From Acidimicrobiia bacterium (GTDB lineage Bacteria; Actinomycetota; Acidimicrobiia; IMCC26256; PALSA-555), in assembly GCA_035948415.1 (NCBI GenBank), contig DASZJD010000034.1, positions 1 to 64,000 on the forward strand: a stretch of DNA of 64,000 nucleotides, in the 5' to 3' direction. Under the pieces are notes generated by a model. It was not told the DNA's origin. It saw only the letters and a list, made by a program, of their open reading frames with translations, and ran no database searches. Position 1 is the first letter of the stretch; each line of letters starts with the position of its first letter. A program made the translations under genes and the position numbers. Shown piece after piece: positions 1 to 64,000 of this stretch.

Positions 1-593
1 CACCAGCTCAGCGGGTTGGGCATCGGCTGGGTCTCGTGGTGGTAGTAGAGGCAGGTCAGGTCGCGCCAGCACGGGTCGCCGCGCAGCTTGATGAGGCCGG
101 CGCCGAACTCGAGCCGGAAGACCAGCCACCGCATCAAGAACACGAGCAGGATCGGCGGCGCCGTCCGCGCGTTGCCGAGGAAGACCGCCAGCGCGCCCAC
201 CTCGCACAGCAGCGATTCCCAGCCGAAGGAGTAGAAGGTCTGGCCCACGTTCACGATCGACAGGTAGAGGGCCCAGAGCGTCAGCCAGACGAGCATCGGC
301 ACCCAGAGCGGCCCGGCCTGGGGCAGGCCGAGGACCACGGCGACGCCGAGCAGCACCCCGCCCCAGGCCGCCGCGAGGAGGAGGCGGTCGGAGTAGGCGA
401 ACTGGAACAGGCTCGGCGCGTCGCCGAACCGCACCCGGCGCAGGAACCGCGGCACCGGCAGGAGCCCCCGCTCACCGAGCAGCGGCCGGAACTGGTTGCA
501 GGCGGTGAGGAACGCCACCACGTAGATGACTCCGAGGGCGCGCTCGAACACGAACCGCGTCAGCCAGTACTGCGGCGCGTCGAACCAGCTCAT
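1..593 (-). CDS. Lipase maturation factor family protein (partial, 3' end beyond window)
   Basis: Multi-pass membrane protein resembling LMF1-type lipase maturation factors, which in animals help secreted lipases fold; the bacterial role is not established. The frame is open from ATG at 593 to the window edge (about 197 residues). It begins MSWFDAPQYWLTRFVFERAL and contains hydrophobic stretches and the family-like segments GWESLLCEVGALAVFLG and FGAGLIKLRGDPCWRDLTCL, followed by YYHHETQPMPNPLSW at the edge. The start lies two bases after the TAG stop of the FAD oxidoreductase upstream, in the junction TAGGGATG, so the two are almost certainly co-translated. Family call is confident; substrate is unknown. 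Confidence 0.85.
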   Translation of the reverse strand, partial: MSWFDAPQYWLTRFVFERALGVIYVVAFLTACNQFRPLLGERGLLPVPRFLRRVRFGDAPSLFQFAYSDRLLLAAAWGGVLLGVAVVLGLPQAGPLWVPMLVWLTLWALYLSIVNVGQTFYSFGWESLLCEVGALAVFLGNARTAPPILLVFLMRWLVFRLEFGAGLIKLRGDPCWRDLTCLYYHHETQPMPNPLSW

Positions 594-595
594 CC

Positions 596-2095
596 CTACC
601 CCGGGAGGTTCGTCCCTCGCTCGCGGCGGCTCGCCGCCCCCGGGGGCTGGAACCGCGGCGCCCGCCGGCCGAAGACGCGGCGCAGCGCCACCCGGGCCGC
701 CTCGTGCCCGCAGACGCCGTGCACCCCCGGGCCCGGCGGCGTCGCCGCGGAGCAGAGGAACACCGCCGGGTCCGGCGTCGCGTACGGGACCGCCGCCACC
801 AGGGGCCGGAATAGCGCCTGGGCGCCCGAGACGGCGCCGTCGGCGATGTCCCCGCCCACGAGGTTGGCGTTCTGCCGCTCGAGCTGGCCGGGCGGCGACA
901 CCGCCCGGGCCAGCACCACGTCGCGGAAGCCGGGGGCGAACCGCTCGATCTGGCCCTCGATGGCGTCGGTGAGGTCGCCGGGCCAGCCGTTCGGCACGTG
1001 GGCGTAGGCCCAGAAGGTGTGGCGGCCCGCTGGGGCGCGGGACGGGTCGACGAGGCTGGGCTGCGCCGAGACCACGAGCGGCCGGTCCGGCGCCTGGCCG
1101 CGGCTGATCGCGGCGAGCGCGGCGGCGACCTCGGGCAGGGTGCCGCCGAGGTGCACGGTGCCGGCCCGCCGGGTGGCCTCGTCGCGCCACGGGACCGGTC
1201 CGCTCAGCGCGTAGTCGAGCTTGAAGACGCCGGGCCCGCGCCGGTAGCGGCCGAGCCGCCGCAGCCACCGGCGGGGCAGCCGCCGCCCGGCCAGGCCGGG
1301 GAGGGCCCAGGGGGACACGTCGAGGAGGTACGCCCGGGCCGTCGGCAGCTCGTCGAGGCTCCGCACCCGGTGGCCGGTCACGATCGACCCGCCGAGCTCG
1401 GCCAGGTAGCCGGCGAGGGCGTCGGCGATCGCCTGCGCGCCGCCGCGGGGGCTGGGCCAGCCCACGTCGTGGGCCGCGAGGGCCAGCATCAGCGCCGGGC
1501 CGGTGCTGACCGGCGCGGTGAGCGGGCTGCCCGTGTGCGCGGCCATGCCCGCGAGCAGGGCGGGCCCGGCGTCGCCGCGCAGGCGGCGGGCGCTGACCGT
1601 CAGGGGGAGGAGCGCCCGGGCCCCGAAGCGGGCCAGGAGCGCGGGGTGGCGCGGCGGGACGGAGGCGAACGGGCGGAGCACGTCGGGGGCCAGGGCCGCC
1701 CACCGGCCGACGAACGGGGTGAGGAGCGCGCGGTAGCCGCGACCGCCGGGTCCGAGGCCGGCCGCGGTGTCGGCGAGCGAGCGCTCGAGCCGGGCGGCGG
1801 GCCCGTCGTCGAGCGGGTGGGCCAGGGCCAGCGGCGGCTCGAGCCAGCTGAGGCCGTGGTCGGCGAGCGGGAGCGTGGCGAAGACGGGCGACCCGGCCGC
1901 GAGCGGGTGCACGGCCGAGCACCGGTCGTGGTGGAAGCCCGGCAACGTCAGCTCGGCGGTGCGGGCCCCGCCGCCCACGCCGTCGTTGGCCTCGAAGACC
2001 CGAACGCCCACGCCGGCCGCCGCCAGCGTGACCGCGGCGGTGAGCCCGTTGGGCCCCGCGCCGACGACGACCGCGTCGAGAGACTCCGAGGCCAC
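596..2095 (-). CDS. NAD(P)/FAD-dependent oxidoreductase, phytoene dehydrogenase/PYROXD2-like
   Basis: Flavoprotein of 499 residues. The N-terminus carries the Rossmann FAD motif VVVGAGPNGLTAAV (about residues 9-22) followed by the acidic FEANDGVGG end of the second strand. The C-terminus has the CrtI/PYROXD2-like closing segment GVHGVCGHEAARVALRR. In this superfamily such proteins oxidise or isomerise hydrophobic substrates, but carotenoid genes are 8 kb away and this protein is closer to the PYROXD2 branch than to CrtI, so a carotenoid role should not be assumed. Start is GTG at 2095. It is the upstream partner of the lipase maturation factor gene, two bases apart. The substrate is unknown. 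Confidence 0.85.
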   Translation of the reverse strand: MASESLDAVVVGAGPNGLTAAVTLAAAGVGVRVFEANDGVGGGARTAELTLPGFHHDRCSAVHPLAAGSPVFATLPLADHGLSWLEPPLALAHPLDDGPAARLERSLADTAAGLGPGGRGYRALLTPFVGRWAALAPDVLRPFASVPPRHPALLARFGARALLPLTVSARRLRGDAGPALLAGMAAHTGSPLTAPVSTGPALMLALAAHDVGWPSPRGGAQAIADALAGYLAELGGSIVTGHRVRSLDELPTARAYLLDVSPWALPGLAGRRLPRRWLRRLGRYRRGPGVFKLDYALSGPVPWRDEATRRAGTVHLGGTLPEVAAALAAISRGQAPDRPLVVSAQPSLVDPSRAPAGRHTFWAYAHVPNGWPGDLTDAIEGQIERFAPGFRDVVLARAVSPPGQLERQNANLVGGDIADGAVSGAQALFRPLVAAVPYATPDPAVFLCSAATPPGPGVHGVCGHEAARVALRRVFGRRAPRFQPPGAASRRERGTNLPG

Positions 2096-2164
2096 CCCGC
2101 GAGGCTCGCGCGTCGCGGCGCGCCAGGCCGAGTCGTCGCGCGTCGCCGAGCCGGCGAGCGCGGG

Positions 2165-2683
2165 TCAGCGCGCCGTGGCCTCCCAGTAGCCGGGCTCCGG
2201 GAGCACGCTCGGCGGCTCGATGTTCAACGATCCGAGGAGGTGGCGCACCAGCGTCTCGCAGACCTCACGCAGGTTCCGGACCTGCTCGGGGGACAGCTGG
2301 TCGAAGAGGTGGGCCCGGACGCTCTCGACGTGCTGGGGCGCGGCCGCCTCCAGGGCGTGGAAACCGGCGTCGGTGAGGACCGCGACCGAGCCGCGGCGGT
2401 CTTCGGCGCACTGCTCGCGGCGGATCCAGCCGTTCTGCTCGAGGCGCGTGATCGCGTGCGACATCCGGCTCCGGGAGAAGGTCAGGGCCTCGGCGAGGTC
2501 GCCCATCCGCATGGCGTGGTTCGGGTGCTCCGAGAGCACGACGAGGGCCTGGTAGTAGGCGAGGGGGAGGTTGGAGTCGCGCTGGAGGTCCCGCTCGACC
2601 TGCTCGAAGAGGAGCCCCTGGGCGTACACGAACGCGATCCAGGTCCGTCGCTCCTCGTCGTTCAGCCACCGTGGTGCCGCCAC
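2165..2683 (-). CDS. MarR family transcriptional regulator
   Basis: Winged-helix repressor of about 172 residues. The central wHTH runs from MRMGDLAEALTFSRSRMSH, with recognition helix around SRSRMSHAITRLEQNG, to the wing CAEDRRGSVAVLTDAG; flanking helices form the usual MarR dimer interface. I chose GTG at 2683 because a -10-like TAGACT ends 7 bases before it, giving a leaderless message. A longer frame from ATG at 2716 would put the palindromic operator inside the coding sequence and add an un-MarR-like tail. A 20-base palindrome sits just upstream, suggesting autoregulation and possibly control of neighbouring lipid genes. The ligand is unknown. Confidence 0.88.
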   Translation of the reverse strand: MAAPRWLNDEERRTWIAFVYAQGLLFEQVERDLQRDSNLPLAYYQALVVLSEHPNHAMRMGDLAEALTFSRSRMSHAITRLEQNGWIRREQCAEDRRGSVAVLTDAGFHALEAAAPQHVESVRAHLFDQLSPEQVRNLREVCETLVRHLLGSLNIEPPSVLPEPGYWEATAR

Positions 2684-2690
2684 GCTCGTC

Positions 2691-2696
2691 AGTCTA
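2691..2696 (-). promoter_or_regulatory. -10 element of marR gene (leaderless)
   Basis: TAGACT on the minus strand, 7 bases before the GTG start at 2683. It lies directly downstream of the palindrome, so a bound repressor would block this promoter. Confidence 0.55.
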
Positions 2697-2700
2697 GCGG

Positions 2701-2720
2701 ATGGTTTACATTTCAACCAT
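2701..2720. promoter_or_regulatory. Putative MarR operator palindrome
   Basis: ATGGTTTACATTTCAACCAT is an imperfect palindrome with perfect 6-base outer arms (ATGGTT/AACCAT) and 8 of 10 base pairs matching overall. Its AT richness contrasts with the GC-rich surroundings. Length and position, immediately upstream of the MarR gene promoter, fit a MarR dimer site and autoregulation. Confidence 0.7.
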
Positions 2721-2747
2721 CGTGCGGGCGGGGCGACGACGGAGGGG

Positions 2748-3533
2748 TCAGGAGAAGCGGGCCGAGTACCCGGCCATGAAGGCCTCGACCTCGGGCGTGC
2801 GGCTCGCCAGGGCCTGGTTGCGGTTCTCGAGCGCGATCGCGGCGGCGAGGCTCGGCGTGTCGACGTTGTGCCAGAACGCCTCCTTCGTGAGCACCAAGGA
2901 AGAAGGGGCGTAGCCCGCGATCTGCCGGGCGACGGCGGCGGCCTCGCTCGCCAGGGCGTCGTCGGGGACGACGCGGCTCACGAGGCCGATGCGCTCGGCT
3001 TCGACGGCCCCGAGCTCGCGGCCGGTCACGATGAGGTCGAAGGCCCGTCCGGCGCCCACGATCCGAGGCAGGGTGTGGCTGATGCCGATGTCGGTGCCCG
3101 TGAGCCCGGTCCGGATGAACGCCGAGCAGAACCGCGCCGACTCGGCCGCGACCCGAAGGTCGGCGGCGCACGCGAGCGCCAGGCCCCCACCGAAGGCGGG
3201 ACCGTTCACGGCCGCCAGGATCACCTGCGGCGTCGCTCGCACGCGGAGGGTGAGGCTGGCGATGAACTCCTGGCCGCCGGTGCCCACGAGCGCGTGGGGA
3301 TGGCCGCCGGGCGCCGGTGGCCGACCCCAGTCCTTCAGGTCGAGGCCCGAGCAGAACCCCCGCCCGGCGCCGGTGAGGATGGCGACGCGGCACTCGGGAT
3401 CCTGACCGATCTGGTCCAGGGCGTCGTGCAACGAGGCGACGAGCTCGTAGTTCATCGCGTTCAGCCGCTCGGGCCGATTGAGGGTCACGAGCGTGACGTG
3501 CGGCTCGGGGTGTTCGAGCACGACGGTCGCCAT
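2748..3533 (-). CDS. Enoyl-CoA hydratase/isomerase (crotonase) family protein
   Basis: Crotonase-fold enzyme of 261 residues acting on acyl-CoA. The two oxyanion-hole segments are visible: GRGFCSGLDL (about 58-67) and NGPAFGGGLALACAADLR (about 109-126). The usual hydratase glutamate region PE...GGTQRL is replaced by FIRTGLTGTDIGISHTLPRI, so the acid/base residues differ from classical ECH; the Asp in GTDIG lies where isomerase-type members place an acidic residue. A hydratase, isomerase or other crotonase activity are all possible. Start is ATG at 3533. It ends 28 bases before the MarR palindrome and is transcribed towards marR, so it may share its regulation. Confidence 0.88.
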   Translation of the reverse strand: MATVVLEHPEPHVTLVTLNRPERLNAMNYELVASLHDALDQIGQDPECRVAILTGAGRGFCSGLDLKDWGRPPAPGGHPHALVGTGGQEFIASLTLRVRATPQVILAAVNGPAFGGGLALACAADLRVAAESARFCSAFIRTGLTGTDIGISHTLPRIVGAGRAFDLIVTGRELGAVEAERIGLVSRVVPDDALASEAAAVARQIAGYAPSSLVLTKEAFWHNVDTPSLAAAIALENRNQALASRTPEVEAFMAGYSARFS

Positions 3534-3584
3534 CTGGTTCTCCGATCTTCGGCAGCGGCGGGCGGGGCCCGGCGGCGTCGGCCC

Positions 3585-4028
3585 CTAGCTGAGGACCTTC
3601 GTGTAGAGGCCGCACTCGTGGCGGGCGTCGACGAACCCGAGCGCCGGGTAGAAGGCGTGCGCGGCGGCGCGCTCCGGCCGGTGGGCGCTCACCACCTCCA
3701 GCTCGGTGCAGGCGGCGGCGCGGGCTCGTCGTTCGACCTCGGCCACCAGCCGCTGCCCGACGCCCGTCTGCCGGGCCGCCGCCTCCACCGCGATCGCGGT
3801 CAGCCGGCACCGGGGCGCGCCGTCCTCGAAGAAGAACACGATCTGATACGACGCGAACCCGGACACCGAGTCGCCATCGGCGGCGACCAGGACCCCGCCG
3901 CGGTCGCCCGCGGCGCTCGCCAGCTGCTCCGCGAGCCGGCTGGGCGTGGACGGGTAGCCGAGCTGGCCCAGCAGCACGAGGAGCGGCTCCGCGTCGGCCA
4001 TCGACGCGGGACGGATCGCCGGCGCCAC
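3585..4028 (-). CDS. GNAT family N-acetyltransferase
   Basis: Acetyl-CoA dependent acetyltransferase of about 147 residues. Motif A is seen as LTAIAVEAAARQTGVGQRLVAEV, with the QxxGxG-type pyrophosphate loop at QTGVGQ, and the C-terminal HAFYPALGF is the usual motif B tyrosine region. The chosen GTG at 4028 follows a -10-like TATCGT by 6 bases and gives the normal N-terminus APAIRPASMADAEPLL; longer frames add a low-complexity Arg/Ala/Pro tail. Divergent from the exonuclease gene. The acceptor substrate cannot be told. Confidence 0.88.
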   Translation of the reverse strand: MAPAIRPASMADAEPLLVLLGQLGYPSTPSRLAEQLASAAGDRGGVLVAADGDSVSGFASYQIVFFFEDGAPRCRLTAIAVEAAARQTGVGQRLVAEVERRARAAACTELEVVSAHRPERAAAHAFYPALGFVDARHECGLYTKVLS

Positions 4029-4034
4029 GCAGCG

Positions 4035-4040
4035 ACGATA
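4035..4040 (-). promoter_or_regulatory. -10 element of GNAT gene (leaderless)
   Basis: TATCGT on the minus strand, 6 bases before GTG at 4028; it decides the start of the acetyltransferase gene. Confidence 0.5.
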
Positions 4041-4169
4041 CCGGGGCGCGGCGGACGCCCACCGTGGCGCGCCCACCAGCGCGGGCCCGGACCCTCGGTC
4101 GGCCGCGCCGGCGCCGTCCGGGTGGCGCTGTGCCAGAGTCTCCCCGTCCCTGGCGGTCCCGGCGTCGGG

Positions 4170-4175
4170 CAGGCT
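4170..4175 (+). promoter_or_regulatory. -10-like element of exonuclease gene
   Basis: CAGGCT, one base from the window's common TAGGCT, 7 bases before ATG at 4183. The leaderless arrangement matches other genes here but the first base deviates. Confidence 0.4.
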
Positions 4176-4182
4176 GGCTCGC

Positions 4183-5058
4183 ATGCAAGCGCACCTCATC
4201 GACGGCACCTACGAGCTGTTCCGGCACTACTTCGCGGTCCCGGAGCACTTCGCCGACGACGGGATGGACGTCGGCGCGACGCGCGGCGTCGTCGGCTCGG
4301 TCGTGCAGCTGCTCGAGGAAGGCGCGACCCACGTCGCCGTGGCGACCGACCACGTGATCGAGTCGTTCCGGAACGACCTGTGGCCGGGCTACAAGACCGG
4401 CGCCGGCGTCGAGCCCGCGCTGCTCCAGCAGTTCCCGGTCGTCGAGGACGCGCTGCGGGCGCTGGGCGTCACCGTCTGGGCCGAGGTGGAGCTCGAGGCG
4501 GACGACGCCCTCGCCTCCGGGGCGGCGGCGGTCCGCGCCGACCCGGCGGCGGACCGGGCGGTCATCTGCACGCCGGACAAGGACCTGGCGCAGTGCGTCG
4601 ACGACCCGCAGGTGGTCCAGCTCGACCGCCGGACCGGTCGGGTCCTCGACGAGGCCGCGGTGCGGGCGAAGTTCGGCGTGTCGCCGGCGTCGATCCCGGA
4701 CTGGCTCGCGCTCGTCGGTGACAGCGCCGACGGCTTCCCGGGCCTCCCGGGCTGGGGCGCGAAGTCCGCCAGCGCCGTCCTCGCCCGGTACGGCCACCTC
4801 GACGCCATCCCGGACCAGGCGCTGAACTGGGACGTGGACGTGCGCGGCGCGGCCCGGCTCGCGGCCACCCTCGCCGAGCAGCGGTCCCGGGCCGAGCTGT
4901 TCCGGGTGCTGGCGACGCTGCGGACCGACGCCGACGTCGGCGTGCCGGCGGCGTGGCGGTGGGCCGGACCGACGCGGGAGCTCGGAGGGTGGGCGGACCG
5001 CCTCGGGTCGCCCACCCTGGTCGCGCGCGCCGACCGGCTGGCCGAATCCCGAGCCTGA
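4183..5058 (+). CDS. 5'-3' exonuclease (PolA-type N-terminal domain, stand-alone)
   Basis: Metal-dependent flap/5'-nuclease of 291 residues, the size of the isolated exonuclease domain without polymerase. Conserved acidic residues are visible: D in LIDGTYELFR near residue 7, ATDH near 50, ELEADDAL near 107, CTPDKDL near 129, and GDSADGFPGLPGWGAKSA near 182, the last including the helix-three-turn-helix DNA clamp. Such proteins remove RNA primers and flaps in replication and repair. Start is ATG at 4183. It ends 10 bases before the SDR gene start codon and probably shares a transcript with it. An exact role beside the full PolA elsewhere in the genome is unknown. Confidence 0.9.
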   Translation: MQAHLIDGTYELFRHYFAVPEHFADDGMDVGATRGVVGSVVQLLEEGATHVAVATDHVIESFRNDLWPGYKTGAGVEPALLQQFPVVEDALRALGVTVWAEVELEADDALASGAAAVRADPAADRAVICTPDKDLAQCVDDPQVVQLDRRTGRVLDEAAVRAKFGVSPASIPDWLALVGDSADGFPGLPGWGAKSASAVLARYGHLDAIPDQALNWDVDVRGAARLAATLAEQRSRAELFRVLATLRTDADVGVPAAWRWAGPTRELGGWADRLGSPTLVARADRLAESRA

Positions 5059-5068
5059 GAGGAGCAGC

Positions 5069-5827
5069 ATGGGACTGGAAGGACGGGTCGCCCTCGTGAC
5101 CGGCGGCGGCCGGGGGATCGGCGCCGCCATCGGGCTCGGGCTCGCCGCGGACGGCGCCGACGTGGCGGTCAACTACCGGCGCGACGCCGCGGCCGCGGCG
5201 GAGACCGTGGGCGCGATCGAGGACCTCGGGCGGAAGGCGGTCGCGTACCAGGCGTCGGTCGACGACGCCGCCGCCGACGCGGCCATGGTCGAGGCCGCGC
5301 TGGCGGACTTCGGCCACGTCGACATCCTCGTGCACAGCGCCGGCATCGCCAGCCGGGGCCACACGACGCTCGAGACCGACCCCGCCGAGCTCGAGCGGGT
5401 GTGGCGGATCCATGCTTTCGGCGCCTTCCTGCTCGCGAAGCTGGTGCTGCCGAGCATGCGGGCCCAGCCCCGAGGCGACGTGATCCTGATCTCCAGCGTG
5501 GCGACGAGCTTCATGGCCGCGAACTCGCTGCCGTACAACGTGGCGAAGGCGTCGCTCGAGGCCCTCGCCCGGACCCTGGCCAAGGAGGAGCGCCGGAACG
5601 GGATCCACGTCAACGTGGTGGCCCCCGGACTGGTCGTGTCCGAGATGGGCCGCCGGCTGGTCCGGGCGACCCAGGGCGTCGAGGACATCCACGCCCTCGA
5701 CGCCGGCTCGCCCTACGGCCACGTGTGCACGCCCGACGAGGTGGCCGACGTGGTGCGGTTCCTCGTGTCCGACGCCGCCGGCTACCTGACCGACCAGCGG
5801 CTGACCGTGGACGGGGGCACCTTCTAG
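5069..5827 (+). CDS. SDR family oxidoreductase (FabG-like)
   Basis: Short-chain dehydrogenase/reductase of 252 residues, NAD(P)-dependent. The cofactor motif TGGGRGIG is at 11-18; the catalytic set is Ser 142/143 in ISSVATS, Tyr 156 and Lys 160 in YNVAKAS. The usual NNAG is HSAG (89-92), a common variant. The C-terminus TDQRLTVDGGTF is typical of FabG-like reductases. An AGGAG Shine-Dalgarno lies 4 bases before ATG at 5069. Substrate unknown; a 3-oxoacyl or alcohol substrate is plausible. Confidence 0.9.
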   Translation: MGLEGRVALVTGGGRGIGAAIGLGLAADGADVAVNYRRDAAAAAETVGAIEDLGRKAVAYQASVDDAAADAAMVEAALADFGHVDILVHSAGIASRGHTTLETDPAELERVWRIHAFGAFLLAKLVLPSMRAQPRGDVILISSVATSFMAANSLPYNVAKASLEALARTLAKEERRNGIHVNVVAPGLVVSEMGRRLVRATQGVEDIHALDAGSPYGHVCTPDEVADVVRFLVSDAAGYLTDQRLTVDGGTF

Positions 5828-5882
5828 GCCGTCCGGGGTCCCCCGTCCGGCGTCTGGGCTGGTCAGGGGCCATCCGCGGCGT

Positions 5883-5902
5883 CGTCACACCCCCGTGTGA
5901 CG
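5883..5902. repeat. Perfect 8-base inverted repeat before rmuC
   Basis: CGTCACAC-CCCC-GTGTGACG, ending 8 bases before the rmuC ATG. It could be a protein-binding site or, if transcribed, a hairpin that hides the ribosome entry region. No run of T follows, so it is not a normal terminator for the SDR gene. Confidence 0.5.
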
Positions 5903-5910
5903 CTGCAGCG

Positions 5911-7071
5911 ATGGAGCTCGTCGTCATCGCCGTCGCGATCCTCGGGCCCCTCGTCGTCGCGGGCGTCGCCGGGCTGGTGCTGCGCCGCCACCAGCTGAGC
6001 TCGGCCCGGCTGGTCGCGGACCACGAGCGGGCCATGGCCGGGCAGCGCGACGCCGTCGTCCAGGCCGCCGTCGAGCAGTTCCTGGCCCACAACCGGGCCG
6101 CGCTGCTCGCCGAGCGGGAGCTGGCCGACCGGGACCTCGAGGGCAAGAAGTCGCTCATCGACCAGCAGCTGGCGGCGATGGCCGCCAAGCTGGACGACGT
6201 CTCGCACCTGGTCCAGGACGTCGAGGCCCAGCGGGCCCGCTCCTTCGGCGAGCTCAGCGCCCAGCTGAGCCAACAGCACGACGGGCTCGCCGACCTGCTC
6301 CACACCACCCAGAGCCTTCGGGAGGCGCTCTCCAGCACGAAGGCGCGCGGCCAGTGGGGCGAGCGCATGGCCGAGGACGTCCTCCGCCTGGCCGGGTTCG
6401 TCGAGAACATCAACTACCGGAAGCAGCGCGCCGTCGAGAGCGGCTCCGGGATCCCCGACTACACCTTCTTCCTGCCCAACGACCTGCGGCTCTACATGGA
6501 CGTGAAGTTCCCCCTCGACAACTACCTGCGGTACTGCGAGGCCGGGTCCGACCTGGAGCGGAAGCGGCACCGCGACGACTTCCTCCGAGACGTGCGGGCC
6601 CGGGTGCGCGAGCTGAGCGGACGGGACTACGTGGACGCCGGCGGCGGGACGGTCGACTTCGTGCTCCTGTTCATCCCCAACGAGCAGCTGTACGCCTTCA
6701 TCCACGAGCAGGACGACACGATCCTGGACGAGGCCGTCCGGCAGGGCGTCGTGTTCTGCTCGCCGCTGACGCTGTTCGTGGTCCTGGCGCTGATCCGCCA
6801 GATGGTCGAGAACTTCCGGCTCGCCCGCACCTCCGACGAGATCCTCGGGCTCCTCGGCCAGTTCCTCGACCAGTGGGGGAAGTTCAAGGTCCAGATGGAG
6901 AAGGTGGGCCAGAAGATCGAGGCTGCCGGCCGCGAGTACACCGCCCTGGCCGGGACCCGGGCCAACACGCTCGAGCGCCCCCTCCGAGCCATCGAGGAGC
7001 TCCGAACCCGGGACCTCGAGCTCGTCGAGGAGCCGGACGACGGGGACCCGCCGCTGGCCCTGGAGGCCTGA
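5911..7071 (+). CDS. rmuC: DNA recombination protein RmuC
   Basis: RmuC-family protein of 386 residues, thought to limit recombination between inverted repeats; the domain has a nuclease-like fold. The N-terminus (residues 1-21) is one membrane segment, followed by a long helical/coiled-coil region to about residue 130, then the conserved core starting GQWGERMAEDVLRLAGF and including YMDVKFPLDNYLRY and FVLLFIPNEQLYAF. ATG at 5911 is chosen because it starts exactly at the membrane anchor. An 8-base inverted repeat lies just upstream. Followed by fxsA after 49 bases. Confidence 0.93.
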   Translation: MELVVIAVAILGPLVVAGVAGLVLRRHQLSSARLVADHERAMAGQRDAVVQAAVEQFLAHNRAALLAERELADRDLEGKKSLIDQQLAAMAAKLDDVSHLVQDVEAQRARSFGELSAQLSQQHDGLADLLHTTQSLREALSSTKARGQWGERMAEDVLRLAGFVENINYRKQRAVESGSGIPDYTFFLPNDLRLYMDVKFPLDNYLRYCEAGSDLERKRHRDDFLRDVRARVRELSGRDYVDAGGGTVDFVLLFIPNEQLYAFIHEQDDTILDEAVRQGVVFCSPLTLFVVLALIRQMVENFRLARTSDEILGLLGQFLDQWGKFKVQMEKVGQKIEAAGREYTALAGTRANTLERPLRAIEELRTRDLELVEEPDDGDPPLALEA

Positions 7072-7108
7072 CCGCCCGCCTGCCGGCCGACCCGCCCGAC
7101 GGCGCCGG

Positions 7109-7114
7109 TACCCT
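7109..7114 (+). promoter_or_regulatory. -10 element of fxsA (leaderless)
   Basis: TACCCT, preceded by GG, 6 bases before the ATG of fxsA. Confidence 0.5.
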
Positions 7115-7120
7115 GCTTTT

Positions 7121-7510
7121 ATGCAGCGGTTCCTCGCCTACGCCGCCGCGCTGGCGGTGGTCGAGCTGGTCGTGATCGTCGAGGTCGCGCAGCGGCTCGG
7201 CGTCATCGACACGATCGGGCTGCTGATCCTGGTGTCGATCGTCGGCGTGCTCGTCGTGAAGGCCCAGGGCCTGGCCGTCCTGCGGCGGCTCGTCGGCGAC
7301 GTCGAGGCCGGACGCGTCCCGGGACCCACGCTGGCCGACGGCGCGCTCGTCGTCGTCGCCGGCGCGCTGCTCGTCGTGCCGGGGTTCGTCACCGACGTCC
7401 CCGGGCTGCTCCTCCTCGTGACGCCGGTGCGGCGCGTCGTCCGCCGTCGACTCCGGCGGCGCTGGTCTCGCCGCTTCGTCGTCGTGCGCGGCGACGAGCT
7501 CGAAGCCTGA
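7121..7510 (+). CDS. fxsA: FxsA family membrane protein
   Basis: Small membrane protein of 129 residues, cytoplasmic membrane. Hydrophobic segments cover roughly residues 5-50 and 70-105, with the family signature VVPGFVTDVPGLLLL near 88-102, and a very basic tail RRVVRRRLRRRWSRR. In E. coli the homologue modulates F-exclusion of phage T7; the general role is unknown. It ends 9 bases before the convergent gene at 7520. Confidence 0.9.
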   Translation: MQRFLAYAAALAVVELVVIVEVAQRLGVIDTIGLLILVSIVGVLVVKAQGLAVLRRLVGDVEAGRVPGPTLADGALVVVAGALLVVPGFVTDVPGLLLLVTPVRRVVRRRLRRRWSRRFVVVRGDELEA

Positions 7511-7519
7511 CCCGGGCGC

Positions 7520-8272
7520 TCAGAGGCGCAGGAGCTCGGGCGCGACCGGGCAGTCGACGCGCCGGTCGAGCCGACCGGGGGCTTCGAGACCGAACGGCCC
7601 CGCGATCTGGTCGGCGCGGCCGACCGCGAGTCGCTCGACGTCGGGTTCGTCGCCGAGCTGCGCGGACAGCGCGTCGAACAGGCGGGCCGGCAGCAGCCGC
7701 CCGGCCGGCACGACCAGCCACAGCGCCGCGTGACCGAGCGACGCGTGCAGGTCCTCGACGCCGTCGGGAACGACCGCCGTCCCCGGGCTGGCCGCCAGCA
7801 CCTCGACGAGCAGGTGGCTGGGGGCGGCCGCGACGACCTCGACCTCGTCGAGGACCCGCACGCGGCGTTCAGCGGGGCGGAGCCGCTGGTGTCGGGGCCG
7901 CACGACGACGACGTCGAGGTCCGGGCGCTCCGTAAGCGCGGCGGCGGTGACGTCCGGCCAGCCGAGCACGGCGACTGCGTCGTCGTGTGGGAACGGCAGC
8001 AGCGACGCCAGCCGGTTGGCGGTGCGGTCGCGCTCGAGGCTGCGCGCGGCCTCACGGGCGCCGGTGGCGGGCTCGGGGGCCGCCAGGACGTGCGCGCACA
8101 GCCACCAGAGGCCCCCGTTGCTCGGGTGGTGGGCGAGGAGACGCCGGCACACCGTGACGAGCTGGGTGGGGTCGTCGGCGAAGTCAGCCAGGCACTCCGC
8201 GGCCTCGAGGACGAGACCGCGGTCGTCCCCGGCGTACCGCGCCAGGGCGCGCAGCCGCTCGAACGGCAGCAT
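7520..8272 (-). CDS. Conserved hypothetical protein, actinobacterial
   Basis: I do not recognise a named family for this 250-residue soluble protein. The N-terminal 100 residues are helical and include YAGDDRGLVLEAAECLADF and NGGLWWLCAHVL; the rest alternates strands and helices, with DAVAVLGWPDV, LDVVVVRPRH, HLLVEVLAASPG and ALWLVVPAGRLLP, a pattern that could be a Rossmann-like or eIF2B/NagB-like fold, though this is a weak inference. No catalytic motif is apparent. The ATG at 8272 is two bases after the TAG of the acyl-CoA dehydrogenase gene, in the same TAGGGATG junction seen at 593, so it is part of that operon. Confidence 0.75.
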   Translation of the reverse strand: MLPFERLRALARYAGDDRGLVLEAAECLADFADDPTQLVTVCRRLLAHHPSNGGLWWLCAHVLAAPEPATGAREAARSLERDRTANRLASLLPFPHDDAVAVLGWPDVTAAALTERPDLDVVVVRPRHQRLRPAERRVRVLDEVEVVAAAPSHLLVEVLAASPGTAVVPDGVEDLHASLGHAALWLVVPAGRLLPARLFDALSAQLGDEPDVERLAVGRADQIAGPFGLEAPGRLDRRVDCPVAPELLRL

Positions 8273-8274
8273 CC

Positions 8275-9486
8275 CTACCGGGCGCCGGGCGGTTCCTTCG
8301 GCAGGCCGAGGACCCGCTCACCGACGATGTTGCGCATCACCTCGTCGGTGCCGCCGGCGACGCGCACGCCCGGCACGCCGAGGACGAACTCCGCCCAGGC
8401 GAACGTGCCCCACTCGCGCGTGTCGGCGACGAGGCGCGGCCCGAGCAGCTCGCCGAGGGCGTCGGCGACGCGCTGCATGTTCTGGGTGAGCGCCAGCTTC
8501 GCGATCGACATCTCGGGCCCCGGCACCTGCCCGGCGCGGATCTTGGCCATGGCGCGCAGGTTCGTGTAGCGGGCGACGGTGTGCCGGATGTAGATGTCGG
8601 CGAGCCGCTGGCGGACGAGCGGGTCCTCGTCGCGACCGAAGTGGGTGGCGATCTCTCGGAGCCGCGTGAGGCCGATGGCCCCGACGCCGGCGCCCCCGCC
8701 GCCGATCGCGGCCCGTTCGTTCATGAGCGTGGTGAGGGCGACGGTCCAGCCCTCGTCGACGTCACCGAGTCGATGGGTGTCGGGCACTCGCACGTCGGCG
8801 AAGAACACCTCGTTGAACGACGCCCCGCCGGTCATCTGGCGGAGCGGCCGGACCTCGACACCGGGCGCCTTCATGTCCACGAGGAACATCGTGAGGCCCT
8901 TGTGCTTCGGCTTGTCGGTGGAGGTGCGGGTGATGATCTCGCCGATGTCGCTGTAGTGCGCGCCCGAGGTCCAGACCTTCTGGCCGCTCAGCACCCACTC
9001 GTCCCCGTCCCGGATCGCCCGGGTCTGCACGCCGGCGAGGTCGGAGCCGGCCGCGGGCTCGGAGAAGAGCTGGCAGCCGACGACGTCGCCGCGGTGGAGC
9101 GGCGCCAGGTACTGGCGCTTCACGTCGGGGATGGCGTGGGCGAGGATCGTCGGGGCGACCATGCCGAGCCCGATCCCGAACACCGTCTGGGGCGGGATCG
9201 CGTACCCCCCCGCGAGCTCGCGGTACGCGCGCTCGTAGCCGGCGGGGAGGGCCCGGCCGCCGTACTCCTCGGGTCCGGTGACCCAGCCGAACCCGGCGTC
9301 GTACTCGAGCGCCTTCCAGGCCTTCGCGTCCCGGATCTCGGCCGCCTCTTGCTCGGCGGTCTTCTCGTCGAGCAGGCCGACCCGGTCGGAGCCCTTGCCC
9401 CACTCGAACTTCTCTTCGGCCCGTGGCTCGGCGTGGCCGTCGAGGAAGGACTTGGCCTCGGCCCGGAACTGGGCTTCGGGGATCAC
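8275..9486 (-). CDS. Acyl-CoA dehydrogenase family protein
   Basis: FAD flavoenzyme of about 403 residues, the normal family length, that introduces a trans-2 double bond in acyl-CoA. Seen: LFSEPAAGSDLAGVQTRA and WVLSGQKVWTSGAHYSDIG, the flavin and substrate loops, and the C-terminal GGTDEVMRNIVGERVLGLP. The MCAD-type catalytic Glu (in YEGT) is Gly here (AGGT), as in FadE members that put the base elsewhere or pair with a second subunit. Start GTG at 9486 is supported by AGGAG 5 bases upstream. The SCP2 gene lies just upstream in the same direction, hinting at sterol or branched lipid substrates. Confidence 0.92.
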   Translation of the reverse strand: MIPEAQFRAEAKSFLDGHAEPRAEEKFEWGKGSDRVGLLDEKTAEQEAAEIRDAKAWKALEYDAGFGWVTGPEEYGGRALPAGYERAYRELAGGYAIPPQTVFGIGLGMVAPTILAHAIPDVKRQYLAPLHRGDVVGCQLFSEPAAGSDLAGVQTRAIRDGDEWVLSGQKVWTSGAHYSDIGEIITRTSTDKPKHKGLTMFLVDMKAPGVEVRPLRQMTGGASFNEVFFADVRVPDTHRLGDVDEGWTVALTTLMNERAAIGGGGAGVGAIGLTRLREIATHFGRDEDPLVRQRLADIYIRHTVARYTNLRAMAKIRAGQVPGPEMSIAKLALTQNMQRVADALGELLGPRLVADTREWGTFAWAEFVLGVPGVRVAGGTDEVMRNIVGERVLGLPKEPPGAR

Positions 9487-9539
9487 GGTCGCTCCTGTCG
9501 TCGGCGCCGGTCGTCCCGGCCGGGTCGCCGGCGCCGATG

Positions 9540-9962
9540 CTAGCGGCGGCCTGTCGCGCCAGTGTCGAGCCCGGGAGGGTCCGTGGTCGAGGCCCGGACC
9601 GATTCGAACACGTCCCCAGCGGCCCGGAGCGCGTCGCCGGCGGCGCGCAGGTGCTCGGCCTGTCCCTGGATCTTCAGGTGCCCAGCGACGGCGGCCTGCT
9701 GCGCGTTCATCGTTCCCTGCTGCAGCGCTCGCGCCGTCGAGGCGTCTGTGCGCACGACGACGTGTGGAGACTCGGCGGGACCGGCGGTGACGCGCGCGCC
9801 GTCGGCGGTGAAGCAGAGCGAGTACACGACCTCGTCGGTCCCGCGGCGGACGCGCTGCTCGACCACGAGGGGCCGCTCGGCACCGATCGCCGCGAGGCTC
9901 GGCGCGTCCCGCGCCGCCTGGTCGAGCTCCTCGATCCACGCGTCCGAGAGGAACTCGGCCAC
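9540..9962 (-). CDS. SCP2 sterol-binding domain protein
   Basis: Single-domain lipid carrier of about 140 residues. It starts VAEFLSDAWIEELDQAARD, and the C-terminal half has the typical ALQQGTMNAQQAAVAGHLKI followed by QGQAEHL, the SCP2 hydrophobic-tunnel region. GTG at 9962 is chosen because TACGCT precedes it by 6 bases; an upstream ATG at 10028 would overlap the crtE promoter. It precedes the acyl-CoA dehydrogenase by 53 bases and probably presents or holds hydrophobic acyl or sterol ligands for it. Confidence 0.87.
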   Translation of the reverse strand: MAEFLSDAWIEELDQAARDAPSLAAIGAERPLVVEQRVRRGTDEVVYSLCFTADGARVTAGPAESPHVVVRTDASTARALQQGTMNAQQAAVAGHLKIQGQAEHLRAAGDALRAAGDVFESVRASTTDPPGLDTGATGRR

Positions 9963-9968
9963 CCGCGC

Positions 9969-9974
9969 AGCGTA
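9969..9974 (-). promoter_or_regulatory. -10 element of SCP2 gene (leaderless)
   Basis: TACGCT on the minus strand, preceded by GG, 6 bases before GTG at 9962; decides the start. Confidence 0.5.
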
Positions 9975-10022
9975 CCGGTGCGCGTCCGGCGCGTCGTTCG
10001 GACCGGCGGCCGCGGGCCGGCC

Positions 10023-10028
10023 TAGCAT
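10023..10028 (+). promoter_or_regulatory. -10 element of crtE (leaderless)
   Basis: TAGCAT, 6 bases before ATG at 10035 (3 before an in-frame GTG at 10032). Likely the promoter for crtE-crtI-crtB. Confidence 0.5.
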
Positions 10029-10034
10029 CTCGTG

Positions 10035-11114
10035 ATGTCGTCGGCCGCGCCGGCCCGCCGCAGCATCCCGGTGCCTCCCAGCCTCGTGGCCGTGGGCGCG
10101 CGCGCCGAGGCCCGAATCCTCACCCTCCTCGACACCGAGGCGCTCCGGTGGGCCGACGTCGACCCCGAGCTCGCGGAGCCGATCCTGGCCCTCCGAGACC
10201 TCGTCGTGGCCGGCGGCAAGCGTCTCCGGCCCGCGTTCTGCCATTGGGCCTACGTCGGCGCCGGCGGACCCCCGACGGCACCGGCGGTGGTCGACGCCGG
10301 CGCCGCCCTCGAGCTGCTGCACACGTTCGCGCTCGTCCACGACGACGTCATGGACGGCTCCGAGCTGCGACGAGGTCAGCCCGCCATCCACCGTCGGTTC
10401 ATGCGGGGCCACGACGACATGGCGTGGCGGGGTGAGGCGCGCCGGTTCGGAGAGGGTGCCGCGATCCTGGTCGGCGACTTCGCGTTCGTGTACGCGGACC
10501 TGCTCTTCGGCGACACCACGCCGGTCGCGCGGCGGATCTTCGACGAGCTGCGGCTCGAGCTGTGCGTCGGCCAGTACCTGGACCTCGTCGGCACGGCCAG
10601 CGCCAGCAACGACGCCGAGCAGGCCGCCCGCATCGAGCGCTACAAGTCCGGGAAGTACACCGTCGAGCGCCCGCTCCACCTGGGCGCGGCCCTCGCCGGC
10701 CGCCTCGACGAGCTGCAGGCGCCGCTGAGCGCCGTGGGCCTCCCGCTCGGGGAGGCGTTCCAGCTTCGCGACGACCTCCTCGGCGTGTTCGGCGACTCGC
10801 GGGTGACCGGGAAGCCCGTGGGCGACGACCTGCGCGAGGGGAAGCTCACCCCGCTGCTCGCCGCGGCCGCGGCTCGGGTCGACGGTGCCGGCGCCCGGCT
10901 GCTCGGCCGCGTCGGGTCGTCGGACCTGTCGGAGGCGGAGATCCAGGCGCTCCAGGCGCTGCTGCTCGAGTCGGGCGCCTGCGAGGAGATCGAGGCGGCC
11001 ATCGAGCGGCTGGTGGAGCGGGCGCTCGGCGCCCTCGAGCGGGCCCCGATCACGTGCGAGGCCCGCGACGCGCTCCAGGAGCTCGCGGTCTACGTCGCCT
11101 GGCGCGACCGGTAG
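10035..11114 (+). CDS. crtE: Polyprenyl synthetase, probable geranylgeranyl diphosphate synthase
   Basis: Trans-prenyltransferase of about 359 residues making the C20 precursor for carotenoids. First Asp-rich motif HDDVMD has Asp at 103, 104 and 107; the second is LRDDLLGVFGD. The GKRLRP substrate-binding segment is at 61-66. The residue five before the first Asp is Phe 98, at the position that limits chain length in this family, in keeping with a short product. ATG 10035 is preferred over GTG 10032; both are near a -10 hexamer. It is followed after 5 bases by crtI, so a role in carotenoid synthesis is supported by context; other C15-C25 products are possible. Confidence 0.92.
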   Translation: MSSAAPARRSIPVPPSLVAVGARAEARILTLLDTEALRWADVDPELAEPILALRDLVVAGGKRLRPAFCHWAYVGAGGPPTAPAVVDAGAALELLHTFALVHDDVMDGSELRRGQPAIHRRFMRGHDDMAWRGEARRFGEGAAILVGDFAFVYADLLFGDTTPVARRIFDELRLELCVGQYLDLVGTASASNDAEQAARIERYKSGKYTVERPLHLGAALAGRLDELQAPLSAVGLPLGEAFQLRDDLLGVFGDSRVTGKPVGDDLREGKLTPLLAAAAARVDGAGARLLGRVGSSDLSEAEIQALQALLLESGACEEIEAAIERLVERALGALERAPITCEARDALQELAVYVAWRDR

Positions 11115-11119
11115 CCGCC

Positions 11120-12589
11120 GTGCGGGTCGCAGTCGTGGGAGCGGGCCTCGGTGGGCTCGCCGCCGCCTGCCACCTCGCCGGCCGCGGCCACGAGGTCGCC
11201 GTCCTCGAGCGCGGCGAGGTGCCGGGCGGGCTCGCCGGGGTCCTCGACGAGCGCGGCTTCCGGCTCGACACGGGGCCGGTCGTGCTCACGATGGGCGGCA
11301 TCGTCGCCGACACCTTCGCCGCCGCCGGGTCGAGCGTCGACGAGCACCTGTCGCTGCGCCGCCTCGATCCCATCTACCGGGCCTGCTTCGCCGACGGCAC
11401 CCAGCTTGCGCTGCGAGCCGACGGCGACGCCACCCGGTCCGAGATCGAGCGGCTCGCGGGGGCCGGCGAGGCGGCGGCGTTCGACCGGTTCTGCGCCTGG
11501 CTCCGCGCCCTCGCTGAGGCCGAGCTCGGCCCGTTCGTCGCCCGGAACTTCGACGGTCCCGCCGACCTGCTGCGCGAGGTGCGGGCGCTGCTTCGTCTGG
11601 TCCGCCTCGGCGGGCTGCGACGCCTGGCGCCGCGCGTGGCGTCGTTCTTCCAGGACGAGCGGCTGCAGCGGGTCTTCTCGTTCCAGGCCCTCTACGCGGG
11701 GTTGTCGCCCTTCGAGGCGCTGGCGATCTTCAGCGTCATCACGTACATGGACACCGTCGAGGGCGTGCTCTTCCCGGCCGGAGGGATGCACGAGCTCGCC
11801 CGCGGCCTCGCCGCCGCGGCCGAGAAGGCGGGTGCGGGGTTCCGGTACTCGAGCCCGGTGACGCGGATCGCTCGTCGCGCCGACGGACGCGTCGAGGGCG
11901 TCACGCTCGCCGGGGGCGAGCGCATCGCCGCCGACGCGGTCGTGTGCAACGCCGACGTGGCCGCCACGTACCGGTCGCTGCTCGGGATCGCGCCGCCGCG
12001 TGTCGCGGCCCGCGGGCGCTACTCGCCCTCGTGCGTGGTGTGGACCGCCGGTGTGCGCGGCCGGCTCCCGGATGGCGCCGCGCACCACAACCTCCACTTC
12101 GGGCGGTCCTGGCGTCGCGCCTTCGACGCGCTGCTGCGCGACGGCGCTCGGATGCCCGACCCGTCGATCCTCGTCACCTGCGCCAGCGCCACCGACCCCA
12201 CCCTCGCCCCACCGGGCGGGGCGACGCTCTACGCGCTCGAGCCGGCCCCGAACCTCGACGGCCGGCTCGACTGGCGCGTCGCCGGCCCCCGGGCCCGGGA
12301 CGAGCTCGTCGGCCGGGTGGGCGACTGGGGCTACCCGGTGACCGACATCGTGGTGGAGCGCTGCACCGATCCCGCGGGATGGGCGGCCCAGGGCCTCGAG
12401 CGGGGGACGCCGTTCGGCCTGGCCCACCGGTTCTTCCAGAGCGGGCCGTTCCGGACGCCGAACGTGGAGCGGCGGGTACCCGGGCTCGTCCTGGCCGGGA
12501 TGGGTACGGTGCCCGGCGTGGGAATCCCGATGGTCCTGCTCTCCGGGCGGCTCGCGGCGGACCGCGTCGATGCCTGGGGTCGTGGGTGA
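11120..12589 (+). CDS. crtI: Phytoene desaturase family protein
   Basis: FAD-dependent CrtI-type desaturase of 489 residues, expected to convert phytoene to lycopene. N-terminal dinucleotide motif VAVVGAGLGGLAAACHL is followed by VPGGLAG and a CrtI-like RLDTGPVVLTM. The C-terminal FAD-binding segment reads VLAGMGTVPGVGIPMVLLSG, close to the family's GAGTHPGAGIPGV. Start GTG at 11120 gives the dinucleotide fold at residue 2. The stop overlaps the crtB start by 4 bases (GTGA), so crtI and crtB are translationally coupled. The number of desaturation steps cannot be read from sequence, but the downstream lycopene cyclase implies four. Confidence 0.92.
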   Translation: MRVAVVGAGLGGLAAACHLAGRGHEVAVLERGEVPGGLAGVLDERGFRLDTGPVVLTMGGIVADTFAAAGSSVDEHLSLRRLDPIYRACFADGTQLALRADGDATRSEIERLAGAGEAAAFDRFCAWLRALAEAELGPFVARNFDGPADLLREVRALLRLVRLGGLRRLAPRVASFFQDERLQRVFSFQALYAGLSPFEALAIFSVITYMDTVEGVLFPAGGMHELARGLAAAAEKAGAGFRYSSPVTRIARRADGRVEGVTLAGGERIAADAVVCNADVAATYRSLLGIAPPRVAARGRYSPSCVVWTAGVRGRLPDGAAHHNLHFGRSWRRAFDALLRDGARMPDPSILVTCASATDPTLAPPGGATLYALEPAPNLDGRLDWRVAGPRARDELVGRVGDWGYPVTDIVVERCTDPAGWAAQGLERGTPFGLAHRFFQSGPFRTPNVERRVPGLVLAGMGTVPGVGIPMVLLSGRLAADRVDAWGRG

Positions 12590-13437
12590 CCACGCTCGAC
12601 GAGTCCTACGCCCGCTGCCGGCAGCTCAACAAGGCGTACGGGACCACCTACTACGCCGCCACGCTGCTGCTGCCGCGCGTCAAGCGCCACCACGTCCACG
12701 CCCTGTACGCGTTCTGCCGGTACGCCGACGACATCGTCGACGACCTCGGTCCCGCGCCGGTCGAGGCGCGCGAGCGCGCCCTCACGGAGTTCGGCGAGCG
12801 CTTCTTCGCCGACCTCGAGCGCGGCGACTCCGACGATGCGGTCCTGAAGGCCGTCGTGCACACCGTCAACGCCTTCGACATCAACCCCGACTGCTTCCGG
12901 CGGTTCCTGCGTTCCATGACCATGGACCTCAAGGTCGAGACCTACGAGACCTTCGACGACCTCCTCGACTACATGGACGGGTCGGCGGCCGTGATCGGCG
13001 AGATGATGCTCCCCATCCTCGAGCCCACCTCGGGCGCGGCCCTCCGCCCCGCTCGTGACCTCGGCATCGCCTTCCAGCTCACGAACTTCCTCCGGGACGT
13101 CGCCGAGGACCTCGACCGAGGCCGCGTGTACATCCCCCAGGAGGACCTGCGACGCTTCGAGGCCGACCCGTGGGCCCGCCACGTCACCCCAGAGTGGCGC
13201 GCGCTGATGGCGTTCGAGATCCGCCGCACCCGCGAGTACTACGCGTCGGCGGACCTCGGGATCCCGATGCTGCCGTCGTCCTCGGCGCGCTGCATCCGGG
13301 CCGCCCGGCGGCTGTACTCCGAGATCCTCGATCGCATCGACCGGGCGGGCGGCGACGTGTTCAGCAGCCGGGCCCGGGTGCCGACGGCGCGCAAGGCGCT
13401 CGTCGTCGGCTGGTCGGTGCTCAGGACCGGCGACTGA
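12586..13437 (+). CDS. crtB: Phytoene synthase
   Basis: Squalene/phytoene synthase family, 283 residues; condenses two GGPP to phytoene. The first Asp motif is YADDIVDD (Asp 48, 49, 52) and the second NFLRDVAEDLDRGRVYIP near 160-178, together with DGSAAVIGEMM between them. GTG at 12586 overlaps the crtI stop. Its last 17 bases overlap the end of the convergent crtZ gene. Third gene of crtE-crtI-crtB. Confidence 0.95.
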   Translation: MTTLDESYARCRQLNKAYGTTYYAATLLLPRVKRHHVHALYAFCRYADDIVDDLGPAPVEARERALTEFGERFFADLERGDSDDAVLKAVVHTVNAFDINPDCFRRFLRSMTMDLKVETYETFDDLLDYMDGSAAVIGEMMLPILEPTSGAALRPARDLGIAFQLTNFLRDVAEDLDRGRVYIPQEDLRRFEADPWARHVTPEWRALMAFEIRRTREYYASADLGIPMLPSSSARCIRAARRLYSEILDRIDRAGGDVFSSRARVPTARKALVVGWSVLRTGD

Positions 13438-13903
13438 CCGCCCGCGGGGTCTCGTCCCGCCGCCGCGCGTTGGCGGCCTCGCGCAGGCGCGGCGGGACGA
13501 CGGGGGCGAGGAAGCCGAACGGCGCCTCGCTGAAGAGGTGGTGGACGTTGTGCGCCCGCCGCAGGCGGCCCCCGACCCGGTCGGGGACCCGGAGCCACGA
13601 GGCCCGGCGGTGGATGACGAGGTCGTGCACGACGAGGTAGGAGAGGCCGTAGCCGGTCACACCGACCCCGATCGGGACGAGCACGGCGCCGGCGCCGCCC
13701 CAGACGCCGACCGACAGCACCACGATCGTCAGTGCCGAGAACACCACCGGGAACAGGTCGTTGGCCTCGAGCACCCGGCGGGGCGGGAGGTGGTGGCTGC
13801 GGTGCCAGCCCATCCCGAAGCCGTGGAACACGAACCGGTGGGCGAGCGTCGCCACCAGCTCCATGACCGCGAGCGACGCCACGGCGAGCGCGGCGAAGGT
13901 CAC
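13421..13903 (-). CDS. crtZ: Beta-carotene hydroxylase CrtZ-type
   Basis: Non-haem di-iron membrane hydroxylase of about 160 residues. Histidine motifs in order: HRFVFH (22-27), HRSHH (34-38), then HDLVIH and HNVHH, the arrangement HX4H, HX2HH, HX4H, HX2HH typical of CrtZ. Four hydrophobic helices surround them. It would add 3- and 3'-hydroxyls to beta-ionone rings, giving zeaxanthin. GTG at 13903 overlaps the crtYd stop by 4 bases, so it is the third gene of crtYc-crtYd-crtZ. The 3' end overlaps crtB on the other strand. Confidence 0.9.
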   Translation of the reverse strand: MTFAALAVASLAVMELVATLAHRFVFHGFGMGWHRSHHLPPRRVLEANDLFPVVFSALTIVVLSVGVWGGAGAVLVPIGVGVTGYGLSYLVVHDLVIHRRASWLRVPDRVGGRLRRAHNVHHLFSEAPFGFLAPVVPPRLREAANARRRDETPRAVSRRS

Positions 13904-14217
13904 GGCTGGGCTCGCTCGCGCCGGGCCGCGGCGTCCCACAGGAGCATGGCGAGGGTGAGGAGCGCGAAGGCGAACAGGTAGTCCTCGACCGGGACGTCCC
14001 ACGGGACCCGCCAGCCCGTCGTGGCGCCGTGGTCGTAGACGACGATCGGGGCGGAAAGCTTCGTCAGCCAGCCGTTGACGGCGATCATGAAGCCGTAGCA
14101 GATGGCCAGAGCGGCCCAGTACGCGCCGCTGCGGAGCAGACCGGTGTGCAGCACCGCGACCTCGAACGCCACCACGGCGGCGGTCGCCGCCAGCGCCAGC
14201 GCCGTGTACTCATGCAC
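13900..14217 (-). CDS. crtYd: Lycopene cyclase domain protein, CrtYd-type subunit
   Basis: Small membrane protein of 105 residues with three hydrophobic helices and the cyclase motif PVEDYLFAF near residues 76-84. It is one half of the heterodimeric bacterial lycopene cyclase (CrtYc/CrtYd) known from actinobacteria. Start GTG at 14217 overlaps the crtYc stop by 8 bases; the nearby ATG at 14213 is out of frame. Whether the pair makes beta- or epsilon-rings cannot be told; the adjacent CrtZ favours beta. Confidence 0.88.
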   Translation of the reverse strand: MHEYTALALAATAAVVAFEVAVLHTGLLRSGAYWAALAICYGFMIAVNGWLTKLSAPIVVYDHGATTGWRVPWDVPVEDYLFAFALLTLAMLLWDAAARRERAQP

Positions 14218-14533
14218 GGCCGCGCCTCAGGATCCCGCGCACGGCCTCGAGCGTCAGCAGGCCGCAGATCGGGATGGCGACGAAGAACACGAGCTCCTCG
14301 ATCGGCACGCCGCCCGGCAGCGACCACCCCACGACGTACCGCCCGTTGAAGGTCCAGTGGTGGCGGGCGATCGCGAGCGCGTCCCACGCGAAGAAGACGG
14401 CGACGGTGGGCACGAGCACGAGCAGCAGCCGACGAGGCCGGCGCCAGACGCGGGCGCCGAGCACCACTTCCAGCGGCAGCGTCACGATCAGGCACGCGGC
14501 CATCAAGGCGAGGTACTGGTACTCGTCGCTCAC
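14210..14533 (-). CDS. crtYc: Lycopene cyclase domain protein, CrtYc-type subunit
   Basis: Membrane protein of 107 residues with three helices and the motif VPIEELVFFVAIP (about 76-88), the partner of the PVEDYLF motif in CrtYd. It is the first gene of the minus-strand carotenoid operon crtYc-crtYd-crtZ. Start GTG at 14533; AAGAAT lies 9 bases upstream as a weak -10. Divergent from the ABC exporter genes. Confidence 0.88.
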   Translation of the reverse strand: MSDEYQYLALMAACLIVTLPLEVVLGARVWRRPRRLLLVLVPTVAVFFAWDALAIARHHWTFNGRYVVGWSLPGGVPIEELVFFVAIPICGLLTLEAVRGILRRGRA

Positions 14534-14542
14534 TGCGCGCTC

Positions 14543-14548
14543 ATTCTT
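14543..14548 (-). promoter_or_regulatory. Weak -10-like element of crtYc
   Basis: AAGAAT on the minus strand, 9 bases before GTG at 14533. It departs from the window's usual hexamer, so the call is tentative. Confidence 0.35.
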
Positions 14549-14597
14549 GCTCGCCGCGGAACGACGGCGCGCGCAGGGCGACGCGGAGGCCCTCCGG

Positions 14598-14603
14598 TAG
14601 GCT
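14598..14603 (+). promoter_or_regulatory. -10 element of ABC exporter operon (leaderless)
   Basis: TAGGCT preceded by GG, 9 bases before the ATG at 14613. Confidence 0.5.
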
Positions 14604-14612
14604 CCGCGGTCG

Positions 14613-15542
14613 ATGCCCTCGGCGACACCCGCGATCGAGGTCGCCGAGCTCGAGAAGCGCTACGGCGCGGTGCGCGCGGTGGACGGCGTCGCGCTCACGG
14701 TCGAGCGCGGCGAGGTGTTCGGGCTTCTCGGTCCGAACGGCGCCGGGAAGACCACCACCGTCGAGACCCTCGAGGGCTACCGACGCCCCGACCGGGGTCA
14801 CCTGCGGGTGCTCGGCCTCGACCCGACCCGCGACGGTCGCCGACTCCGGCCCCAGATCGGCGTGATGCTCCAGGAGGGCGGCCTCTACCCCGGGTTGCGG
14901 CCGCTCGAGGCGCTGCAGCTCTTCGCCGCCTACTACGACCACCCCGCCGACCCGGAGGCGCTGCTCGACCGGGTGGGGCTCTCCGGCGTGCGCCGCACCC
15001 TCGTCCGGCGGCTCTCGGGCGGGCAGCAGCAGCGGCTGTCGCTGGCGCTGGCGCTCGTGGGGCGCCCGTCGCTCGTGTTCCTCGACGAGCCGACCGCGGG
15101 CATGGACCCGCGCGCCCGCGCCACCACCTGGGAGCTCGTGCGCGGCCTCAGCGACGACGGCGTCACGGTGCTGCTCACCACCCACGCGATGGACGAGGCC
15201 GAGCAGCTCTGCCATCGCGTCGCCATCATGAACGCCGGTCGGCTCGTGGCCTGCGGCACGCCCGCCGAGCTCACGCTGAACGCGTCGAGCGACGAGACGA
15301 GGTTCGCGGCGCCCGCCGGGCTCGACCGCGCGTCGCTCGCCGAGGCGGTCGGGCTGGCCGTCGCCCTCGTGCTCGAGGAGCGTCCCGGCGGGTACCTGCT
15401 CCGTGCCGACGCCACGCCGCAGCTGGTGGCCGACCTCGCGATCTGGCTGCGCGACCGCGACGTGCGCCTCGGCGAGCTCCGCACCGGCCGGCGGACCCTC
15501 GAAGAGGTGTTCCTCCAGCTGACGACGGACGACGACCGGTGA
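14613..15542 (+). CDS. ABC transporter ATP-binding protein (DrrA/ABC-2 type)
   Basis: Nucleotide-binding subunit of 309 residues. Walker A GPNGAGKT is at 40-47, signature LSGGQQQRLSLALAL, Walker B LVFLDEPTAGMD, H-loop LLTTHAMDEAEQL. The extra C-terminal domain of about 90 residues is typical of ABC-2/DrrA exporters. Its stop overlaps the permease GTG start (GTGA), so the two subunits form one exporter. Substrate unknown; DrrA-like systems export drugs, lipids or polysaccharides. Confidence 0.93.
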   Translation: MPSATPAIEVAELEKRYGAVRAVDGVALTVERGEVFGLLGPNGAGKTTTVETLEGYRRPDRGHLRVLGLDPTRDGRRLRPQIGVMLQEGGLYPGLRPLEALQLFAAYYDHPADPEALLDRVGLSGVRRTLVRRLSGGQQQRLSLALALVGRPSLVFLDEPTAGMDPRARATTWELVRGLSDDGVTVLLTTHAMDEAEQLCHRVAIMNAGRLVACGTPAELTLNASSDETRFAAPAGLDRASLAEAVGLAVALVLEERPGGYLLRADATPQLVADLAIWLRDRDVRLGELRTGRRTLEEVFLQLTTDDDR

Positions 15543-16276
15543 ACCGGTCGTCGGTGCGCGCCGTGTCGGCGCAGGCCCGCGTCGAGCTGCTCCTGACCCT
15601 GCGCCGGGGCGAGAGCCTCGTGGTGTCGCTCGCGATCCCAGTCGGGATCCTCGTGTTCTTCACGAAGGTCGACGTCGTGCAGACCTCGCTGCGCGACCCG
15701 GTCCAGTTCCTCGTCCCCGGGGTTCTGGCGCTCGCGGTCATGTCCACCGCGATGGTGAGCCTCGGGATCGCGACCGGCTACGAGCGCCGCTACGGGGTCC
15801 TGAAGCGGCTCGGGTCGACCCCGCTGTCGCGGGCGGGGCTCCTGGCGGCCAAGACGATCGGCGTCCTGGCCCTCGAGGTCGTGCAGGCGGTCGTCCTGCT
15901 GGCGGTGGGGGCCGCCCTCGGCTGGCACGCGGTCGGCAACGTCGGGGTCGCGGTCGGCCTGCTGCTGGTCGGCACGGTCGCGTTCGCCGGCCTGGGCCTC
16001 TTCTTCGCCGGCGCGCTGCGGGCGGAGACGAACCTGGCCGTCGCGAACGCGCTGTTCCTGCTCCTGCTGTTCCTGGGCGGGATGGCGTACCCCCTGGGCC
16101 GGCTGCCGGGCGCGCTCGAGACCCTCGCCCGCGGGCTGCCGGCGGCGGCGCTGTCCGACACCGTGCGTCAGGCCCTGTCGACGAGCCCGATCTCGGTCGG
16201 GGCCCTCGTCACCTTGCTGGCGTGGGCGGTCGGGGCGCCGTTCCTCGCCGCCCGGACCTTCCGATGGGAGGAGTGA
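15539..16276 (+). CDS. ABC-2 type transporter permease
   Basis: Membrane subunit of 245 residues with about six hydrophobic segments: SLAIPVGILVFF, FLVPGVLALAVMSTAMVSLG, a pair around VVQAVVLLAVGAALGW and VAVGLLLVGTVAFAGLGLFF, ANALFLLLLFLGGMAYPLG, and a last one near ALVTLLAWAVGAPFLA. The FLVPGVLALAVMSTA and GMAYPLGRLP segments are typical of ABC-2 permeases. It overlaps the ATPase gene by 4 bases and ends 3 bases from the convergent thioredoxin gene. Confidence 0.9.
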   Translation: MNRSSVRAVSAQARVELLLTLRRGESLVVSLAIPVGILVFFTKVDVVQTSLRDPVQFLVPGVLALAVMSTAMVSLGIATGYERRYGVLKRLGSTPLSRAGLLAAKTIGVLALEVVQAVVLLAVGAALGWHAVGNVGVAVGLLLVGTVAFAGLGLFFAGALRAETNLAVANALFLLLLFLGGMAYPLGRLPGALETLARGLPAAALSDTVRQALSTSPISVGALVTLLAWAVGAPFLAARTFRWEE

Positions 16277-16279
16277 GAG

Positions 16280-16912
16280 CTAGGCGGGCGGAAGGATCCC
16301 GTTGAGGTCCCGCTCGAGCTCGCGAGCCGACGTGATCCCGAAGAGCCGGCGGGCGAGCGTGCCGTCGCGTCGGACGAAGAACGTCTCGGGGACCGGCCGG
16401 ACCCCGTACGCGGCGGCGACGGCGCCGTCGTCGTCGCGAGCGAAGATCCAGTCCGCGTGCTGCTCGCGCACGAAGGCGCGGGCGTCGTCGGGGATGTCCT
16501 GGAAGCTCACGCCGACGATCACGAGGCCCTGGGCGCGGTGCCGAGCCAGCGCGGCCCGCAGCAGCGGGAACTCCTGGCGGCACGGGTAGCACCACGACGC
16601 CCAGAAGTTCACGAGCACCGGGTGCCCGGCGAGCGCAGCCAGCGAGACGTGGCCGCCGGTCAGCGTGGTCAGCGAGAACCCCGGCGCGGCCGGGCCCGCG
16701 GTCGGGGCGCCCGCCGCCGTCGTGGCGGTGCCACCGGACGGCGACGCGTGACGCGACGGGCTGCTGCTCGTCGAGCGGGGCGACGACCCGGAGGCGACGG
16801 CCCACCCGGTCACCGCGCCGACGGCGGCGACGACGATCGCGGCGAGGAGGACGAGGCGGCCCCGTCGCGGCCGCCCGCCCTCAGCGGACGTTGACGAGGA
16901 CGTCGACGGCAA
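16280..16912 (-). CDS. TlpA/ResA-like thioredoxin, membrane anchored
   Basis: Extracytoplasmic thiol-disulfide protein of about 210 residues. Residues 20-38 form one transmembrane anchor, then a Ser/Thr/Ala-rich linker to about 75, then a thioredoxin domain with WASWCYPC (Cys 108 and 111) and a cis-Pro region VRPVPETFFV. No ATG or GTG start exists before the anchor; TTG at 16912, inside the end of ctaB, is the best start and gives a proper cytoplasmic N-tail. With ctaB upstream the natural role is reduction of apocytochrome or CuA site cysteines during oxidase assembly (inference). Confidence 0.88.
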   Translation of the reverse strand: MPSTSSSTSAEGGRPRRGRLVLLAAIVVAAVGAVTGWAVASGSSPRSTSSSPSRHASPSGGTATTAAGAPTAGPAAPGFSLTTLTGGHVSLAALAGHPVLVNFWASWCYPCRQEFPLLRAALARHRAQGLVIVGVSFQDIPDDARAFVREQHADWIFARDDDGAVAAAYGVRPVPETFFVRRDGTLARRLFGITSARELERDLNGILPPA

Positions 16913-17810
16913 CGGCCGCGAAGAGCAGAGCCAGGTAGGTGTTCGACCGGCTGAAGAACGCGATGGCCCGGGCCGGGGAGGGGTCGCGCCGGAGCTGGGC
17001 CGCCTGCCCGACGAACGCCAGCCCGAGCAGCGACGCCGCGACCGGGTACACGACACCGGTCGACGCCACGAGCGGCAGGAGCAGGCTCACGACCATCACG
17101 AGCGCGGCGTAGGCGAGGATCTGGCTCGCGGCGGCCCGCGGGCCCCGGACGACCGGGAGCATCGGGATGTGCGCCGCCGCGTAGTCGTCGCGGTAGCGCA
17201 GGGCCAGGGCCCAGAAGTGCGCCGGCGTCCAGCTGAACACGACCGCGAACAGCACCAGCGCCGGCGCGGCGAGGCTGCCCGTGACCGCGGCCCACCCGAC
17301 GAGCACCGGCACGGCGCCGGCGGCGCCGCCGATGACGATGTTCTGCGCGGTGCGGGGCTTCAGCCAGATCGTGTACACGAACACGTAGAAGACCGTGGCC
17401 GAGAGGGCGAGCCCGGCGGCGAGCAGGTTGGCGCCGCCCCACAGCAGCGCGAACGCCGCCGCTTCGAGCGCGAGGCCGAACACCAGGGCCCGGACCGGCT
17501 CGACGACGCCGGACGGCAGGGGACGATGCCGGGTGCGCCGCATGAGCTGGTCGCGGTCCCGCTCGATCCAGCAGTTGATGGTGTTGGCGCCACCGGCGGC
17601 GAGGGTCCCCCCGACGAGGACGACGGCCACGAGCCCGAGGTCGGGGACGCCGCCGGCGGCGAGGATCATGGCCGGCACGGTGGTGACGAGCAGCAGCTCG
17701 ATGACCCGCGGCTTCGTCAACGCGACGTAGTGGGCGACCGCCCGCCGAGCCCGCTTCACCCACGCCTCGACGACGGCGACGGGTTGGTTCAGGGCGACGA
17801 AGTCAGACAC
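16881..17810 (-). CDS. ctaB: Protohaem IX farnesyltransferase (haem O synthase)
   Basis: UbiA-superfamily membrane prenyltransferase of about 309 residues with nine or so helices; converts haem B to haem O for cytochrome oxidase. The Asp-rich motif NTINCWIERDRDQLMRRT is followed by HRPLPSG, and the second motif is YRDDYAAAHIPMLP, both typical of CtaB. LTKPRVIELLLVTTVPAM marks the N-terminus of the core. GTG at 17810 has GGAG 4 bases upstream, and TACGAT (17836-17841, minus) is a candidate -10. In many actinobacteria ctaB neighbours tkt; here tkt is 18 kb away. Confidence 0.94.
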   Translation of the reverse strand: MSDFVALNQPVAVVEAWVKRARRAVAHYVALTKPRVIELLLVTTVPAMILAAGGVPDLGLVAVVLVGGTLAAGGANTINCWIERDRDQLMRRTRHRPLPSGVVEPVRALVFGLALEAAAFALLWGGANLLAAGLALSATVFYVFVYTIWLKPRTAQNIVIGGAAGAVPVLVGWAAVTGSLAAPALVLFAVVFSWTPAHFWALALRYRDDYAAAHIPMLPVVRGPRAAASQILAYAALVMVVSLLLPLVASTGVVYPVAASLLGLAFVGQAAQLRRDPSPARAIAFFSRSNTYLALLFAAVAVDVLVNVR

Positions 17811-17877
17811 GGCGCTCCAGGGCGGGGCTCGCGGCATCGTAACCGAGCCGTTGCGAGGCTCTCGAAGCCGCCGGCGG

Positions 17878-17883
17878 TAGCCT
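17878..17883 (+). promoter_or_regulatory. -10 element of GroES-like gene (leaderless)
   Basis: TAGCCT preceded by GG, 9 bases before ATG at 17893. Confidence 0.5.
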
Positions 17884-17892
17884 GCGCGGAGC

Positions 17893-18231
17893 ATGGCCGA
17901 GAGCCCCGACACCGATGACGTCAAGCAGTCGATCCGCATGACCGCCGATCGGCTCCTCACGAAGCCGTCCGACGAGCACTCGGAGCGCAAGTCCCGGGCG
18001 GGGATCGTGATCCCCGCGACCGCGAACGTGGACCGGCGGCTCGTGTGGGCGGAGGTCGTCGCCGTCGGGCCGACGGTGCGCAACGTCGACGACGGCGACC
18101 AGGTGCTGTTCGCGCCCGACGCCGGGTACGAGGTCGAGATCCGCGGCGACGAGTACGTCATCCTGCGCGAGCGCGACGTCCACGCGGTGGCGTCGACCAA
18201 GCGCGAGGGCCAGTCCGGCCTCTACCTGTAG
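17893..18231 (+). CDS. GroES-like co-chaperone family protein
   Basis: Protein of 112 residues with a GroES beta-barrel: SRAGIVIPATANVDRRLVWA resembles the mobile-loop region and VVAVGPTVRNVDDGDQVLF plus EVEIRGDEYVILRERDVHAV match the barrel strands. It has a 20-residue charged N-terminal extension absent from classical 95-residue GroES. No groEL is adjacent, so it may be a divergent or stand-alone member rather than the main co-chaperonin. Monocistronic by its own promoter; convergent with the next gene, 10 bases apart. Confidence 0.78.
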   Translation: MAESPDTDDVKQSIRMTADRLLTKPSDEHSERKSRAGIVIPATANVDRRLVWAEVVAVGPTVRNVDDGDQVLFAPDAGYEVEIRGDEYVILRERDVHAVASTKREGQSGLYL

Positions 18232-18241
18232 GCGGGCTCGG

Positions 18242-19015
18242 CTAGCCCCGGGCGCGGGAGGGGCGGGCCCGCAGCCGGACTTCGGCCGGGTGCCCGACCG
18301 GAGCCGGCCGCGCGCGCCGGCGCTCGTCGAGGTACGCCGCGACCCGTCGGTACAGCTTGGAGCCGAGCATCTTGCGGAGCTCGACGGAAAGGCTCTGGTA
18401 GACGGGCTCCGAGCCCGTGAACGCCTCGGGCGCCTCGGTGCACCACCAGGCGAAGTCGTCGCCACCCTCGCCCCAGCCGTCGCGGGCGAACTCGGTCAGC
18501 GTCGACACGACGGTGCCGTCCTCTTGCTCCTCGTCGACGCGCCGGAGCGGCAGCTGCCAGCACACCTCGGGCTTCACGTCGCTGTGGTGGACGCCGGTGC
18601 GGAGGGCGTGGAGGTGCAGCGCGCACCCGGGGCCCCCGGCGAACCCGGGCCGGTTCAGGAAGATGCAGGCGTCGTCGACGAGCCGGGTCCGCCACTCCGT
18701 CCGGCCGTCGTCGTCCTTGCCGGCCTTGGCGTAGATGCCCTTCTTGCGACCCGCGGACCGGAACTGCCACTCGTCGTCGGTGAGCCCCTTCGCCACGCGG
18801 GCGACGTGATCGCGGTCCTTGCGGTCGGAGAAGTGCGCGCCGTACGAGCAGCAGCCCTGCACGAGCTCGGGCGCGGGCCCGGTCAGCACGCCCTGGCACC
18901 CGCACCCGAAGATGCACTGCCACGACGACAGCAGGAACGTCACGTCGACCTGCCAGCGGCGACCCTCCTCGTCGGGGTCGTCGAAGGTCACCCACTCGCG
19001 CGTCGGGCCTGGCAT
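18242..19015 (-). CDS. Conserved Cys-cluster protein (YkgJ/DUF3109-like, metal binding inferred)
   Basis: Soluble protein of 257 residues without a named function. Cysteines cluster as C34, C38, C40, C55, C56 (WQCIFGCGCQGV and QGCCSYGAHF), then ACIFLN, GPGCALH, PEVCWQLPL and WWCTEAPEAF. The order of CC, CIFLN, GCALH and PxxC resembles Zn/Fe-chelating YkgJ-type Cys clusters, so metal binding is a reasonable inference. ATG at 19015 is preceded by GAGGAGG at 5 bases, one of the strongest Shine-Dalgarno sites in the window. Divergent from the glcD-like gene. Confidence 0.8.
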   Translation of the reverse strand: MPGPTREWVTFDDPDEEGRRWQVDVTFLLSSWQCIFGCGCQGVLTGPAPELVQGCCSYGAHFSDRKDRDHVARVAKGLTDDEWQFRSAGRKKGIYAKAGKDDDGRTEWRTRLVDDACIFLNRPGFAGGPGCALHLHALRTGVHHSDVKPEVCWQLPLRRVDEEQEDGTVVSTLTEFARDGWGEGGDDFAWWCTEAPEAFTGSEPVYQSLSVELRKMLGSKLYRRVAAYLDERRRARPAPVGHPAEVRLRARPSRARG

Positions 19016-19020
19016 CCAAG

Positions 19021-19027
19021 CCTCCTC
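19021..19027 (-). promoter_or_regulatory. Strong Shine-Dalgarno site of Cys-cluster gene
   Basis: GAGGAGG on the minus strand, 5 bases before ATG at 19015; it fixes the start against longer in-frame readings. Confidence 0.75.
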
Positions 19028-19060
19028 GTCAAGGAAGGTCGAGCGTATCGAGCACGTCGG

Positions 19061-19066
19061 TAGGCT
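19061..19066 (+). promoter_or_regulatory. -10 element of glcD-like gene
   Basis: TAGGCT preceded by GG. Six bases later, exactly where other leaderless genes here have ATG or GTG, stands ATC (19073). Confidence 0.5.
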
Positions 19067-19072
19067 TCGCGC

Positions 19073-20500
19073 ATCGACGACGACGCGGCGTTGCTGGCCG
19101 ACCTCCGGGCCGTCCTCGGCGCGGAGCGGGTCCGGAACGAGCCCCTCGAGCTCGCCCTCTACGGGCGTGACGCCGGCGTGGCCACCGGCGAGGCCGGGGT
19201 CGTGTGCTTCCCGGCCACGCCGGAGCAGGTCGCGGCCACGGTGGCGGTCTCGGCCCGCCACGAGCGGCCCTTCGTGGCCCGCGGCAGCGGCACCGGGCTC
19301 GCCGGCGGGGCCACCCCGGTCGGCCGGCCGGTCGTGATCGTCACCACCCACCTGAACCGGATCCTCGACGTCGACGGCCCCAGCCGGGTGGCGTGGGTGG
19401 AGCCGGGGGTCCTGAACCTCGACCTCAGCCGCTCCGTCGCGCACCTCGGCCTGCACTACGCCCCGGACCCGTCCTCGCAGCAGGCGTGCACGATCGGCGG
19501 CAACGTCGCCACGAACGCCGGCGGGCCGCACTGCCTCGCCTACGGCGTCACGGCCACGCACGTCGTCGCCCTCGACGTCGTCCTCGCCGACGGGACGACC
19601 GCCCGCCTCGGCGGCCTCGAGCCCGACCAGCCCGGCTACGACCTGCGGGGCTGCTTCGTCGGCAGCGAGGGGACGATGGGGATCGCGACGCGCGTTGCCG
19701 TCCGGCTCACGCCCGACCCCCCGGTGGTCCGGACGCTCCTGCTCGACTTCGTCACCGTCGAGGCCGCCGCTGCGACCGTGAGCGGGATCATCGCCGCCGG
19801 GATCGTGCCGGCCGCGCTCGAGATGATGGACGCCGCGATCACGCGTGCCGTCGAGGACTTCGTCGGCGCCGGCTACCCGCGTGACGCCGGCGCGGTGCTG
19901 CTCGTGGAGGTCGACGGCCTCGAGTGCGGCGTCGCGTCCCAGGTCGAGGCGGTGCGCGCCGTCGGCGCCGCGAACGGCGCCCGGACCGTGCGCGTCGCCG
20001 CCGACGACCAGGAGCGGGCGTTGCTCTGGAAGGGCCGGAAGTCGGCGTTCGGGGCCATCGCCCGGATCGCGCCCGACTACTACCTCCACGACGCCGTCGT
20101 GCCGCGCACGCGCCTCGTCGACGTCCTCGAGCGCGTGTACGCCGTCGCCGCCGAGCAGCGCCTCACGATGATGAACGTGTTCCACGCCGGGGACGGCAAC
20201 CTCCACCCGCTCATCGTCTTCGACGCGCGGGAGCCGGGCATCTGGCCCCGGGTCGCCGACGCCGGCGACGCCATCCTCCGGGCGTGCGTGGACGCCGGCG
20301 GCGTGCTGTCGGGGGAGCACGGGATCGGCCTCGAGAAGCGGGACGCCATGCCGATGGTCTTCGGGCCCGACGACCTCGACGCGCAGGCCCGCCTGCGGGA
20401 CGCCTTCGACCCGTGGGGGCTCGCCAACCCGGACAAGGTGCTGCCCCGCGGGAGCCGCTGCGGAGAGCTCAGCCGGGTTCCGGACGGCGCGTGGATCTGA
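19073..20500 (+). CDS. glcD: FAD-binding oxidase, GlcD-like (glycolate/D-lactate oxidase subunit)
   Basis: VAO-family flavoprotein of about 475 residues oxidising a 2-hydroxy acid. FAD segments: FVARGSGTGLAGGATP, SSQQACTIGGNVATNAGG, GCFVGSEGTMGIATRV; the C-terminal half has NVFHAGDGNLHPLIVF and GGVLSGEHGIGLEKR, both typical of GlcD. The start is uncertain: ATC at 19073 is at the leaderless distance from TAGGCT and reads IDDDAALLADLRAVLG; the first conventional codon is TTG at 19091, six codons on. It overlaps the GlcE-like gene by 10 bases. Confidence 0.9.
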   Translation: MDDDAALLADLRAVLGAERVRNEPLELALYGRDAGVATGEAGVVCFPATPEQVAATVAVSARHERPFVARGSGTGLAGGATPVGRPVVIVTTHLNRILDVDGPSRVAWVEPGVLNLDLSRSVAHLGLHYAPDPSSQQACTIGGNVATNAGGPHCLAYGVTATHVVALDVVLADGTTARLGGLEPDQPGYDLRGCFVGSEGTMGIATRVAVRLTPDPPVVRTLLLDFVTVEAAAATVSGIIAAGIVPAALEMMDAAITRAVEDFVGAGYPRDAGAVLLVEVDGLECGVASQVEAVRAVGAANGARTVRVAADDQERALLWKGRKSAFGAIARIAPDYYLHDAVVPRTRLVDVLERVYAVAAEQRLTMMNVFHAGDGNLHPLIVFDAREPGIWPRVADAGDAILRACVDAGGVLSGEHGIGLEKRDAMPMVFGPDDLDAQARLRDAFDPWGLANPDKVLPRGSRCGELSRVPDGAWI

Positions 20501-21528
20501 CCCCGGCGCCGAGCGAGGAAGCCGTCCGCGCCGCCGTGGTCGAGGCCTCGACCGTCCTGCCGGTCGGGGCCGGCACCCACCGGGAGGTCGGCGGTCCGGT
20601 CCCCGACGGCACGCCGGTGTCGGCGCCGGCGGGGATCGTCGCCTACGACCCCGCCGAGCTGACGGTGACGACGTGGGCGGGGACCACCGTGGCCGAGCTC
20701 GACGCCGCCCTCGGCGCCCACGGCCAGGAGTGCCCGCTCGACCCGCCCGATCCGCGCTGCACGCTGGGGGGCCTGGTCGCGGTCGGGCTGTCCGGGCACC
20801 GCCGCCTCCGCTACGGGCCGCTGCGCGACCGGGTGCTCGAGGTCCGCTTCGTGACCGGCGACGGCCGGGTCGTCCGCGGCGGCGGCCCGACCGTGAAGAA
20901 CGTGACCGGCTTCGACCTCCCCCGGCTGCTCGTCGGCTCGTTCGGGACGCTCGGCGTGCTGACGCGGCTGATCGTGCGCTGCCAGCCCCGGCCCCGCTGC
21001 GCCCGCTGGTACCGCAGCGGCGACGACCCGGCCCGGCTGCGCGCCCGGCTGGTGTCGCCGTCGACGGTGGCCGACGCCGGCGCCGGCGCCTGGGTGCTGC
21101 TCGAGGGCGACCCCGGCGACGTCGAGGCCCAGGCCGAGGCCGCGTCCCTCCGCCCGGCGCCGGACGCGCCGGCGTGGCCGGAGGGACCGCACCGGGGCCG
21201 CATCTCGGTGGCGCCAGCCCGGATGGACGACCTCGCCGCCGCGCTCGGTCGTGCGGACGGGATCGGCTGGCTCGGTGAGTGGGGGGTCGGCACGGTGCAC
21301 GTGGCCGCCGACTCGGAGGCGGCGCTGGGCGCGGCGCGCGCGGCGGCCACGAGCGTCGGTGGCTGGCTGCTCCGCGAGGCGGGCGCGCCGGGCCTCGACG
21401 GCTTCGGGGTCGCGCCGGCCAACCTCGCGGTCATGACCCGCGTGAAGGCCGCTTTCGACCCTGCCGGCAAGCTGGCGCCGGGCCGGCTGCCGATCCCGCC
21501 CGTCGAGCGACACCGGCAGGCGTCGTGA
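20491..21528 (+). CDS. glcE: FAD-binding protein, GlcE-like
   Basis: Second VAO-type flavoprotein of 345 residues, the size and shape of the GlcE subunit: a FAD-binding half with LDPPDPRCTLGGLVAVGLSG and TVKNVTGFDLPRLLVGSFGT, and a shorter cap domain. In E. coli GlcD, GlcE and the iron-sulfur GlcF form glycolate oxidase; no GlcF is present here, so the electron acceptor is unclear. GTG 20491 is chosen from the tight overlap with glcD. Its stop overlaps the next small gene (GTGA). Confidence 0.85.
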   Translation: MDLTPAPSEEAVRAAVVEASTVLPVGAGTHREVGGPVPDGTPVSAPAGIVAYDPAELTVTTWAGTTVAELDAALGAHGQECPLDPPDPRCTLGGLVAVGLSGHRRLRYGPLRDRVLEVRFVTGDGRVVRGGGPTVKNVTGFDLPRLLVGSFGTLGVLTRLIVRCQPRPRCARWYRSGDDPARLRARLVSPSTVADAGAGAWVLLEGDPGDVEAQAEAASLRPAPDAPAWPEGPHRGRISVAPARMDDLAAALGRADGIGWLGEWGVGTVHVAADSEAALGAARAAATSVGGWLLREAGAPGLDGFGVAPANLAVMTRVKAAFDPAGKLAPGRLPIPPVERHRQAS

Positions 21529-21737
21529 GCGACGAGTTCGCCGACCTCGCCGACCTGGTCGAGACGCTGCGGACGGTCGAGGAGCGGCTCCGCGACGCCG
21601 GGTACGAGCGGCTGCGCGCCGCCGCGGTGGACGGCGACGAGGCGGCCGGGGCGCAGGAGCGGCGGGTGCAGCAGGCGCGGCGCGCCGTCGAGCGAGCGAT
21701 CCGGGCCCTCGGCGGCGAGGCGGGCGGCGAGCTGTGA
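21525..21737 (+). CDS. Small hypothetical protein in the glcDE operon
   Basis: Seventy residues, highly charged and helical, starting VSDEFADLADLVETLRTVEE and continuing with Arg/Glu/Ala-rich heptads, probably a coiled coil. No Cys, so it is not a substitute for the iron-sulfur GlcF. The start overlaps the GlcE stop by 4 bases and it ends 7 bases before the cyclase fusion gene, which supports it being a real gene. No family recognised. Confidence 0.6.
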   Translation: MSDEFADLADLVETLRTVEERLRDAGYERLRAAAVDGDEAAGAQERRVQQARRAVERAIRALGGEAGGEL

Positions 21738-21744
21738 GCCGGCC

Positions 21745-23100
21745 GTGAGCGACGTGCAGTACGCCCGCGCCGACGGCGGCACCCACGTCGCCTACCGGGT
21801 GCTCGACGCCGACGCCGACCGCGAGGCGGGCAGCGACATCGTCATGGCTTCGGGGGGCCTGATCCCGATGGAGCTGTTCGACGACGACCCGGGGTTCGTG
21901 CGGCTGCTGGAGGGGCTGCGATCCCTCGGGCGGGTGGTGATCTTTGACCGCCGGGGCCTCGGCCTCTCCGACCCGATCGTCGACTGGGAGCGGCCGATCC
22001 TCGACCAGTGGGCCGACGACCTCGCCGCGGTGGTGGAGGCGTCCGGGGCCCGAGACCCGGTCGTCTTCGCCTGGGACGGCTACGGCGTCGCCACCCGGTT
22101 CGCCGCGGAGCACCGAGACCGACTTCGGCTCCTGGTGCTCCACCAGCCCTTGATGGTGCCCGACGACGGCTGGGACGACTGGGTGGCCCGGCGGGCCGCG
22201 CTGGTGCGCGAGAACCTGGGGGGCGGCCGGGACGCGCTGCTCGAGCAGATCGCCCCGACCCGCGTGTCGGATGCGTCGTTCCGAGAGTGGTACGCGCGGG
22301 CCGGGCGCGCCGGCGCCAGCCCCGCGACGGCGGCCCGGATCTGGGACTCGGTGTTCCGCTCTCGACCCGACGATCAGCGCGGTGAGCAGGTCGACACGCC
22401 CACATTGGTCCTGTCCCGCCGCGACAGCCCCTACGTGTCGGCGGAGGCGGTGCGCCTGGCCGCGGCCCAGATCCGCGGGGCGACCCTCGTCGAGCTCGAC
22501 GGCGCCGACCACTTCCCGTTTCTCGGCGACGTCGACGCGGTGGTCGCCGAAGTCGGCGACTTCGTGGTCGGGGAGCGGCGGCTCCCGCCCCCCCGGCGCC
22601 TCCTGGCGGCGCTCATGTTCACCGACCTCGTCGGCTCCACCGAGCGTGCCGCGACCCTCGGTGACGAGCACTGGCGAGCGGTGCTCGACCGCCACGACCG
22701 CACCGTGCGGGCCGCGGTCGGCGGGTGCGGTGGCAACGTCGTGAAGACCACCGGCGACGGCGTCCTCGCGCTCCTGCCGTCCGGGGGTGCCGCCGTGCGT
22801 GCGGCCGAGCGAGTGCGAGACGAGCTCGCAGCCGACGGACTCGAGGTTCGCATCGGCATCCACATCGGCGACGTCGACCGTCGCGGGGAGGACGTCTCCG
22901 GGCTGGGCGTGCACATCGCGGCCCGAGTCATGGCGGTCGCTGGTCGCGGGCAGGTCGTCGTGACCGCGTCGGTCCCGTCCGCCGTCGCCGGCCAGGCCGG
23001 GAGGTTCGAGGCCCTCGGCCCCCACGATCTCAAGGGCGTGCCCGGCGAGTGGGAGCTGTTCCGGCTGGCCGACGCGCCTCGCCGCGACGCGCCCCAGTAG
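21745..23100 (+). CDS. Alpha/beta-hydrolase fused to class III adenylate/guanylate cyclase
   Basis: Two-domain protein of 451 residues. Residues 1-280 are an alpha/beta-hydrolase: FDRRGLGLSD loop, nucleophile elbow FAWDGYG with Asp 111 instead of the usual Ser, and catalytic His in GADHFPFLGD. Residues 285-445 are a class III cyclase: metal Asp in MFTDLVGST and KTTGDGVLAL, and GVHIAARV, where the usual Asn is His. The hydrolase half may sense or turn over a small ligand and control cyclic nucleotide synthesis (inference). GTG 21745; last gene of the glcD operon and convergent with another cyclase. Confidence 0.88.
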   Translation: MSDVQYARADGGTHVAYRVLDADADREAGSDIVMASGGLIPMELFDDDPGFVRLLEGLRSLGRVVIFDRRGLGLSDPIVDWERPILDQWADDLAAVVEASGARDPVVFAWDGYGVATRFAAEHRDRLRLLVLHQPLMVPDDGWDDWVARRAALVRENLGGGRDALLEQIAPTRVSDASFREWYARAGRAGASPATAARIWDSVFRSRPDDQRGEQVDTPTLVLSRRDSPYVSAEAVRLAAAQIRGATLVELDGADHFPFLGDVDAVVAEVGDFVVGERRLPPPRRLLAALMFTDLVGSTERAATLGDEHWRAVLDRHDRTVRAAVGGCGGNVVKTTGDGVLALLPSGGAAVRAAERVRDELAADGLEVRIGIHIGDVDRRGEDVSGLGVHIAARVMAVAGRGQVVVTASVPSAVAGQAGRFEALGPHDLKGVPGEWELFRLADAPRRDAPQ

Positions 23101-23219
23101 CGTCGGGCGATCTTCGGCGGCGTGCTGAGTGCGCAAGCCGAGCCTCAAGGCGCGCGGACCGCGCCGTCGGTCAGATCGTCGCTGCGAGCCGACGTCGCGG
23201 CCGACCGCGGCGAGCGCCG

Positions 23220-26200
23220 CTACGCCAGTTGGTCGCGGAGTGGTCGGGCGCGACGTTCGACACCGGCGAAGCCGCGTGTACCCGCGGTCTCGAGGGCGGC
23301 CTCGAGCAAGCCCACGGCACGCGCTCGGTCGTCGCCCTGAGCGCGCTCGACGAGCATCCTGGCGAGCTCGAGCTGCGTCGTGGCCCGCCAGAACGGGGCG
23401 CGGGCCCGCTCGGCCAGGGCCAGGGCCCGGGCGAAATCGGCCTCGGCGCGCTCGTGGTCGCCCAGCGCGGCCCGACCGACCCCCAACCAGAGCGCCACCG
23501 GACCGGAATGGGCGGCGCCGTGCCACACCCATTGATCGGCGAACGGCTCCAGGAGCGCGACGGCGGCCCGCACGGCGGCGAGGTTCCCGACGACCGCGGC
23601 CGCCTGGGTCACCCCTCGCACCGCTGACGCCCAGCTGGGGTCGATCCAGAGGCCGGGGAGCTCGGCCGCGAGGTTGTCGACGAGCGGGCGCGCGTCCTCC
23701 ACCCAGTCGCTCACCGCCAGCACCTGGGCGAGGGAGGATCGAAACGCGGGAATGCCGGGATGCTCGGCCGCAGTCGCGGCGAGGAGGTCGCGCATCTCCG
23801 CCTGCCGGCCCGCGGCGAAGCGCAGCTCGATGACCTGGCCCCCGTAAACGACCAGCGCGTCGGATTGGTCGGCGTCGACGGCGATCTGCAGCGCCGTGTT
23901 CGCGTGCTCTTCAGCGGTCGCGAGGTCGCCTGCGAGCAGGGCGTGGCTCGCTTGGAACCACTCGGCCTCCCACCGCATGACGGGGTCACCGACGGCCTCG
24001 GCCAGCCGCTGGATGTCTGCGAGGTCCTCCCGCGCCTGGTTGATGTCGCCCCGCTGCATGGCGAGGTGGACGCTCCCGACGAACGTCCACCACTGCTGGC
24101 TCGGGTCGAGCCGAGGCCTCAGTTCGTGGAACTCGGCCTGTCGGGCCAGGCGCTCGTCGAGGTTCTGGGGGATGAAGTACAGGTGGAGGGCGTGGAGCGC
24201 GTGCCAACGCGCTTGCGGGTCGTTCGTCGTCTCGGTGAGCGCGAGCGCTTCGTCGATGAGCTGCCGCGTGTCGTACTCGGGGCTGTAGATGGTCTCGAGT
24301 GCCCACTGCGCGAGCAGGCGCGCCCGCAGATCCGGCGACGAGGTTCCCACGGCGTCGAGCGCGGCGCGCAGGACGTCGATGCGCTCGACGTCGAGGCGGC
24401 CGATGAAGGCGGTGTACCCGCGCGTGTTGGCCAACGCGGCCTCAACGAGCTGCTCGGTGGCGCCGAGGCGCTGGGCGAGGTCGGCCGCGTCCAGCAGGGT
24501 CTGACGGAACTCGGCCAGCCCGGCAAGCCGCTGCGCGCTGCCGAGCCGGACCAGGAGCTCGCAGCGGCGCAGGTCTCGGGCGTCTCGATCCAGCCGATCG
24601 ACGAGGTCGAGCGCCTGGGCGTACCAGCGCGCGGCCTCCTCGGGCGCGAGCCGGCGCTGGGCCCGGTCGCCAGCGGCGATGGAGTAGCCGATGGCCTTGT
24701 CGAGGTCGGCGGGCTGGGTGGCCGCGTACCAGTGGTGGGCGAGCTCACCCACCCGCTCCTCGTGGTCCCCCGGAAGCGTCTCGAGGGCCTCGGCGACGCG
24801 GCGGTGCAGCCGCTGGCGACGAGCCGCGTTCAGCTCGTCGTAAAGCGCCCGCTGGATCAGCGCGTGCACGAAGGTGAAACAACCCGGACTGCGCGGCGCG
24901 TCGGCGATGACCGCCGCCGCCACCCCGGCGTCGAGGACGTCGAGCAGCTCGTCCTCGTCGATGTCGACGAGGGCGCCGAGCAGGGTGACGTCGAAGTCCC
25001 TTCCGATCACTGAGGCCGCCGCCAGTGCCCGGGTGGCGTCGGGCCCCAGCCGGTGGACGCGCCGCCCGATCACCTCACGCACGCTGACGGGGAGCCCTTG
25101 GGTGTTCAGGTCCAGCTGCGCCACCCAGCGCCCGTCGTCGGTCTGGGAGATCGCCCCGGTCTCGGCCAAGTGGCGCAGGATCTCGAGGACGAAGAACGGG
25201 TTTCCGTCCGTCTCTGCCGACAGCGCGTCCCGCAGGGTCAGCCCGTCCTCGGTCATCTCGTGCCCGGCTGCCGCTTCGAGCAGCGCCAGCAGCTCCAGGT
25301 CATCGAGGCCCCGCAGGCTCACGCGCTCGACCCCAGGCTCGCGGTGCAAGGCGGCCAGCACCTCCGCCAGCGGGTCGTCTGCCCCCACATCGGCGGCGCG
25401 GAAGGTACCGAGCATCAGGAGCCGGATCGACCGCGAGCCCGCCACCACGTGGCGCAGCAGCTGCAAGGTCGGCCGGTCGGCCCAGTGGAGGTCATCGAGC
25501 ACCAGCAGCACCGGCGTGTCGGTGGCCACCCGGCCCAGCAGGTCCAGAACCGCCGCGAAGAGCAGGTGCCGCTCGGTGTCTCGATCCGACGACCGCGAGC
25601 TCGGCACCTCGTCCAGCCGGGTGCCGAGCCCGGGTACCAGGGCCACGAGGTCCCCGCCTCGCGCGTCCACGTGCGCCCGGAGCACGGGCTGCGGCACGTG
25701 CTCGACGAGATCGCCGAGCGCCTCGACCCAGGGCTGATAGGGGATGCCCAGCTCCTCGTCGCAGCGGCCGTACAGCACCACCGCCCCCGCGGCCTGCGCG
25801 TCGGAAGCCACCGTCGACACCAGCGTCGTCTTGCCGATCCCCGCCTCGCCGCCGACGAGCACGATCCGCCGGTCGCCTTCGGCGGCGACCTCCTTGAGGG
25901 CCGTCGCCACGCTGGCGCGCTCGACGCTCCGACCCACGAACAGCGATCCGTCCGGCGTGCGCAGCCGAGCCGGGAGCGGCACCGACCAGCCCGCGCCCGG
26001 GGCCGGCGCCCACGCCAGCCGACACGCCGACACGGGCTCGCCCAGCCCCTTCAGGGACAGCGGCCCGACGTCCTCGAAGGTGTGGTCGCCGCGGCTCCCG
26101 ACCAGCGCCCGGACCATCGCGGTGGTGAGGATCTCCCCGCCCTGCGCGGCGGCGCACAGCCGCGCCGCCTCGACCACCGACGCGCCGTAGAAGTCGCCGT

Positions 26201-26519
26201 CGTCGGCGCGCTCGGCCTCGCCGTGGCTGATGCCGACCCGCACCGCGAGCGGCTCGCCCCGGTGCCGGTTGTGCCGATCGACGGCTTGTTGGGTCGCCCG
26301 CGCGCACGCCAGCGCCGAGCTCACGCTCGGGAACACCGCGTGCAGCCCGTCGCCGGTGCTCTTGACCTCCGACCCGTCAGTCGCCTCGAGCGCGTCGCGC
26401 AAGAGGCCGAAGTAGACCCGGCGCAGGTCCTCGGCGGCCTCCGGGCCCAGCCGCGATGCCAACGCGGTGGAATCGACGAGATCGGTGAACATCGTGGTCA
26501 CCATCACCGTCGGACTCAA
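23220..26519 (-). CDS. Class III cyclase - AAA/NACHT-like ATPase - TPR regulatory protein
   Basis: Large signalling protein of about 1099 residues. Residues 1-165 are a class III cyclase domain (TDLVDST with Asp 13, KSTGDGLHAVF with Asp 57, and VVEAARLC where Asn is usual). From about 190 there is a LuxR/MalT-type ATPase with Walker A GGEAGIGKTT (Lys 230) and Walker B LLVLDDLHWAD. Residues 560-1099 are helical TPR-like repeats. No C-terminal HTH is visible, unlike LAL regulators. The start is TTG at 26519 since an in-frame stop lies four codons before it; ATG at 26504 is also possible. TAGCCT at 26557-26562 may be its -10. Confidence 0.9.
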   Translation of the reverse strand: MSPTVMVTTMFTDLVDSTALASRLGPEAAEDLRRVYFGLLRDALEATDGSEVKSTGDGLHAVFPSVSSALACARATQQAVDRHNRHRGEPLAVRVGISHGEAERADDGDFYGASVVEAARLCAAAQGGEILTTAMVRALVGSRGDHTFEDVGPLSLKGLGEPVSACRLAWAPAPGAGWSVPLPARLRTPDGSLFVGRSVERASVATALKEVAAEGDRRIVLVGGEAGIGKTTLVSTVASDAQAAGAVVLYGRCDEELGIPYQPWVEALGDLVEHVPQPVLRAHVDARGGDLVALVPGLGTRLDEVPSSRSSDRDTERHLLFAAVLDLLGRVATDTPVLLVLDDLHWADRPTLQLLRHVVAGSRSIRLLMLGTFRAADVGADDPLAEVLAALHREPGVERVSLRGLDDLELLALLEAAAGHEMTEDGLTLRDALSAETDGNPFFVLEILRHLAETGAISQTDDGRWVAQLDLNTQGLPVSVREVIGRRVHRLGPDATRALAAASVIGRDFDVTLLGALVDIDEDELLDVLDAGVAAAVIADAPRSPGCFTFVHALIQRALYDELNAARRQRLHRRVAEALETLPGDHEERVGELAHHWYAATQPADLDKAIGYSIAAGDRAQRRLAPEEAARWYAQALDLVDRLDRDARDLRRCELLVRLGSAQRLAGLAEFRQTLLDAADLAQRLGATEQLVEAALANTRGYTAFIGRLDVERIDVLRAALDAVGTSSPDLRARLLAQWALETIYSPEYDTRQLIDEALALTETTNDPQARWHALHALHLYFIPQNLDERLARQAEFHELRPRLDPSQQWWTFVGSVHLAMQRGDINQAREDLADIQRLAEAVGDPVMRWEAEWFQASHALLAGDLATAEEHANTALQIAVDADQSDALVVYGGQVIELRFAAGRQAEMRDLLAATAAEHPGIPAFRSSLAQVLAVSDWVEDARPLVDNLAAELPGLWIDPSWASAVRGVTQAAAVVGNLAAVRAAVALLEPFADQWVWHGAAHSGPVALWLGVGRAALGDHERAEADFARALALAERARAPFWRATTQLELARMLVERAQGDDRARAVGLLEAALETAGTRGFAGVERRARPLRDQLA

Positions 26520-26559
26520 CGCCGCCGTCCCTCACACCCGCGCGAGAACGACCGTCAGG

Positions 26560-27630
26560 CTACCCGCCGAGTTCCGACACGCGCCCGGCTCCGGATCGGG
26601 TGCGGCCGTTGAGGTCGTCGATGAGCTCCCGCAGGCGTGCCCACCCACGGCGATCGAACCAGAACGCGATCCGCTCGGTGTCGAGTGCGTCCTCGTCAGC
26701 GCGCTCCGCCGCGGACGGGTCGACGCGTTCGATGCGTCCGCGGCGGACGATGTCAGCGAACTTCTCGCTCAGGCGGTCGAGCGTCGCGTCGTCGGGCGCG
26801 GCCCGCAGCCGGACCACGAGCCGACCGTCGACGAAGCGCTGCGAGTGGTAGTTGGTGAAGAAGCTCGTGACCTCGTCGACGGCGGTGTCGACGTCGTCGG
26901 TGACGGTGAGCAGCCCGAGGTCGGGCGGTGAGATGTAGCCGTCTGCGAGCAGCTCGAGGCGCACGAACTCGAGCCACCCGGCCCAGTACGTGCCGCCGGG
27001 CGTGTCCAGCAGGATGACCGGCCCCGGCTGCGCCTTGCCCGTCTGCACGAGGGTCAGGAGCTCGAACGTCTCGTCCATCGTCCCGAACCCGCCCGGGAGC
27101 AGCACGAAGGCGTCAGACTCCTTCACGAAGGCGAGCTTGCGGGTGAAGAAGTACCGGAAGTGGATGAGCTTCGGGTCGTCGGCGATGAACTGCGAGGTCG
27201 CGGCCTCGAACGGCAGCCGGATGCTCACGCCGAAGGCCCGGTCGGGCCCGGCGCCCTCGATGCCGGCCTCCATGATCCCCGGGCCGGCCCCGGTGATCAC
27301 CATCCAGTCACGCTCCGCGATCGCGTCCGCGAACCGGCGGGCCTGGTGGTAGAGGGGGTCGTCCGGCTGGGTGCGGGCGGAGCCGAAGATCGCGACCTTC
27401 CGCTGGGTCCGGTACGGCTCGAAGACGTGGAAGAAGTAGCGCATCTCCTTCAGCGCCGCGTTCGCGATCTTCAGGTCGCCACGGTCGGCGCCGTCGCGAG
27501 CCAGCCGGAGGGCCGAGGCGACGAGCTCGAAGATCAGGTCGGCGTCACGGCCGCTCCCGGCGCGCGTCACGAGGTCGGCGACGGCGTCGTCGAGCTCAGG
27601 GTCCCCGGTGCGGTAGCGGGGCAGCTTCAT
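26560..27630 (-). CDS. LOG family (TIGR00730-like) Rossmann protein
   Basis: Protein of 356 residues with a lysine-decarboxylase-like/LOG core: VAIFGSARTQPDDP, VITGAGPGIMEAGIEGA and LLPGGFGTMDETFELLTL, the PGGxGTxxE motif of cytokinin-riboside-phosphate phosphoribohydrolases. The protein is longer than the common 190-residue LOGs, with an N-terminal helical region and a 100-residue C-terminal extension, as in a nucleotide-hydrolysing PpnN-like subgroup. The ATG overlaps the adenosine kinase stop by 4 bases, so both probably act in purine nucleotide turnover. Confidence 0.88.
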   Translation of the reverse strand: MKLPRYRTGDPELDDAVADLVTRAGSGRDADLIFELVASALRLARDGADRGDLKIANAALKEMRYFFHVFEPYRTQRKVAIFGSARTQPDDPLYHQARRFADAIAERDWMVITGAGPGIMEAGIEGAGPDRAFGVSIRLPFEAATSQFIADDPKLIHFRYFFTRKLAFVKESDAFVLLPGGFGTMDETFELLTLVQTGKAQPGPVILLDTPGGTYWAGWLEFVRLELLADGYISPPDLGLLTVTDDVDTAVDEVTSFFTNYHSQRFVDGRLVVRLRAAPDDATLDRLSEKFADIVRRGRIERVDPSAAERADEDALDTERIAFWFDRRGWARLRELIDDLNGRTRSGAGRVSELGG

Positions 27631-28634
27631 CGCAGCAGCGGCGCCGCGAGCTCGGCCAGGGGGCGCTCGGGGCGGCCCCCCAGGTGGGAGATCACCTCGG
27701 AGGCGGCGACGGCGCCGAGCCGGCCGCACCGGGCCAGGTCGGAGCCGTGCGTGAACCCGAACAGGAACCCGGCCGCATAGAGGTCGCCGGCTCCGGTGGT
27801 GTCGACGACGCTCCCCGGGACCGGATGGACGGGGACCTCGACGAGCTCGTCCCGTGACACCACGACCGAGCCCTTGGCGCCCCGGGTGAGCGCGGCGGCG
27901 TCGCAGTAGCGGACGGCCGGCTCGATCGCGTCGTCGAGGGTCGGGACCTCGTAGAGGGCACAGATCTCGGCTTCGTTGGCGAACAGCAGGTCGACGTCGT
28001 GCTGGACGAGGGCGAGGAGGTCGGCCCGGTGGCGCTCGACGCAGAAGGTGTCGGACAGGCTCAGCGCGACGCGTCGCCCGGCCTCGTGCGCGGCGCGGGC
28101 GGCGTGCCGGAACGCGGCCTTGGCGTCGGGCAGGTCGAAGAGGTACCCCTCCAGGTAGACGACGGCCGCGGCGGCGACCAACGCCGGCGACACGTCGTCG
28201 GGGTGGAGCTGGGCCGCGGCCCCGAGGAACGTGTTCATCGTCCGCTCGGCGTCCGGGCTCACGAGGACGAGGGACCGGCCGGTCGGGTCACCGGTGGTCG
28301 CCGGCCGGGTCTCGAAGCGCACCCCGGCGGCGCGGATGTCGTGGGCGAACACCTCGCCCAGCAGGTCGTCGCGCACCCGGCCCACGAACGCGCTGCGCCC
28401 CCCGAGCGACGCCACCCCGACCGCGGTGTTCGCGGCCGAGCCACCGGACATCTCGGTGCCCGGTCCCATCCGCTCGTAGAGGGCGCGGGCCCGCTCGGCG
28501 TCGATGAGCGCGGTCGCGCCCTTGTAGAGGCCCTGCTCGGCGAGGAACTCGTCGGTGGCGGCGCTCAGCACGTCGACGAGCGCGTTGCCGACGGCGACGA
28601 CGTCGAGGGTCGGAGGCGCCGCCGCCGGGGTCAC
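27627..28634 (-). CDS. PfkB family carbohydrate kinase, probable adenosine kinase
   Basis: Ribokinase-fold kinase of 335 residues. GNALVDVL near the start and SGGSAANTAVGVASLGG are the substrate glycines; the C-terminal signature DTTGAGDLYAAGFLFG carries the catalytic Asp and anion hole. FCVERHR and LLFANEAEICALY resemble the adenosine kinase subgroup rather than sugar kinases. The start (28634) overlaps the FO synthase stop by 4 bases. Adenosine kinase would recycle adenosine formed by the radical SAM FO synthase and by methyltransferases, a sensible partner (inference). Confidence 0.85.
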   Translation of the reverse strand: MTPAAAPPTLDVVAVGNALVDVLSAATDEFLAEQGLYKGATALIDAERARALYERMGPGTEMSGGSAANTAVGVASLGGRSAFVGRVRDDLLGEVFAHDIRAAGVRFETRPATTGDPTGRSLVLVSPDAERTMNTFLGAAAQLHPDDVSPALVAAAAVVYLEGYLFDLPDAKAAFRHAARAAHEAGRRVALSLSDTFCVERHRADLLALVQHDVDLLFANEAEICALYEVPTLDDAIEPAVRYCDAAALTRGAKGSVVVSRDELVEVPVHPVPGSVVDTTGAGDLYAAGFLFGFTHGSDLARCGRLGAVAASEVISHLGGRPERPLAELAAPLLR

Positions 28635-30982
28635 GTCCCGGCGCGGCGGCTCAGCCCCACGGGCACCGGATCAGCGGGCTGGGGCCGCAAGGGTCGGCCC
28701 TCGGTGCGGGTCCGGCCGTAGAGGGTGGTGCGCTGCTCGAGTGGTCGCCCGAGGGGCTCGACGATCGACCGGAACCCGGCGTCGTCGAGCTCCTGGCCGT
28801 GCGACGCCCCCGCGGCCCGCGAGATGTTCTCGTCCATCAGCGTCCCGCCGAGGTCGTTGCACCCGGCCCGCAGAGCCTGCTGGGCGCCGCGCACGCCGAC
28901 CTTGACCCACGACACCTGCACGTTGTCGATCGCGCCGCGGTAGGCGATGCGCCCGACGGCGTGGACGAGCAGCACCTCGCGGAAGGTCGGGCCCTTCCGG
29001 GCCTTGCCCTGCAGCGCGAGCGGGGTCGCCATGTGCACGAACGGAAGGGGGACGAACTCGGTGAAGCCTCCCGTCTCCCGCTGGAGCGCGCGGGTGCGGA
29101 CGAGGTGCCGGGCGATGTGCACCGGCCGCTCGACGTGCCCGAACATGATCGTCACGTTCGACCGGAGCCCGATCGAGTGGGCGACCCGGTGGGCGTCGAG
29201 CCACTCGTCGGTCGTGACCTTGTCGGGGCAGATGACCGCCCGCACCTCGTCGTCGAGGATCTCGGCGGCGGTGCCGGGCAGGGTGGACAGGCCGGCGTCC
29301 CGCAGGACTCGGAGGTAGTCCCGCAGCGGCGCCCCGAGCCGGCGGGCCCCCTCGGTGACCTCGAGGGCGGTGAACCCGTGGACGTGGATCGTGGGCGCGA
29401 CCTCCTTCACCGCTCGGGTGACCGTGAGGTAGTAGTCGCCGTCGAAGTCGGGGTGGATCCCGCCTTGCAGGCACACCTCGGTGGCGCCGAGGTCGACGGC
29501 CTCGACGACTCGTCGCTGGATCTCGTCGAGGCCGAGCAGATAGGGCTCGCCGCGCAGGTTCAGCGACAACGGCCCCTTCGAGAAGGCGCAGAACCGGCAC
29601 CGGAACGTGCAGACGTTCGTGTAGTTGATGTTCCGGTTCCGGACGAAGGTGACGACATCGCCGACGGTGTCGCGTCGCAGCTGATCGGCGACCTCGGCGA
29701 CTCGTCGCACCTCCGGCCCGCGGGCGCCGAGCAGGGTCACCAGCTCGTCGACGCCGGGCTCGTGGCCGACCAGGATCCCGTCGAGGACCTCGTCCACCGC
29801 GCCCCGGACGCGGGACGTCGCCCCGGGGGCGCCGAGCACGTCGGGCGGGGCCGCGTCGCCGCCGGCGGACCACCGGTCGTCGCGTGCCAGGCCCTCGGAG
29901 TCGGAGGCTCGGCGCACCGCGGGCCGGACGTCCTCGTGCAGCCACGTCTCGTCGCGGACGAACTCGGGGTACACGGTGAGCCTCGGCGCCAGCGTCTTGC
30001 CGGCGGCCTCCGTCGCGGCGCGGAGCCGTTCGAGCGCGGGCCACGGTCGCTCGGGGTTCACGTGGTCGGGGGTGAGCGGGGACACACCGCCCCAGTCGTC
30101 GATGCCGGCGGCGAGGAGCGGGCCGAGCTCGTCGCTGAGGTTCGGCGGGGCCTGGAGATGGATCGCCGCCGGGAGGACGAGGCGCGCCACCGCCACGGCC
30201 CGCAGGTACTCGTCGCGGTCGCACGGCGGATGGTCGTGCATGGCCGTGCCCGGCTTCGGCAGGAAGTTCTGGACGATGACCTCCTGGACGTGGCCGTGCC
30301 GCTCGTGCGACTCGCGGATGGCGAGGAGCGCGTCGACGCGCTCCTCGTAGGTCTCGCCGATGCCGACCAGGATCCCGGTCGTGAACGGCACCCGAGCGCG
30401 CCCGGCGCCCTCGAGGGTGGCGAGCCGCCGCGCCGGCGTCTTGTCCGGCGCGCGGTGGTGGGCGGCACCGAGCGCCGCCAGCCGGGCGGCGAGCGTCTCG
30501 ATCATCATCCCTTGGGACGGGCTGACGGCTCGGAGCCGCGCCAGGTCGGGCTCGCCGAGGGCACCCGCGTTGGCGTGGGGGAGCAGGCCGGTCCGCTCGA
30601 GCACCGCGCCGGCCGCCTCCACCAGGTAGTCGACGGTGGTGCCGTGCCCGTGCTCGGCGAGCCACGCCGCCGCGTCCGGGTAGCGCGCCTCGGGGGCCTC
30701 GCCGAGCGTGAACAGCGCCTCGTGGCAGCCGGCGGCCGCCCCGGCCTCGGCGATGGCCACCACCTCGTCGAGGTCGAGGAACGGGGCGGGGAGGCGGGCG
30801 GGCGGCTTCGCGAAGGTGCAGTAGCCGCAGTGGTCGCGGCACAGCATCGTCAGGGCGATGAAGACCTTCGGCGAGAACGTGACCCGCGTGCCGTGGGCGT
30901 CGTCCCGCACCGCCGACGCCGCGCCGAGCAGCTCCGCGAGGGGGGCGTCGCGCAGCGCCACGGCCTCGTGGCGGCTCAGCAT
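28631..30982 (-). CDS. fbiC: Bifunctional FO biosynthesis protein CofGH (FO synthase)
   Basis: Fusion of two radical SAM enzymes, 783 residues, making the F420 chromophore FO from tyrosine and a flavin precursor. The CofG half has the cluster motif CRDHCGYC (Cys 48, 52, 55); the CofH half has CTFRCRFC (458, 462, 465). Further segments such as QNFLPKPGTAM and GGIHPDFDGDYYL fit FbiC of actinobacteria. ATG 30982 follows TAGCAT by 6 bases; that hexamer overlaps the pgl stop codon. First gene of fbiC-adenosine kinase-LOG. F420-using enzymes such as F420-dependent glucose-6-phosphate dehydrogenase would connect it to the neighbouring zwf-pgl. Confidence 0.95.
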   Translation of the reverse strand: MLSRHEAVALRDAPLAELLGAASAVRDDAHGTRVTFSPKVFIALTMLCRDHCGYCTFAKPPARLPAPFLDLDEVVAIAEAGAAAGCHEALFTLGEAPEARYPDAAAWLAEHGHGTTVDYLVEAAGAVLERTGLLPHANAGALGEPDLARLRAVSPSQGMMIETLAARLAALGAAHHRAPDKTPARRLATLEGAGRARVPFTTGILVGIGETYEERVDALLAIRESHERHGHVQEVIVQNFLPKPGTAMHDHPPCDRDEYLRAVAVARLVLPAAIHLQAPPNLSDELGPLLAAGIDDWGGVSPLTPDHVNPERPWPALERLRAATEAAGKTLAPRLTVYPEFVRDETWLHEDVRPAVRRASDSEGLARDDRWSAGGDAAPPDVLGAPGATSRVRGAVDEVLDGILVGHEPGVDELVTLLGARGPEVRRVAEVADQLRRDTVGDVVTFVRNRNINYTNVCTFRCRFCAFSKGPLSLNLRGEPYLLGLDEIQRRVVEAVDLGATEVCLQGGIHPDFDGDYYLTVTRAVKEVAPTIHVHGFTALEVTEGARRLGAPLRDYLRVLRDAGLSTLPGTAAEILDDEVRAVICPDKVTTDEWLDAHRVAHSIGLRSNVTIMFGHVERPVHIARHLVRTRALQRETGGFTEFVPLPFVHMATPLALQGKARKGPTFREVLLVHAVGRIAYRGAIDNVQVSWVKVGVRGAQQALRAGCNDLGGTLMDENISRAAGASHGQELDDAGFRSIVEPLGRPLEQRTTLYGRTRTEGRPLRPQPADPVPVGLSRRAGT

Positions 30983-30988
30983 GAGCGC

Positions 30989-30994
30989 ATGCTA
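30989..30994 (-). promoter_or_regulatory. -10 element of fbiC, overlapping the pgl stop codon
   Basis: TAGCAT on the minus strand, 6 bases before ATG at 30982. Its first three bases are the TAG stop of pgl. Confidence 0.5.
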
Positions 30995-31642
30995 CGTGCC
31001 CGCGACCGCGGCTTCGTCGACGAGCCACACCACGCGGGGGGCCCGCACCCGGGCCGCGGGGAGGTCCTCGCCGCGCCGCACGGCGGCCAGGGCGTCGCGC
31101 TTGTCGGCGCCGGCCACGGTGAACACGACGAGCCCGGCTCGGGCGAGCCCCGGGTAGGTGAGCGTCAGCCGCTCGTGCGGGTGCTGGTCGTCGCCGGTGG
31201 CGACGACGAGCCGCTCCTGCTCCTCGAGGGTCGGAGAGGCGGGAAACAGCGACGCCGTGTGCCCGTCGGGTCCCAGCCCGAGGTGCACGAGCGCGATCGG
31301 CGGCGAGCGCCGGATCAGCTCGTCGTAGGCGGCGGCGGCGCGCTCGGGGGTCGGGCCCGCGAGACGCATCGAGTGGACGGCTCGCGGCTCGACCTCGTCG
31401 AGGAACGTCACGCGGGCCATGCCCTCGTTCGAGTCCGGGTCGTGCACCGGCACCCACCGCTCGTCGCCGAAGTACGCGTCGACGCCGGACCAGTCGACGG
31501 GAGCGGTGGCGAGCAGCTCGTAGCAGGCGCGCGCCGTGCCGCCGCCCGAGAGCGCGACCGAGGCCGGAGCCTCGGCGGCGACGAGCTCGGCGAACGCCGG
31601 CGGGACGTGAGCCACGCGGCGCTCCTCGCCGAAGAGGGTCAC
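30992..31642 (-). CDS. pgl: 6-phosphogluconolactonase
   Basis: Enzyme of 216 residues hydrolysing 6-phosphogluconolactone, second step of the oxidative pentose phosphate pathway. Motifs of the DevB/Pgl family: SVALSGGGTARACYELL, VDAYFGDERWVPVHDPDSNEGM and LGLGPDGHTASLFP. The GTG at 31642 overlaps the zwf stop by 4 bases, so Pgl is made coupled to glucose-6-phosphate dehydrogenase. No opcA lies between them, unlike many actinobacteria. Confidence 0.95.
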   Translation of the reverse strand: MTLFGEERRVAHVPPAFAELVAAEAPASVALSGGGTARACYELLATAPVDWSGVDAYFGDERWVPVHDPDSNEGMARVTFLDEVEPRAVHSMRLAGPTPERAAAAYDELIRRSPPIALVHLGLGPDGHTASLFPASPTLEEQERLVVATGDDQHPHERLTLTYPGLARAGLVVFTVAGADKRDALAAVRRGEDLPAARVRAPRVVWLVDEAAVAGT

Positions 31643-33147
31643 GGCACCCGCCAGCGGGCGCCGCGCTCGGCGAGGAGGACGTCGGCCTCCGGGGGACCCC
31701 ACGACCCGGCCGGGTAGTGGGCGAGCGGGACCGCGACCAGGTCGAAGCCGTCGATGAGGGGCTGCACGATCCGCCACGACTGCTCGACCTCGTCGGTGCG
31801 GATGAAGAGCGTCGCGTCGCCGACGAGCGCGTCGTGGATGACCCGCTCGTAGGCCTCGGGCGCGGCCTCCGCGAACGTGGCCGCGTACGAGAAGCTCAGC
31901 TGGACGGTTCGGACCTGGAAGGCCTGGCCCGGGACCTTCGCCGCGAACGAGACCTCGATCCCGGCGTCGGGTTGGATCCGCAGCACCAGGTCGTTCGGCT
32001 CGATCGAGTCGCGGGCGCCGGGCGGCAGCGGCAGGAACGGCACCGCCTTGTAGCGCAGCACGACCTCGGTCACCCGACGGGCGAGGCGCTTCCCCGTCCG
32101 CACGTAGAACGGGACGCCGGCCCACCGCCAGTTGTCGATCTCGAGGCGGAGGGCGAGGAACGTCTCGACCGTGCTGTGGGCGCTGACGCCCTCCTCGTCG
32201 CGGTAGCCGGGCACGGTGACGCCGTCGATCTCGCCCGCCCTGTACTGGGCCCGCACGACGTGGCCCTGGAGCTGGTTCGGGTCGAACAGGTGCACGGACC
32301 GGAGGAGCTTCACCTTCTCGTCGCGGATGGCGTCGGCGTTGAACGAGCCCGGCGGCTCCATGGCCGTGAGGGCCAGGACCTGCATGACGTGGTTCTGGAC
32401 GATGTCGCGCAGCGCGCCCGCCTGCTCGTAGAAGGTGCCGCGGTGCTCGATCCCGAGCTCCTCGGCGACCGTGATCTGGACGTGGTCGACGTAGCGCCGG
32501 TTCCAGAGCGGCTCGAAGATGGTGTTGGCGAAGCGGAGCGCCAGGATGTTCTGGACCGTCTCCTTGGCCAGGTAGTGGTCGATGCGGAAGATCTGGTGCT
32601 CGCGGAAGAACCGGTGGAGGTGCTCGTCGAGGGCCCGGGCGCTCGCGAGGTCCCGCCCGTAGGGCTTCTCGACGACGACGCGGCGGAAGCCGTCGTCCTC
32701 GTCGGCGAGCTCGGCGCGGCCGAGGCCCTCGGCGATGGGCTCGAACAGCTGCGGGACGGTCGAGAGGTAGAAGAGGCAGTTCCCGATCGGCTCGCGACCC
32801 CCGCCGGCCGAGCGCGCGAGCAGCTCGCGCAGGTGGTCGTAGGTCGTGCTGTCGTCGGCGGCGCCGACCAGGTAGCGGAAGTGCACGCCGCGGTCCTGCA
32901 GGGCTCGAACCCCCGTCTGGTTCCCGTCCTCCGCCTTCTCGATCGAGGCGTGCACGCTCTGCTCGAAGTCGGCGTCGTCCATCTCGGTCCGGGCCACGCC
33001 GACCACCGCGAGCCCCGCCGGGAGCTGCTCGCCGCGGGCGAGCGAGGCCAGCGCGGGGTAGAGCTTGCGGTGCGCGAGGTCGCCGGTGGCACCGAAGACG
33101 ACGATCGTCGTCGCGACCCGGTCGTCGGGCCTGACCGGGCTCGGCAT
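31639..33147 (-). CDS. zwf: Glucose-6-phosphate 1-dehydrogenase
   Basis: NADP-dependent enzyme of 502 residues. NADP motif VVFGATGDLAHRKLYPAL near residue 17; active-site RIDHYLAKE with the catalytic His next to the substrate lysine; VVVEKPYGRDL and RTGKRL further support it. ATG at 33147 is 7 bases after TATCAT on the minus strand. Operon zwf-pgl; divergent from the methyltransferase-glycosylase fusion with an 18-19 base intergenic space, so the two promoters overlap. Confidence 0.96.
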   Translation of the reverse strand: MPSPVRPDDRVATTIVVFGATGDLAHRKLYPALASLARGEQLPAGLAVVGVARTEMDDADFEQSVHASIEKAEDGNQTGVRALQDRGVHFRYLVGAADDSTTYDHLRELLARSAGGGREPIGNCLFYLSTVPQLFEPIAEGLGRAELADEDDGFRRVVVEKPYGRDLASARALDEHLHRFFREHQIFRIDHYLAKETVQNILALRFANTIFEPLWNRRYVDHVQITVAEELGIEHRGTFYEQAGALRDIVQNHVMQVLALTAMEPPGSFNADAIRDEKVKLLRSVHLFDPNQLQGHVVRAQYRAGEIDGVTVPGYRDEEGVSAHSTVETFLALRLEIDNWRWAGVPFYVRTGKRLARRVTEVVLRYKAVPFLPLPPGARDSIEPNDLVLRIQPDAGIEVSFAAKVPGQAFQVRTVQLSFSYAATFAEAAPEAYERVIHDALVGDATLFIRTDEVEQSWRIVQPLIDGFDLVAVPLAHYPAGSWGPPEADVLLAERGARWRVP

Positions 33148-33154
33148 GTCGGCG

Positions 33155-33160
33155 ATGATA
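33155..33160 (-). promoter_or_regulatory. -10 element of zwf (leaderless)
   Basis: TATCAT on the minus strand, 7 bases before ATG at 33147. It lies inside the only space separating zwf from the divergent gene. Confidence 0.55.
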
Positions 33161-33166
33161 CGGCCG

Positions 33167-34237
33167 GTGGACCGAAAGACGGTCGGTGTGTACGAGGCTC
33201 GAGCACCGGAGTGGCGAGACCGGCGCCCGGCGCGCTTCGTCGAACGGGCGGCTGCCCTCACCGCCGCGGTGCCCGCGGGCGCGCCGCGCGCGGACCTCGG
33301 CTGCGGAGCGGGGAAGCACCTCGAGCACCTCGGTCGTCCCGTGGTGGCGCTCGACGCCGCGTTCGCCATGCTGGGCCTGGCCCGCGAGGTGGCCCCGGAC
33401 GCGTGGTGCGTGCAGGCCGACCTCGAGGCGCTGCCCTTTCGGCGGGGCGGCCTCGCCGGGGCCTGGGCCCGGGCCAGCTACCTGCACGTCCCCCGGGTGT
33501 GGCTGCCGTGGGCGCTCGCCGACCTGCACCGCTCGCTCTCGGTCGGCGCCCCGATCCACCTCACGATGCGCGGCGGCGGCGGCGAGGGCCCCCTGCCCGA
33601 CGACGACTTCCCGGGCCGGTTCTTCGCCGAGTGGGAGCCCGCCGCGCTCGCCGACGTGGTCGTGGGAGCCGGGTTCGACCTGCTGGAGCTCAGCGCGGAG
33701 GGTGAGTGGCTCCAGGTGCGGGCGGGGCGGGCCCGCACGCTGCCCGACTACGTCGGGCCCGGCCTGCGGGTCGTGGTGGTGGGCCTCAACCCGAGCGTGT
33801 ACGCCGCCGACGCCGGCGTCGGCTTCGCCCGTCCCGGCAACCGCTTCTGGCCCGCGGCGATCGCCGCCGGCCTCGTCGCGCGGGACCGGGATCCGGCCGA
33901 CGCACTGCGCGCCCACGGCATGGGGATGACCGACCTGGTGAAGCGGGCCACGCCGGGCGCGGCCACGCTGCGGCGCGCCGAGTACCGGGACGGCGCCCGC
34001 CGGGTGGAGGGCCTCGTGCGGTGGCTGCGGCCGCGTGTGGTGTGCTTCGTCGGGCTCGCCGGCTGGCGCGCCGCGATCGACCCGGCGGCCACATGCGGTC
34101 TCCAGCGCCACGGGTTCGGCGAGGCGCCGGCGTACGTCATGCCGAACACGAGCGGCGCCAACGCGCACGCCTCGTTCGACGACTTCGTCGACCACCTGCG
34201 CGCCGTCCGCCGGCTCGCCGACCGCACCGGTCCCTGA
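33167..34237 (+). CDS. Fusion of class I SAM methyltransferase and mismatch-specific DNA glycosylase (MUG/TDG type)
   Basis: One uninterrupted frame of 356 residues with two domains. Residues 1-185: class I methyltransferase with ADLGCGAGKHLEHLG (42-56), VALDAAF and CVQADLEALPF, ending before the last strands of a full fold. Residues 195-356: uracil/thymine glycosylase of the MUG family, with VVGLNPSVYAADAG (Asn 208 at the catalytic position), GNRFWPA, GMTDLVKR and MPNTSGANAH, matching GINPG and MPNPSG motifs. The glycosylase would excise U or T opposite G; what the methyltransferase modifies is unknown. GTG 33167 is chosen; ATG 33155 adds four codons. Confidence 0.85.
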   Translation: MDRKTVGVYEARAPEWRDRRPARFVERAAALTAAVPAGAPRADLGCGAGKHLEHLGRPVVALDAAFAMLGLAREVAPDAWCVQADLEALPFRRGGLAGAWARASYLHVPRVWLPWALADLHRSLSVGAPIHLTMRGGGGEGPLPDDDFPGRFFAEWEPAALADVVVGAGFDLLELSAEGEWLQVRAGRARTLPDYVGPGLRVVVVGLNPSVYAADAGVGFARPGNRFWPAAIAAGLVARDRDPADALRAHGMGMTDLVKRATPGAATLRRAEYRDGARRVEGLVRWLRPRVVCFVGLAGWRAAIDPAATCGLQRHGFGEAPAYVMPNTSGANAHASFDDFVDHLRAVRRLADRTGP

Positions 34238-34251
34238 CGTAACCGGGGCCG

Positions 34252-34293
34252 GCCGCGCCGGACGGAACGCAACCGGTCGCGGGCCGGCGCGGC
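34252..34293. terminator. Inverted repeat between convergent genes, probable terminator
   Basis: Ten-base perfect arms GCCGCGCCGG (34252-34261) and CCGGCGCGGC (34284-34293) with a 22-base loop, between the ends of the glycosylase fusion and transaldolase genes. No U tract; a GC-rich hairpin without T run is common in such genomes. Confidence 0.5.
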
Positions 34294-34336
34294 GTGCTCG
34301 ACCGCACGGGCGCGGCCCGCTCGCGGCGAGCGACGG

Positions 34337-35431
34337 TCAGGAGACCTCGGCCCGTCGCTTCTCGAGGGTCTGGAACGCGTCGTGGAAGCTTGTCGAGAAC
34401 GACGCGACGCCCTCGCGCTCGAGGGTCGCGGTGACGTCGTCGAAGTCGACGCCGGCCTCGGCCAGCCCGGTGATGACGGCGTGCGCGCCCTCGACGTCCT
34501 CCTGGACCGTGTCGGGTCGCAGGTTGGCGTCGCCGCCGTGCAGCGCGTCGATGGACGCGGGCGCCAGCGTGTTGACGGTGTCCCGCCCGATCAGCTCGTC
34601 GATGTACAGGGTGGGGGAGTACGCGGGGTTCTTCGTGGACGTCGACGCCCACAGGGGCCGCTGGAGCCGTGCCCCCTTGGCCGCGAGCGCGTCCCAGCGG
34701 GCGCCGGCGAAGCGCTGCCGGAACAGCTCGTAGGCGAGCTTGGCGTTCGCGACCGCGGCCTTGCCGCGCAGCGGGTGCCCCTCGGGCAGGCGCCGGTCGG
34801 TCTCGGTGTCCACGCGGCTGACGAAGAACGACGCCACCGAGGAGACGCCGCCGGGGTCGCCACCGGCGGCGAGGAGCCGCTCGAGGCCGCGCAGGTAGGC
34901 GTCGATCACCGCCGCGTAGCGATCCAACGAGAAGATCAGCGTGATGTTCGTGTTGATGCCGGCGGCGAGGTTCGCCTCGATGGCGGGGATGCCCTCGACG
35001 GTTGCCGGGATCTTGATCATTACGTTGGGACGACCGACCCGCTCGTGGAGCGAGCGGGCCTGGGCGATCGACTCGTCGGTGTCGTGCGCGAGGTCGGGCG
35101 AGACTTCGACCGACACGAACCCGTCGGCCCGGCTCGTGGCGTCGTAGACGGGGGCGAGCACGTCGGCGGCGAGGCCGACGTCGTCGAGCACCAGCCGCCA
35201 GTACGAATCCTCGATGCTGAGGCCGGCGGCCGCGTCCGCCTTGAGCTCGTCGTCGTACCCCGCGCCCGCTCCGATCGCCTTCTCGAAGATCGTGGGGTTC
35301 GAGGTGACGCCGCGGATGCCGTCCTCGTCGATGAGACGCTGGAGGCCGCCGCCGGTGATGAGCGGGCGGCTGAGGTTGTCGCACCACGGGCTCTGCCCGA
35401 AGTCGTGGAGCCGGGCGATGGCACTGGTCAT
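34337..35431 (-). CDS. tal: Transaldolase
   Basis: Non-oxidative pentose phosphate enzyme of 364 residues, the long actinobacterial type. Schiff-base lysine is K140 in VMIKIPATVEG; other family segments are GVTSNPTIFEKAI (41-53) and GINTNITLIFSLDRY. The ATG overlaps the tkt stop by 4 bases. Convergent with the glycosylase fusion, separated by a hairpin. In many actinobacteria pgi or zwf follows tal directly; here the inserted fusion gene breaks that order. Confidence 0.96.
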   Translation of the reverse strand: MTSAIARLHDFGQSPWCDNLSRPLITGGGLQRLIDEDGIRGVTSNPTIFEKAIGAGAGYDDELKADAAAGLSIEDSYWRLVLDDVGLAADVLAPVYDATSRADGFVSVEVSPDLAHDTDESIAQARSLHERVGRPNVMIKIPATVEGIPAIEANLAAGINTNITLIFSLDRYAAVIDAYLRGLERLLAAGGDPGGVSSVASFFVSRVDTETDRRLPEGHPLRGKAAVANAKLAYELFRQRFAGARWDALAAKGARLQRPLWASTSTKNPAYSPTLYIDELIGRDTVNTLAPASIDALHGGDANLRPDTVQEDVEGAHAVITGLAEAGVDFDDVTATLEREGVASFSTSFHDAFQTLEKRRAEVS

Positions 35432-37431
35432 CGGCTTCCTCCTGCGGTTCGGTCGAGGAGCGCGTGCGCGCGCGCTACGACGTGGTCAGGGTTGATCCCC
35501 AGCTCGGCCAACGCGGTCGCACCGGGCGCGGAGCCGCCGAACCGGTCGATGCCCACCACGTCGTCGACCCAGCGGTCCCACCCGAAGGTGGCCGCGGCCT
35601 CGACCGCGAGCTTCGGGACCGGCGGGGGCAGCACGTCGGCCCGGTAGGCGTCCGACTGGGCCCCGAAGAGGTCCCAGGACGGCATCGACACCACCCGGAC
35701 CGACAGCCCGTCGGCGCGCAGCTGCTCGCGTGCCGCGACGCACACCGCGACCTCCGAGCCGGTGCCGACCAGCACCAGGTCGCACCGCCCCGAGTCCTCG
35801 TCGACGAGGGTGTAGGCGCCGCGGGCCACGCCGTCCGGCGCGCGCTCCGCGGTGCCGTCGAGCACGGGGACCTTCTGGCGGGTGAGGATCAGGGCCGTGG
35901 GCCCGCGATCGCTGTCCACGTGGACCTGCCACGCCTGCGCGACCTCGTTGGCGTCCGCGGGCCGGATCATGCGCATGTCCGGCATGGCCCGGAACGCCGC
36001 CAGCTGCTCGATCGGCTGATGGGTGGGACCGTCCTCACCGAGGCCGACCGAATCGTGCGTCCAGACGAAGGCGGTCCGGTACCCGGACAGGGCGGCGAGT
36101 CGCGCCGCCGCGCGCATGTAGTCGGAGAACACGAAGAAGGTCCCGCCCGCCGGCAGGAGCCCCGAGACCGACATGCCGTTCAGGACGCCGCCCATCCCGA
36201 ACTCGCGGATCCCGAAGCGGAGCTGGCGGCCCCCGAACTGGTGGGTGGCGACGATCGCCTCGTTGGCGAGCTCGGTCCCGGTGTTGCCGGACAGGTCGGC
36301 CCCGCCGCACACGATCCCGGGCACGACGTCGACGATGGCGTCGAGCACCTGCTTGCTGGCGGCACGGGTCGCGATCGAGTCGCCGGCGGTGAACGACGGC
36401 AGCTTCGCCTCCCACCCGGGGAGGCCGCGCTGCTCGAGGCAGGCGTCGAACTCCTCGGCCAGCTCGGGCTCGCGGGTCCGGAGGGCGAGGTGCCGCGCCT
36501 CCCACGCCTCCCGGTCGGGCCGGCCGCGCCGACCCGCCTCCCGGTAGGCGGCGAGCACGTCGTCGGGGACCCAGAACGTCTCGTCGGGTGGAAGCCCGAG
36601 GATGTCCTTCACCACGCGCACCTCGTCCTCGCCCAGCGGGCTGCCGTGGGCGTGCGCGGTGTCGGTGTACTTCGGCGACGGCCAGCCGATGTGGCTGCGC
36701 AGGATGACCAGGCTCGGCTTCTCGGGCTCGGTCATCGCGTCTCGGAGGCCCCGCTCGAGCGCGTCGACGTCGTTGGCGGCCTCGCCGAGTCGCACCACGT
36801 GCCAGCCGTAGGCCTCGAAGCGGCGCGCCACGTCATCGCTGTACGCGAGCTCGGTGGGCCCGTCGATGCTGATGTGGTTGTCGTCGTACACGCACACGAG
36901 CCGGCCGAGGCCGAGATGGCCCGCCAGCGACGCCGACTCGTGGCTGATGCCCTCCTCGAAGTCCCCGTCGCTGGCGATGACGAACACCCGGTGGTCACAG
37001 ACCTCGGGCCCGTAGCGGGCGCGGAGGTTCGCCTCGGCCAGCGTGATGCCGACGCTGTTGGCGAAGCCCTGGCCGAGCGGCCCGGTGGTGACCTCGATGC
37101 CGGGCGCGGCGCGGTACTCCGGGTGCCCCGGGGTCCGTGACCCCCACTGGCGGAACAACCGCAGGTCGTCGAGGTCGAGCCCGAACCCGGTGAGATAGAG
37201 GAGGGCGTACAGGAGCATGGACGCGTGCCCGTTCGAGAGGACGAAGCGGTCTCGGTCGAACCAGTCCGGCGCGCCGGCGTCGTACCGCATCACCCGGGTG
37301 AAGAGGACGTGCGCCAGCGGGGCGAGGGCCATCGGCGTCCCGGGGTGCCCCGAGTTCGCACGCTGCACGGCGTCCATGGCCAGGCCGCGGATGACGTTGA
37401 TGCTCCGCTCGTCCAGGTCGGTCACCGGCAC
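35428..37431 (-). CDS. tkt: Transketolase
   Basis: Thiamine diphosphate enzyme of 667 residues. Seen: SGHPGTPMALAPLAHVLF at the start, the TPP/metal motif SDGDFEEGISHE...DDNHISIDG, and the pyrimidine domain with FGIREFGMGGVLNGM and THDSVGLGEDGPTHQPIEQL. Start GTG at 37431 is set by AAGGAGG 5 bases upstream; a 90-residue longer reading is out of character for the family. It heads tkt-tal. A candidate -10 (AATAGT, 37504-37509, minus) would give a leader of about 65 bases, so unlike most genes here it is not leaderless. Confidence 0.96.
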   Translation of the reverse strand: MPVTDLDERSINVIRGLAMDAVQRANSGHPGTPMALAPLAHVLFTRVMRYDAGAPDWFDRDRFVLSNGHASMLLYALLYLTGFGLDLDDLRLFRQWGSRTPGHPEYRAAPGIEVTTGPLGQGFANSVGITLAEANLRARYGPEVCDHRVFVIASDGDFEEGISHESASLAGHLGLGRLVCVYDDNHISIDGPTELAYSDDVARRFEAYGWHVVRLGEAANDVDALERGLRDAMTEPEKPSLVILRSHIGWPSPKYTDTAHAHGSPLGEDEVRVVKDILGLPPDETFWVPDDVLAAYREAGRRGRPDREAWEARHLALRTREPELAEEFDACLEQRGLPGWEAKLPSFTAGDSIATRAASKQVLDAIVDVVPGIVCGGADLSGNTGTELANEAIVATHQFGGRQLRFGIREFGMGGVLNGMSVSGLLPAGGTFFVFSDYMRAAARLAALSGYRTAFVWTHDSVGLGEDGPTHQPIEQLAAFRAMPDMRMIRPADANEVAQAWQVHVDSDRGPTALILTRQKVPVLDGTAERAPDGVARGAYTLVDEDSGRCDLVLVGTGSEVAVCVAAREQLRADGLSVRVVSMPSWDLFGAQSDAYRADVLPPPVPKLAVEAAATFGWDRWVDDVVGIDRFGGSAPGATALAELGINPDHVVARAHALLDRTAGGSR

Positions 37432-37436
37432 TCGTC

Positions 37437-37443
37437 CCTCCTT
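37437..37443 (-). promoter_or_regulatory. Strong Shine-Dalgarno site of tkt
   Basis: AAGGAGG on the minus strand, 5 bases before GTG at 37431; it decides the tkt start. Confidence 0.8.
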
Positions 37444-37558
37444 GCTCCGTCGGCTCGAGGTCGCCACGCCCGCCGGGTGCCGGCGCGAGCTCCGATCACC
37501 CCCACTATTGCGCGTCGCTCCTGGCCTCCCCGGGGGCGGCCCCGCGTCCGCGCCCCGG

Positions 37559-38698
37559 TCAGGAGAACAGGGCGAGGCTGGCCGTGAACCCGTGCAAGAA
37601 GTTGCGGCCGCCGACGGGGCCCAGCTCACCGGCGCAGAAGGCGCCGGCCAGCGGCACCGGCCCGAGCAGCTGGGCGACCACCCCGGAGTCATGGTCGGGG
37701 ACGCCGAACAGGTGCTGGCCGCGACCGTTGCAGGTGAAGAGGAGCGCTCCGTCGGCGGCGTGGCTGGCGAGGAGGGCGCGCAGGTCCTCGTCGGCGGCGA
37801 CCCCGTCCCGCACCTGGAACTGCAGGGTCTGGCCGACGTCCACGTGGTCGCCGACGGCGATGGCGCCGGCGTCCCGGTCGGCGCCGAGCACGCTGCGGAT
37901 CAGGAAGTCGCCGCGCTCGAACTCGACCTTGTGCTCGTCCACGACCAGTCCGACCTGGAGCCCGCCGCGCAGCAGGTCCCGGTCGGCTTCGGTGGCACCG
38001 GCGGCCAGCTCCTCGAGCCGGCGCAGCGCCGGCTGCCCGCCGAGCTCGACGATCACGTTCTGCTCGGCCCGCGTCACGGTGAACGGCTGCCCGATCGGCC
38101 GGCAGCCTTGGGACACCACCGTCTCGACGGTGGCGCCGTCGACGAAGACCCCGACGGCGCCGTCGGGGCGCACCTGGTGGTCGAGCACCAGCCGGTTGCC
38201 CCCGGGGTGGCCCGCGGCCGAGGCGAGCCCGCCGATCACGGCGAGCCCCGGGCGCTCCTCGTTCAACCGCCGGAGGAAGGCGTCGGCGGGGAACGTGAAC
38301 GGGTCGGCGAAGAGGATCAGGGTCGTGGCCGCGTCGACGTCCGGCGGCCAGCCCGTGACCGCGGCGCCGTCGGGGGTCTCCTCCAGGCGCAGCGCCACCG
38401 GGGTCAGCGTGGCGTCGGGGAGGTGGGCGGCGAACACGGAGAACGCGGGGCCGGCCTCGACCTCGTGGCTGCCGCCGATGATCCCGCCGGCGGTGCCGCC
38501 CACGAGCACCTGCGGCTCGAGCAGGTTCCGGAGCGCGTTGGCGGCGTCGTCGAGCGCACCGACGAAGTGCGCCGACGCGAAACACACCGCGAGGGTCGGG
38601 TCCTCGCCGTCGAGCTGCTCGATCACCTCGCCGGCAGCCTCACCGACCGCGTGCGCCGGGACCGGGTGGCACGACAGCGCGGACGCATAGCGGCGCAC
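37559..38698 (-). CDS. FIST domain protein (FIST_N and FIST_C)
   Basis: Predicted small-ligand sensor of 379 residues. The N-terminal half has LAVCFASAHFVGALDDAANAL and VLVGGTAGGIIGGSHEVE, the FIST_N core; the C-terminal half ends DGALLFTCNGRGQHLFG and PVPLAGAFCAGELGPVGGRNFLHGFTASLALF, the FIST_C signature. FIST domains usually accompany kinases or chemoreceptors and are thought to bind amino acids, but this protein stands alone. GTG 38698 follows TAGGTT by 6 bases. Divergent from a methyltransferase gene. Confidence 0.9.
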   Translation of the reverse strand: MRRYASALSCHPVPAHAVGEAAGEVIEQLDGEDPTLAVCFASAHFVGALDDAANALRNLLEPQVLVGGTAGGIIGGSHEVEAGPAFSVFAAHLPDATLTPVALRLEETPDGAAVTGWPPDVDAATTLILFADPFTFPADAFLRRLNEERPGLAVIGGLASAAGHPGGNRLVLDHQVRPDGAVGVFVDGATVETVVSQGCRPIGQPFTVTRAEQNVIVELGGQPALRRLEELAAGATEADRDLLRGGLQVGLVVDEHKVEFERGDFLIRSVLGADRDAGAIAVGDHVDVGQTLQFQVRDGVAADEDLRALLASHAADGALLFTCNGRGQHLFGVPDHDSGVVAQLLGPVPLAGAFCAGELGPVGGRNFLHGFTASLALFS

Positions 38699-38704
38699 GG
38701 CGCG

Positions 38705-38710
38705 AACCTA
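38705..38710 (-). promoter_or_regulatory. -10 element of FIST gene (leaderless)
   Basis: TAGGTT on the minus strand, preceded by GG, 6 bases before GTG at 38698. Confidence 0.5.
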
Positions 38711-38811
38711 CCGGTCGGACGGGAGGCGCTTCGCCTCGCGAAATCCCCGGGCGCCGGACGCCCGGACCCCTAGCGTGAGCGGGGATCGCACGCCGGCGAC
38801 GAGGACGGAGC

Positions 38812-39606
38812 GTGGAGGACACCACCGCGGCTCCCGAGGCGCGGTACACCTTCGGGGACGGCGACACCGCCGCCCGCCGCCTCGAGCTGCTGGCGAGGGC
38901 GTTCGAGCCGTCGTCCCGCGAGCTCCTCGGCGCGGCCGTGCCCCAGCCCCCAGGGCTGGCGCTGGACCTGGGCTGCGGGCCGGGACTCAGCACCGCGGTC
39001 GTCGCGGGCGCGACCCGGGCGGCGCGCACCGTCGGACTCGACCGCTCGGAGGCGTTCCTCGATGCGGCCCGACGAGCGTTCCCGACGTTGGAGTTCGTCC
39101 GCCACGACGTGGCGACGACGGCCTTCCCGACCCCGCCGCCCGACCTCGTGTTCGCGCGGCTCGTGCTTGCGCACCTACCCGACCCCGCCGCGCTGGCCCG
39201 GCGGTGGGCGGGCGGCCTCGCCCCGGGCGGGCGGCTGGTCCTCGAGGAGATGGAGTGGATCGAGGCCGCCGACCCGGTGCTCGCCGACTACGAGGCCCGG
39301 GTGCTGGCGGTCGTGGAGGACCAGGGCGCGCCGATGTACGCCGGTCCGCTCCTCCGGCACCTCGATGGGCACGACGGCGAGCAGCGCAGCTGGACCGAGG
39401 TCCGGACGATCACGGTCCCGGCGTCGGTCGCGGCCCGGATCTACGGCTTGAACCTCGAGACGTGGCGCCACGATCGGTTCGCGCGGGAGCACTTCCGCCG
39501 CCGTGACCTGGACCGGCTCGCGGCGCGGCTGGCCCGCCTCGCCGCGGACGCCGACGGCCGCGTCGAGTGGGGCGTGCGCCAGCTGGTCGTCGAGCGCCGC
39601 GCCTGA
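38812..39606 (+). CDS. Class I SAM-dependent methyltransferase
   Basis: Methyltransferase of 264 residues. Motif I LALDLGCGPGLSTAVV, acidic GLDRSEAFL, and VRHDVATTAFPTPPPDLVFA with LVLAHLPDP are standard. The C-terminal 110 residues include a helical lid with LEEMEWIEAADPVLADYE, as in UbiE/Coq5-like small-molecule methyltransferases. GTG at 38812 with a GGAG just upstream; TAGCGT at 38771-38776 is a possible -10 with a 35-base leader. The substrate is unknown. It ends 5 bases from the convergent nagA. Confidence 0.88.
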   Translation: MEDTTAAPEARYTFGDGDTAARRLELLARAFEPSSRELLGAAVPQPPGLALDLGCGPGLSTAVVAGATRAARTVGLDRSEAFLDAARRAFPTLEFVRHDVATTAFPTPPPDLVFARLVLAHLPDPAALARRWAGGLAPGGRLVLEEMEWIEAADPVLADYEARVLAVVEDQGAPMYAGPLLRHLDGHDGEQRSWTEVRTITVPASVAARIYGLNLETWRHDRFAREHFRRRDLDRLAARLARLAADADGRVEWGVRQLVVERRA

Positions 39607-39611
39607 CTGGC

Positions 39612-40709
39612 TCAGTGGACCGGCGCGCCGCCGACCCAGGCGGCGCGGAGCGCCCCCGAGTCGGGATCGAGCGCGACGACATCTCCCCGAGCGCCGACCG
39701 CCAGGCGGCCGCGGTCCGACAGGTCGAGGAGGCCGGCCGGCACGGTGCTGGCGGCTCGGACCGCCCGCTCGAGCGGGACACCGAGGCCAACGAGGTTCGT
39801 CACCGCCGCGTCGAGGAGCGCGGTCGCGCCCGCCAGACGGCCGTCGGCGAGGCGCGCCGCGCCGTCGGTGCGCTGCACGGCACCGCCGACGGCGACCGCG
39901 TCGCTGACCAGCGCCACGTCGGCCTTGGTGGCGAGCACGATCCGGACGACGGTCGGATGGACGTGCACCAGGTCGGCGATGAGCGTCGGGGTGAGGCGCT
40001 CGTCGTCGAGGGCGGCGCCGACGAGTCCCGGGGCGCGGTGATGCAGTGGCCCCATCCCGTTGAACACGTGGGTGACGACGCGGGCGCCCGCGGCGGCGGC
40101 GGCGCGGGCGTCGGCGTCGCTGGCCTGTGAATGGCCGAGCGCCACGAGCACGCCCCGGCTCGCGAGCCACGACACCGCGGCCAGGCCGGGGTCGGCTTCG
40201 GGTGCGAGCGTGACCATCCGCACCTGGCCGGGGTGCGCGTCGAGGATCGCGCCGAGCCACGCCACGTCGGCCGGTCGGAGCAGGTCGACGCGGTGGGCGC
40301 CCGGGGCGCTCCCCAGGAATGGCCCCTCGAGGTGCGCGCCGAGCGGGGCCGCCGCGCCGGGCTCGGGCTCGACGCGGGCGGCCCGGAGCCGGCGAAGGGG
40401 CGCCTCGTAGGCGTCCAGGGGCGCGGAGACGAAGGTCGCGAGGTACGCGGTCACCCCGTGCTGCGCGAGGGAACGTCCGGCCCGCTCCCAACCGGGCGCG
40501 TCGGCGACGGCGAGGTCGACGTCGTCGACGCCGTTCAGCTGCAGGTCGACGAACGCCGGCGCGAGGACCGCCGGGCCGACGTCGGTCGCCCCCGATGGCG
40601 GCCGGCCCGTCCCGGTCTCGACGATGCACCCGTCCTCGATCGCCAGCCAGCCCGGCTGCGGGACGCCCGGCGGGCACAGCGCGTCGGAGCGGAGGACGCT
40701 CGCGGTCAT
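39612..40709 (-). CDS. nagA: N-acetylglucosamine-6-phosphate deacetylase
   Basis: Amidohydrolase of 365 residues removing acetate from GlcNAc-6-phosphate. Motifs in order: APAFVDLQLNGVDDVDL near the start (the usual HxH pattern is LQLNG here, as in NagA), GAHLEGPFL with the metal Glu, ALGHSQA, VTHVFNGMGPLHHR, and LVSDAVA with the catalytic Asp. ATG at 40709 overlaps the stop of the glycosyltransferase by 4 bases. Third gene of the GH84-GT2-nagA operon; no GlcNAc kinase or NagB is present locally, so the phosphorylated substrate must come from elsewhere. Confidence 0.92.
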   Translation of the reverse strand: MTASVLRSDALCPPGVPQPGWLAIEDGCIVETGTGRPPSGATDVGPAVLAPAFVDLQLNGVDDVDLAVADAPGWERAGRSLAQHGVTAYLATFVSAPLDAYEAPLRRLRAARVEPEPGAAAPLGAHLEGPFLGSAPGAHRVDLLRPADVAWLGAILDAHPGQVRMVTLAPEADPGLAAVSWLASRGVLVALGHSQASDADARAAAAAGARVVTHVFNGMGPLHHRAPGLVGAALDDERLTPTLIADLVHVHPTVVRIVLATKADVALVSDAVAVGGAVQRTDGAARLADGRLAGATALLDAAVTNLVGLGVPLERAVRAASTVPAGLLDLSDRGRLAVGARGDVVALDPDSGALRAAWVGGAPVH

Positions 40710-41419
40710 CGGGCGCGACGGCTGCCAGCCAGGGCCACGCGCAGGCGCACGAGCCCGACCAGCGTCCGGAGTGCCCGTCGCGTGATCGAGCTGCGTGACG
40801 GCCGTCGCTCGTTGACCGTGACCGGCAGCTCTTCGACGCGCAACCCCGCCCGCTCGGCGCGCAGGATCAGCTCGGTGTCGAACAGCTCCCCGTCGCACCG
40901 GGAGGCGCGAGCGATGGGCAGGATGAGCTCACGGTCCATCGCCTTCATGCCGTGCGTGTCGGTTCGGCGGAGCCCGAAACCCACGCGCAGGACCAGCGCG
41001 AAGCCCCAGGTCACGACGCGCCGGATCCGGGAGCGGCGGTCCTGCGAGCCCGGTGCTCGCTTCGAGCCGACGATGATGGCCGGCGGGTCCGGCTCGCCGA
41101 ACCGCAGGAGCACCGCGTCGAGGAACCCGAGATCGGTGTAGTCGACGTCGAAGTTCACGACGACGTCGCCGGTCGCGGCGAACAGCCCGGTCCGGAGGGC
41201 GAGGCCGTAGTCGGCTCGCGGGAGTTGGCGCGCGACCACCTCGGGCGCTTCGTGGGCGAGGCGCTCGACGACGTCCGGGGTGGAGTCCTGCGAGCCGTTC
41301 TCGACCACGATGAGCTCGAACGGCGTCGACCGAGCGCGGAGCCCGTCGAGGACCTCGTGGACCGAGTCCGAGAGCAGCGCCGCCTCGTTGTGAGCCGGCA
41401 TGACGACGGTCAGCCTCAC
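40706..41419 (-). CDS. Family 2 glycosyltransferase, DPM1-like
   Basis: GT-A glycosyltransferase of 237 residues. It begins VRLTVVMPAHNEAALL, with LIVVENGSQDSTPDVV and the DVVVNFDVDYTD segment in place of the DxD region; THGMKAMDRELILPI and FDTELILRAERAGLRVEELPV fit the DPM1/polyprenyl-phosphate branch. No membrane domain is attached. GTG 41419 overlaps the GH84 stop by 4 bases and its own stop overlaps nagA, so the three are co-translated. Donor and acceptor are not known; a polyprenyl-phosphate or glycolipid acceptor is possible. Confidence 0.87.
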   Translation of the reverse strand: MRLTVVMPAHNEAALLSDSVHEVLDGLRARSTPFELIVVENGSQDSTPDVVERLAHEAPEVVARQLPRADYGLALRTGLFAATGDVVVNFDVDYTDLGFLDAVLLRFGEPDPPAIIVGSKRAPGSQDRRSRIRRVVTWGFALVLRVGFGLRRTDTHGMKAMDRELILPIARASRCDGELFDTELILRAERAGLRVEELPVTVNERRPSRSSITRRALRTLVGLVRLRVALAGSRRAR

Positions 41420-43014
41420 GAGAGCCGCGAATCGGGGAACGGCAGCTCGCCGGACGCGTCGACGCGAGTGCCGTGGCGCCCGCACTGGACGAGGACCACG
41501 GCGTCGGGGTCGGCGGCGAAGGAGCCGTCGGCCGCGACGGGGACCAGCTCCCAGCCTTGCCGCACCGTCACGGGCGCGTCATCGCCCGTCGCCCACTCGT
41601 GGTACTGGGCCAGCGCGATCCGGCAGAGGCGGTCGACCGCCGATCCGTCCTCACGGACGCCGAGATGAACGTCGAAGGCGGGGCTCCCGTCGGACCGCTG
41701 GACCACCGACGGGTGCAGCCCGAACCGCGGACCGCCCACGACCTTCGACGCCCGCCGGGCCGCCGTCCAGGCGAAGAGCAGCGCGAACGCGTGGATCATC
41801 GCCGATTCGGCGTCCGGGCCGACCGCACGCCCGCCGCCGGACGGCGCGCGGGACGCCACCGGCCGAACCTGCTGGAGCAGCCGCAACGCCGAGAGCGCGG
41901 CGTCGGCCTCCTGGGTGGCCTGCTCGAGCCACGGCGCCAGCTCGCCCGTGAGCGGATCGTCCGGCGCGTTCGCGAAGGCCCGGCGCGCGCCGCGGAGCGC
42001 CGTGAGCTCGTCGCGCAGCGGGACGACCCCGGCGGGCCAGGTGGCGTCGCCGACGTCCCGCTCGAGGTGGTCGACGAGCTCGTGCAGCTGGAGGTGCCTG
42101 GGCACCATGAGCGGCCCGTCGGCGCACGCGCGCGCCAGCGCGCCGAGCGCGGCGGACCGCACGCCGCCCACGTCGTCGATCGCGCGCCGCCAGGCGTCGT
42201 CCGCGTCGTAGGCGCTGGGATCCCGCAGGTAGGCGGCCGCGGTCGCCAGCGGGACCTTCGAGGCGTGCGCCTGCAGCATCGGGTTGCACAGCACACCGTC
42301 GAGCTCGTCGCTGAGCCCCGGCGTCCGCCCTCGGTACGGGCCCAGGTGCAACTCGGCCTCCATCATCGCGTCGTTCACCGGATAGTTGTCCCACAGGACG
42401 AGGGGACGTCCGCCGAGCGCGGCCCGCCAGGCCCGCGCGTCGACGGCGTCGATCCTCGGCGAGCACACCGTCGGCCCCGTCCACATGACGTCGACGTCGG
42501 CCGGCAGCCCCGACGCCAGCTCCGCGAGGTACGGGCTCGGTCGGGTGCCCACGTACTCGGTCGGGACGAGCGTCAGGCGGCCCGGGACGTGCGGCGCCAG
42601 CCAGCGCACCAGCGCCACCTGCTCGGCGGCCAGGCCGGGCCGGTTCGGGATGTCGTCGAGCGCCAGGACCACCCAGTCGACCCCCTCGCCGAGGAGCGGG
42701 CGCAGCTTGGCGACGAGCGCCGCCCGGTCGGCGTCGTCGCCGTACGCGATGTCGAGGCCGGGCGAGATCGCGAATCCGAAGCGCACCCCGACCGCCCGGC
42801 ACGCGGCCGCGAGGTCGACCAGGTTGGCGGCGTCGGCCGCGTCGTAGGGCTCGCGCCAGGACTCCCGGTGACGCGGGTCGCTCTTCGGCGCGTACACGTA
42901 GGCGTTCATGTCCCGCTCGGCGACGAACTCGATGAGGTCTCGGCGCGCGTCGTGCGACCAGGGGGGACCATAGAAGCCCTCGATGACGCCTCGGAGGGCC
43001 ACCGGGCGAGGCAC
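41416..43014 (-). CDS. GH84 beta-N-acetylglucosaminidase (O-GlcNAcase-like)
   Basis: Glycosidase of 532 residues. The TIM barrel starts GVIEGFYGPPWSHDARRD (9-26), a GH84 hallmark, followed by YVYAPKSDPRHRESWREPY; the catalytic acid pair is LALDDIP (Asp 120 and 121), with LWDNYPVND (about 207-215) at the substrate pocket. GH84 uses the substrate acetamido group as nucleophile to release GlcNAc. There is no signal peptide or membrane segment, so it should work in the cytoplasm. GTG at 43014, leaderless from TAGCCT. First gene of the operon with GT2 and nagA. Confidence 0.92.
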   Translation of the reverse strand: MPRPVALRGVIEGFYGPPWSHDARRDLIEFVAERDMNAYVYAPKSDPRHRESWREPYDAADAANLVDLAAACRAVGVRFGFAISPGLDIAYGDDADRAALVAKLRPLLGEGVDWVVLALDDIPNRPGLAAEQVALVRWLAPHVPGRLTLVPTEYVGTRPSPYLAELASGLPADVDVMWTGPTVCSPRIDAVDARAWRAALGGRPLVLWDNYPVNDAMMEAELHLGPYRGRTPGLSDELDGVLCNPMLQAHASKVPLATAAAYLRDPSAYDADDAWRRAIDDVGGVRSAALGALARACADGPLMVPRHLQLHELVDHLERDVGDATWPAGVVPLRDELTALRGARRAFANAPDDPLTGELAPWLEQATQEADAALSALRLLQQVRPVASRAPSGGGRAVGPDAESAMIHAFALLFAWTAARRASKVVGGPRFGLHPSVVQRSDGSPAFDVHLGVREDGSAVDRLCRIALAQYHEWATGDDAPVTVRQGWELVPVAADGSFAADPDAVVLVQCGRHGTRVDASGELPFPDSRLS

Positions 43015-43020
43015 GACGGT

Positions 43021-43026
43021 AGGCTA
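43021..43026 (-). promoter_or_regulatory. -10 element of GH84 operon, overlapping a plus-strand -10
   Basis: TAGCCT on the minus strand, 6 bases before GTG at 43014. The same bases read TAGGCT on the plus strand at 43020-43025, so one short palindromic site could serve both divergent operons. Confidence 0.5.
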
Positions 43027-43069
43027 CCGGCGCTCTCCAACGCCCACGCGGGGCGTCGCGTCACGAATC

Positions 43070-43076
43070 GGAGGAG
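43070..43076 (+). promoter_or_regulatory. Shine-Dalgarno site of acyl-CoA ligase gene
   Basis: GGAGGAG, 4 bases before GTG at 43081; decides this start within a long open frame. Confidence 0.75.
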
Positions 43077-43080
43077 CGCG

Positions 43081-44631
43081 GTGCCCGACATCCTGGCGGC
43101 GCACGCGGTCGCGCGAGCCGACACGCCGGCGGTCATCGTCGACGTCGCCGGTGGCGCCCGACCGTCGGCGACGACGTTCGCGGCGCTGAACCGACTCGTG
43201 AACCAGGCCGCGCACGGCTTCGCGGCCGTCGGGGCCCGGCCCCGCGACCGGCTCGTCTGGTGCGGGCCGAACTCCCTCGAGGTCCTCGTCACCATTCACG
43301 CCGCGCGCAAGGCGTCCCTCACCGCGGTGCCGCTCTCCTACCGGTTCAACGCCGAGGAGATGGCGTACGTCATCGACAACTCCGACGCCACGATCGTCGT
43401 CGTCGACGCCGAGCAGGCCCCGCTGCTCGCGGAGGTCAGCCAGCGCCTGCCGAAGGTGCGCGCCTTCATCGTCTTCGGCGGCGAGGTGCCGCCCGGCTTC
43501 CACGCCTGGGACGAGGTCGTCTCCGGGCAGCCTGACGCGGAGCCTCGTATCGAGGTCCCGGAATCCGCGGGCGCGTCGATGATCTACACGTCGGGGACGA
43601 CCGGCCGCCCGAAGGGGGCGCTCCGCACGACGACCGACCCGGCCACGGTGCTGGCCCTGCTCGCCGAGCTCAACCTGCACCCGGGGGCCGAGGTCCACGT
43701 GACGACGGGCCCGCTCTACCACTCCGGCCCGCTGGCGTGGGCCACGCTGAACCACACGCTGGGCTGTCCCGTGGTGGTGCTCCGGAAGTTCGACCCGTCG
43801 GCGTGGCTGCGACTCGTGCGCGAGCACCGGGTCACGAACACCTTCTCGGCGCCGACCCAGCTGAAGCGAATCGTGAGCCTGCCGCCCGGGGAGCTGGCCC
43901 GCGCCGACCTGTCGTCGATGCGGAGCCTCGTGGCTGACGCCGCGCCGGTGCCGTTCGCGCTGAAGCAGGAGGTCATCGAGAAGCTGGGCGAGGGCTTTCT
44001 CTACGAGGTGTACGGCTCGACCGAGCTCGGGGTCGCGACCGTGCTGCACCCCGACGAGCAGCTCCGGAAGCCGGGGTCGTGTGGCCGGCCGTACGACAGC
44101 ATCGAGCTGCGGATCGTCGCCGACGACGGCTCCGACGCGCCCCCGGGCCAACCGGGGGAGCTGTTCATCCGAACCACCATCGGCATGGACGGCTACCACC
44201 GCACCGAGGAGCGGCTCAGCGCCCTCGACGAGGGCGAGTGGCAGTCGGTCGGGGACGTCGCCTACCTGGACGAGGAGGGCTACGTCTACATCTGCGACCG
44301 CAAGAAGGACATGATCATCTCCGGCGGCGTCAACATCTACCCGGCCGAGATCGAGGCCGCGCTCTACGAGCACCCGGACATCCTCGACGTCGCCGTCTTC
44401 GGCGTGCCCGACGACGAGTGGGGGGAGCGGGTCCACGCCGTCGTGCAGCCGAAGCCGGGCGCCAGCATCGACGTCGACGAGCTGCGCGGCTTCGCCGCCG
44501 AGCGCCTCGCCCGCTACAAGCAGCCGCGTGACTATGACCTGCGCGACGAGCTGCCTCGGACCGAGGCCGGCAAGCTCCTGAAGCGGGTGCTCCGCGACGA
44601 GCACTGGCGCGGCCGCGACCGCGCCGTCTGA
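43081..44631 (+). CDS. AMP-forming acyl-CoA synthetase (FadD-like)
   Basis: ANL-family ligase of 516 residues activating a carboxylic acid to acyl-CoA. P-loop-like SMIYTSGTTGRPKGA, A5 YGSTELGVAT, hinge DRKKDMIISGGVNIYPAEIE and the C-terminal catalytic Lys in RTEAGKLLKR are all present. The start at GTG 43081 is fixed by a GGAGGAG. It leads an operon with the split NDP-forming ligase (9 bases later). The acid specificity cannot be read; a medium or long chain is likely by family. Confidence 0.93.
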   Translation: MPDILAAHAVARADTPAVIVDVAGGARPSATTFAALNRLVNQAAHGFAAVGARPRDRLVWCGPNSLEVLVTIHAARKASLTAVPLSYRFNAEEMAYVIDNSDATIVVVDAEQAPLLAEVSQRLPKVRAFIVFGGEVPPGFHAWDEVVSGQPDAEPRIEVPESAGASMIYTSGTTGRPKGALRTTTDPATVLALLAELNLHPGAEVHVTTGPLYHSGPLAWATLNHTLGCPVVVLRKFDPSAWLRLVREHRVTNTFSAPTQLKRIVSLPPGELARADLSSMRSLVADAAPVPFALKQEVIEKLGEGFLYEVYGSTELGVATVLHPDEQLRKPGSCGRPYDSIELRIVADDGSDAPPGQPGELFIRTTIGMDGYHRTEERLSALDEGEWQSVGDVAYLDEEGYVYICDRKKDMIISGGVNIYPAEIEAALYEHPDILDVAVFGVPDDEWGERVHAVVQPKPGASIDVDELRGFAAERLARYKQPRDYDLRDELPRTEAGKLLKRVLRDEHWRGRDRAV

Positions 44632-44640
44632 GCTCGCCCG

Positions 44641-45288
44641 ATGGGGCGAACCCTGGCCGAGCACGAGTCGCTGGCGCTGCTGCGCGAGCGCGGCGTGCCC
44701 GTCGTCGAGGAGGCCGTCGTCGACCGCCCCGACGAGGCCGCCGCCGCCGCCACTCGCGTCGGCTTCCCCGTCGTCGTGAAGCTGACCGGCGCGGGCCTCG
44801 CGCACAAGAGCGAGCGCGGCCTGCTCCGGCTGGGCCTTCGGTGCCCCGCCGACGTCGAGGCCGCCGCCGCCGAGCTCCTCGCCGCCGCCGGCCCGGACGA
44901 CGGCGCGGTCCGGCTCGTGGTGGCGCCGATGGTGGCGGGGAGCCGCGAGCTGCTGGCCGGCGCGTACCAGGACCCGCAGTTCGGCCCGTGCGTGCTCGTC
45001 GGCGTCGGTGGCGTCCTCGCGGAAGCCCTCGACGACGTGGCCGTGCGGCTCGCCCCCATCGAGGCACGCGACGGCCACGAGATGCTCGACGACCTCCGGG
45101 CCGCCGCGATCCTCGGCCCCTTCCGCGGCGAGCCGGCCGTGGACCGCGAGCGCCTCGTCGCCATCCTCCTCGCCCTCTCGGAGCTGGTGACGACCCGCCC
45201 CGACGTCGCGGCGGTCGACGTGAACCCCCTCGTCGTCGTCGACGGGCGCCCGGTCGCGGTCGACGCCCTCGTCGAGCTCCGGACGTGA
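44641..45288 (+). CDS. ATP-grasp subunit of NDP-forming acyl-CoA synthetase (beta)
   Basis: Protein of 215 residues matching the ATP-grasp_5 domain of acetate/acyl-CoA ligase (NDP-forming): VGFPVVVKLTGAGLAHKSERG near 40-60, GVGGVLAEALDDVAVRLAPI, and AAVDVNPLVVVDGRPVAVDALVEL at the end. Alone it lacks the CoA-binding domains, which are in the next gene, overlapping by 4 bases. Together they form a two-subunit enzyme converting an acyl-CoA and ADP or GDP to acid and NTP or the reverse. Confidence 0.88.
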   Translation: MGRTLAEHESLALLRERGVPVVEEAVVDRPDEAAAAATRVGFPVVVKLTGAGLAHKSERGLLRLGLRCPADVEAAAAELLAAAGPDDGAVRLVVAPMVAGSRELLAGAYQDPQFGPCVLVGVGGVLAEALDDVAVRLAPIEARDGHEMLDDLRAAAILGPFRGEPAVDRERLVAILLALSELVTTRPDVAAVDVNPLVVVDGRPVAVDALVELRT

Positions 45289-46763
45289 CCGCCCGCATCG
45301 ACCCCCGGCGGTTCGGCGCGCTCTTCGACCCCCGGGGCGTGCTCGTCGCCGGCGTCTCCTCGCACCCCGGCAAGTTCGGGTTCGTGGCGCTGCACAACAT
45401 CCTCACCCAGGGCTACGACGGCGCCGTCTTCGGGACCAACCGTGAGGGCGGCGAGGTGCTCGGGCTCAGGATGCTCCGCTCCGCCGACGACCTGCCGGCC
45501 GACGCCATCGTCGACCTCGTGTTCGTGTGCACCCCGGCGGCGGCGAACGCCGAGGTGCTGAGGGCCTGCGCCCGCCGGGGCGTCGGGGCCGCCTTCGTCA
45601 CGTCAGCCGGGTACGGGGAGGCGGGGGAGCCGGGGCGGCGCGCCGAGCGCGAGCTCGTCGCCCTCGCCGACGAGCTCGGGCTGCTGCTGGCGGGCCCGAA
45701 CGGGCAAGGGCTGGTGTCGACGCCGTCGCGCCTCTGCGCGCAGATCGTCGCGCCCTACCCGCCCGCGGGCGGCGTGGCGATCGTGAGCCAGTCCGGCAAC
45801 TTCGTGTCGTCGTTCCAGAACCTCGCGCGCGCCACCGGCGTCGGCGTCAGCCGGGCCGTGTCCGCGGGCAACGCCGCCGCGCTCACCGTGCCCGACTTCC
45901 TCGAGTACTACGCCGCCGACGAGCACACCCGGGTCGCGCTCGCCTACGTGGAGGGCGTCGGCGACGGCCGGGCGCTCTTCGAGCGTCTCCGAGCGGTGGC
46001 CGCCGCCAAGCCCCTGGTCGTGTTGAAGGGCGGCACCACGCCCGGCGGCGAGCGCGCCGCGGCCTCGCACACCGGTGCCCTCGCCAGCGACGACCGCGTC
46101 TTCGACGGCATGTGCCGGCAGGCCGGCGTGACGCGCGCGGCGACGGTGGAGGACGCGTGGGAAGCCGCAGCGACGTTCGCGACCCAGCCGCTGCCGCGCG
46201 GCCCCCGGGTGGCCGTGGTCACGACCGCCGGCGGCTGGGGGGTCGTCACCGCCGACGCCATCGCCCGGTCCGACCTCGAGCTCGTCGCGCTGCCCGACGA
46301 CCTGCGGCGCGCCATCGACGAGCGGCTGCCGCCCCGGTGGAGCCGGAACAACCCGATCGACCTCGCCGGCGGCGAGACGCGGGATACCGTGCCCGAGGTG
46401 CTGGACCTCGTCGTTCGTCACCCCGACGTCGACGCGGTCATCTACCTCGGCGTCGGCATCCAGTCGAACCAGGCCCGGCTCTTCCGTGAGGGCCGGTTCC
46501 GAGACGAGCCCGACGTCGAGCGGATCGTCGCCTACCACGAGCGTCAGGACGAGCGCTTCGCGCGCGCGGCGGCCGAGGCCTCCGACGCCACCGGGAAGCC
46601 GGTGCTGACCGCGACCGAGCTCACGGTCGCCGACCCGACGAACCCCGGTCCCCGCACCGTTCGGGCCACCGGCCGGCTCTGCTACCCGTCCTCGCAGCGG
46701 GCCGTGCGGGCCCTCGGTCACCTCTGGCGGCGCGCCCTCCAGCTGCAGGCCCGGGCCCGGTGA
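45285..46763 (+). CDS. CoA-binding subunit of NDP-forming acyl-CoA synthetase (alpha)
   Basis: Protein of 492 residues with a CoA-binding Rossmann domain (RRFGALFDPRGVLVAGVSSH, about 8-27) and two succinyl-CoA ligase-like domains, including GPNGQGLVSTP, IVSQSGNFVSSF and the phospho-His segment ASHTGALASDDRVFDG. Gene order is beta then alpha, the reverse of the fused single-chain enzymes. Its stop overlaps the DacB start. Substrate unknown; the neighbouring AMP-forming ligase suggests a common acyl-CoA pool. Confidence 0.9.
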   Translation: MTARIDPRRFGALFDPRGVLVAGVSSHPGKFGFVALHNILTQGYDGAVFGTNREGGEVLGLRMLRSADDLPADAIVDLVFVCTPAAANAEVLRACARRGVGAAFVTSAGYGEAGEPGRRAERELVALADELGLLLAGPNGQGLVSTPSRLCAQIVAPYPPAGGVAIVSQSGNFVSSFQNLARATGVGVSRAVSAGNAAALTVPDFLEYYAADEHTRVALAYVEGVGDGRALFERLRAVAAAKPLVVLKGGTTPGGERAAASHTGALASDDRVFDGMCRQAGVTRAATVEDAWEAAATFATQPLPRGPRVAVVTTAGGWGVVTADAIARSDLELVALPDDLRRAIDERLPPRWSRNNPIDLAGGETRDTVPEVLDLVVRHPDVDAVIYLGVGIQSNQARLFREGRFRDEPDVERIVAYHERQDERFARAAAEASDATGKPVLTATELTVADPTNPGPRTVRATGRLCYPSSQRAVRALGHLWRRALQLQARAR

Positions 46764-48178
46764 GCCCCACGGCGTGGCGCGCGGTCGCGGCCGGGCTCGG
46801 CGTTGCCGGGCTCGTTTGCCTCGGGCTGGCGGTCCCCGCGAGCCGCGCCAGCGGCGGCGCGCCGAACGGCTCCCTCGGCACCCCGCTCTGGTCGGCCCGG
46901 CGGGTGCCCACGCTCGTCGGGGACGCCGCCGCGGCCCAGCATCTCCAGCGCGCGCTCGACGGCGACGTCGGTGGCGTGGCCGCCAGTTGCTTCGTGGTCG
47001 CGGAGGGGCGGCAGCCGCTCGTGGCGCACGCGCCCGACAGCGCCCTCATCCCGGCCAGCACCGAGAAGCTCCTCACCGCGACCGCGGCGCTGCACGTCCT
47101 CGGCCCCGACTTCCGGTACGAGACCAAGGTCGTCGCGGCCGCCCCGCCGGCCGGCGGCACCGAGCCGCAGGTGTGGATGGTCGGCGCCGGCGATTCGGTG
47201 CTCGCCACCGGCGACTTCGCCGCCTACCTCCAGAGCCAGCCCACCACCCACAACGTCGCGGTCACGACGCGGCTCGAGCCGCTCGCCGACGCCATCGTGA
47301 ACCAGGGCGTCCGCAGCATCCCCGGGGGCGTCGTCGGTGACGACGCGCGCTACGACGCGCAGCGGTACCTCCCGAGCTGGCCCCCGAGCTACCGCACCGA
47401 TCCCGATATCGGGCCGCTCGGCGCGCTGACCGTCAACGGCGGCTACAAGCTGGTCGGCGGCAGCCGGCTCGTGCCCGTCGACGACCCGGCCCTGGCGGCC
47501 GCGCAGACGCTCACCCAGCTCCTCCAAGCCCGCGGCGTGCAGGTCGGCCCCGCGAGCGCCCATCAACCCCCGCCCGCGGCGCCCGCCACCGTGGCGTCGG
47601 TGAGCTCGCCGCCGCTTCGCGACATCCTCACCTCCGACCTCCGCGCCAGCAACAACCTGACCGGGGAGCTGCTCGTGAAGGAGCTCGGTGTCCGGGTCGG
47701 CGGACAGGGAACGACGAGCGCCGGCGTGCGCGCCATCACCAGCACGCTCCAGGGCCTCGGCGTCCCGACGTCCGGTCTCAGCCTCGTCGACGGGTCCGGC
47801 CTCGACCGCGGCGACCGGGTCAGCTGCCGCACGCTCGCCGGCGTCCTCGACCTCGCGGCGCAGCCGGCGTTCCGCACCATCCTCGACGCGCTGCCGGTGG
47901 CCGGCGAGCAGGGCACCCTCGCCGGCCGCCTCCAGGGCACGCCGCTCGCCGGGAAGCTCCGCGCCAAGACGGGGACGCTGAGCGGGGTGGGCGGCCTCGC
48001 GGGCGTGCTCGACGTCGGGCGACCGCTGCGCTTCGCGCTGCTGCTGAACGGCAACCTGACCCTGGCCCAGGCCATGGACGCTCGCGAGCGCTTCGCCGTC
48101 ACGCTCGCCACCTTCCCCGACATCTCGGGGGATGCCCTGGTGCCCGCCCCCGCGGCGGTCACCCCGCGGACGGGGTGA
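46760..48178 (+). CDS. dacB: D-alanyl-D-alanine carboxypeptidase/endopeptidase (PBP4, peptidase S13)
   Basis: Exported serine peptidase of 472 residues that trims peptidoglycan cross-links. An N-terminal signal/anchor covers residues 5-30 (VAAGLGVAGLVCLGLAVP). Active-site motifs: PASTEKL (Ser 100, Lys 103), SNN in RASNNLTGE, and AKTGTLSG near 405. GTG at 46760 overlaps the preceding CoA-ligase stop by 4 bases, an unexpected partner. A GC-rich inverted repeat (CCCGCGG 48163-48169 / CCGCGGG 48182-48188) at its end may terminate the operon. Confidence 0.93.
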   Translation: MSPTAWRAVAAGLGVAGLVCLGLAVPASRASGGAPNGSLGTPLWSARRVPTLVGDAAAAQHLQRALDGDVGGVAASCFVVAEGRQPLVAHAPDSALIPASTEKLLTATAALHVLGPDFRYETKVVAAAPPAGGTEPQVWMVGAGDSVLATGDFAAYLQSQPTTHNVAVTTRLEPLADAIVNQGVRSIPGGVVGDDARYDAQRYLPSWPPSYRTDPDIGPLGALTVNGGYKLVGGSRLVPVDDPALAAAQTLTQLLQARGVQVGPASAHQPPPAAPATVASVSSPPLRDILTSDLRASNNLTGELLVKELGVRVGGQGTTSAGVRAITSTLQGLGVPTSGLSLVDGSGLDRGDRVSCRTLAGVLDLAAQPAFRTILDALPVAGEQGTLAGRLQGTPLAGKLRAKTGTLSGVGGLAGVLDVGRPLRFALLLNGNLTLAQAMDARERFAVTLATFPDISGDALVPAPAAVTPRTG

Positions 48179-48202
48179 GGCCCGCGGGCCGGGGCGGCTC
48201 CG

Positions 48203-48208
48203 TAGGCT
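48203..48208 (+). promoter_or_regulatory. -10 element of beta-propeller lipoprotein gene
   Basis: TAGGCT preceded by CG, 8 bases before TTG 48217 and 11 before GTG 48220. Confidence 0.45.
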
Positions 48209-48219
48209 CCGCGGCCTTG

Positions 48220-49464
48220 GTGCGAACCCCGGGTCGACTCGGCGCGCCCGCGCGCGCTCCGCGAGCGGCGCGCGCCGTCACGCATCGCGGGCGCACGAGC
48301 CGGGCCGCGGCGACCGGCCTCGCGAGCGCGCTCCTCCTGCTCGCCGCCTGCGGTGGCTCCGGGACCACAGCCTCGACGCCGTCGGTGCGCGTCGTACCCG
48401 GTATGCCGTCCGTCGTCGACGCCCGCAACCTGTACAGCGAGATCGGCGTCGGCCGGCTGAGCCCGGCGACGAAGGGCGCCCGGTTCCGCGTCTACGTCCC
48501 GAACCTGAAGTCGAACGACGTCTACGTCATCGATCCCAAGACCCTGCAGGTCGTCGACCGCTACCCGTCCGGCGGCATCGACCCCCAGCACGTGGTGCCG
48601 TCCTACGACCTCAAGACCCTCTGGATCGCCAACGAGGACGTCCCCGGCTCGGCCGGCACCGTGGTCCCGATCGACCCGCGGACCGGCAAGCCGGGCGACC
48701 CGATCGCGGTCGACAACCCGTACAACCTGTACTTCACGCCCGACGGTCGCTCCGTGATCGTCGTCGCCGAGCAGCGGAAGCGCCTCGACTTCCTCGACCC
48801 GCACACGTTCGCCTTCCAGGCGACGCTTCCCCTCCCGGGCTGCGCCGGCCCGAACCACGGCGACTTCTCGATCGACGGGTCGTACCTGATCCTGTCGTGC
48901 GAGTTCGAGCGCGGCCTCGTGAAGGTCGACTGGCGTCGCCACGCCGTCCTCGGCTACCTGCGGGTCGCGGCGGACGCGGTGCCCCAGGACGTGCGCGTGT
49001 CGCCGAGCGGCGCCACGTTCTACGTCGCTGACCTCCAACGGGGCGGCCTGTACACCGTCGACGGCAACCGGTTCGCGGTGACCGGCTTCATCCCCACCAC
49101 CATCGGCGCCCACGGCCTCGTCGTCAGCCGCGACGGCACGAAGCTCTACGTCGCCAACCGCGGGTCCCAGACCCAGGGGGTGGGGCCGGGCCACGGGCCC
49201 GGCTCGGTGAGCGTGCTCGACTTCGCGACGAACCAGGTCGTCGCCACGTGGCCCATCCCCGGCGGGGGAAGCCCGGACATGGGCAACGTCACGCCCGACG
49301 GTCGCCAGCTCTTCGTGAGCGGTCGGTTCGACGACGTCGTCTACGTCTTCGACACCAAGACCGGAGCCGAGCGGACCATCCCGGTGGGCCGTGAGCCCCA
49401 CGGCGTGGCGGTCTGGCCCCAGCCCGGGCGCTACTCGCTGGGTCACACCGGCAACATGCGCTGA
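48220..49464 (+). CDS. Beta-propeller (YncE/YVTN-like) lipoprotein
   Basis: Exported lipoprotein of about 414 residues. After a basic N-tail, a hydrophobic stretch ends in the lipobox LAAC (Cys 44). The mature part is a seven-bladed beta-propeller with repeats such as VYVIDPKTLQVVDRYPSGG, LYFTPDGRSVIVV, FYVADLQRGGLYTVDG, KLYVANRG and VYVFDTKTGAERTIPVG. Such propellers are surface or periplasmic binding proteins of unknown ligand. GTG 48220 or TTG 48217 start; the N-tail of 30 residues before the hydrophobic core is long for a lipoprotein. Own promoter, plus-strand. Confidence 0.85.
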   Translation: MRTPGRLGAPARAPRAARAVTHRGRTSRAAATGLASALLLLAACGGSGTTASTPSVRVVPGMPSVVDARNLYSEIGVGRLSPATKGARFRVYVPNLKSNDVYVIDPKTLQVVDRYPSGGIDPQHVVPSYDLKTLWIANEDVPGSAGTVVPIDPRTGKPGDPIAVDNPYNLYFTPDGRSVIVVAEQRKRLDFLDPHTFAFQATLPLPGCAGPNHGDFSIDGSYLILSCEFERGLVKVDWRRHAVLGYLRVAADAVPQDVRVSPSGATFYVADLQRGGLYTVDGNRFAVTGFIPTTIGAHGLVVSRDGTKLYVANRGSQTQGVGPGHGPGSVSVLDFATNQVVATWPIPGGGSPDMGNVTPDGRQLFVSGRFDDVVYVFDTKTGAERTIPVGREPHGVAVWPQPGRYSLGHTGNMR

Positions 49465-49504
49465 GGCCGCGCACGCGGCCCGGGGCGCGGCGGCGCTCCC
49501 ACCG

Positions 49505-49510
49505 TAGACT
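49505..49510 (+). promoter_or_regulatory. -10 element of holin-like gene (leaderless)
   Basis: TAGACT preceded by CG, 8 bases before ATG at 49519. Confidence 0.5.
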
Positions 49511-49518
49511 CCGCCGCG

Positions 49519-49851
49519 ATGGCCGACCCTGACGCCCCCGCCGCGGACGTCCCGCTGCCGCAGCTCGTGCTCGAGCTGCGCGACCTCGTCGTCGCGTACT
49601 TCCGGCAAGAGACCGTCGTCCCGCTGCAGAGCCTCGGCCGGTACGTCCTGTTCGGGCTGGCCGGTGCGTTCCTGCTCGGCACCGGGGTCATCCTCCTCGG
49701 CGTCGGCTCGTTGCGGCTGCTGCAAGCCGAGACCGGCAGCACGTTCAGCGGCGACTGGTCGTGGGCGCCCTACGGCATCGTGTTCGTCGCGCTGTGTGTC
49801 GGTGGCGCCGTCACCTGGCGAGCGCGCCGAGCCCGCCGCGCCCGAGCCTGA
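49519..49851 (+). CDS. Phage-holin-like small membrane protein
   Basis: Protein of 110 residues with an acidic/amphipathic N-terminus (LPQLVLELRDLVVAYFRQET) and two transmembrane helices (about 45-68 and 82-100), ending in a basic tail. The pattern resembles the actinobacterial holin family III-like proteins that are chromosomal and not linked to prophage. Function is unknown. It opens a run of three small membrane-associated genes ahead of ttuB. Confidence 0.7.
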   Translation: MADPDAPAADVPLPQLVLELRDLVVAYFRQETVVPLQSLGRYVLFGLAGAFLLGTGVILLGVGSLRLLQAETGSTFSGDWSWAPYGIVFVALCVGGAVTWRARRARRARA

Positions 49852-49863
49852 GGAGGCCCGCGA

Positions 49864-50082
49864 ATGTCCAAGACCGAAGCCGCTCGCCCGATCACCCGCG
49901 ACGACATCGAAGCCAAGCTCCGGCAGCTGCAGCGGAGCACCGAGGCCGGCGCCGAGGCCGCCCGCGGCGCCGGCGTGGCTGGCGGCATCGCCGCCGCGCT
50001 CCTGCTCATCGTCGTCGCCTACCTGCTCGGTCGACATCGCGGGAGGAAGCGCCGCTCGATCATCGAGATCCGGCGGATCTGA
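49864..50082 (+). CDS. Small membrane protein, hypothetical
   Basis: Seventy-two residues: a charged helical N-terminus (ITRDDIEAKLRQLQRSTEA), one transmembrane helix (about 40-58, GGIAAALLLIVVAYLLG) and a basic tail RHRGRKRRSIIEIRRI. GAGGAGG lies 7 bases before ATG 49864, a good Shine-Dalgarno. Twelve bases after the holin-like gene, so probably one transcript. No family name. Confidence 0.7.
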   Translation: MSKTEAARPITRDDIEAKLRQLQRSTEAGAEAARGAGVAGGIAAALLLIVVAYLLGRHRGRKRRSIIEIRRI

Positions 50083-50088
50083 CGCGCC

Positions 50089-50325
50089 ATGGGTCTCCTC
50101 GGGCGATACGCCCGCGCCCGCCGCGACCTCTTTCTTGCTCGCGCCGCGGCCGCCGCGTTGCGCCGTGGCGTCCGGGGGTCGCGGGGCTGGCTCGTCGTCG
50201 GCGTCAGCCTCGGCGCCGTCGGGGTGTTGCGTCGTGTCCTCGCCGAGCCGGGAGCGCACGCGGCGATCGAGCTGCACTCGGGCGACGCCCTCGAGGTCCG
50301 GGTCGTGGAGCCGGCCGCGCGCTGA
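50089..50325 (+). CDS. Small hypothetical protein
   Basis: Seventy-eight residues, basic N-terminal half (LLGRYARARRDLFLARAAAA), one hydrophobic segment (WLVVGVSLGAVGVLRRVLA) and a short C-terminal hydrophilic strand region LHSGDALEVRVVEPAAR. Starts 6 bases after the previous gene. No clear Shine-Dalgarno and no recognised family; called from operon spacing and codon periodicity. Confidence 0.55.
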   Translation: MGLLGRYARARRDLFLARAAAAALRRGVRGSRGWLVVGVSLGAVGVLRRVLAEPGAHAAIELHSGDALEVRVVEPAAR

Positions 50326-50347
50326 CGGCGCGGACGCTCCCCACCGG

Positions 50348-50353
50348 TACCCT
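50348..50353 (+). promoter_or_regulatory. -10 element of ttuB operon
   Basis: TACCCT preceded by GG, 10 bases before ATG at 50364, after a 10-base gap that is slightly longer than in the other leaderless genes. Confidence 0.4.
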
Positions 50354-50363
50354 GGACGCCCCG

Positions 50364-50567
50364 ATGAAGGTCCTGCTCCGCAACCCGCGGCGCGAGCTCG
50401 ACGTCGACGGGCCGATCACGGTCGCCGCGCTCCTCCAGCGCCTCGAGCTGAGCCCGGAGGCCGTGCTCGTCATCGCCGGCGACGAGCTCGTCGCCCGCGA
50501 CGCCCGCCTCGAGGACGCCACGACGGTCGAGATCCGCCCCGTCATCTCTGGCGGGGCAACCCGGTGA
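50364..50567 (+). CDS. ttuB: Ubiquitin-like sulfur carrier TtuB/ThiS/MoaD family
   Basis: Beta-grasp sulfur carrier of 67 residues. It starts MKVLLRNPRRELDVDGPITV and ends EIRPVISGGATR. Close relatives such as Thermus TtuB stop at the diglycine that becomes a thiocarboxylate; here three residues, Ala-Thr-Arg, follow the GG, so the carrier would need trimming before activation, as for QbsE-type carriers processed by a JAMM peptidase. Its stop overlaps the ttuA start (GTGA), so it is the sulfur source for tRNA 2-thiolation by TtuA. Function as a protein tag, seen in Thermus, is possible. Confidence 0.87.
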   Translation: MKVLLRNPRRELDVDGPITVAALLQRLELSPEAVLVIAGDELVARDARLEDATTVEIRPVISGGATR

Positions 50568-51472
50568 AGTGCCGCGTCTGTCGTGGCCCGGCCGTCATCG
50601 ACGTCCGTCGGCACAACGCCGCGTTCTGCCGCGACCACTTCCTCGTGCACTGCCGCCAGCAGGTGCAGCGCGCCGTCGCCGACCACGACATGCTCGACGC
50701 CGGTGACCGGGTCCTCGTCGCCGTCTCGGGGGGCAAGGACTCGCTCGGGCTCTGGGACCTCCTCGGCGGGCTCGGCGTCGCCGCCGACGGCCTGTACCTC
50801 GGGCTCGGGATCGGCGACTACTCCGAGGACTCCGGGCGCTACGCCCGCGAGTACGCCGGGGACCACGGCCTGACCCTCCACGAGGTCGACCTCGACGCCG
50901 ACTGGGGCTTCACGGTCCCCGACGCCGCCGCCGCCACCCATCGCGTCCCCTGCAGCGCCTGCGGGCTGTCGAAGCGACACCTGTTCAACGCGTTCGCGCT
51001 CGAGCGCGGCTACGACGTCGTCGCGACCGGGCACAACCTCGACGACGAGGCCGCGGTGCTCCTCGGGAACGTCCTCCGCTGGGAGACCGAGTACCTCGCC
51101 CGGCAGCAGCCGGTGCTGCCGGCCGGGCCCGGGTTCGTGCGCAAGGTGAAGCCCCTGGTGCGGCTCGGGGAGCGCGAGATGGCGGCCTACTGCGTGCTCC
51201 GACGCATCGACTACCAGGTCGAGGAGTGCCCGATGGCGGCCGGCAACCGCCACCTGCACTACAAGGAGGTGCTGAACGCGCTCGAGGGACGCTCGCCCGG
51301 CACGAAGGCCGCGTTCTTCCAGGGCTTCGTCGAGCGGGGCCACCCTCGGTTCGCCGACGCCGCCGTCGCCGACGACGCGCCGCTCGGGCGCTGCGCCGAG
51401 TGCGGCGCGCCGACCACGGGCGCGGTGTGCGCCTTCTGTCGGCTCCGCGCCCGCGCCAGTCGACCGTCGTGA
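50564..51472 (+). CDS. ttuA: tRNA-5-methyluridine(54) 2-sulfurtransferase TtuA
   Basis: PP-loop ATPase of 302 residues that thiolates T54 of tRNA. N-terminal zinc motif CRVC...FCRDHF (Cys 3, 6, 22), PP-loop SGGKDS (55-60), cluster ligands Cys 130 and 133 in CSAC and Cys 222 in EECPMA, the positions of the [4Fe-4S] cysteines in Thermus TtuA, ATGHNLDDEA, and a C-terminal zinc site CAECG and CAFC. GTG 50564 overlaps ttuB. Followed by trmI with a 4-base overlap. It uses TtuB thiocarboxylate as sulfur donor. Confidence 0.93.
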   Translation: MKCRVCRGPAVIDVRRHNAAFCRDHFLVHCRQQVQRAVADHDMLDAGDRVLVAVSGGKDSLGLWDLLGGLGVAADGLYLGLGIGDYSEDSGRYAREYAGDHGLTLHEVDLDADWGFTVPDAAAATHRVPCSACGLSKRHLFNAFALERGYDVVATGHNLDDEAAVLLGNVLRWETEYLARQQPVLPAGPGFVRKVKPLVRLGEREMAAYCVLRRIDYQVEECPMAAGNRHLHYKEVLNALEGRSPGTKAAFFQGFVERGHPRFADAAVADDAPLGRCAECGAPTTGAVCAFCRLRARASRPS

Positions 51473-52251
51473 GCGGCCGGTTCGCGCGTGGCGACCTCGT
51501 GCTCCTCGTCGACTCGAAGCGGCGGCGTCACCTCGTCACCCTCGAGCCGGGGGGCGAGTTCCACTCCCACGCCGGCATCGTCCGCCACGACGACCTGCTC
51601 GGCCGGGACGAGGGGACGACCGTGCGCACGACGCTCGGGGCTCGCATCGTCGCCGTGCGCCCGACCCTCGCCGAGTACGTGCTGGAGATGCCCCGAGGCG
51701 CCCAGGTCATCTACCCGAAGGACCTCGGCCCGATCCTCATGCTCGCCGACGTCTTCCCCGGCGCGCGCGTCCTCGAGTCGGGTGTCGGGTCCGGCGCGCT
51801 CACCCTGACGCTGCTCCGAGCGGTCGGCCCGACCGGGCACGTCACCGGCTACGAGCTGCGCGAGGACTTCGCGACCCGGGCCCGCAGCAACGTCGAGCGG
51901 CTGCTCGGCGCCGACCTGCCCCTGCGCGTCGAGGTTCGGGACGTGTACGAGGGCGTGGACGAGGAGCAGCTCGACCGCATCGTCCTCGACCTGCCCGAGC
52001 CGTGGCGCGTCGTGAAGCACGCCGAGGTCGCACTGAGGCCCGGCGGGATCGTCGTCGCGTACCTGCCCACGATCGGGCAGGTGGCGCGCCTGCGCGAGGA
52101 GCTGGCCGGGTCCGCCTTCGGCATGGCCCAGACCCTGGAGGTCATCCAGCGGGGCTGGCACGTGGACGGCCAGTCGGTGCGTCCGGACCACCGCATGGTC
52201 GGTCACACCGGCTTCCTGACCCACGCCCGCCTGCTGGGCTCGACGGGGTGA
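51469..52251 (+). CDS. trmI: tRNA (adenine-58-N1)-methyltransferase TrmI
   Basis: SAM-dependent tRNA methyltransferase of 260 residues making m1A58 in the T-loop. The N-terminal beta domain has GDLVLLVDSKRRRHLVTLEPG and GGEFHSHAGIVRHDDLLG; motif I is VLESGVGSGALTLTLLRAVG with GYELREDFA, and motif IV is LDLPEPW. GTG 51469 overlaps the ttuA stop by 4 bases. In thermophiles m1A58 promotes thiolation of T54, so the pair TtuA/TrmI is functionally linked. Confidence 0.94.
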   Translation: MSGRFARGDLVLLVDSKRRRHLVTLEPGGEFHSHAGIVRHDDLLGRDEGTTVRTTLGARIVAVRPTLAEYVLEMPRGAQVIYPKDLGPILMLADVFPGARVLESGVGSGALTLTLLRAVGPTGHVTGYELREDFATRARSNVERLLGADLPLRVEVRDVYEGVDEEQLDRIVLDLPEPWRVVKHAEVALRPGGIVVAYLPTIGQVARLREELAGSAFGMAQTLEVIQRGWHVDGQSVRPDHRMVGHTGFLTHARLLGSTG

Positions 52252-53420
52252 ACCTCCTCGACCTGCTCCTGGTCGTCGCGATCGCCGCCGCCGCCTACAG
52301 CGGCTACCGGTTCGGGTTCGCGGCCCGGGCGCTGTCGTGGGCCGGGCTGGCCGGCGGCCTGGTCCTCGGCGTCGAGTTCGTCGACGACGTCGCCCGGTCG
52401 CTGCAGGGGTCGACCCCGCGGACCCGGCTGCTCGCCTCGCTCGCCTTCCTGCTGTTCGTCGCCGTCGCCGGCCAGAGCCTCGGCATCGCCGTCGGGTCGG
52501 TCGTGCGGCGGCACATCCCGGCGTTCGGCGGCATCCGGTTGGCCGACCGGGTCGCCGGCGCCGCCGCCGGCGTCTTCGGCGTCCTCGTCGCCATGTGGCT
52601 CCTGATTCCCGGCCTGGCGAACGCGCCGGGATGGCCCGCCCGGGCCGTCCGGGGCTCGGCGATCGTCCGCGAGATCGACCGCGTCGCCCCCACGCCGCCG
52701 TCGGCGCTCGCCACCCTCGGCCGCCTGGTCGGAGCGGGCTCGTTCCCCGAGGTGTTCCGGCGGCTCACCAGCCCCGACGTGGGGACACCCCCCGCCGGGG
52801 GGGTCCCAGCGCTCGTCGCGGCCCGGGTCGAGGCGTCAGTCGTGAAGGTGCAGGGCCGCGCCTGCGACGTCATCCAGCAGGGCAGCGGCGTCGTCGTCGG
52901 CAACGGGGTCGTGGTCACGAACGCGCACGTGGTGGCGGGGGAGCGCTCGACGACGGTGCTCGTGCCGCGACGAGGCCAGCTCGACGCCACCGTCGTCGCG
53001 TTCGACCCGGCGCGGGACGTGGCGGTGCTGCGCGTCGCTCGCGGGGAGAGCCCCCTGGCGGTCGCCGACGCCCAGGTCGACGAGCACGGCGGAGTGTTCG
53101 GCTACCCGGGGGGCGGCCCGCTGCAGGAGGCGCCGGCGCGCGTCGCCCAGCGGATCGTCGCCGAGGGCAGCGACATCTACCACTCGGCGCCGACCCGCCG
53201 CGACGTGCTCGTCCTGGCGGCGCGGCTGATGCCGGGCAACTCGGGCGGCCCGGTCGTCGACGACCGAGGTCGGGTGATCGGGATCGCGTTCGCGGTCGAC
53301 CCCGGGGCCGCGTCCACGTCCTACGCGCTGGCGGTCGACGAGATGAACGCGGTGCTGCTGCCGGTCGTGGCCTCGGGCGCCAGCGCGCCGGTTGGCACGG
53401 GCTCGTGCCTGCAGGGCTGA
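52248..53420 (+). CDS. Periplasmic serine protease, MarP-like (CvpA plus trypsin-like)
   Basis: Membrane protease of 390 residues. The first 140 residues form a CvpA-like domain with four membrane helices; residues 190-390 are a chymotrypsin-fold protease: His in VVTNAHVV, Asp in PARDVAVLRV, and Ser in MPGNSGGPVVDD. Two cysteines in the protease (near RACDVIQQ and at GSCLQG) could form the disulfide seen in MarP. In Mycobacterium MarP protects pH homeostasis under acid stress. GTG 52248 overlaps the trmI stop by 4 bases. It ends before a double hairpin and the convergent ferredoxin gene. Confidence 0.9.
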   Translation: MNLLDLLLVVAIAAAAYSGYRFGFAARALSWAGLAGGLVLGVEFVDDVARSLQGSTPRTRLLASLAFLLFVAVAGQSLGIAVGSVVRRHIPAFGGIRLADRVAGAAAGVFGVLVAMWLLIPGLANAPGWPARAVRGSAIVREIDRVAPTPPSALATLGRLVGAGSFPEVFRRLTSPDVGTPPAGGVPALVAARVEASVVKVQGRACDVIQQGSGVVVGNGVVVTNAHVVAGERSTTVLVPRRGQLDATVVAFDPARDVAVLRVARGESPLAVADAQVDEHGGVFGYPGGGPLQEAPARVAQRIVAEGSDIYHSAPTRRDVLVLAARLMPGNSGGPVVDDRGRVIGIAFAVDPGAASTSYALAVDEMNAVLLPVVASGASAPVGTGSCLQG

Positions 53421-53427
53421 CGCGAAG

Positions 53428-53451
53428 CGGCCCGGGCGGGGGCCCGGGCCG
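53428..53451. terminator. GC-rich hairpin 1 after the protease gene
   Basis: Stem of 10 base pairs, CGGCCCGGGC (53428-53437) and GCCCGGGCCG (53442-53451), with a GGGG loop, 7 bases after the marP stop. No U tract. Likely transcription terminator between convergent genes. Confidence 0.6.
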
Positions 53452-53461
53452 GAGCGGCGGA

Positions 53462-53482
53462 CGGGCCCGTCAGGCGGGCCCG
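53462..53482. terminator. GC-rich hairpin 2 after the protease gene
   Basis: Two copies of the self-complementary CGGGCCCG (53462-53469 and 53475-53482) separated by TCAGG can fold as an 8-bp hairpin. It lies 8 bases from the ferredoxin stop on the other strand and completes a tandem-hairpin terminator. Confidence 0.55.
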
Positions 53483-53489
53483 CGGTGGG

Positions 53490-53726
53490 TCAGTCGACCT
53501 CGATGAAGATGCACTCGCCGGGGCACTCCTCGGCCGCCTCGATCACGGCCTCCTCGAGGCCGCCGGGGACGCCGGCCAGCCCCTCGGCGCCACCGGGGTC
53601 GCTGAAGACCTTGCCGCTCTCCTTGACGTACGCGAGCCCGTCGTCGAGCAGCGTGAAGACGTCGGGGGCGATCTCCTCGCAGAGACCGTCGCCCGTGCAG
53701 AGGTCCTGGTCGATCCAGACCTTCAT
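53490..53726 (-). CDS. Ferredoxin, small acidic
   Basis: Iron-sulfur protein of about 78 residues from ATG 53726 (GTG 53732 adds two). Cysteines: CTGDGLC (C-x5-C), then EECPGECIF (C-x3-C) near the end. The C-x5-C and CP pattern with DDGLAYVKE resembles single-cluster ferredoxins of P450 and acyl-CoA systems; there are four Cys in total, and the last, in PGEC, replaces the Ala usual in [3Fe-4S] members, so a [4Fe-4S] cluster is possible. AGGAG is 9 bases before ATG 53726. It has its own promoter. Confidence 0.88.
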   Translation of the reverse strand: MKVWIDQDLCTGDGLCEEIAPDVFTLLDDGLAYVKESGKVFSDPGGAEGLAGVPGGLEEAVIEAAEECPGECIFIEVD

Positions 53727-53778
53727 CGCCACCTACTCCTGGCTGGGGACAGGGCCGCGGCGGGCCCTTCAGGACCTG

Positions 53779-53808
53779 AGCGTAGCCGATCCGGCCGTCA
53801 TTTCTCAA
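53779..53808 (-). promoter_or_regulatory. Promoter of ferredoxin gene (-35 and -10)
   Basis: TTGAGA at 53803-53808 and TACGCT at 53779-53784 on the minus strand, 18 bases apart; leader of about 45 bases with AGGAG. One of the few promoters here with a recognisable -35. Confidence 0.6.
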
Positions 53809-53867
53809 GCGCAGGCGGGGTAAATTTGCGGGCGTTCGCATGCCCCGATGCGCTGGAATCCGGCGTG

Positions 53868-53873
53868 TAGTGT
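53868..53873 (+). promoter_or_regulatory. Possible -10 of the proteasome locus
   Basis: TAGTGT on the plus strand, 44 bases before the arc start; no clear -35. The leader contains a GGAGGAG Shine-Dalgarno, so arc is not leaderless. Confidence 0.4.
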
Positions 53874-53903
53874 CCGGCCGAGACCCGGACGGTTCGAGTA
53901 CCG

Positions 53904-53910
53904 GGAGGAG
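53904..53910 (+). promoter_or_regulatory. Shine-Dalgarno site of arc/mpa
   Basis: GGAGGAG, 7 bases before GTG at 53918. Another GTG at 53911 follows it directly but is out of frame. Confidence 0.75.
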
Positions 53911-53917
53911 GTGGCAC

Positions 53918-55672
53918 GTGGCCCCGGAGCACGAGCGACGCCTCGCCGAGTACGAGCGTCAGGTCGGAGAGCTCCAGTCGCAGGTCAAGGCGCTGGAGGA
54001 GGAGGTCGTGATCCTCCGCCGCCGCCTCCAGGACGCCCCGAAGCGGGTCCGGACCCTCGAGGAGCGCCTCCTCGAGACGAAGGGGCAGCTGGCCCAGGCC
54101 GTCTCCCAGAACGAGCGCCTCTCCGCGACGCTCCGTGAGGCGCGTGAGCACATCGCGGCGCTGCGCGAGGAGGTCGAGAAGCTCACGATGCCGCCGTCGG
54201 CCTACGGCGCGTTCCTCGGCTCGAACGACGACGGCACCGTCGACATCTTCACCGCCGGGCGCAAGATGCGGGTCTCGGTCCACCCCGAGGTCGACGTGGA
54301 GGCCCTCGAGCGCGGCCAGGAGGTCGCCCTCAACGAGTCACTGAACGTGGTGCTCGCCCGCGGCCTCGAGGTGTCGGGTGAGGTGGTCGTCCTGAAGGAG
54401 ATGCTCGAAGACGAGCGAAGGGTCCTCGTCGTCGGGCGAGCCGACGAGGAGCGGGTGTGCGAGCTCGCCGGCGCGCTCGTGGGCCAGCCGATCCGGGTCG
54501 GCGACCACCTCCTGTACGACACCCGCTCGGGCCTGGTGGTGGAGCGGCTGCCCCGCCCCGAGGTCGAGGAGCTCGTCCTCGAGGAGGTGCCCGACGTCAG
54601 CTACCAGGACGTCGGCGGCCTCGACAACCAGATCGAGCAGATCCGCGACGCGGTCGAGCTGCCGTACCTCTACGCGGAGCTGTTCCAGGAGCACCAGCTG
54701 CAGCCGCCGAAGGGGATCCTCCTGTACGGGCCCCCCGGGTGCGGCAAGACGCTGATCGCCAAGGCCGTCGCGAACTCGCTGGCCAAGCGCGTCGCCGAGA
54801 AGACCCAGAACGCGTCGGCCCGCTCGTACTTCCTGAACATCAAGGGCCCGGAGCTGCTCAACAAGTACGTGGGCGAGACCGAGCGCCAGATCCGGCTCAT
54901 CTTCCAGCGCGCCCGCGAGAAGTCCGAGGAGGGCGTCCCCGTCATCGTCTTCTTCGACGAGATGGACTCGCTGTTCCGGACCCGGGGCACGGGGATCTCG
55001 TCGGACATCGAGAGCACGATCGTGCCGCAGCTGCTGGCCGAGATCGACGGCGTCGAGAGCCTGAAGAACGTGATCGTCATCGGCGCGTCGAACCGCGAGG
55101 ATCTCATCGACCCCGCCATCCTCCGGCCCGGTCGCCTCGACGTGAAGATCAAGATCGAGCGCCCGGACCAGGCCAGCGCCAAGCAGATCTTCTCCCGCTA
55201 CCTGACCGTGGCGCTGCCGCTCGCCGAGGCCGAGGCCAGCGCCCACGGGACCCCGGCCGAGGCGGTCGAGCAGATGATCGGCGCCGCCGTCACCCACATG
55301 TACAGCGACGAGGACGACAACCAGTTCCTCGAGGTCACCTACCAGAACGGGGACAAGGAGATCCTCTACTTCCGGGACTTCGCCTCGGGCGCCATGATCG
55401 AGAACATCGTGCGCCGCGCCAAGAAGCTGTCGATCAAGCGGCAGATCGAGGGGGGGCCGAAGGGCATCGGCACCGACGATCTCATCGCGTCGATCCGACA
55501 GGAGTTCCGCGAGCACGAGGACCTGCCGAACACGACGAACCCCGACGACTGGGCGAAGATCTCGGGCAAGAAGGGCGAGCGGATCGTGTTCGTCCGCACC
55601 CTCCTCGCCGAGGGCGACGAGGCCACCGGCGGACGCCAGATCGAGCGGGTCACGACCGGCCAGTACCTCTAA
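53918..55672 (+). CDS. mpa: Proteasome-associated AAA ATPase (ARC/Mpa)
   Basis: Unfoldase of 584 residues that feeds pupylated proteins to the 20S proteasome. Residues 1-75 form the coiled coil that binds Pup, then an OB region, then the AAA domain with Walker A GPPGCGKT near 271-278, Walker [13 protein letters not shown] and pore loop region [14 protein letters not shown]. The C-terminus ends GQYL, the motif that docks on the alpha ring (usually QYL). Start GTG 53918 from the Shine-Dalgarno. Followed after 44 bases by dop. Confidence 0.96.
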
Positions 55673-55703
55673 CCGAGGGCCGAGGACCCGAGCGCGCCGT
55701 CGG

Positions 55704-55709
55704 TAGGCT
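55704..55709 (+). promoter_or_regulatory. -10 element of dop (leaderless)
   Basis: TAGGCT preceded by GG, 7 bases before GTG at 55717. Confidence 0.5.
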
Positions 55710-55716
55710 GGAGTTC

Positions 55717-57225
55717 GTGGCCGTCCCCAAAGTCTGCGGCACGGAGACCGAGTACGGCGTGGTGCTGCGCGGCGCCCCCGACCCGAACCCGGTGCTGGCG
55801 TCGTCGGTGCTCATCAACAGCTACGTCGAGCAGCGCAAGGTCGGCTGGGACTTCGAGGACGAGAGCCCCGGCCGTGACGCCCGCGGCTACGCGCGGGAGG
55901 GCACCCAGGCTCCCGAGATCGAGACCCACCTCGTCAACACGGTCCTGACGAACGGCGCCCGGTACTACGTCGACCACGCCCACCCCGAGTACTCGACGCC
56001 GGAGTGCGCCGACGCGCTCGAGCTGGTGCTGGCCGACAAGGCGGGCGAGCGAGTGCTGGCCCGCTCGATGCAGGCCGCCGGTCGGCTCCTCGAGCCCGGG
56101 CAGTCGATCGTGGTCTACAAGAACAACTCCGACGGCAAGGGCAACTCGTACGGGTGCCACGAGAACTACCTCGTCGACCGGGCGGTCCCGTTCTCGAGCC
56201 TCGTGCGATACCTGCTCCCGTGGTTCGTCACCCGGCAGGTCTTCACCGGGGCCGGCAAGGTGGGCTCCGAGAACGGCGCCGCGCCCGTCGACTACCAGCT
56301 GAGCCAGCGGGCTGACTTCTTCGAGGAGGAGGTGGGGCTCGAGACCACGCTGAAGCGCCCGATCGTCAACACCCGCGACGAGCCGCACGCCGACCCGCAG
56401 CAGTACCGGCGGCTGCACGTGATCGCCGGTGACGCCAACCTCTGCGAGGTGGCGACGTTCCTGAAGGTGGGCACGACCGCCGTCGTCCTCGGCATGATCG
56501 AGGACGAGTTCCTCGACCTCGGGATGGCGGGCACCCGCAAGGAGTGGTCGCTCGCCGGGCCGGTCCCCGCGATGCGCACCGTCTCGCACGACCCGACCTG
56601 TCGCGCCACCGTCGAGCTCGCCGACGGCAGCCGCATGACCGCGGTCGAGCTCCAGTGGGAGTTCCTCCGGCTGGCCCAGAAGTACGCCGACGAGACCGGG
56701 CTCGAGCTGTGCGGCGGCGAGGACGTCGGCGGCCAGGTCCTCACCCGGTGGGAGGCGGTCCTCGGCGGGCTGGAGCGGGACCCGGCGTCCCTCGACGGGC
56801 AGCTGGACTGGGTCACGAAGCGGACCCTCCTCGACGCCTACGTGGCTCGGGACTCCCTGTCCTGGAGCGACCCGAAGCTCGCCCTCCTCGACCTGCAGTA
56901 CCACGACGTGCGCCCCGACCGCTCCCTCTACGAGCGGCTCGTGCGCGCCGGCAACGTCGAGCGGCTCGTCGACGAGGCCGACGTGCTCCAGGCCATCACC
57001 GAGCCGCCCGGCTCGACCCGGGCCTACTTTCGGGGCATGTGCCTCGCCCGCTGGCCCGAGGCGGTGGTCGCCGCCAACTGGGACAGCCTCATCCTCGACG
57101 TGGGCGGCGACCCGCTCAAGCGCATCCCGATGATGGAGCCGCTCCGGGGCACCCGAGCGCACGTCAAGCCGCTGTTCGAGAGCGTCGATACTCCGGCCGA
57201 GCTCGTCGCCCGGCTGGCGTCGTAG
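55717..57225 (+). CDS. dop: Pup deamidase/depupylase
   Basis: Glutamine-synthetase-fold enzyme of 502 residues that deamidates the C-terminal Gln of Pup and removes Pup from proteins. N-terminal GTETEYG with the metal Glu, RYYVDHAHPEYSTPEC with the catalytic Asp, [17 protein letters not shown] and RDEPHADP are shared with PafA; the insertion DESPGRDARGYAREGTQAP is the Dop-specific loop absent from PafA. Start GTG 55717. Pup in this genome ends in Gln, so Dop is required. Followed by pup after 22 bases. Confidence 0.95.
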   Translation: MAVPKVCGTETEYGVVLRGAPDPNPVLASSVLINSYVEQRKVGWDFEDESPGRDARGYAREGTQAPEIETHLVNTVLTNGARYYVDHAHPEYSTPECADALELVLADKAGERVLARSMQAAGRLLEPGQSIVVYKNNSDGKGNSYGCHENYLVDRAVPFSSLVRYLLPWFVTRQVFTGAGKVGSENGAAPVDYQLSQRADFFEEEVGLETTLKRPIVNTRDEPHADPQQYRRLHVIAGDANLCEVATFLKVGTTAVVLGMIEDEFLDLGMAGTRKEWSLAGPVPAMRTVSHDPTCRATVELADGSRMTAVELQWEFLRLAQKYADETGLELCGGEDVGGQVLTRWEAVLGGLERDPASLDGQLDWVTKRTLLDAYVARDSLSWSDPKLALLDLQYHDVRPDRSLYERLVRAGNVERLVDEADVLQAITEPPGSTRAYFRGMCLARWPEAVVAANWDSLILDVGGDPLKRIPMMEPLRGTRAHVKPLFESVDTPAELVARLAS

Positions 57226-57228
57226 TCT
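57223..57228 (+). promoter_or_regulatory. Possible -10 of pup, overlapping the dop stop
   Basis: TAGTCT, whose first three bases are the dop stop codon, 19 bases before the pup ATG. GGAGGA (57236-57241) is the ribosome site. Confidence 0.35.
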
Positions 57229-57247
57229 GACGCCCGGAGGAACCTCG

Positions 57248-57442
57248 ATGGCCGAACAGCAACGCCGACAACGCCCAGCGCCGAAGGAGCGCGTGGAGGA
57301 GACCGAGGAGCTCCCCGCGACGTCCGAGCGCGGCGAGAAGCTGAAGGACGAGCTCGACGACCTCCTGGACGAGATCGACGAGGTGCTCGAGTCGAACGCC
57401 GAGGACTTCGTGAAGTCGTACGTCCAGAAAGGTGGTCAATAG
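57248..57442 (+). CDS. pup: Prokaryotic ubiquitin-like protein Pup
   Basis: Intrinsically disordered tag of 64 residues. The first half is charged (MAEQQRRQRPAPKERVEETE), the second is the amphipathic region DELDDLLDEIDEVLESNAED that binds the Mpa coiled coil, and the end VKSYVQKGGQ carries GGQ, the form that must be deamidated to GGE by Dop before ligation by PafA. GGAGGA lies 6 bases before ATG 57248. Directly followed by prcB. Confidence 0.98.
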   Translation: MAEQQRRQRPAPKERVEETEELPATSERGEKLKDELDDLLDEIDEVLESNAEDFVKSYVQKGGQ

Positions 57443-57469
57443 GCGGTTTGTCCGCTTCTTGACCCCGTG

Positions 57470-57475
57470 TAGGCT
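57470..57475 (+). promoter_or_regulatory. -10 element of prcB (leaderless)
   Basis: TAGGCT, 6 bases before GTG at 57482, with TTGTCC 16 bases further upstream as a possible -35. Confidence 0.55.
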
Positions 57476-57481
57476 CGCTCG

Positions 57482-58297
57482 GTGCCCGGTGAGTCGCCCC
57501 TCCCGAACTTTCCCGCCGGCGGCGACCCGGGGCCCTCGTTCGTCGACCTGCTGCGCCGGACGGGAACGGGCGCCGACCCCCTGCCCGCGGGCGGCGACGG
57601 GACCCCGGGCCTGATCGCCCCGCACGGCACCACGGTCCTCGCCATCCGCTACGGCGAGGGGGTGGTGATGGCCGGCGACCGCCGCGCCACCTCCGGCCTG
57701 GCGATCGCCAGCCGCCGCATCGAGAAGGTGTTCCCGGCCGACGACACCTCCGGCGTCGCCATCGCCGGCGTCGCCGGCCCGTCGGTGGAGCTGGTCCGGC
57801 TGTTCCAGACCCAGCTCGAGCACTACGAGAAGATCGAGGGCGAGCCGCTCTCGCTCGAGGGGAAGGCGAACCAGCTCGGCCAGCTCGTGCGCAGCAACCT
57901 GCCGGCCGCCCTGCAGGGGCTCGTCGTGGTGCCGCTCTTCGCCGGGTTCGACGAGCGGCGCCACCGGGGGCGGGTGTTCAGCTTCGACGTGACCGGCGGC
58001 AAGTACGAGGAGTCGGACTTCACGGCCAACGGCTCCGGCGGCGTGCACGCCCGCAACTGGATCAAGGCCACGTGGCGGGTCGACCTGGGACGGGACGAGG
58101 CGATCGACCTCGCCCTCCGGGCGCTGTTCGCGGCGGCCGACGAGGACGCCGCCACCGGCGGCCCCGACCTCATCCGACGGATCTTCCCCACCGTCGCCGT
58201 GATCGACCCCACCGGGTTCCAGGCCATCGACGACGACGCGATCGCTCAGCGCTCGGACGCGCTGATCGGCGGGCGCGAGGAGGGGGGCGGCCTATGA
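57482..58297 (+). CDS. prcB: 20S proteasome beta subunit
   Basis: Catalytic subunit of 271 residues. The propeptide covers residues 1-49 and processing is at HG-TTVLAIRYGEG, making Thr 50 the nucleophile; other residues such as GDRRAT and RRIEKVFP fit beta subunits. GTG 57482. Its stop overlaps the prcA start by 4 bases. Produces the inner beta rings of the Pup-dependent proteasome. Confidence 0.96.
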   Translation: MPGESPLPNFPAGGDPGPSFVDLLRRTGTGADPLPAGGDGTPGLIAPHGTTVLAIRYGEGVVMAGDRRATSGLAIASRRIEKVFPADDTSGVAIAGVAGPSVELVRLFQTQLEHYEKIEGEPLSLEGKANQLGQLVRSNLPAALQGLVVVPLFAGFDERRHRGRVFSFDVTGGKYEESDFTANGSGGVHARNWIKATWRVDLGRDEAIDLALRALFAAADEDAATGGPDLIRRIFPTVAVIDPTGFQAIDDDAIAQRSDALIGGREEGGGL

Positions 58298-58980
58298 CCA
58301 TGCCCTTCTACGTGCCGCCCGAGCAGGTGATGAAGGACCGCGCCGACTACGCGCGCAAGGGCATCGCCCGTGGCCGCAGCCTCATCGCGATGAGCGCCAG
58401 CGAGGGGATCGTGATCGTCGCCGAGAACCCCTCTCGCACGCTCTACAAGATCAGCGAGATCTACGACCACATCGCGTTCGCCGGGGTCGGCAAGTACAAC
58501 GAGTTCGAGATGCTGCGGATCGCCGGCGTCCGGCAGGCTGACATCAAGGGCTACTCGTTCGCCCGCGAGGACGTGAACGCCCGCTCCCTCGCGAACGCGT
58601 ACGCGCAGACGCTCGGTCAGGTCTTCACGCACGAGATGAAGCCCTACGAGGTCGAGATCCTCGTCGCGCAGGTGGGCGCCACGCCCGACGACGACGAGAT
58701 GTTCCACATCCTCTACGACGGCGTCGTCATGGACAAGGAGGGCTTCACCGTCCTCGGCGGGCAGGCCGACGCGGTCAGCGGGGTGATGGAGGAGCGCTAC
58801 CAGCCCGACCTCGACCTCGCGGGCGCGGTCCGGCTCGGCGCGTCGGTCCTGGCCGGCAGCGACGGGACGCCGCTCGCCGCGAGCCAGCTCGAGGTGGCGC
58901 TCCTCGACCGCCGTCGCCCCCGCCGCGCCTTCCACCGGGTCAAGGGCAGCGAGCTCGAGGGTCTCCTCGCCGCCGCCTGA
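58294..58980 (+). CDS. prcA: 20S proteasome alpha subunit
   Basis: Alpha subunit of 228 residues. PFYVPPEQVMKDRADYARKG, then RSLIAMSASEGIVIVAENPS, ISEIYDHIAFAGVGKYNEFE and GYSFAREDVNARSLANAYAQ match PrcA of actinobacteria. It lacks the catalytic Thr of PrcB. ATG 58294 overlaps the prcB stop. The C-terminus ends LEGLLAAA. Confidence 0.95.
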   Translation: MTMPFYVPPEQVMKDRADYARKGIARGRSLIAMSASEGIVIVAENPSRTLYKISEIYDHIAFAGVGKYNEFEMLRIAGVRQADIKGYSFAREDVNARSLANAYAQTLGQVFTHEMKPYEVEILVAQVGATPDDDEMFHILYDGVVMDKEGFTVLGGQADAVSGVMEERYQPDLDLAGAVRLGASVLAGSDGTPLAASQLEVALLDRRRPRRAFHRVKGSELEGLLAAA

Positions 58981-58983
58981 GCC

Positions 58984-59331
58984 CTAGCCCGCGAGCATCC
59001 GCAGCAGCGGCGTCAGCCCCGCCACCAGGAGGAGGGCCAGCGCCACCCACGCGATCCACCGGCGGGATCGGGTCGCGTCCGGACCGGCCCACTCGCGCGG
59101 GGCGGCCAGGGCGGCGTCGACCTCGGTGGCGAGCATGACGAGCTCGGCGTCGTCGAGCTGATCGGCGGGGACGAACACGTCCACCCGGGCCATCTCGCCG
59201 ATGTTGAACCCGTACGGACCGCCGAGCGCGCCCCGCAGCTGGACGTCGATGCCCTCGGACTGGAGGCGGGCCGCCACGAGGTGGGCCCCGAAGGACCCGC
59301 TGATCGACGTGAGCCGAGCCATCGGGATCAC
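58984..59331 (-). CDS. DUF2007-type small membrane protein, antisense to the proteasome operon
   Basis: Protein of 115 residues: an N-terminal DUF2007-like soluble domain (GSFGAHLVAARLQSEGIDVQ, DVFVPADQLDDAELVMLATE) and a C-terminal membrane helix (WIAWVALALLLVAGLTPLL). DUF2007 proteins resemble PII-like signal-binding folds; function unknown. GTG 59331 follows TAGGCT by 8 bases. It lies between prcA and pafA on the opposite strand, ending 4 bases from prcA. Confidence 0.75.
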   Translation of the reverse strand: MIPMARLTSISGSFGAHLVAARLQSEGIDVQLRGALGGPYGFNIGEMARVDVFVPADQLDDAELVMLATEVDAALAAPREWAGPDATRSRRWIAWVALALLLVAGLTPLLRMLAG

Positions 59332-59339
59332 GTCCCGGC

Positions 59340-59345
59340 AGCCTA
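59340..59345 (-). promoter_or_regulatory. -10 element of DUF2007 gene (leaderless)
   Basis: TAGGCT on the minus strand, 8 bases before GTG at 59331. Confidence 0.5.
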
Positions 59346-59425
59346 CGACGGCCGGCCCGCCGATCCGGCGGTGTGATCACGGCTGCCGCGGGGCCTCGGG
59401 CCGGGTGGTCTAGAACGGGTGGCGG

Positions 59426-59962
59426 ATGCGTCGCACCGTCGCGGGAGCCCTCGCCGTGCTCGCCGCCGCGGCCGTGGTCGGCGCCGCCGCCGCCGGCGCC
59501 ACGCCGAGGAAGCAGTCGCCGGCGAAGTACGCCAAGACCGTGTGCGGGACGTACTCGCAGCTGGAGAGCGCCTTCCGCCAGTACGCCGACGGGATCGGCA
59601 CGCTCGACCCGAGCCAGAACGGCGCCTACGAGCTCCAAGCCGCGGCCAAGACCAACGCCCTCCTGGCGACGGTCAAGGCCGGCGAGGCGACGCTGCAGGG
59701 CGCCTACCCCGACGTCGCGCACGGCAAGCGGGTCGGCGTGCTGCTCACCGCGAACGCCACCGAGATCGACGGCGCCGTGACCGCGGCGCTGCAGCAGCTG
59801 CAGTTCGGCGGGGCGGCCGCGGTGGTGCAGTTCCAGGTCGCGATCCAGACCCTCGGGTCCAAGATCACGGACCCGTTCAGCCAGGTGAAGGACCGCAACC
59901 TGATCAGCGCCTTCCAGAAGGAGAGGTCCTGCAAGGACGTCGTCCACGTCGTCCCGGCCTGA
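59426..59962 (+). CDS. Secreted hypothetical protein
   Basis: Protein of 178 residues with a clear signal peptide (MRRTVAGALAVLAAAAVVGA, cleavage probably near residue 25). The mature part is helical and Ala/Gln/Lys-rich with two Cys (in TVCGTYSQ and SCKDVVH), which may form a disulfide. It contains no known motif. Placed between the proteasome core genes and pafA, 60 bases before the pafA start; TCTAGAAC just upstream could be a promoter. Functional relation to the proteasome is unproven. Confidence 0.72.
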   Translation: MRRTVAGALAVLAAAAVVGAAAAGATPRKQSPAKYAKTVCGTYSQLESAFRQYADGIGTLDPSQNGAYELQAAAKTNALLATVKAGEATLQGAYPDVAHGKRVGVLLTANATEIDGAVTAALQQLQFGGAAAVVQFQVAIQTLGSKITDPFSQVKDRNLISAFQKERSCKDVVHVVPA

Positions 59963-60010
59963 CCGGCCCGTCGAGGGGGACGGAGCCCGAGGCGCCCGGG
60001 TCGAGGCCGG

Positions 60011-60016
60011 TACGCT
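60011..60016 (+). promoter_or_regulatory. -10 element of pafA (leaderless)
   Basis: TACGCT preceded by GG, 6 bases before GTG at 60023. Confidence 0.5.
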
Positions 60017-60022
60017 CGGGGG

Positions 60023-61381
60023 GTGGAGCGCCGCATCTTCGGGCTCGAGAACGAGTACGGGGTCACGTGCACCCTGCGCGGGCAGCGGCGTCTGAGCCCG
60101 GACGAGGTCGCTCGGTACCTGTTCCGCCGGGTGGTCTCCTGGGGCCGCTCCAGCAACGTGTTCCTCGAGAACGGCGCCCGGCTCTACCTCGACGTCGGCA
60201 GCCACCCCGAGTACGCCACCCCCGAGTGCGACTCGATCGCCGACCTCGTCGTGCACGACAAGGCGGGGGAGCGCATCCTCGAGGGGCTGGTGCGGAGCGC
60301 CGAGCAGCGGCTCCGCGAGGAGGGGATCCGGGGCGAGGTCTTCCTCTTCAAGAACAACACCGACTCGGCGGGGAACTCGTACGGGTGCCACGAGAACTAC
60401 CTGGTCGAGCGGGAGGGCGACTTCACGAAGTTCACGGACGTCCTGATCCCGTTCCTCGTGACCCGCCAGGTCTACGCCGGTGCCGGCAAGGTGCTGCAGA
60501 CCGCGCGCGGGGCCATGTACTGCATCAGCCAGCGGGCCGAGCACATCTGGGAGGGGGTCTCGAGCGCCACGACCCGGTCCCGGCCGATCATCAACACCCG
60601 CGACGAGCCGCACGCCGACGCGGAGCGGTTCCGGCGGCTCCACGTCATCGTGGGCGATTCGAACATGAGCGAGTACACGACGTTCCTGAAGGTCGGGACC
60701 TCGTCGATCATGCTGCGCATGCTGGAGGAGGACCCGAGTCCGTGGCGTGACCTGACGCTCGAGAACCCGATCCGGGCGATCCGCGAGATCAGCCACGACA
60801 TGACCTGTCGCCGACGGGTGCGGCTCGCGAACGGTCGCGAGCTCTCGGCGGTCGAGGTCCAGGCCGAGTACCTGAACCGGGCCCTGCGGTTCGCCAAGAA
60901 GCGAGGCCTGGGCCCTCTCGAGCAGCAGGCGCTCGACATGTGGGAGCACGTCATGACCCACCTCGAGAACGACCCGCTGAAGCTCCGGAGCGAGATCGAC
61001 TGGGTGATCAAGTACCACCTGCTGGAGGCGTACCGCGACCGGCACGACCTGCCGCTCACGCACCCGCAGGTGGCGCTGGTGGACCTCGCCTACCACGACG
61101 TGACGCGCGCCCGCTCGCTCTACTACCTGCTGGAGCGGCGGGGGCAGGTCGACCGGACCGCGACCGACGCCGACATCGACGACGCGGTGGCGAACCCGCC
61201 CCAGACCACGCGGGCCCGCTTGCGCGGCTCGTTCATCAAGCGGGCGAAGGAGCGCAAGCGCGACTACACCGTGGACTGGGTGCACCTGAAGCTGAACGAC
61301 CAGGCCCAGCGCACCGTCCTGTGCAAGGACCCGTTCAAGGCGCGTGACGAGCGCGTCGAGCGACTCATCGCGTCTCTCTAG
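60023..61381 (+). CDS. pafA: Pup-protein ligase PafA
   Basis: Enzyme of 452 residues that forms the isopeptide bond between deamidated Pup and substrate lysines. Starts [13 protein letters not shown] with metal Glu 9, followed by [16 protein letters not shown] (Asp 57 matching the catalytic base), [17 protein letters not shown] and [11 protein letters not shown]. Compared with Dop it lacks the Dop loop. GTG 60023. Followed by pafB after 2 bases, so pafA-pafB-pafC form an operon. Confidence 0.96.
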
Positions 61382-61383
61382 CG

Positions 61384-62310
61384 GTGAGCTCGACCGGGCG
61401 CCTCGAGCGGCTGGTGAACCTGACCGCCACGCTGCTCGACACGCGCCGTCCGCTCACCCTCGAGGAGCTGTCCGATCGCCTCGAGCCGTCGTACCCGGCG
61501 GAGAAGGTGGCGCGCCGTCGCGCCTTCGAGCGCGACAAGGAGACGCTCCGCAACCTCGGGGTCCCGGTCCTGACCGTGCCGGTCGACGCGCTGACGAACG
61601 AGCTCGGCTACCGGATCCGCCCCGAGGACTACTACCTCGCCGACCCTGGGCTCACCGCGCCGGAGCAGGCCGCGCTGCACGTGGCCGTCACCGCGGTTCG
61701 CCTCGAGGGCGGGGACGCCGACGAGGGGCTCCAGAAGCTCGGTGGCGTGGAGGGCGCGCCGGCACCGGTGCTGGCGGCGCTCGAGGTGACGAGCGGCCTC
61801 GCCGAGCTCTTCGACGCGGTCGCGAGGCGACGCAGCGTGACGTTCGAGTACCGGGGCGAGGCCCGGTCGCTCGATCCGTACGGCGTCGTGCACCGGTTCG
61901 GCCACTGGTACGTCGTCGGGCGCGACCGCGACAAGGACGCGCTCCGGTCCTTCCGCGTGGACCGGCTCGACGGACCGGCGCGAGCGGGGCCCGAGCGCGA
62001 GGTCGAGCCGCCCCCCGACTTCGACCTCGCCGCCGCGCTGCGGGCCGACCCGCTGACCTACGGGGACGACGAGCCCGTCCGGGCCCGGGTGCGCGTCGAC
62101 GCGTCGCGGGCGGCCTGGGTCGTCGACACGCTCGGAGAGCCCGCGGTCGTCGAGCGGGGTGACGACGGCAGCGTCGTCGTCGAGCTGGCGGTCGTGAACC
62201 GGGACGCGTTCCGGTCCTTCGTCCTCGGGCTCCTCGAGCACGCCGAGGTCCTCGAGCCGCCCGAGCTGCGCGCGGACGTGGTCGACTGGCTGCGCGCCGC
62301 CGCCGGATGA
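61384..62310 (+). CDS. pafB: WYL-domain transcriptional regulator PafB
   Basis: Protein of 308 residues with an N-terminal winged-helix (VNLTATLLDTRRPLTLEELS and RAFERDKETLRNLGVPV) and a central WYL domain, here YGVVHRFGHWYVVGRDRDK, then a C-terminal WCX-like region. PafB and PafC together form a DNA-damage-responsive activator independent of LexA. GTG 61384; its stop overlaps the pafC start (ATGA). Confidence 0.92.
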   Translation: MSSTGRLERLVNLTATLLDTRRPLTLEELSDRLEPSYPAEKVARRRAFERDKETLRNLGVPVLTVPVDALTNELGYRIRPEDYYLADPGLTAPEQAALHVAVTAVRLEGGDADEGLQKLGGVEGAPAPVLAALEVTSGLAELFDAVARRRSVTFEYRGEARSLDPYGVVHRFGHWYVVGRDRDKDALRSFRVDRLDGPARAGPEREVEPPPDFDLAAALRADPLTYGDDEPVRARVRVDASRAAWVVDTLGEPAVVERGDDGSVVVELAVVNRDAFRSFVLGLLEHAEVLEPPELRADVVDWLRAAAG

Positions 62311-63254
62311 CGCCGCCGCCCGCCGCCGCTCGCCTCCGCCGGCTGCTGGCGATGGTGCCGTGGATCCTCACCCACCCGGGCACCACGATCCGCGAGCTGG
62401 CCCTGCGCTTCGACGCCCCCGAGGCCGAGGTCGAGGCCGACCTCGAGCTCCTGCCGATGTGCGGCCTGCCGCCGTACACGGCCGATCGGCTCATCGACGT
62501 CTGGGTGGGCGAGGACGGCACGGTCGAGATCCGCCTGGCCGAGTACTTCGAGCGCCCGCTGCGCCTCACCCCGTCCGAGGGCGTCGCCCTCCTCGCCGCG
62601 GGACGGTCGCTGCTGGCGGTGCCCGGCTCGGACCCGGCCGGCCCGCTGGCGACCGCCCTCGACAAGCTCGAGCGGGCGCTCGGCGCCCAGGGGGCGCTGG
62701 CGATCGATGTCGGCACCGGCGACCACCTCGAGCGGCTGACGCGGGCCGCCGAGGCGGGGGAGCAGCTCGAGCTCGACTACTACTCGTTCGCGCGTGACGA
62801 GATGACGACCCGGGTCGTCGACCCGATCCGCGTCTTCCACGCCCTCGGCGCCTGGTACCTCGCCGCCTACTGCCACCGGGCGCACGCCGACCGCCTGTTC
62901 CGGGTCGACCGGGTCCGTGCCGTCCGTCCGACCGGGGCCCGCGCCGAGACGCACGCCGACGGTGACGACGAGGCGCGCACCGACCTCGTCTACCGACCCG
63001 AGCCGTCGGACCCCCGCGTCACGCTGCGCCTCGATCCGGCCGCGGCGTGGGTAGTCGAGAGCCTGCCGACCGAGGACGCCCGGCCGCGACGCGGCGGGGG
63101 ATGGGACGTCGTGCTGGCCGTCAGCGGGCCCGCGTTCCTCGAGCGGCTGCTCCTGCAGCTCGGGCCGGCGGCGACCGTCGTCGGACCACCCGACGCCGCG
63201 GCCGCGCGCGCCGCCGCGGCCCGGCGGATCCTCGCCCGGTACGAGCGGGGCTGA
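62307..63254 (+). CDS. pafC: WYL-domain transcriptional regulator PafC
   Basis: Protein of 315 residues, partner of PafB. The winged-helix (LLAMVPWILTHPGTTIREL) is followed by a WYL domain with DPIRVFHALGAWYLAAYCHR and FRVDRVRAV, and a C-terminal WCX part. ATG 62307 overlaps the pafB stop by 4 bases. In many actinobacteria tatA/tatC come next; here signal peptidase I does. Confidence 0.92.
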   Translation: MTPPPAAARLRRLLAMVPWILTHPGTTIRELALRFDAPEAEVEADLELLPMCGLPPYTADRLIDVWVGEDGTVEIRLAEYFERPLRLTPSEGVALLAAGRSLLAVPGSDPAGPLATALDKLERALGAQGALAIDVGTGDHLERLTRAAEAGEQLELDYYSFARDEMTTRVVDPIRVFHALGAWYLAAYCHRAHADRLFRVDRVRAVRPTGARAETHADGDDEARTDLVYRPEPSDPRVTLRLDPAAAWVVESLPTEDARPRRGGGWDVVLAVSGPAFLERLLLQLGPAATVVGPPDAAAARAAAARRILARYERG

Positions 63255-63305
63255 TCGCGTGGCGCCGCATCGCACGTGGGAGGATGGGCGCGTGGAGCCG
63301 TCCTC

Positions 63306-64000
63306 GTGACGTCAGTGCCGCCGGGCCCCGAGGCCGACTCGCCGACCCTCCACGACGCCACCTACCTCGCCCCGCACGGAGCGGTCGCCGACACGGCGCC
63401 GACCCCGGTCACCGACGACGGGTCCGGACGTCGGCGGACCTCGCGGCGGGACCGGACGAAACGGCTCATCCTCGAGTGGGTCGTGCTCATCGCCGCCGCC
63501 CTGCTCATCGCGTTCCTCATCAAGACCTTCCTGTTCCAGGCGTTCTACATCCCGTCGGCGTCGATGGAGCCCACGCTGAAGGTGGGCGACCGGGTGCTCG
63601 TCAACAAGCTGAGCTACGACTTCCACGACGTGCACCGCGGCGACGTGGTGGTGTTCAAGGCGCCGCCGAGCGCACAGAGCGGCAACATCCAGGACCTCGT
63701 CAAGCGCGTCATCGGGCTCCCCGGCGAGACCGTCACCGGCCGCCCGGACGGCAGCGTCTACGTGAACGGGCGGCGGCTCTCCGAGCCTTACCTCGTGAAG
63801 GGCACCCCGACGGACATCCGGGACGTGCCGCCGGGCTGCGGGCGCCCGGCCGACGGGAGCGCGGGGTGTGTCGTCCCCCCCGGGCAGGTCCTCGTGCTCG
63901 GTGACAACCGGACGGAGTCGAAGGACGGCCGGGTGTTCGGCCCGATCCGGGAGTCCTCGATCGTCGGGCGGGTCTTCGTGCGCATCTGGCCGCTCGGCAG
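63306..64000 (+). CDS. lepB: Signal peptidase I (partial, 3' end beyond window)
   Basis: Membrane serine peptidase that cleaves Sec and Tat signal peptides. About 231 residues are in the window. A long hydrophilic N-tail of 50 residues is followed by one transmembrane helix (WVVLIAAALLIAFLIKTFLF), the catalytic IPSASMEPTL (Ser 86) and the Lys motif VKRVIGLPGE near residue 133, then the GDNRTESKDGR segment. GTG 63306 is the most upstream start in this frame that fits; a 5-codon frame GTG GAG CCG TCC TCG TGA ends on it with a GTGA overlap. It has no clear promoter of its own. Confidence 0.93.
   Translation, partial: MTSVPPGPEADSPTLHDATYLAPHGAVADTAPTPVTDDGSGRRRTSRRDRTKRLILEWVVLIAAALLIAFLIKTFLFQAFYIPSASMEPTLKVGDRVLVNKLSYDFHDVHRGDVVVFKAPPSAQSGNIQDLVKRVIGLPGETVTGRPDGSVYVNGRRLSEPYLVKGTPTDIRDVPPGCGRPADGSAGCVVPPGQVLVLGDNRTESKDGRVFGPIRESSIVGRVFVRIWPLG

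Follow-up and report, generated by a model that had tools for sequence, protein, structure and literature searches.

A conserved acidimicrobial operon of a cytosolic GH84 hydrolase, a GT2 glycosyltransferase and NagA, and its possible role in GlcNAc salvage

Bacterial cytosolic GH84s are often discussed as O-GlcNAcases. An operon that joins such an enzyme to a glycosyltransferase and a GlcNAc-6-phosphate deacetylase raises the question of whether the three products add, remove and recycle GlcNAc on an internal acceptor, or whether they do separate work. The operon considered here lies in a window of 64,000 nucleotides (the whole stretch of DNA that was analysed) from an Acidimicrobiia bacterium. 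Its three genes are all on the minus strand and encode a cytosolic GH84 beta-N-acetylglucosaminidase of 532 aa (41416..43014), a GT2 glycosyltransferase of 237 aa with a DPM1/ArnC-like catalytic domain (40706..41419) and the GlcNAc-6-phosphate deacetylase NagA, of 365 aa (39612..40709). The 4-base overlaps reported in a preliminary description are indeed present; these are GTGA at 41416-41419, between GH84 and GT2, and ATGA at 40706-40709, between GT2 and NagA. Synteny marks a conserved slot around the trio. Its left border is a divergent AMP-dependent acyl-CoA ligase on the plus strand (43081..44631; Pfam AMP-binding), which is probably outside the function, and its right border a FIST-domain protein on the minus strand (37559..38698; Pfam FIST and FIST_C), followed by a transketolase (35428-37605). 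The 6PGL-like gene of a pentose-phosphate cluster, the second PF01182 match, is at 31025-31597 in the window.

The hydrolase scores 294 bits against the Pfam NAGidase profile PF07555 (cut-off 25), which places it in family 84. Its best PDB match, both by sequence and by predicted fold (model pLDDT 90.6), is the O-GlcNAcase of Thermobaculum terrenum (5diy, TMt 0.83), and CpOGA–peptide complexes are among the closest fold matches. The T. terrenum enzyme works inside the cell and accepts O-GlcNAc substrates, although modified proteins were undetected in its host (PMC4683255). Across 16 GH84 orthologues the catalytic pair D120/D121, which aligns with D119/D120 of TtOGA, is invariant, as are K44, W208, N210, D215 and N244. 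Judged by family and by these intact catalytic residues, the protein is predicted to be a beta-N-acetylglucosaminidase. A signal peptide is impossible, because the reading frame opens just 3 codons 5' of the GTG at 43014 and then runs directly into the TIM barrel motif RGVIEGFYG; the slot orthologues likewise have none, within the limits of start-codon assignment. An intracellular enzyme of the O-GlcNAcase fold group, as first described, is therefore supported. A signal peptide in relatives had been named as the finding that would count against this, and the answer differs between the slot and the wider class: the slot orthologues appear to carry none, while a distant GH84 of the class (G070, L052:5063-6304) likely has a secretion signal in front, unlike the slot enzymes. 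It looks as if a secreted form also exists in the class, outside the slot subfamily.

NagA matches Pfam Amidohydro_1 at 42 bits and TIGR00221 (nagA) at 183 bits, the latter under the 226-bit equivalog cut-off, and its nearest PDB relatives are mycobacterial NagAs (6fv3). In 15 orthologues Q57/N59, E128, H139, H193, H214, N217, R225, H249 and D270 are invariant or nearly so; QxN is the first metal motif of NagA, and the metal, catalytic and 6-phosphate positions match those described for the mycobacterial enzyme, which does not act on unphosphorylated GlcNAc (PMC6016474). Since the 6-phosphate-binding positions are kept, a 6-phosphorylated substrate is expected, and a kinase is needed between GH84 and NagA.

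The operon itself contains no transporter, kinase, NagB or Msh gene. The initial remark that kinase and NagB are missing is right for the operon and does not extend to the genome, which encodes three ROK kinases and also a NagB-like protein; the latter is at G000:C109, next to a GH4, and scores 110 bits where the cut-off is 237. The ROK kinases score as glucokinase or polyphosphate glucokinase and none as NagK. One of them is a candidate GlcNAc kinase; it stands in contig C98 (L088:8059-11340), where a second G6PD homologue lies between a 6PGDH-like gene and the kinase. Neither a BadF-type GlcNAc kinase nor MurQ was found in this genome, and MurNAc recycling was rejected for want of MurQ. GH20 and NagZ-like GH3 enzymes were also not found there; the one GH3 present is beta-glucosidase-like, which leaves GH84 as the sole evident beta-GlcNAcase among these families.

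The explanation that we favour, and consider probable, is that GH84 and NagA together salvage GlcNAc in the cytosol, and that GT2, an envelope enzyme independent of them, shares their transcript. A conserved leaderless promoter would drive up to three genes with separable jobs. GH84, acting as a cytosolic retaining beta-GlcNAc hydrolase, would free GlcNAc from a beta-GlcNAc conjugate, either imported or endogenous. The sugar would be phosphorylated by a kinase encoded elsewhere, perhaps a ROK enzyme, and NagA would then convert GlcNAc-6-P to GlcN-6-P, which may be re-used in UDP-GlcNAc and peptidoglycan synthesis, or catabolised. GT2 would be a core envelope enzyme carried in the same transcript. 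Salvage is preferred because the orthologues keep the catalytic residues of both GH84 and NagA, because the nearest relative of GH84 is an intracellular and biochemically active bacterial O-GlcNAcase, and because NagA keeps its 6-phosphate positions and is usually present where GH84 is. The short cytosolic GH84s of Microbacteriaceae, which sit in a catabolic setting, suggest the same by analogy. Several observations weigh against salvage: the lack of BadF and the glucokinase-like scores of the ROK proteins, the lack of an operon transporter, the sub-threshold score of NagA against TIGR00221, and a GH84–NagA association that is not significant on independent pairs (below). The 4-base overlaps across the trio could also reflect a functional coupling stronger than salvage allows.

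The independence of GT2 is argued by its fold, its neighbours and its retention. The protein matches Pfam Glycos_transf_2 at 65 bits, and every NCBIfam equivalog score is far under its cut-off. The top Foldseek matches of its AlphaFold model (pLDDT 87) are ArnC, DPMS and GtrB (TMq about 0.7-0.76, at ~19% identity), in keeping with a GT-A fold; no transmembrane segment is evident, and a C-terminal helix ends the protein. From this resemblance GT2 probably makes a polyprenyl-phosphate sugar, with mannose or another hexose the likeliest sugar. In two relatives in the class (G063 and G075) its gene adjoins the phosphomannomutase gene manB, phosphomannose isomerase (phosphoglucose/phosphomannose isomerase) and a 730-residue protein that matches no Pfam family. 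Nearly all genomes of the class have GT2, whether GH84 is there or not, and it is retained in 1.1-Mb genomes that lack both GH84 and NagA; it belongs to the old core genes of the class. Beside GT2 at L083:9357-11546 and L084:9212-11407 are membrane-like proteins of ~730 aa with no Pfam or NCBIfam match, possibly GT-C partners that use the GT2 product.

Comparison of the slot between genomes separates the three genes further. All three occupy one chromosomal slot, from the divergent acyl-CoA ligase to FIST-transketolase-transaldolase, and the gene order is kept across several families of the order; most GH84-bearing genomes have all three slot genes, in the trio order. Other genomes keep only parts of the set. 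Nine have GT2 and NagA only, seven have GT2 alone and three (G005, G007 and G073) have NagA alone; G003 has GH84 and NagA without GT2, G017 has GH84 and GT2 without NagA, and G085 has GH84 alone. The assemblies are drafts, and a missing gene can also be a contig end, as in G053. On a six-gene tree these patterns require at least nine changes for GH84, five for NagA and four for GT2. GH84 is the most labile member of the trio, and the separate loss of the slot genes suggests that their products do separable jobs. As part of the favoured explanation, the slot probably belongs to the vertically inherited Acidimicrobiia chromosome. A record titled as a Bifidobacterium breve MAG (L102, CAMBEL010000007.1) carries the acidimicrobial slot and is likely mislabelled. 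The question first posed, whether the three genes co-occur elsewhere, thus has a divided answer: the order is kept in many relatives, and its parts are lost separately.

Within the order, GT2 is present in 19 of 21 genomes with GH84 and in 28 of 37 without it, which is no association (Fisher p=0.30) and counts against GT2 as a partner of GH84. NagA is present in 19/21 genomes with GH84 against 18/37 without (Fisher p=0.002, uncorrected for phylogeny); on phylogenetically independent pairs the association is not significant (median p=1), and statistical co-evolution of GH84 and NagA is hence not claimed. The preliminary description had seen in GT2 the hydrolase's own transferase, completing a GlcNAc cycle. 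The intracellular GH84 in an operon with GT2 and NagA is shared by many relatives, but the cycle is not supported, since GT2 occurs almost class-wide regardless of GH84 and the genes are lost separately.

A short element in front of the operon accompanies these rearrangements. The sequence TAGCCTAC (43019..43026, minus strand) occurs once in the window, against 0.12 occurrences expected by shuffling. It includes TAGCCTA, which ends 5 nt 5' of the start codon; in 959 kb of loci, 21 of the 22 occurrences of TAGCCTA are at the front of this operon. In TAGCCTACC, TAGCCT falls at -12 to -7 relative to the start codon of the first gene, here the GTG of GH84. A -10 box of a leaderless transcript would lie at this distance, and the element is read as a putative box of that kind. 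In some GH84 loci it varies, for example as TAGCGTA or TACCCTA. The element precedes whichever gene comes first, namely GH84 here and in relatives, GT2 elsewhere and NagA in G005 and G007, and it is this that suggests that GH84 can drop out with the promoter and the downstream genes staying in place. A palindromic operator reading of GGTAGCCTACC was rejected; its left arm is not conserved, and a -10 box is simpler. The conservation of TAGCCTACC is near-exact, almost confined to this operon front and tighter than is usual for a -10 box; it may be a specific site of a promoter or regulator.

Several other readings of the operon can be weighed against salvage. In one, GH84 and GT2 are a writer–eraser pair that acts on an internal protein, and NagA recycles the GlcNAc set free. 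In favour of it are the O-GlcNAcase fold of GH84 and its likeness to the CpOGA–peptide complexes, and also the seemingly soluble GT2 that overlaps GH84; the GT2 profile even reaches weakly (E 1e-7) to GmaR, a flagellin GlcNAc transferase of GT2 type. Yet GT2 is widespread without GH84, G003 has GH84 and NagA without GT2, and GT2 fits the lipid-phosphate sugar synthases. An O-GlcNAc cycle calls for an intracellular GH84, which is present, and for a GT41 in the genome, which is not: no GT41 OGT (PF13844) occurs in this genome or in any of the 62 genomes searched. An O-GlcNAc-type cycle is thus left without a credible writer, and we hold the pair to be improbable. Just as improbable is a cycle of new composition, in which a soluble GT2 would attach beta-GlcNAc to an internal acceptor, a protein or something else, GH84 would remove it and NagA would recycle it, all from one leaderless operon. 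Somewhat less strained, but still unlikely, is a role of GH84 in trimming or proofreading some glycan or lipid built with the GT2 product, so that both act on the same envelope polymer. The operon overlap and an order conserved in several families agree with this, but GT2 stays in place where GH84 is missing time after time, the two are not associated, and GH84 lacks an export signal whereas assembly from such lipid donors normally takes place outside the membrane.

More room is left for a specific role of GH84 in peptidoglycan recycling, in place of NagZ, where NagA would put the GlcNAc back to use. We regard this as possible but doubtful; it is a narrower form of salvage and compatible with it. 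NagZ-like GH3 and GH20 are missing from the genome, a DacB-type PBP4 stays syntenic, and mycobacterial NagA serves amino-sugar recycling from peptidoglycan (PMC12617635); on the other hand, there is no MurQ in the genome, no importer was identified, and DacB is on the other strand, outside the operon. Recycling of mycothiol or a GlcNAc-inositol conjugate, which the preliminary description had also offered, is extremely improbable. An MshA-like glycosyltransferase is encoded elsewhere in the genome (412 bits, below the 462.5 cut-off), but the operon has no Msh gene and NagA needs a 6-phosphate. Mycothiol is an alpha-glycoside, its GlcNAc-inositol linkage being alpha, whereas GH84 enzymes are retaining and cleave beta-glycosides, and the proposal was rejected on this difference in anomeric configuration.

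The neighbourhood is thus real and well conserved, and its enzyme families are ordinary. The gene set appears to be undescribed, as initially supposed: nothing relevant to a GH84–NagA operon was found in the open-licence literature searched. Here comparative genomics pairs GH84 with NagA and parts it from its GT2 neighbour, pointing to salvage. If an assay bore salvage out, the annotation of many bacterial 'O-GlcNAcases' or 'hyaluronidases' could be changed to GlcNAc salvage, and GH84 would serve as another hexosaminidase in an actinobacterial group that has neither NagZ nor GH20.

Each component resembles a known system and departs from it. Like the T. terrenum OGA (5diy), the slot GH84 is a short intracellular enzyme with a TIM barrel, a helical domain and a catalytic DD pair, but it shares an operon with GT2 and NagA and its C-terminal part is longer; T. 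terrenum has a GT41 OGT as well, and none was found with the slot GH84. The slot NagA belongs to the same amidohydrolase family as mycobacterial NagA (6fv3) and has the same substrate-binding positions; at the first metal motif it has the QxN of E. coli and V. cholerae rather than HxH, and no nagB or kinase gene is nearby. DPMS, ArnC and GtrB share the GT-A fold of GT2 and are its best structural matches, from which it differs in having no evident transmembrane segments and in an identity of about 19%. The GH84s of Microbacteriaceae (Salinibacterium, Microbacterium) are likewise short, without a signal peptide and found in a sugar-use setting, with ABC transporters, an SIS isomerase and one BadF kinase in their loci where the slot operon has NagA and GT2 instead. 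Cytosolic GH84s in catabolic-looking loci were seen at L107, L114, L117, L119 and L128, several with a SIS_2 isomerase directly upstream, with a sugar ABC transporter nearby and, near one of them, a homologue of the BadF GlcNAc kinase.
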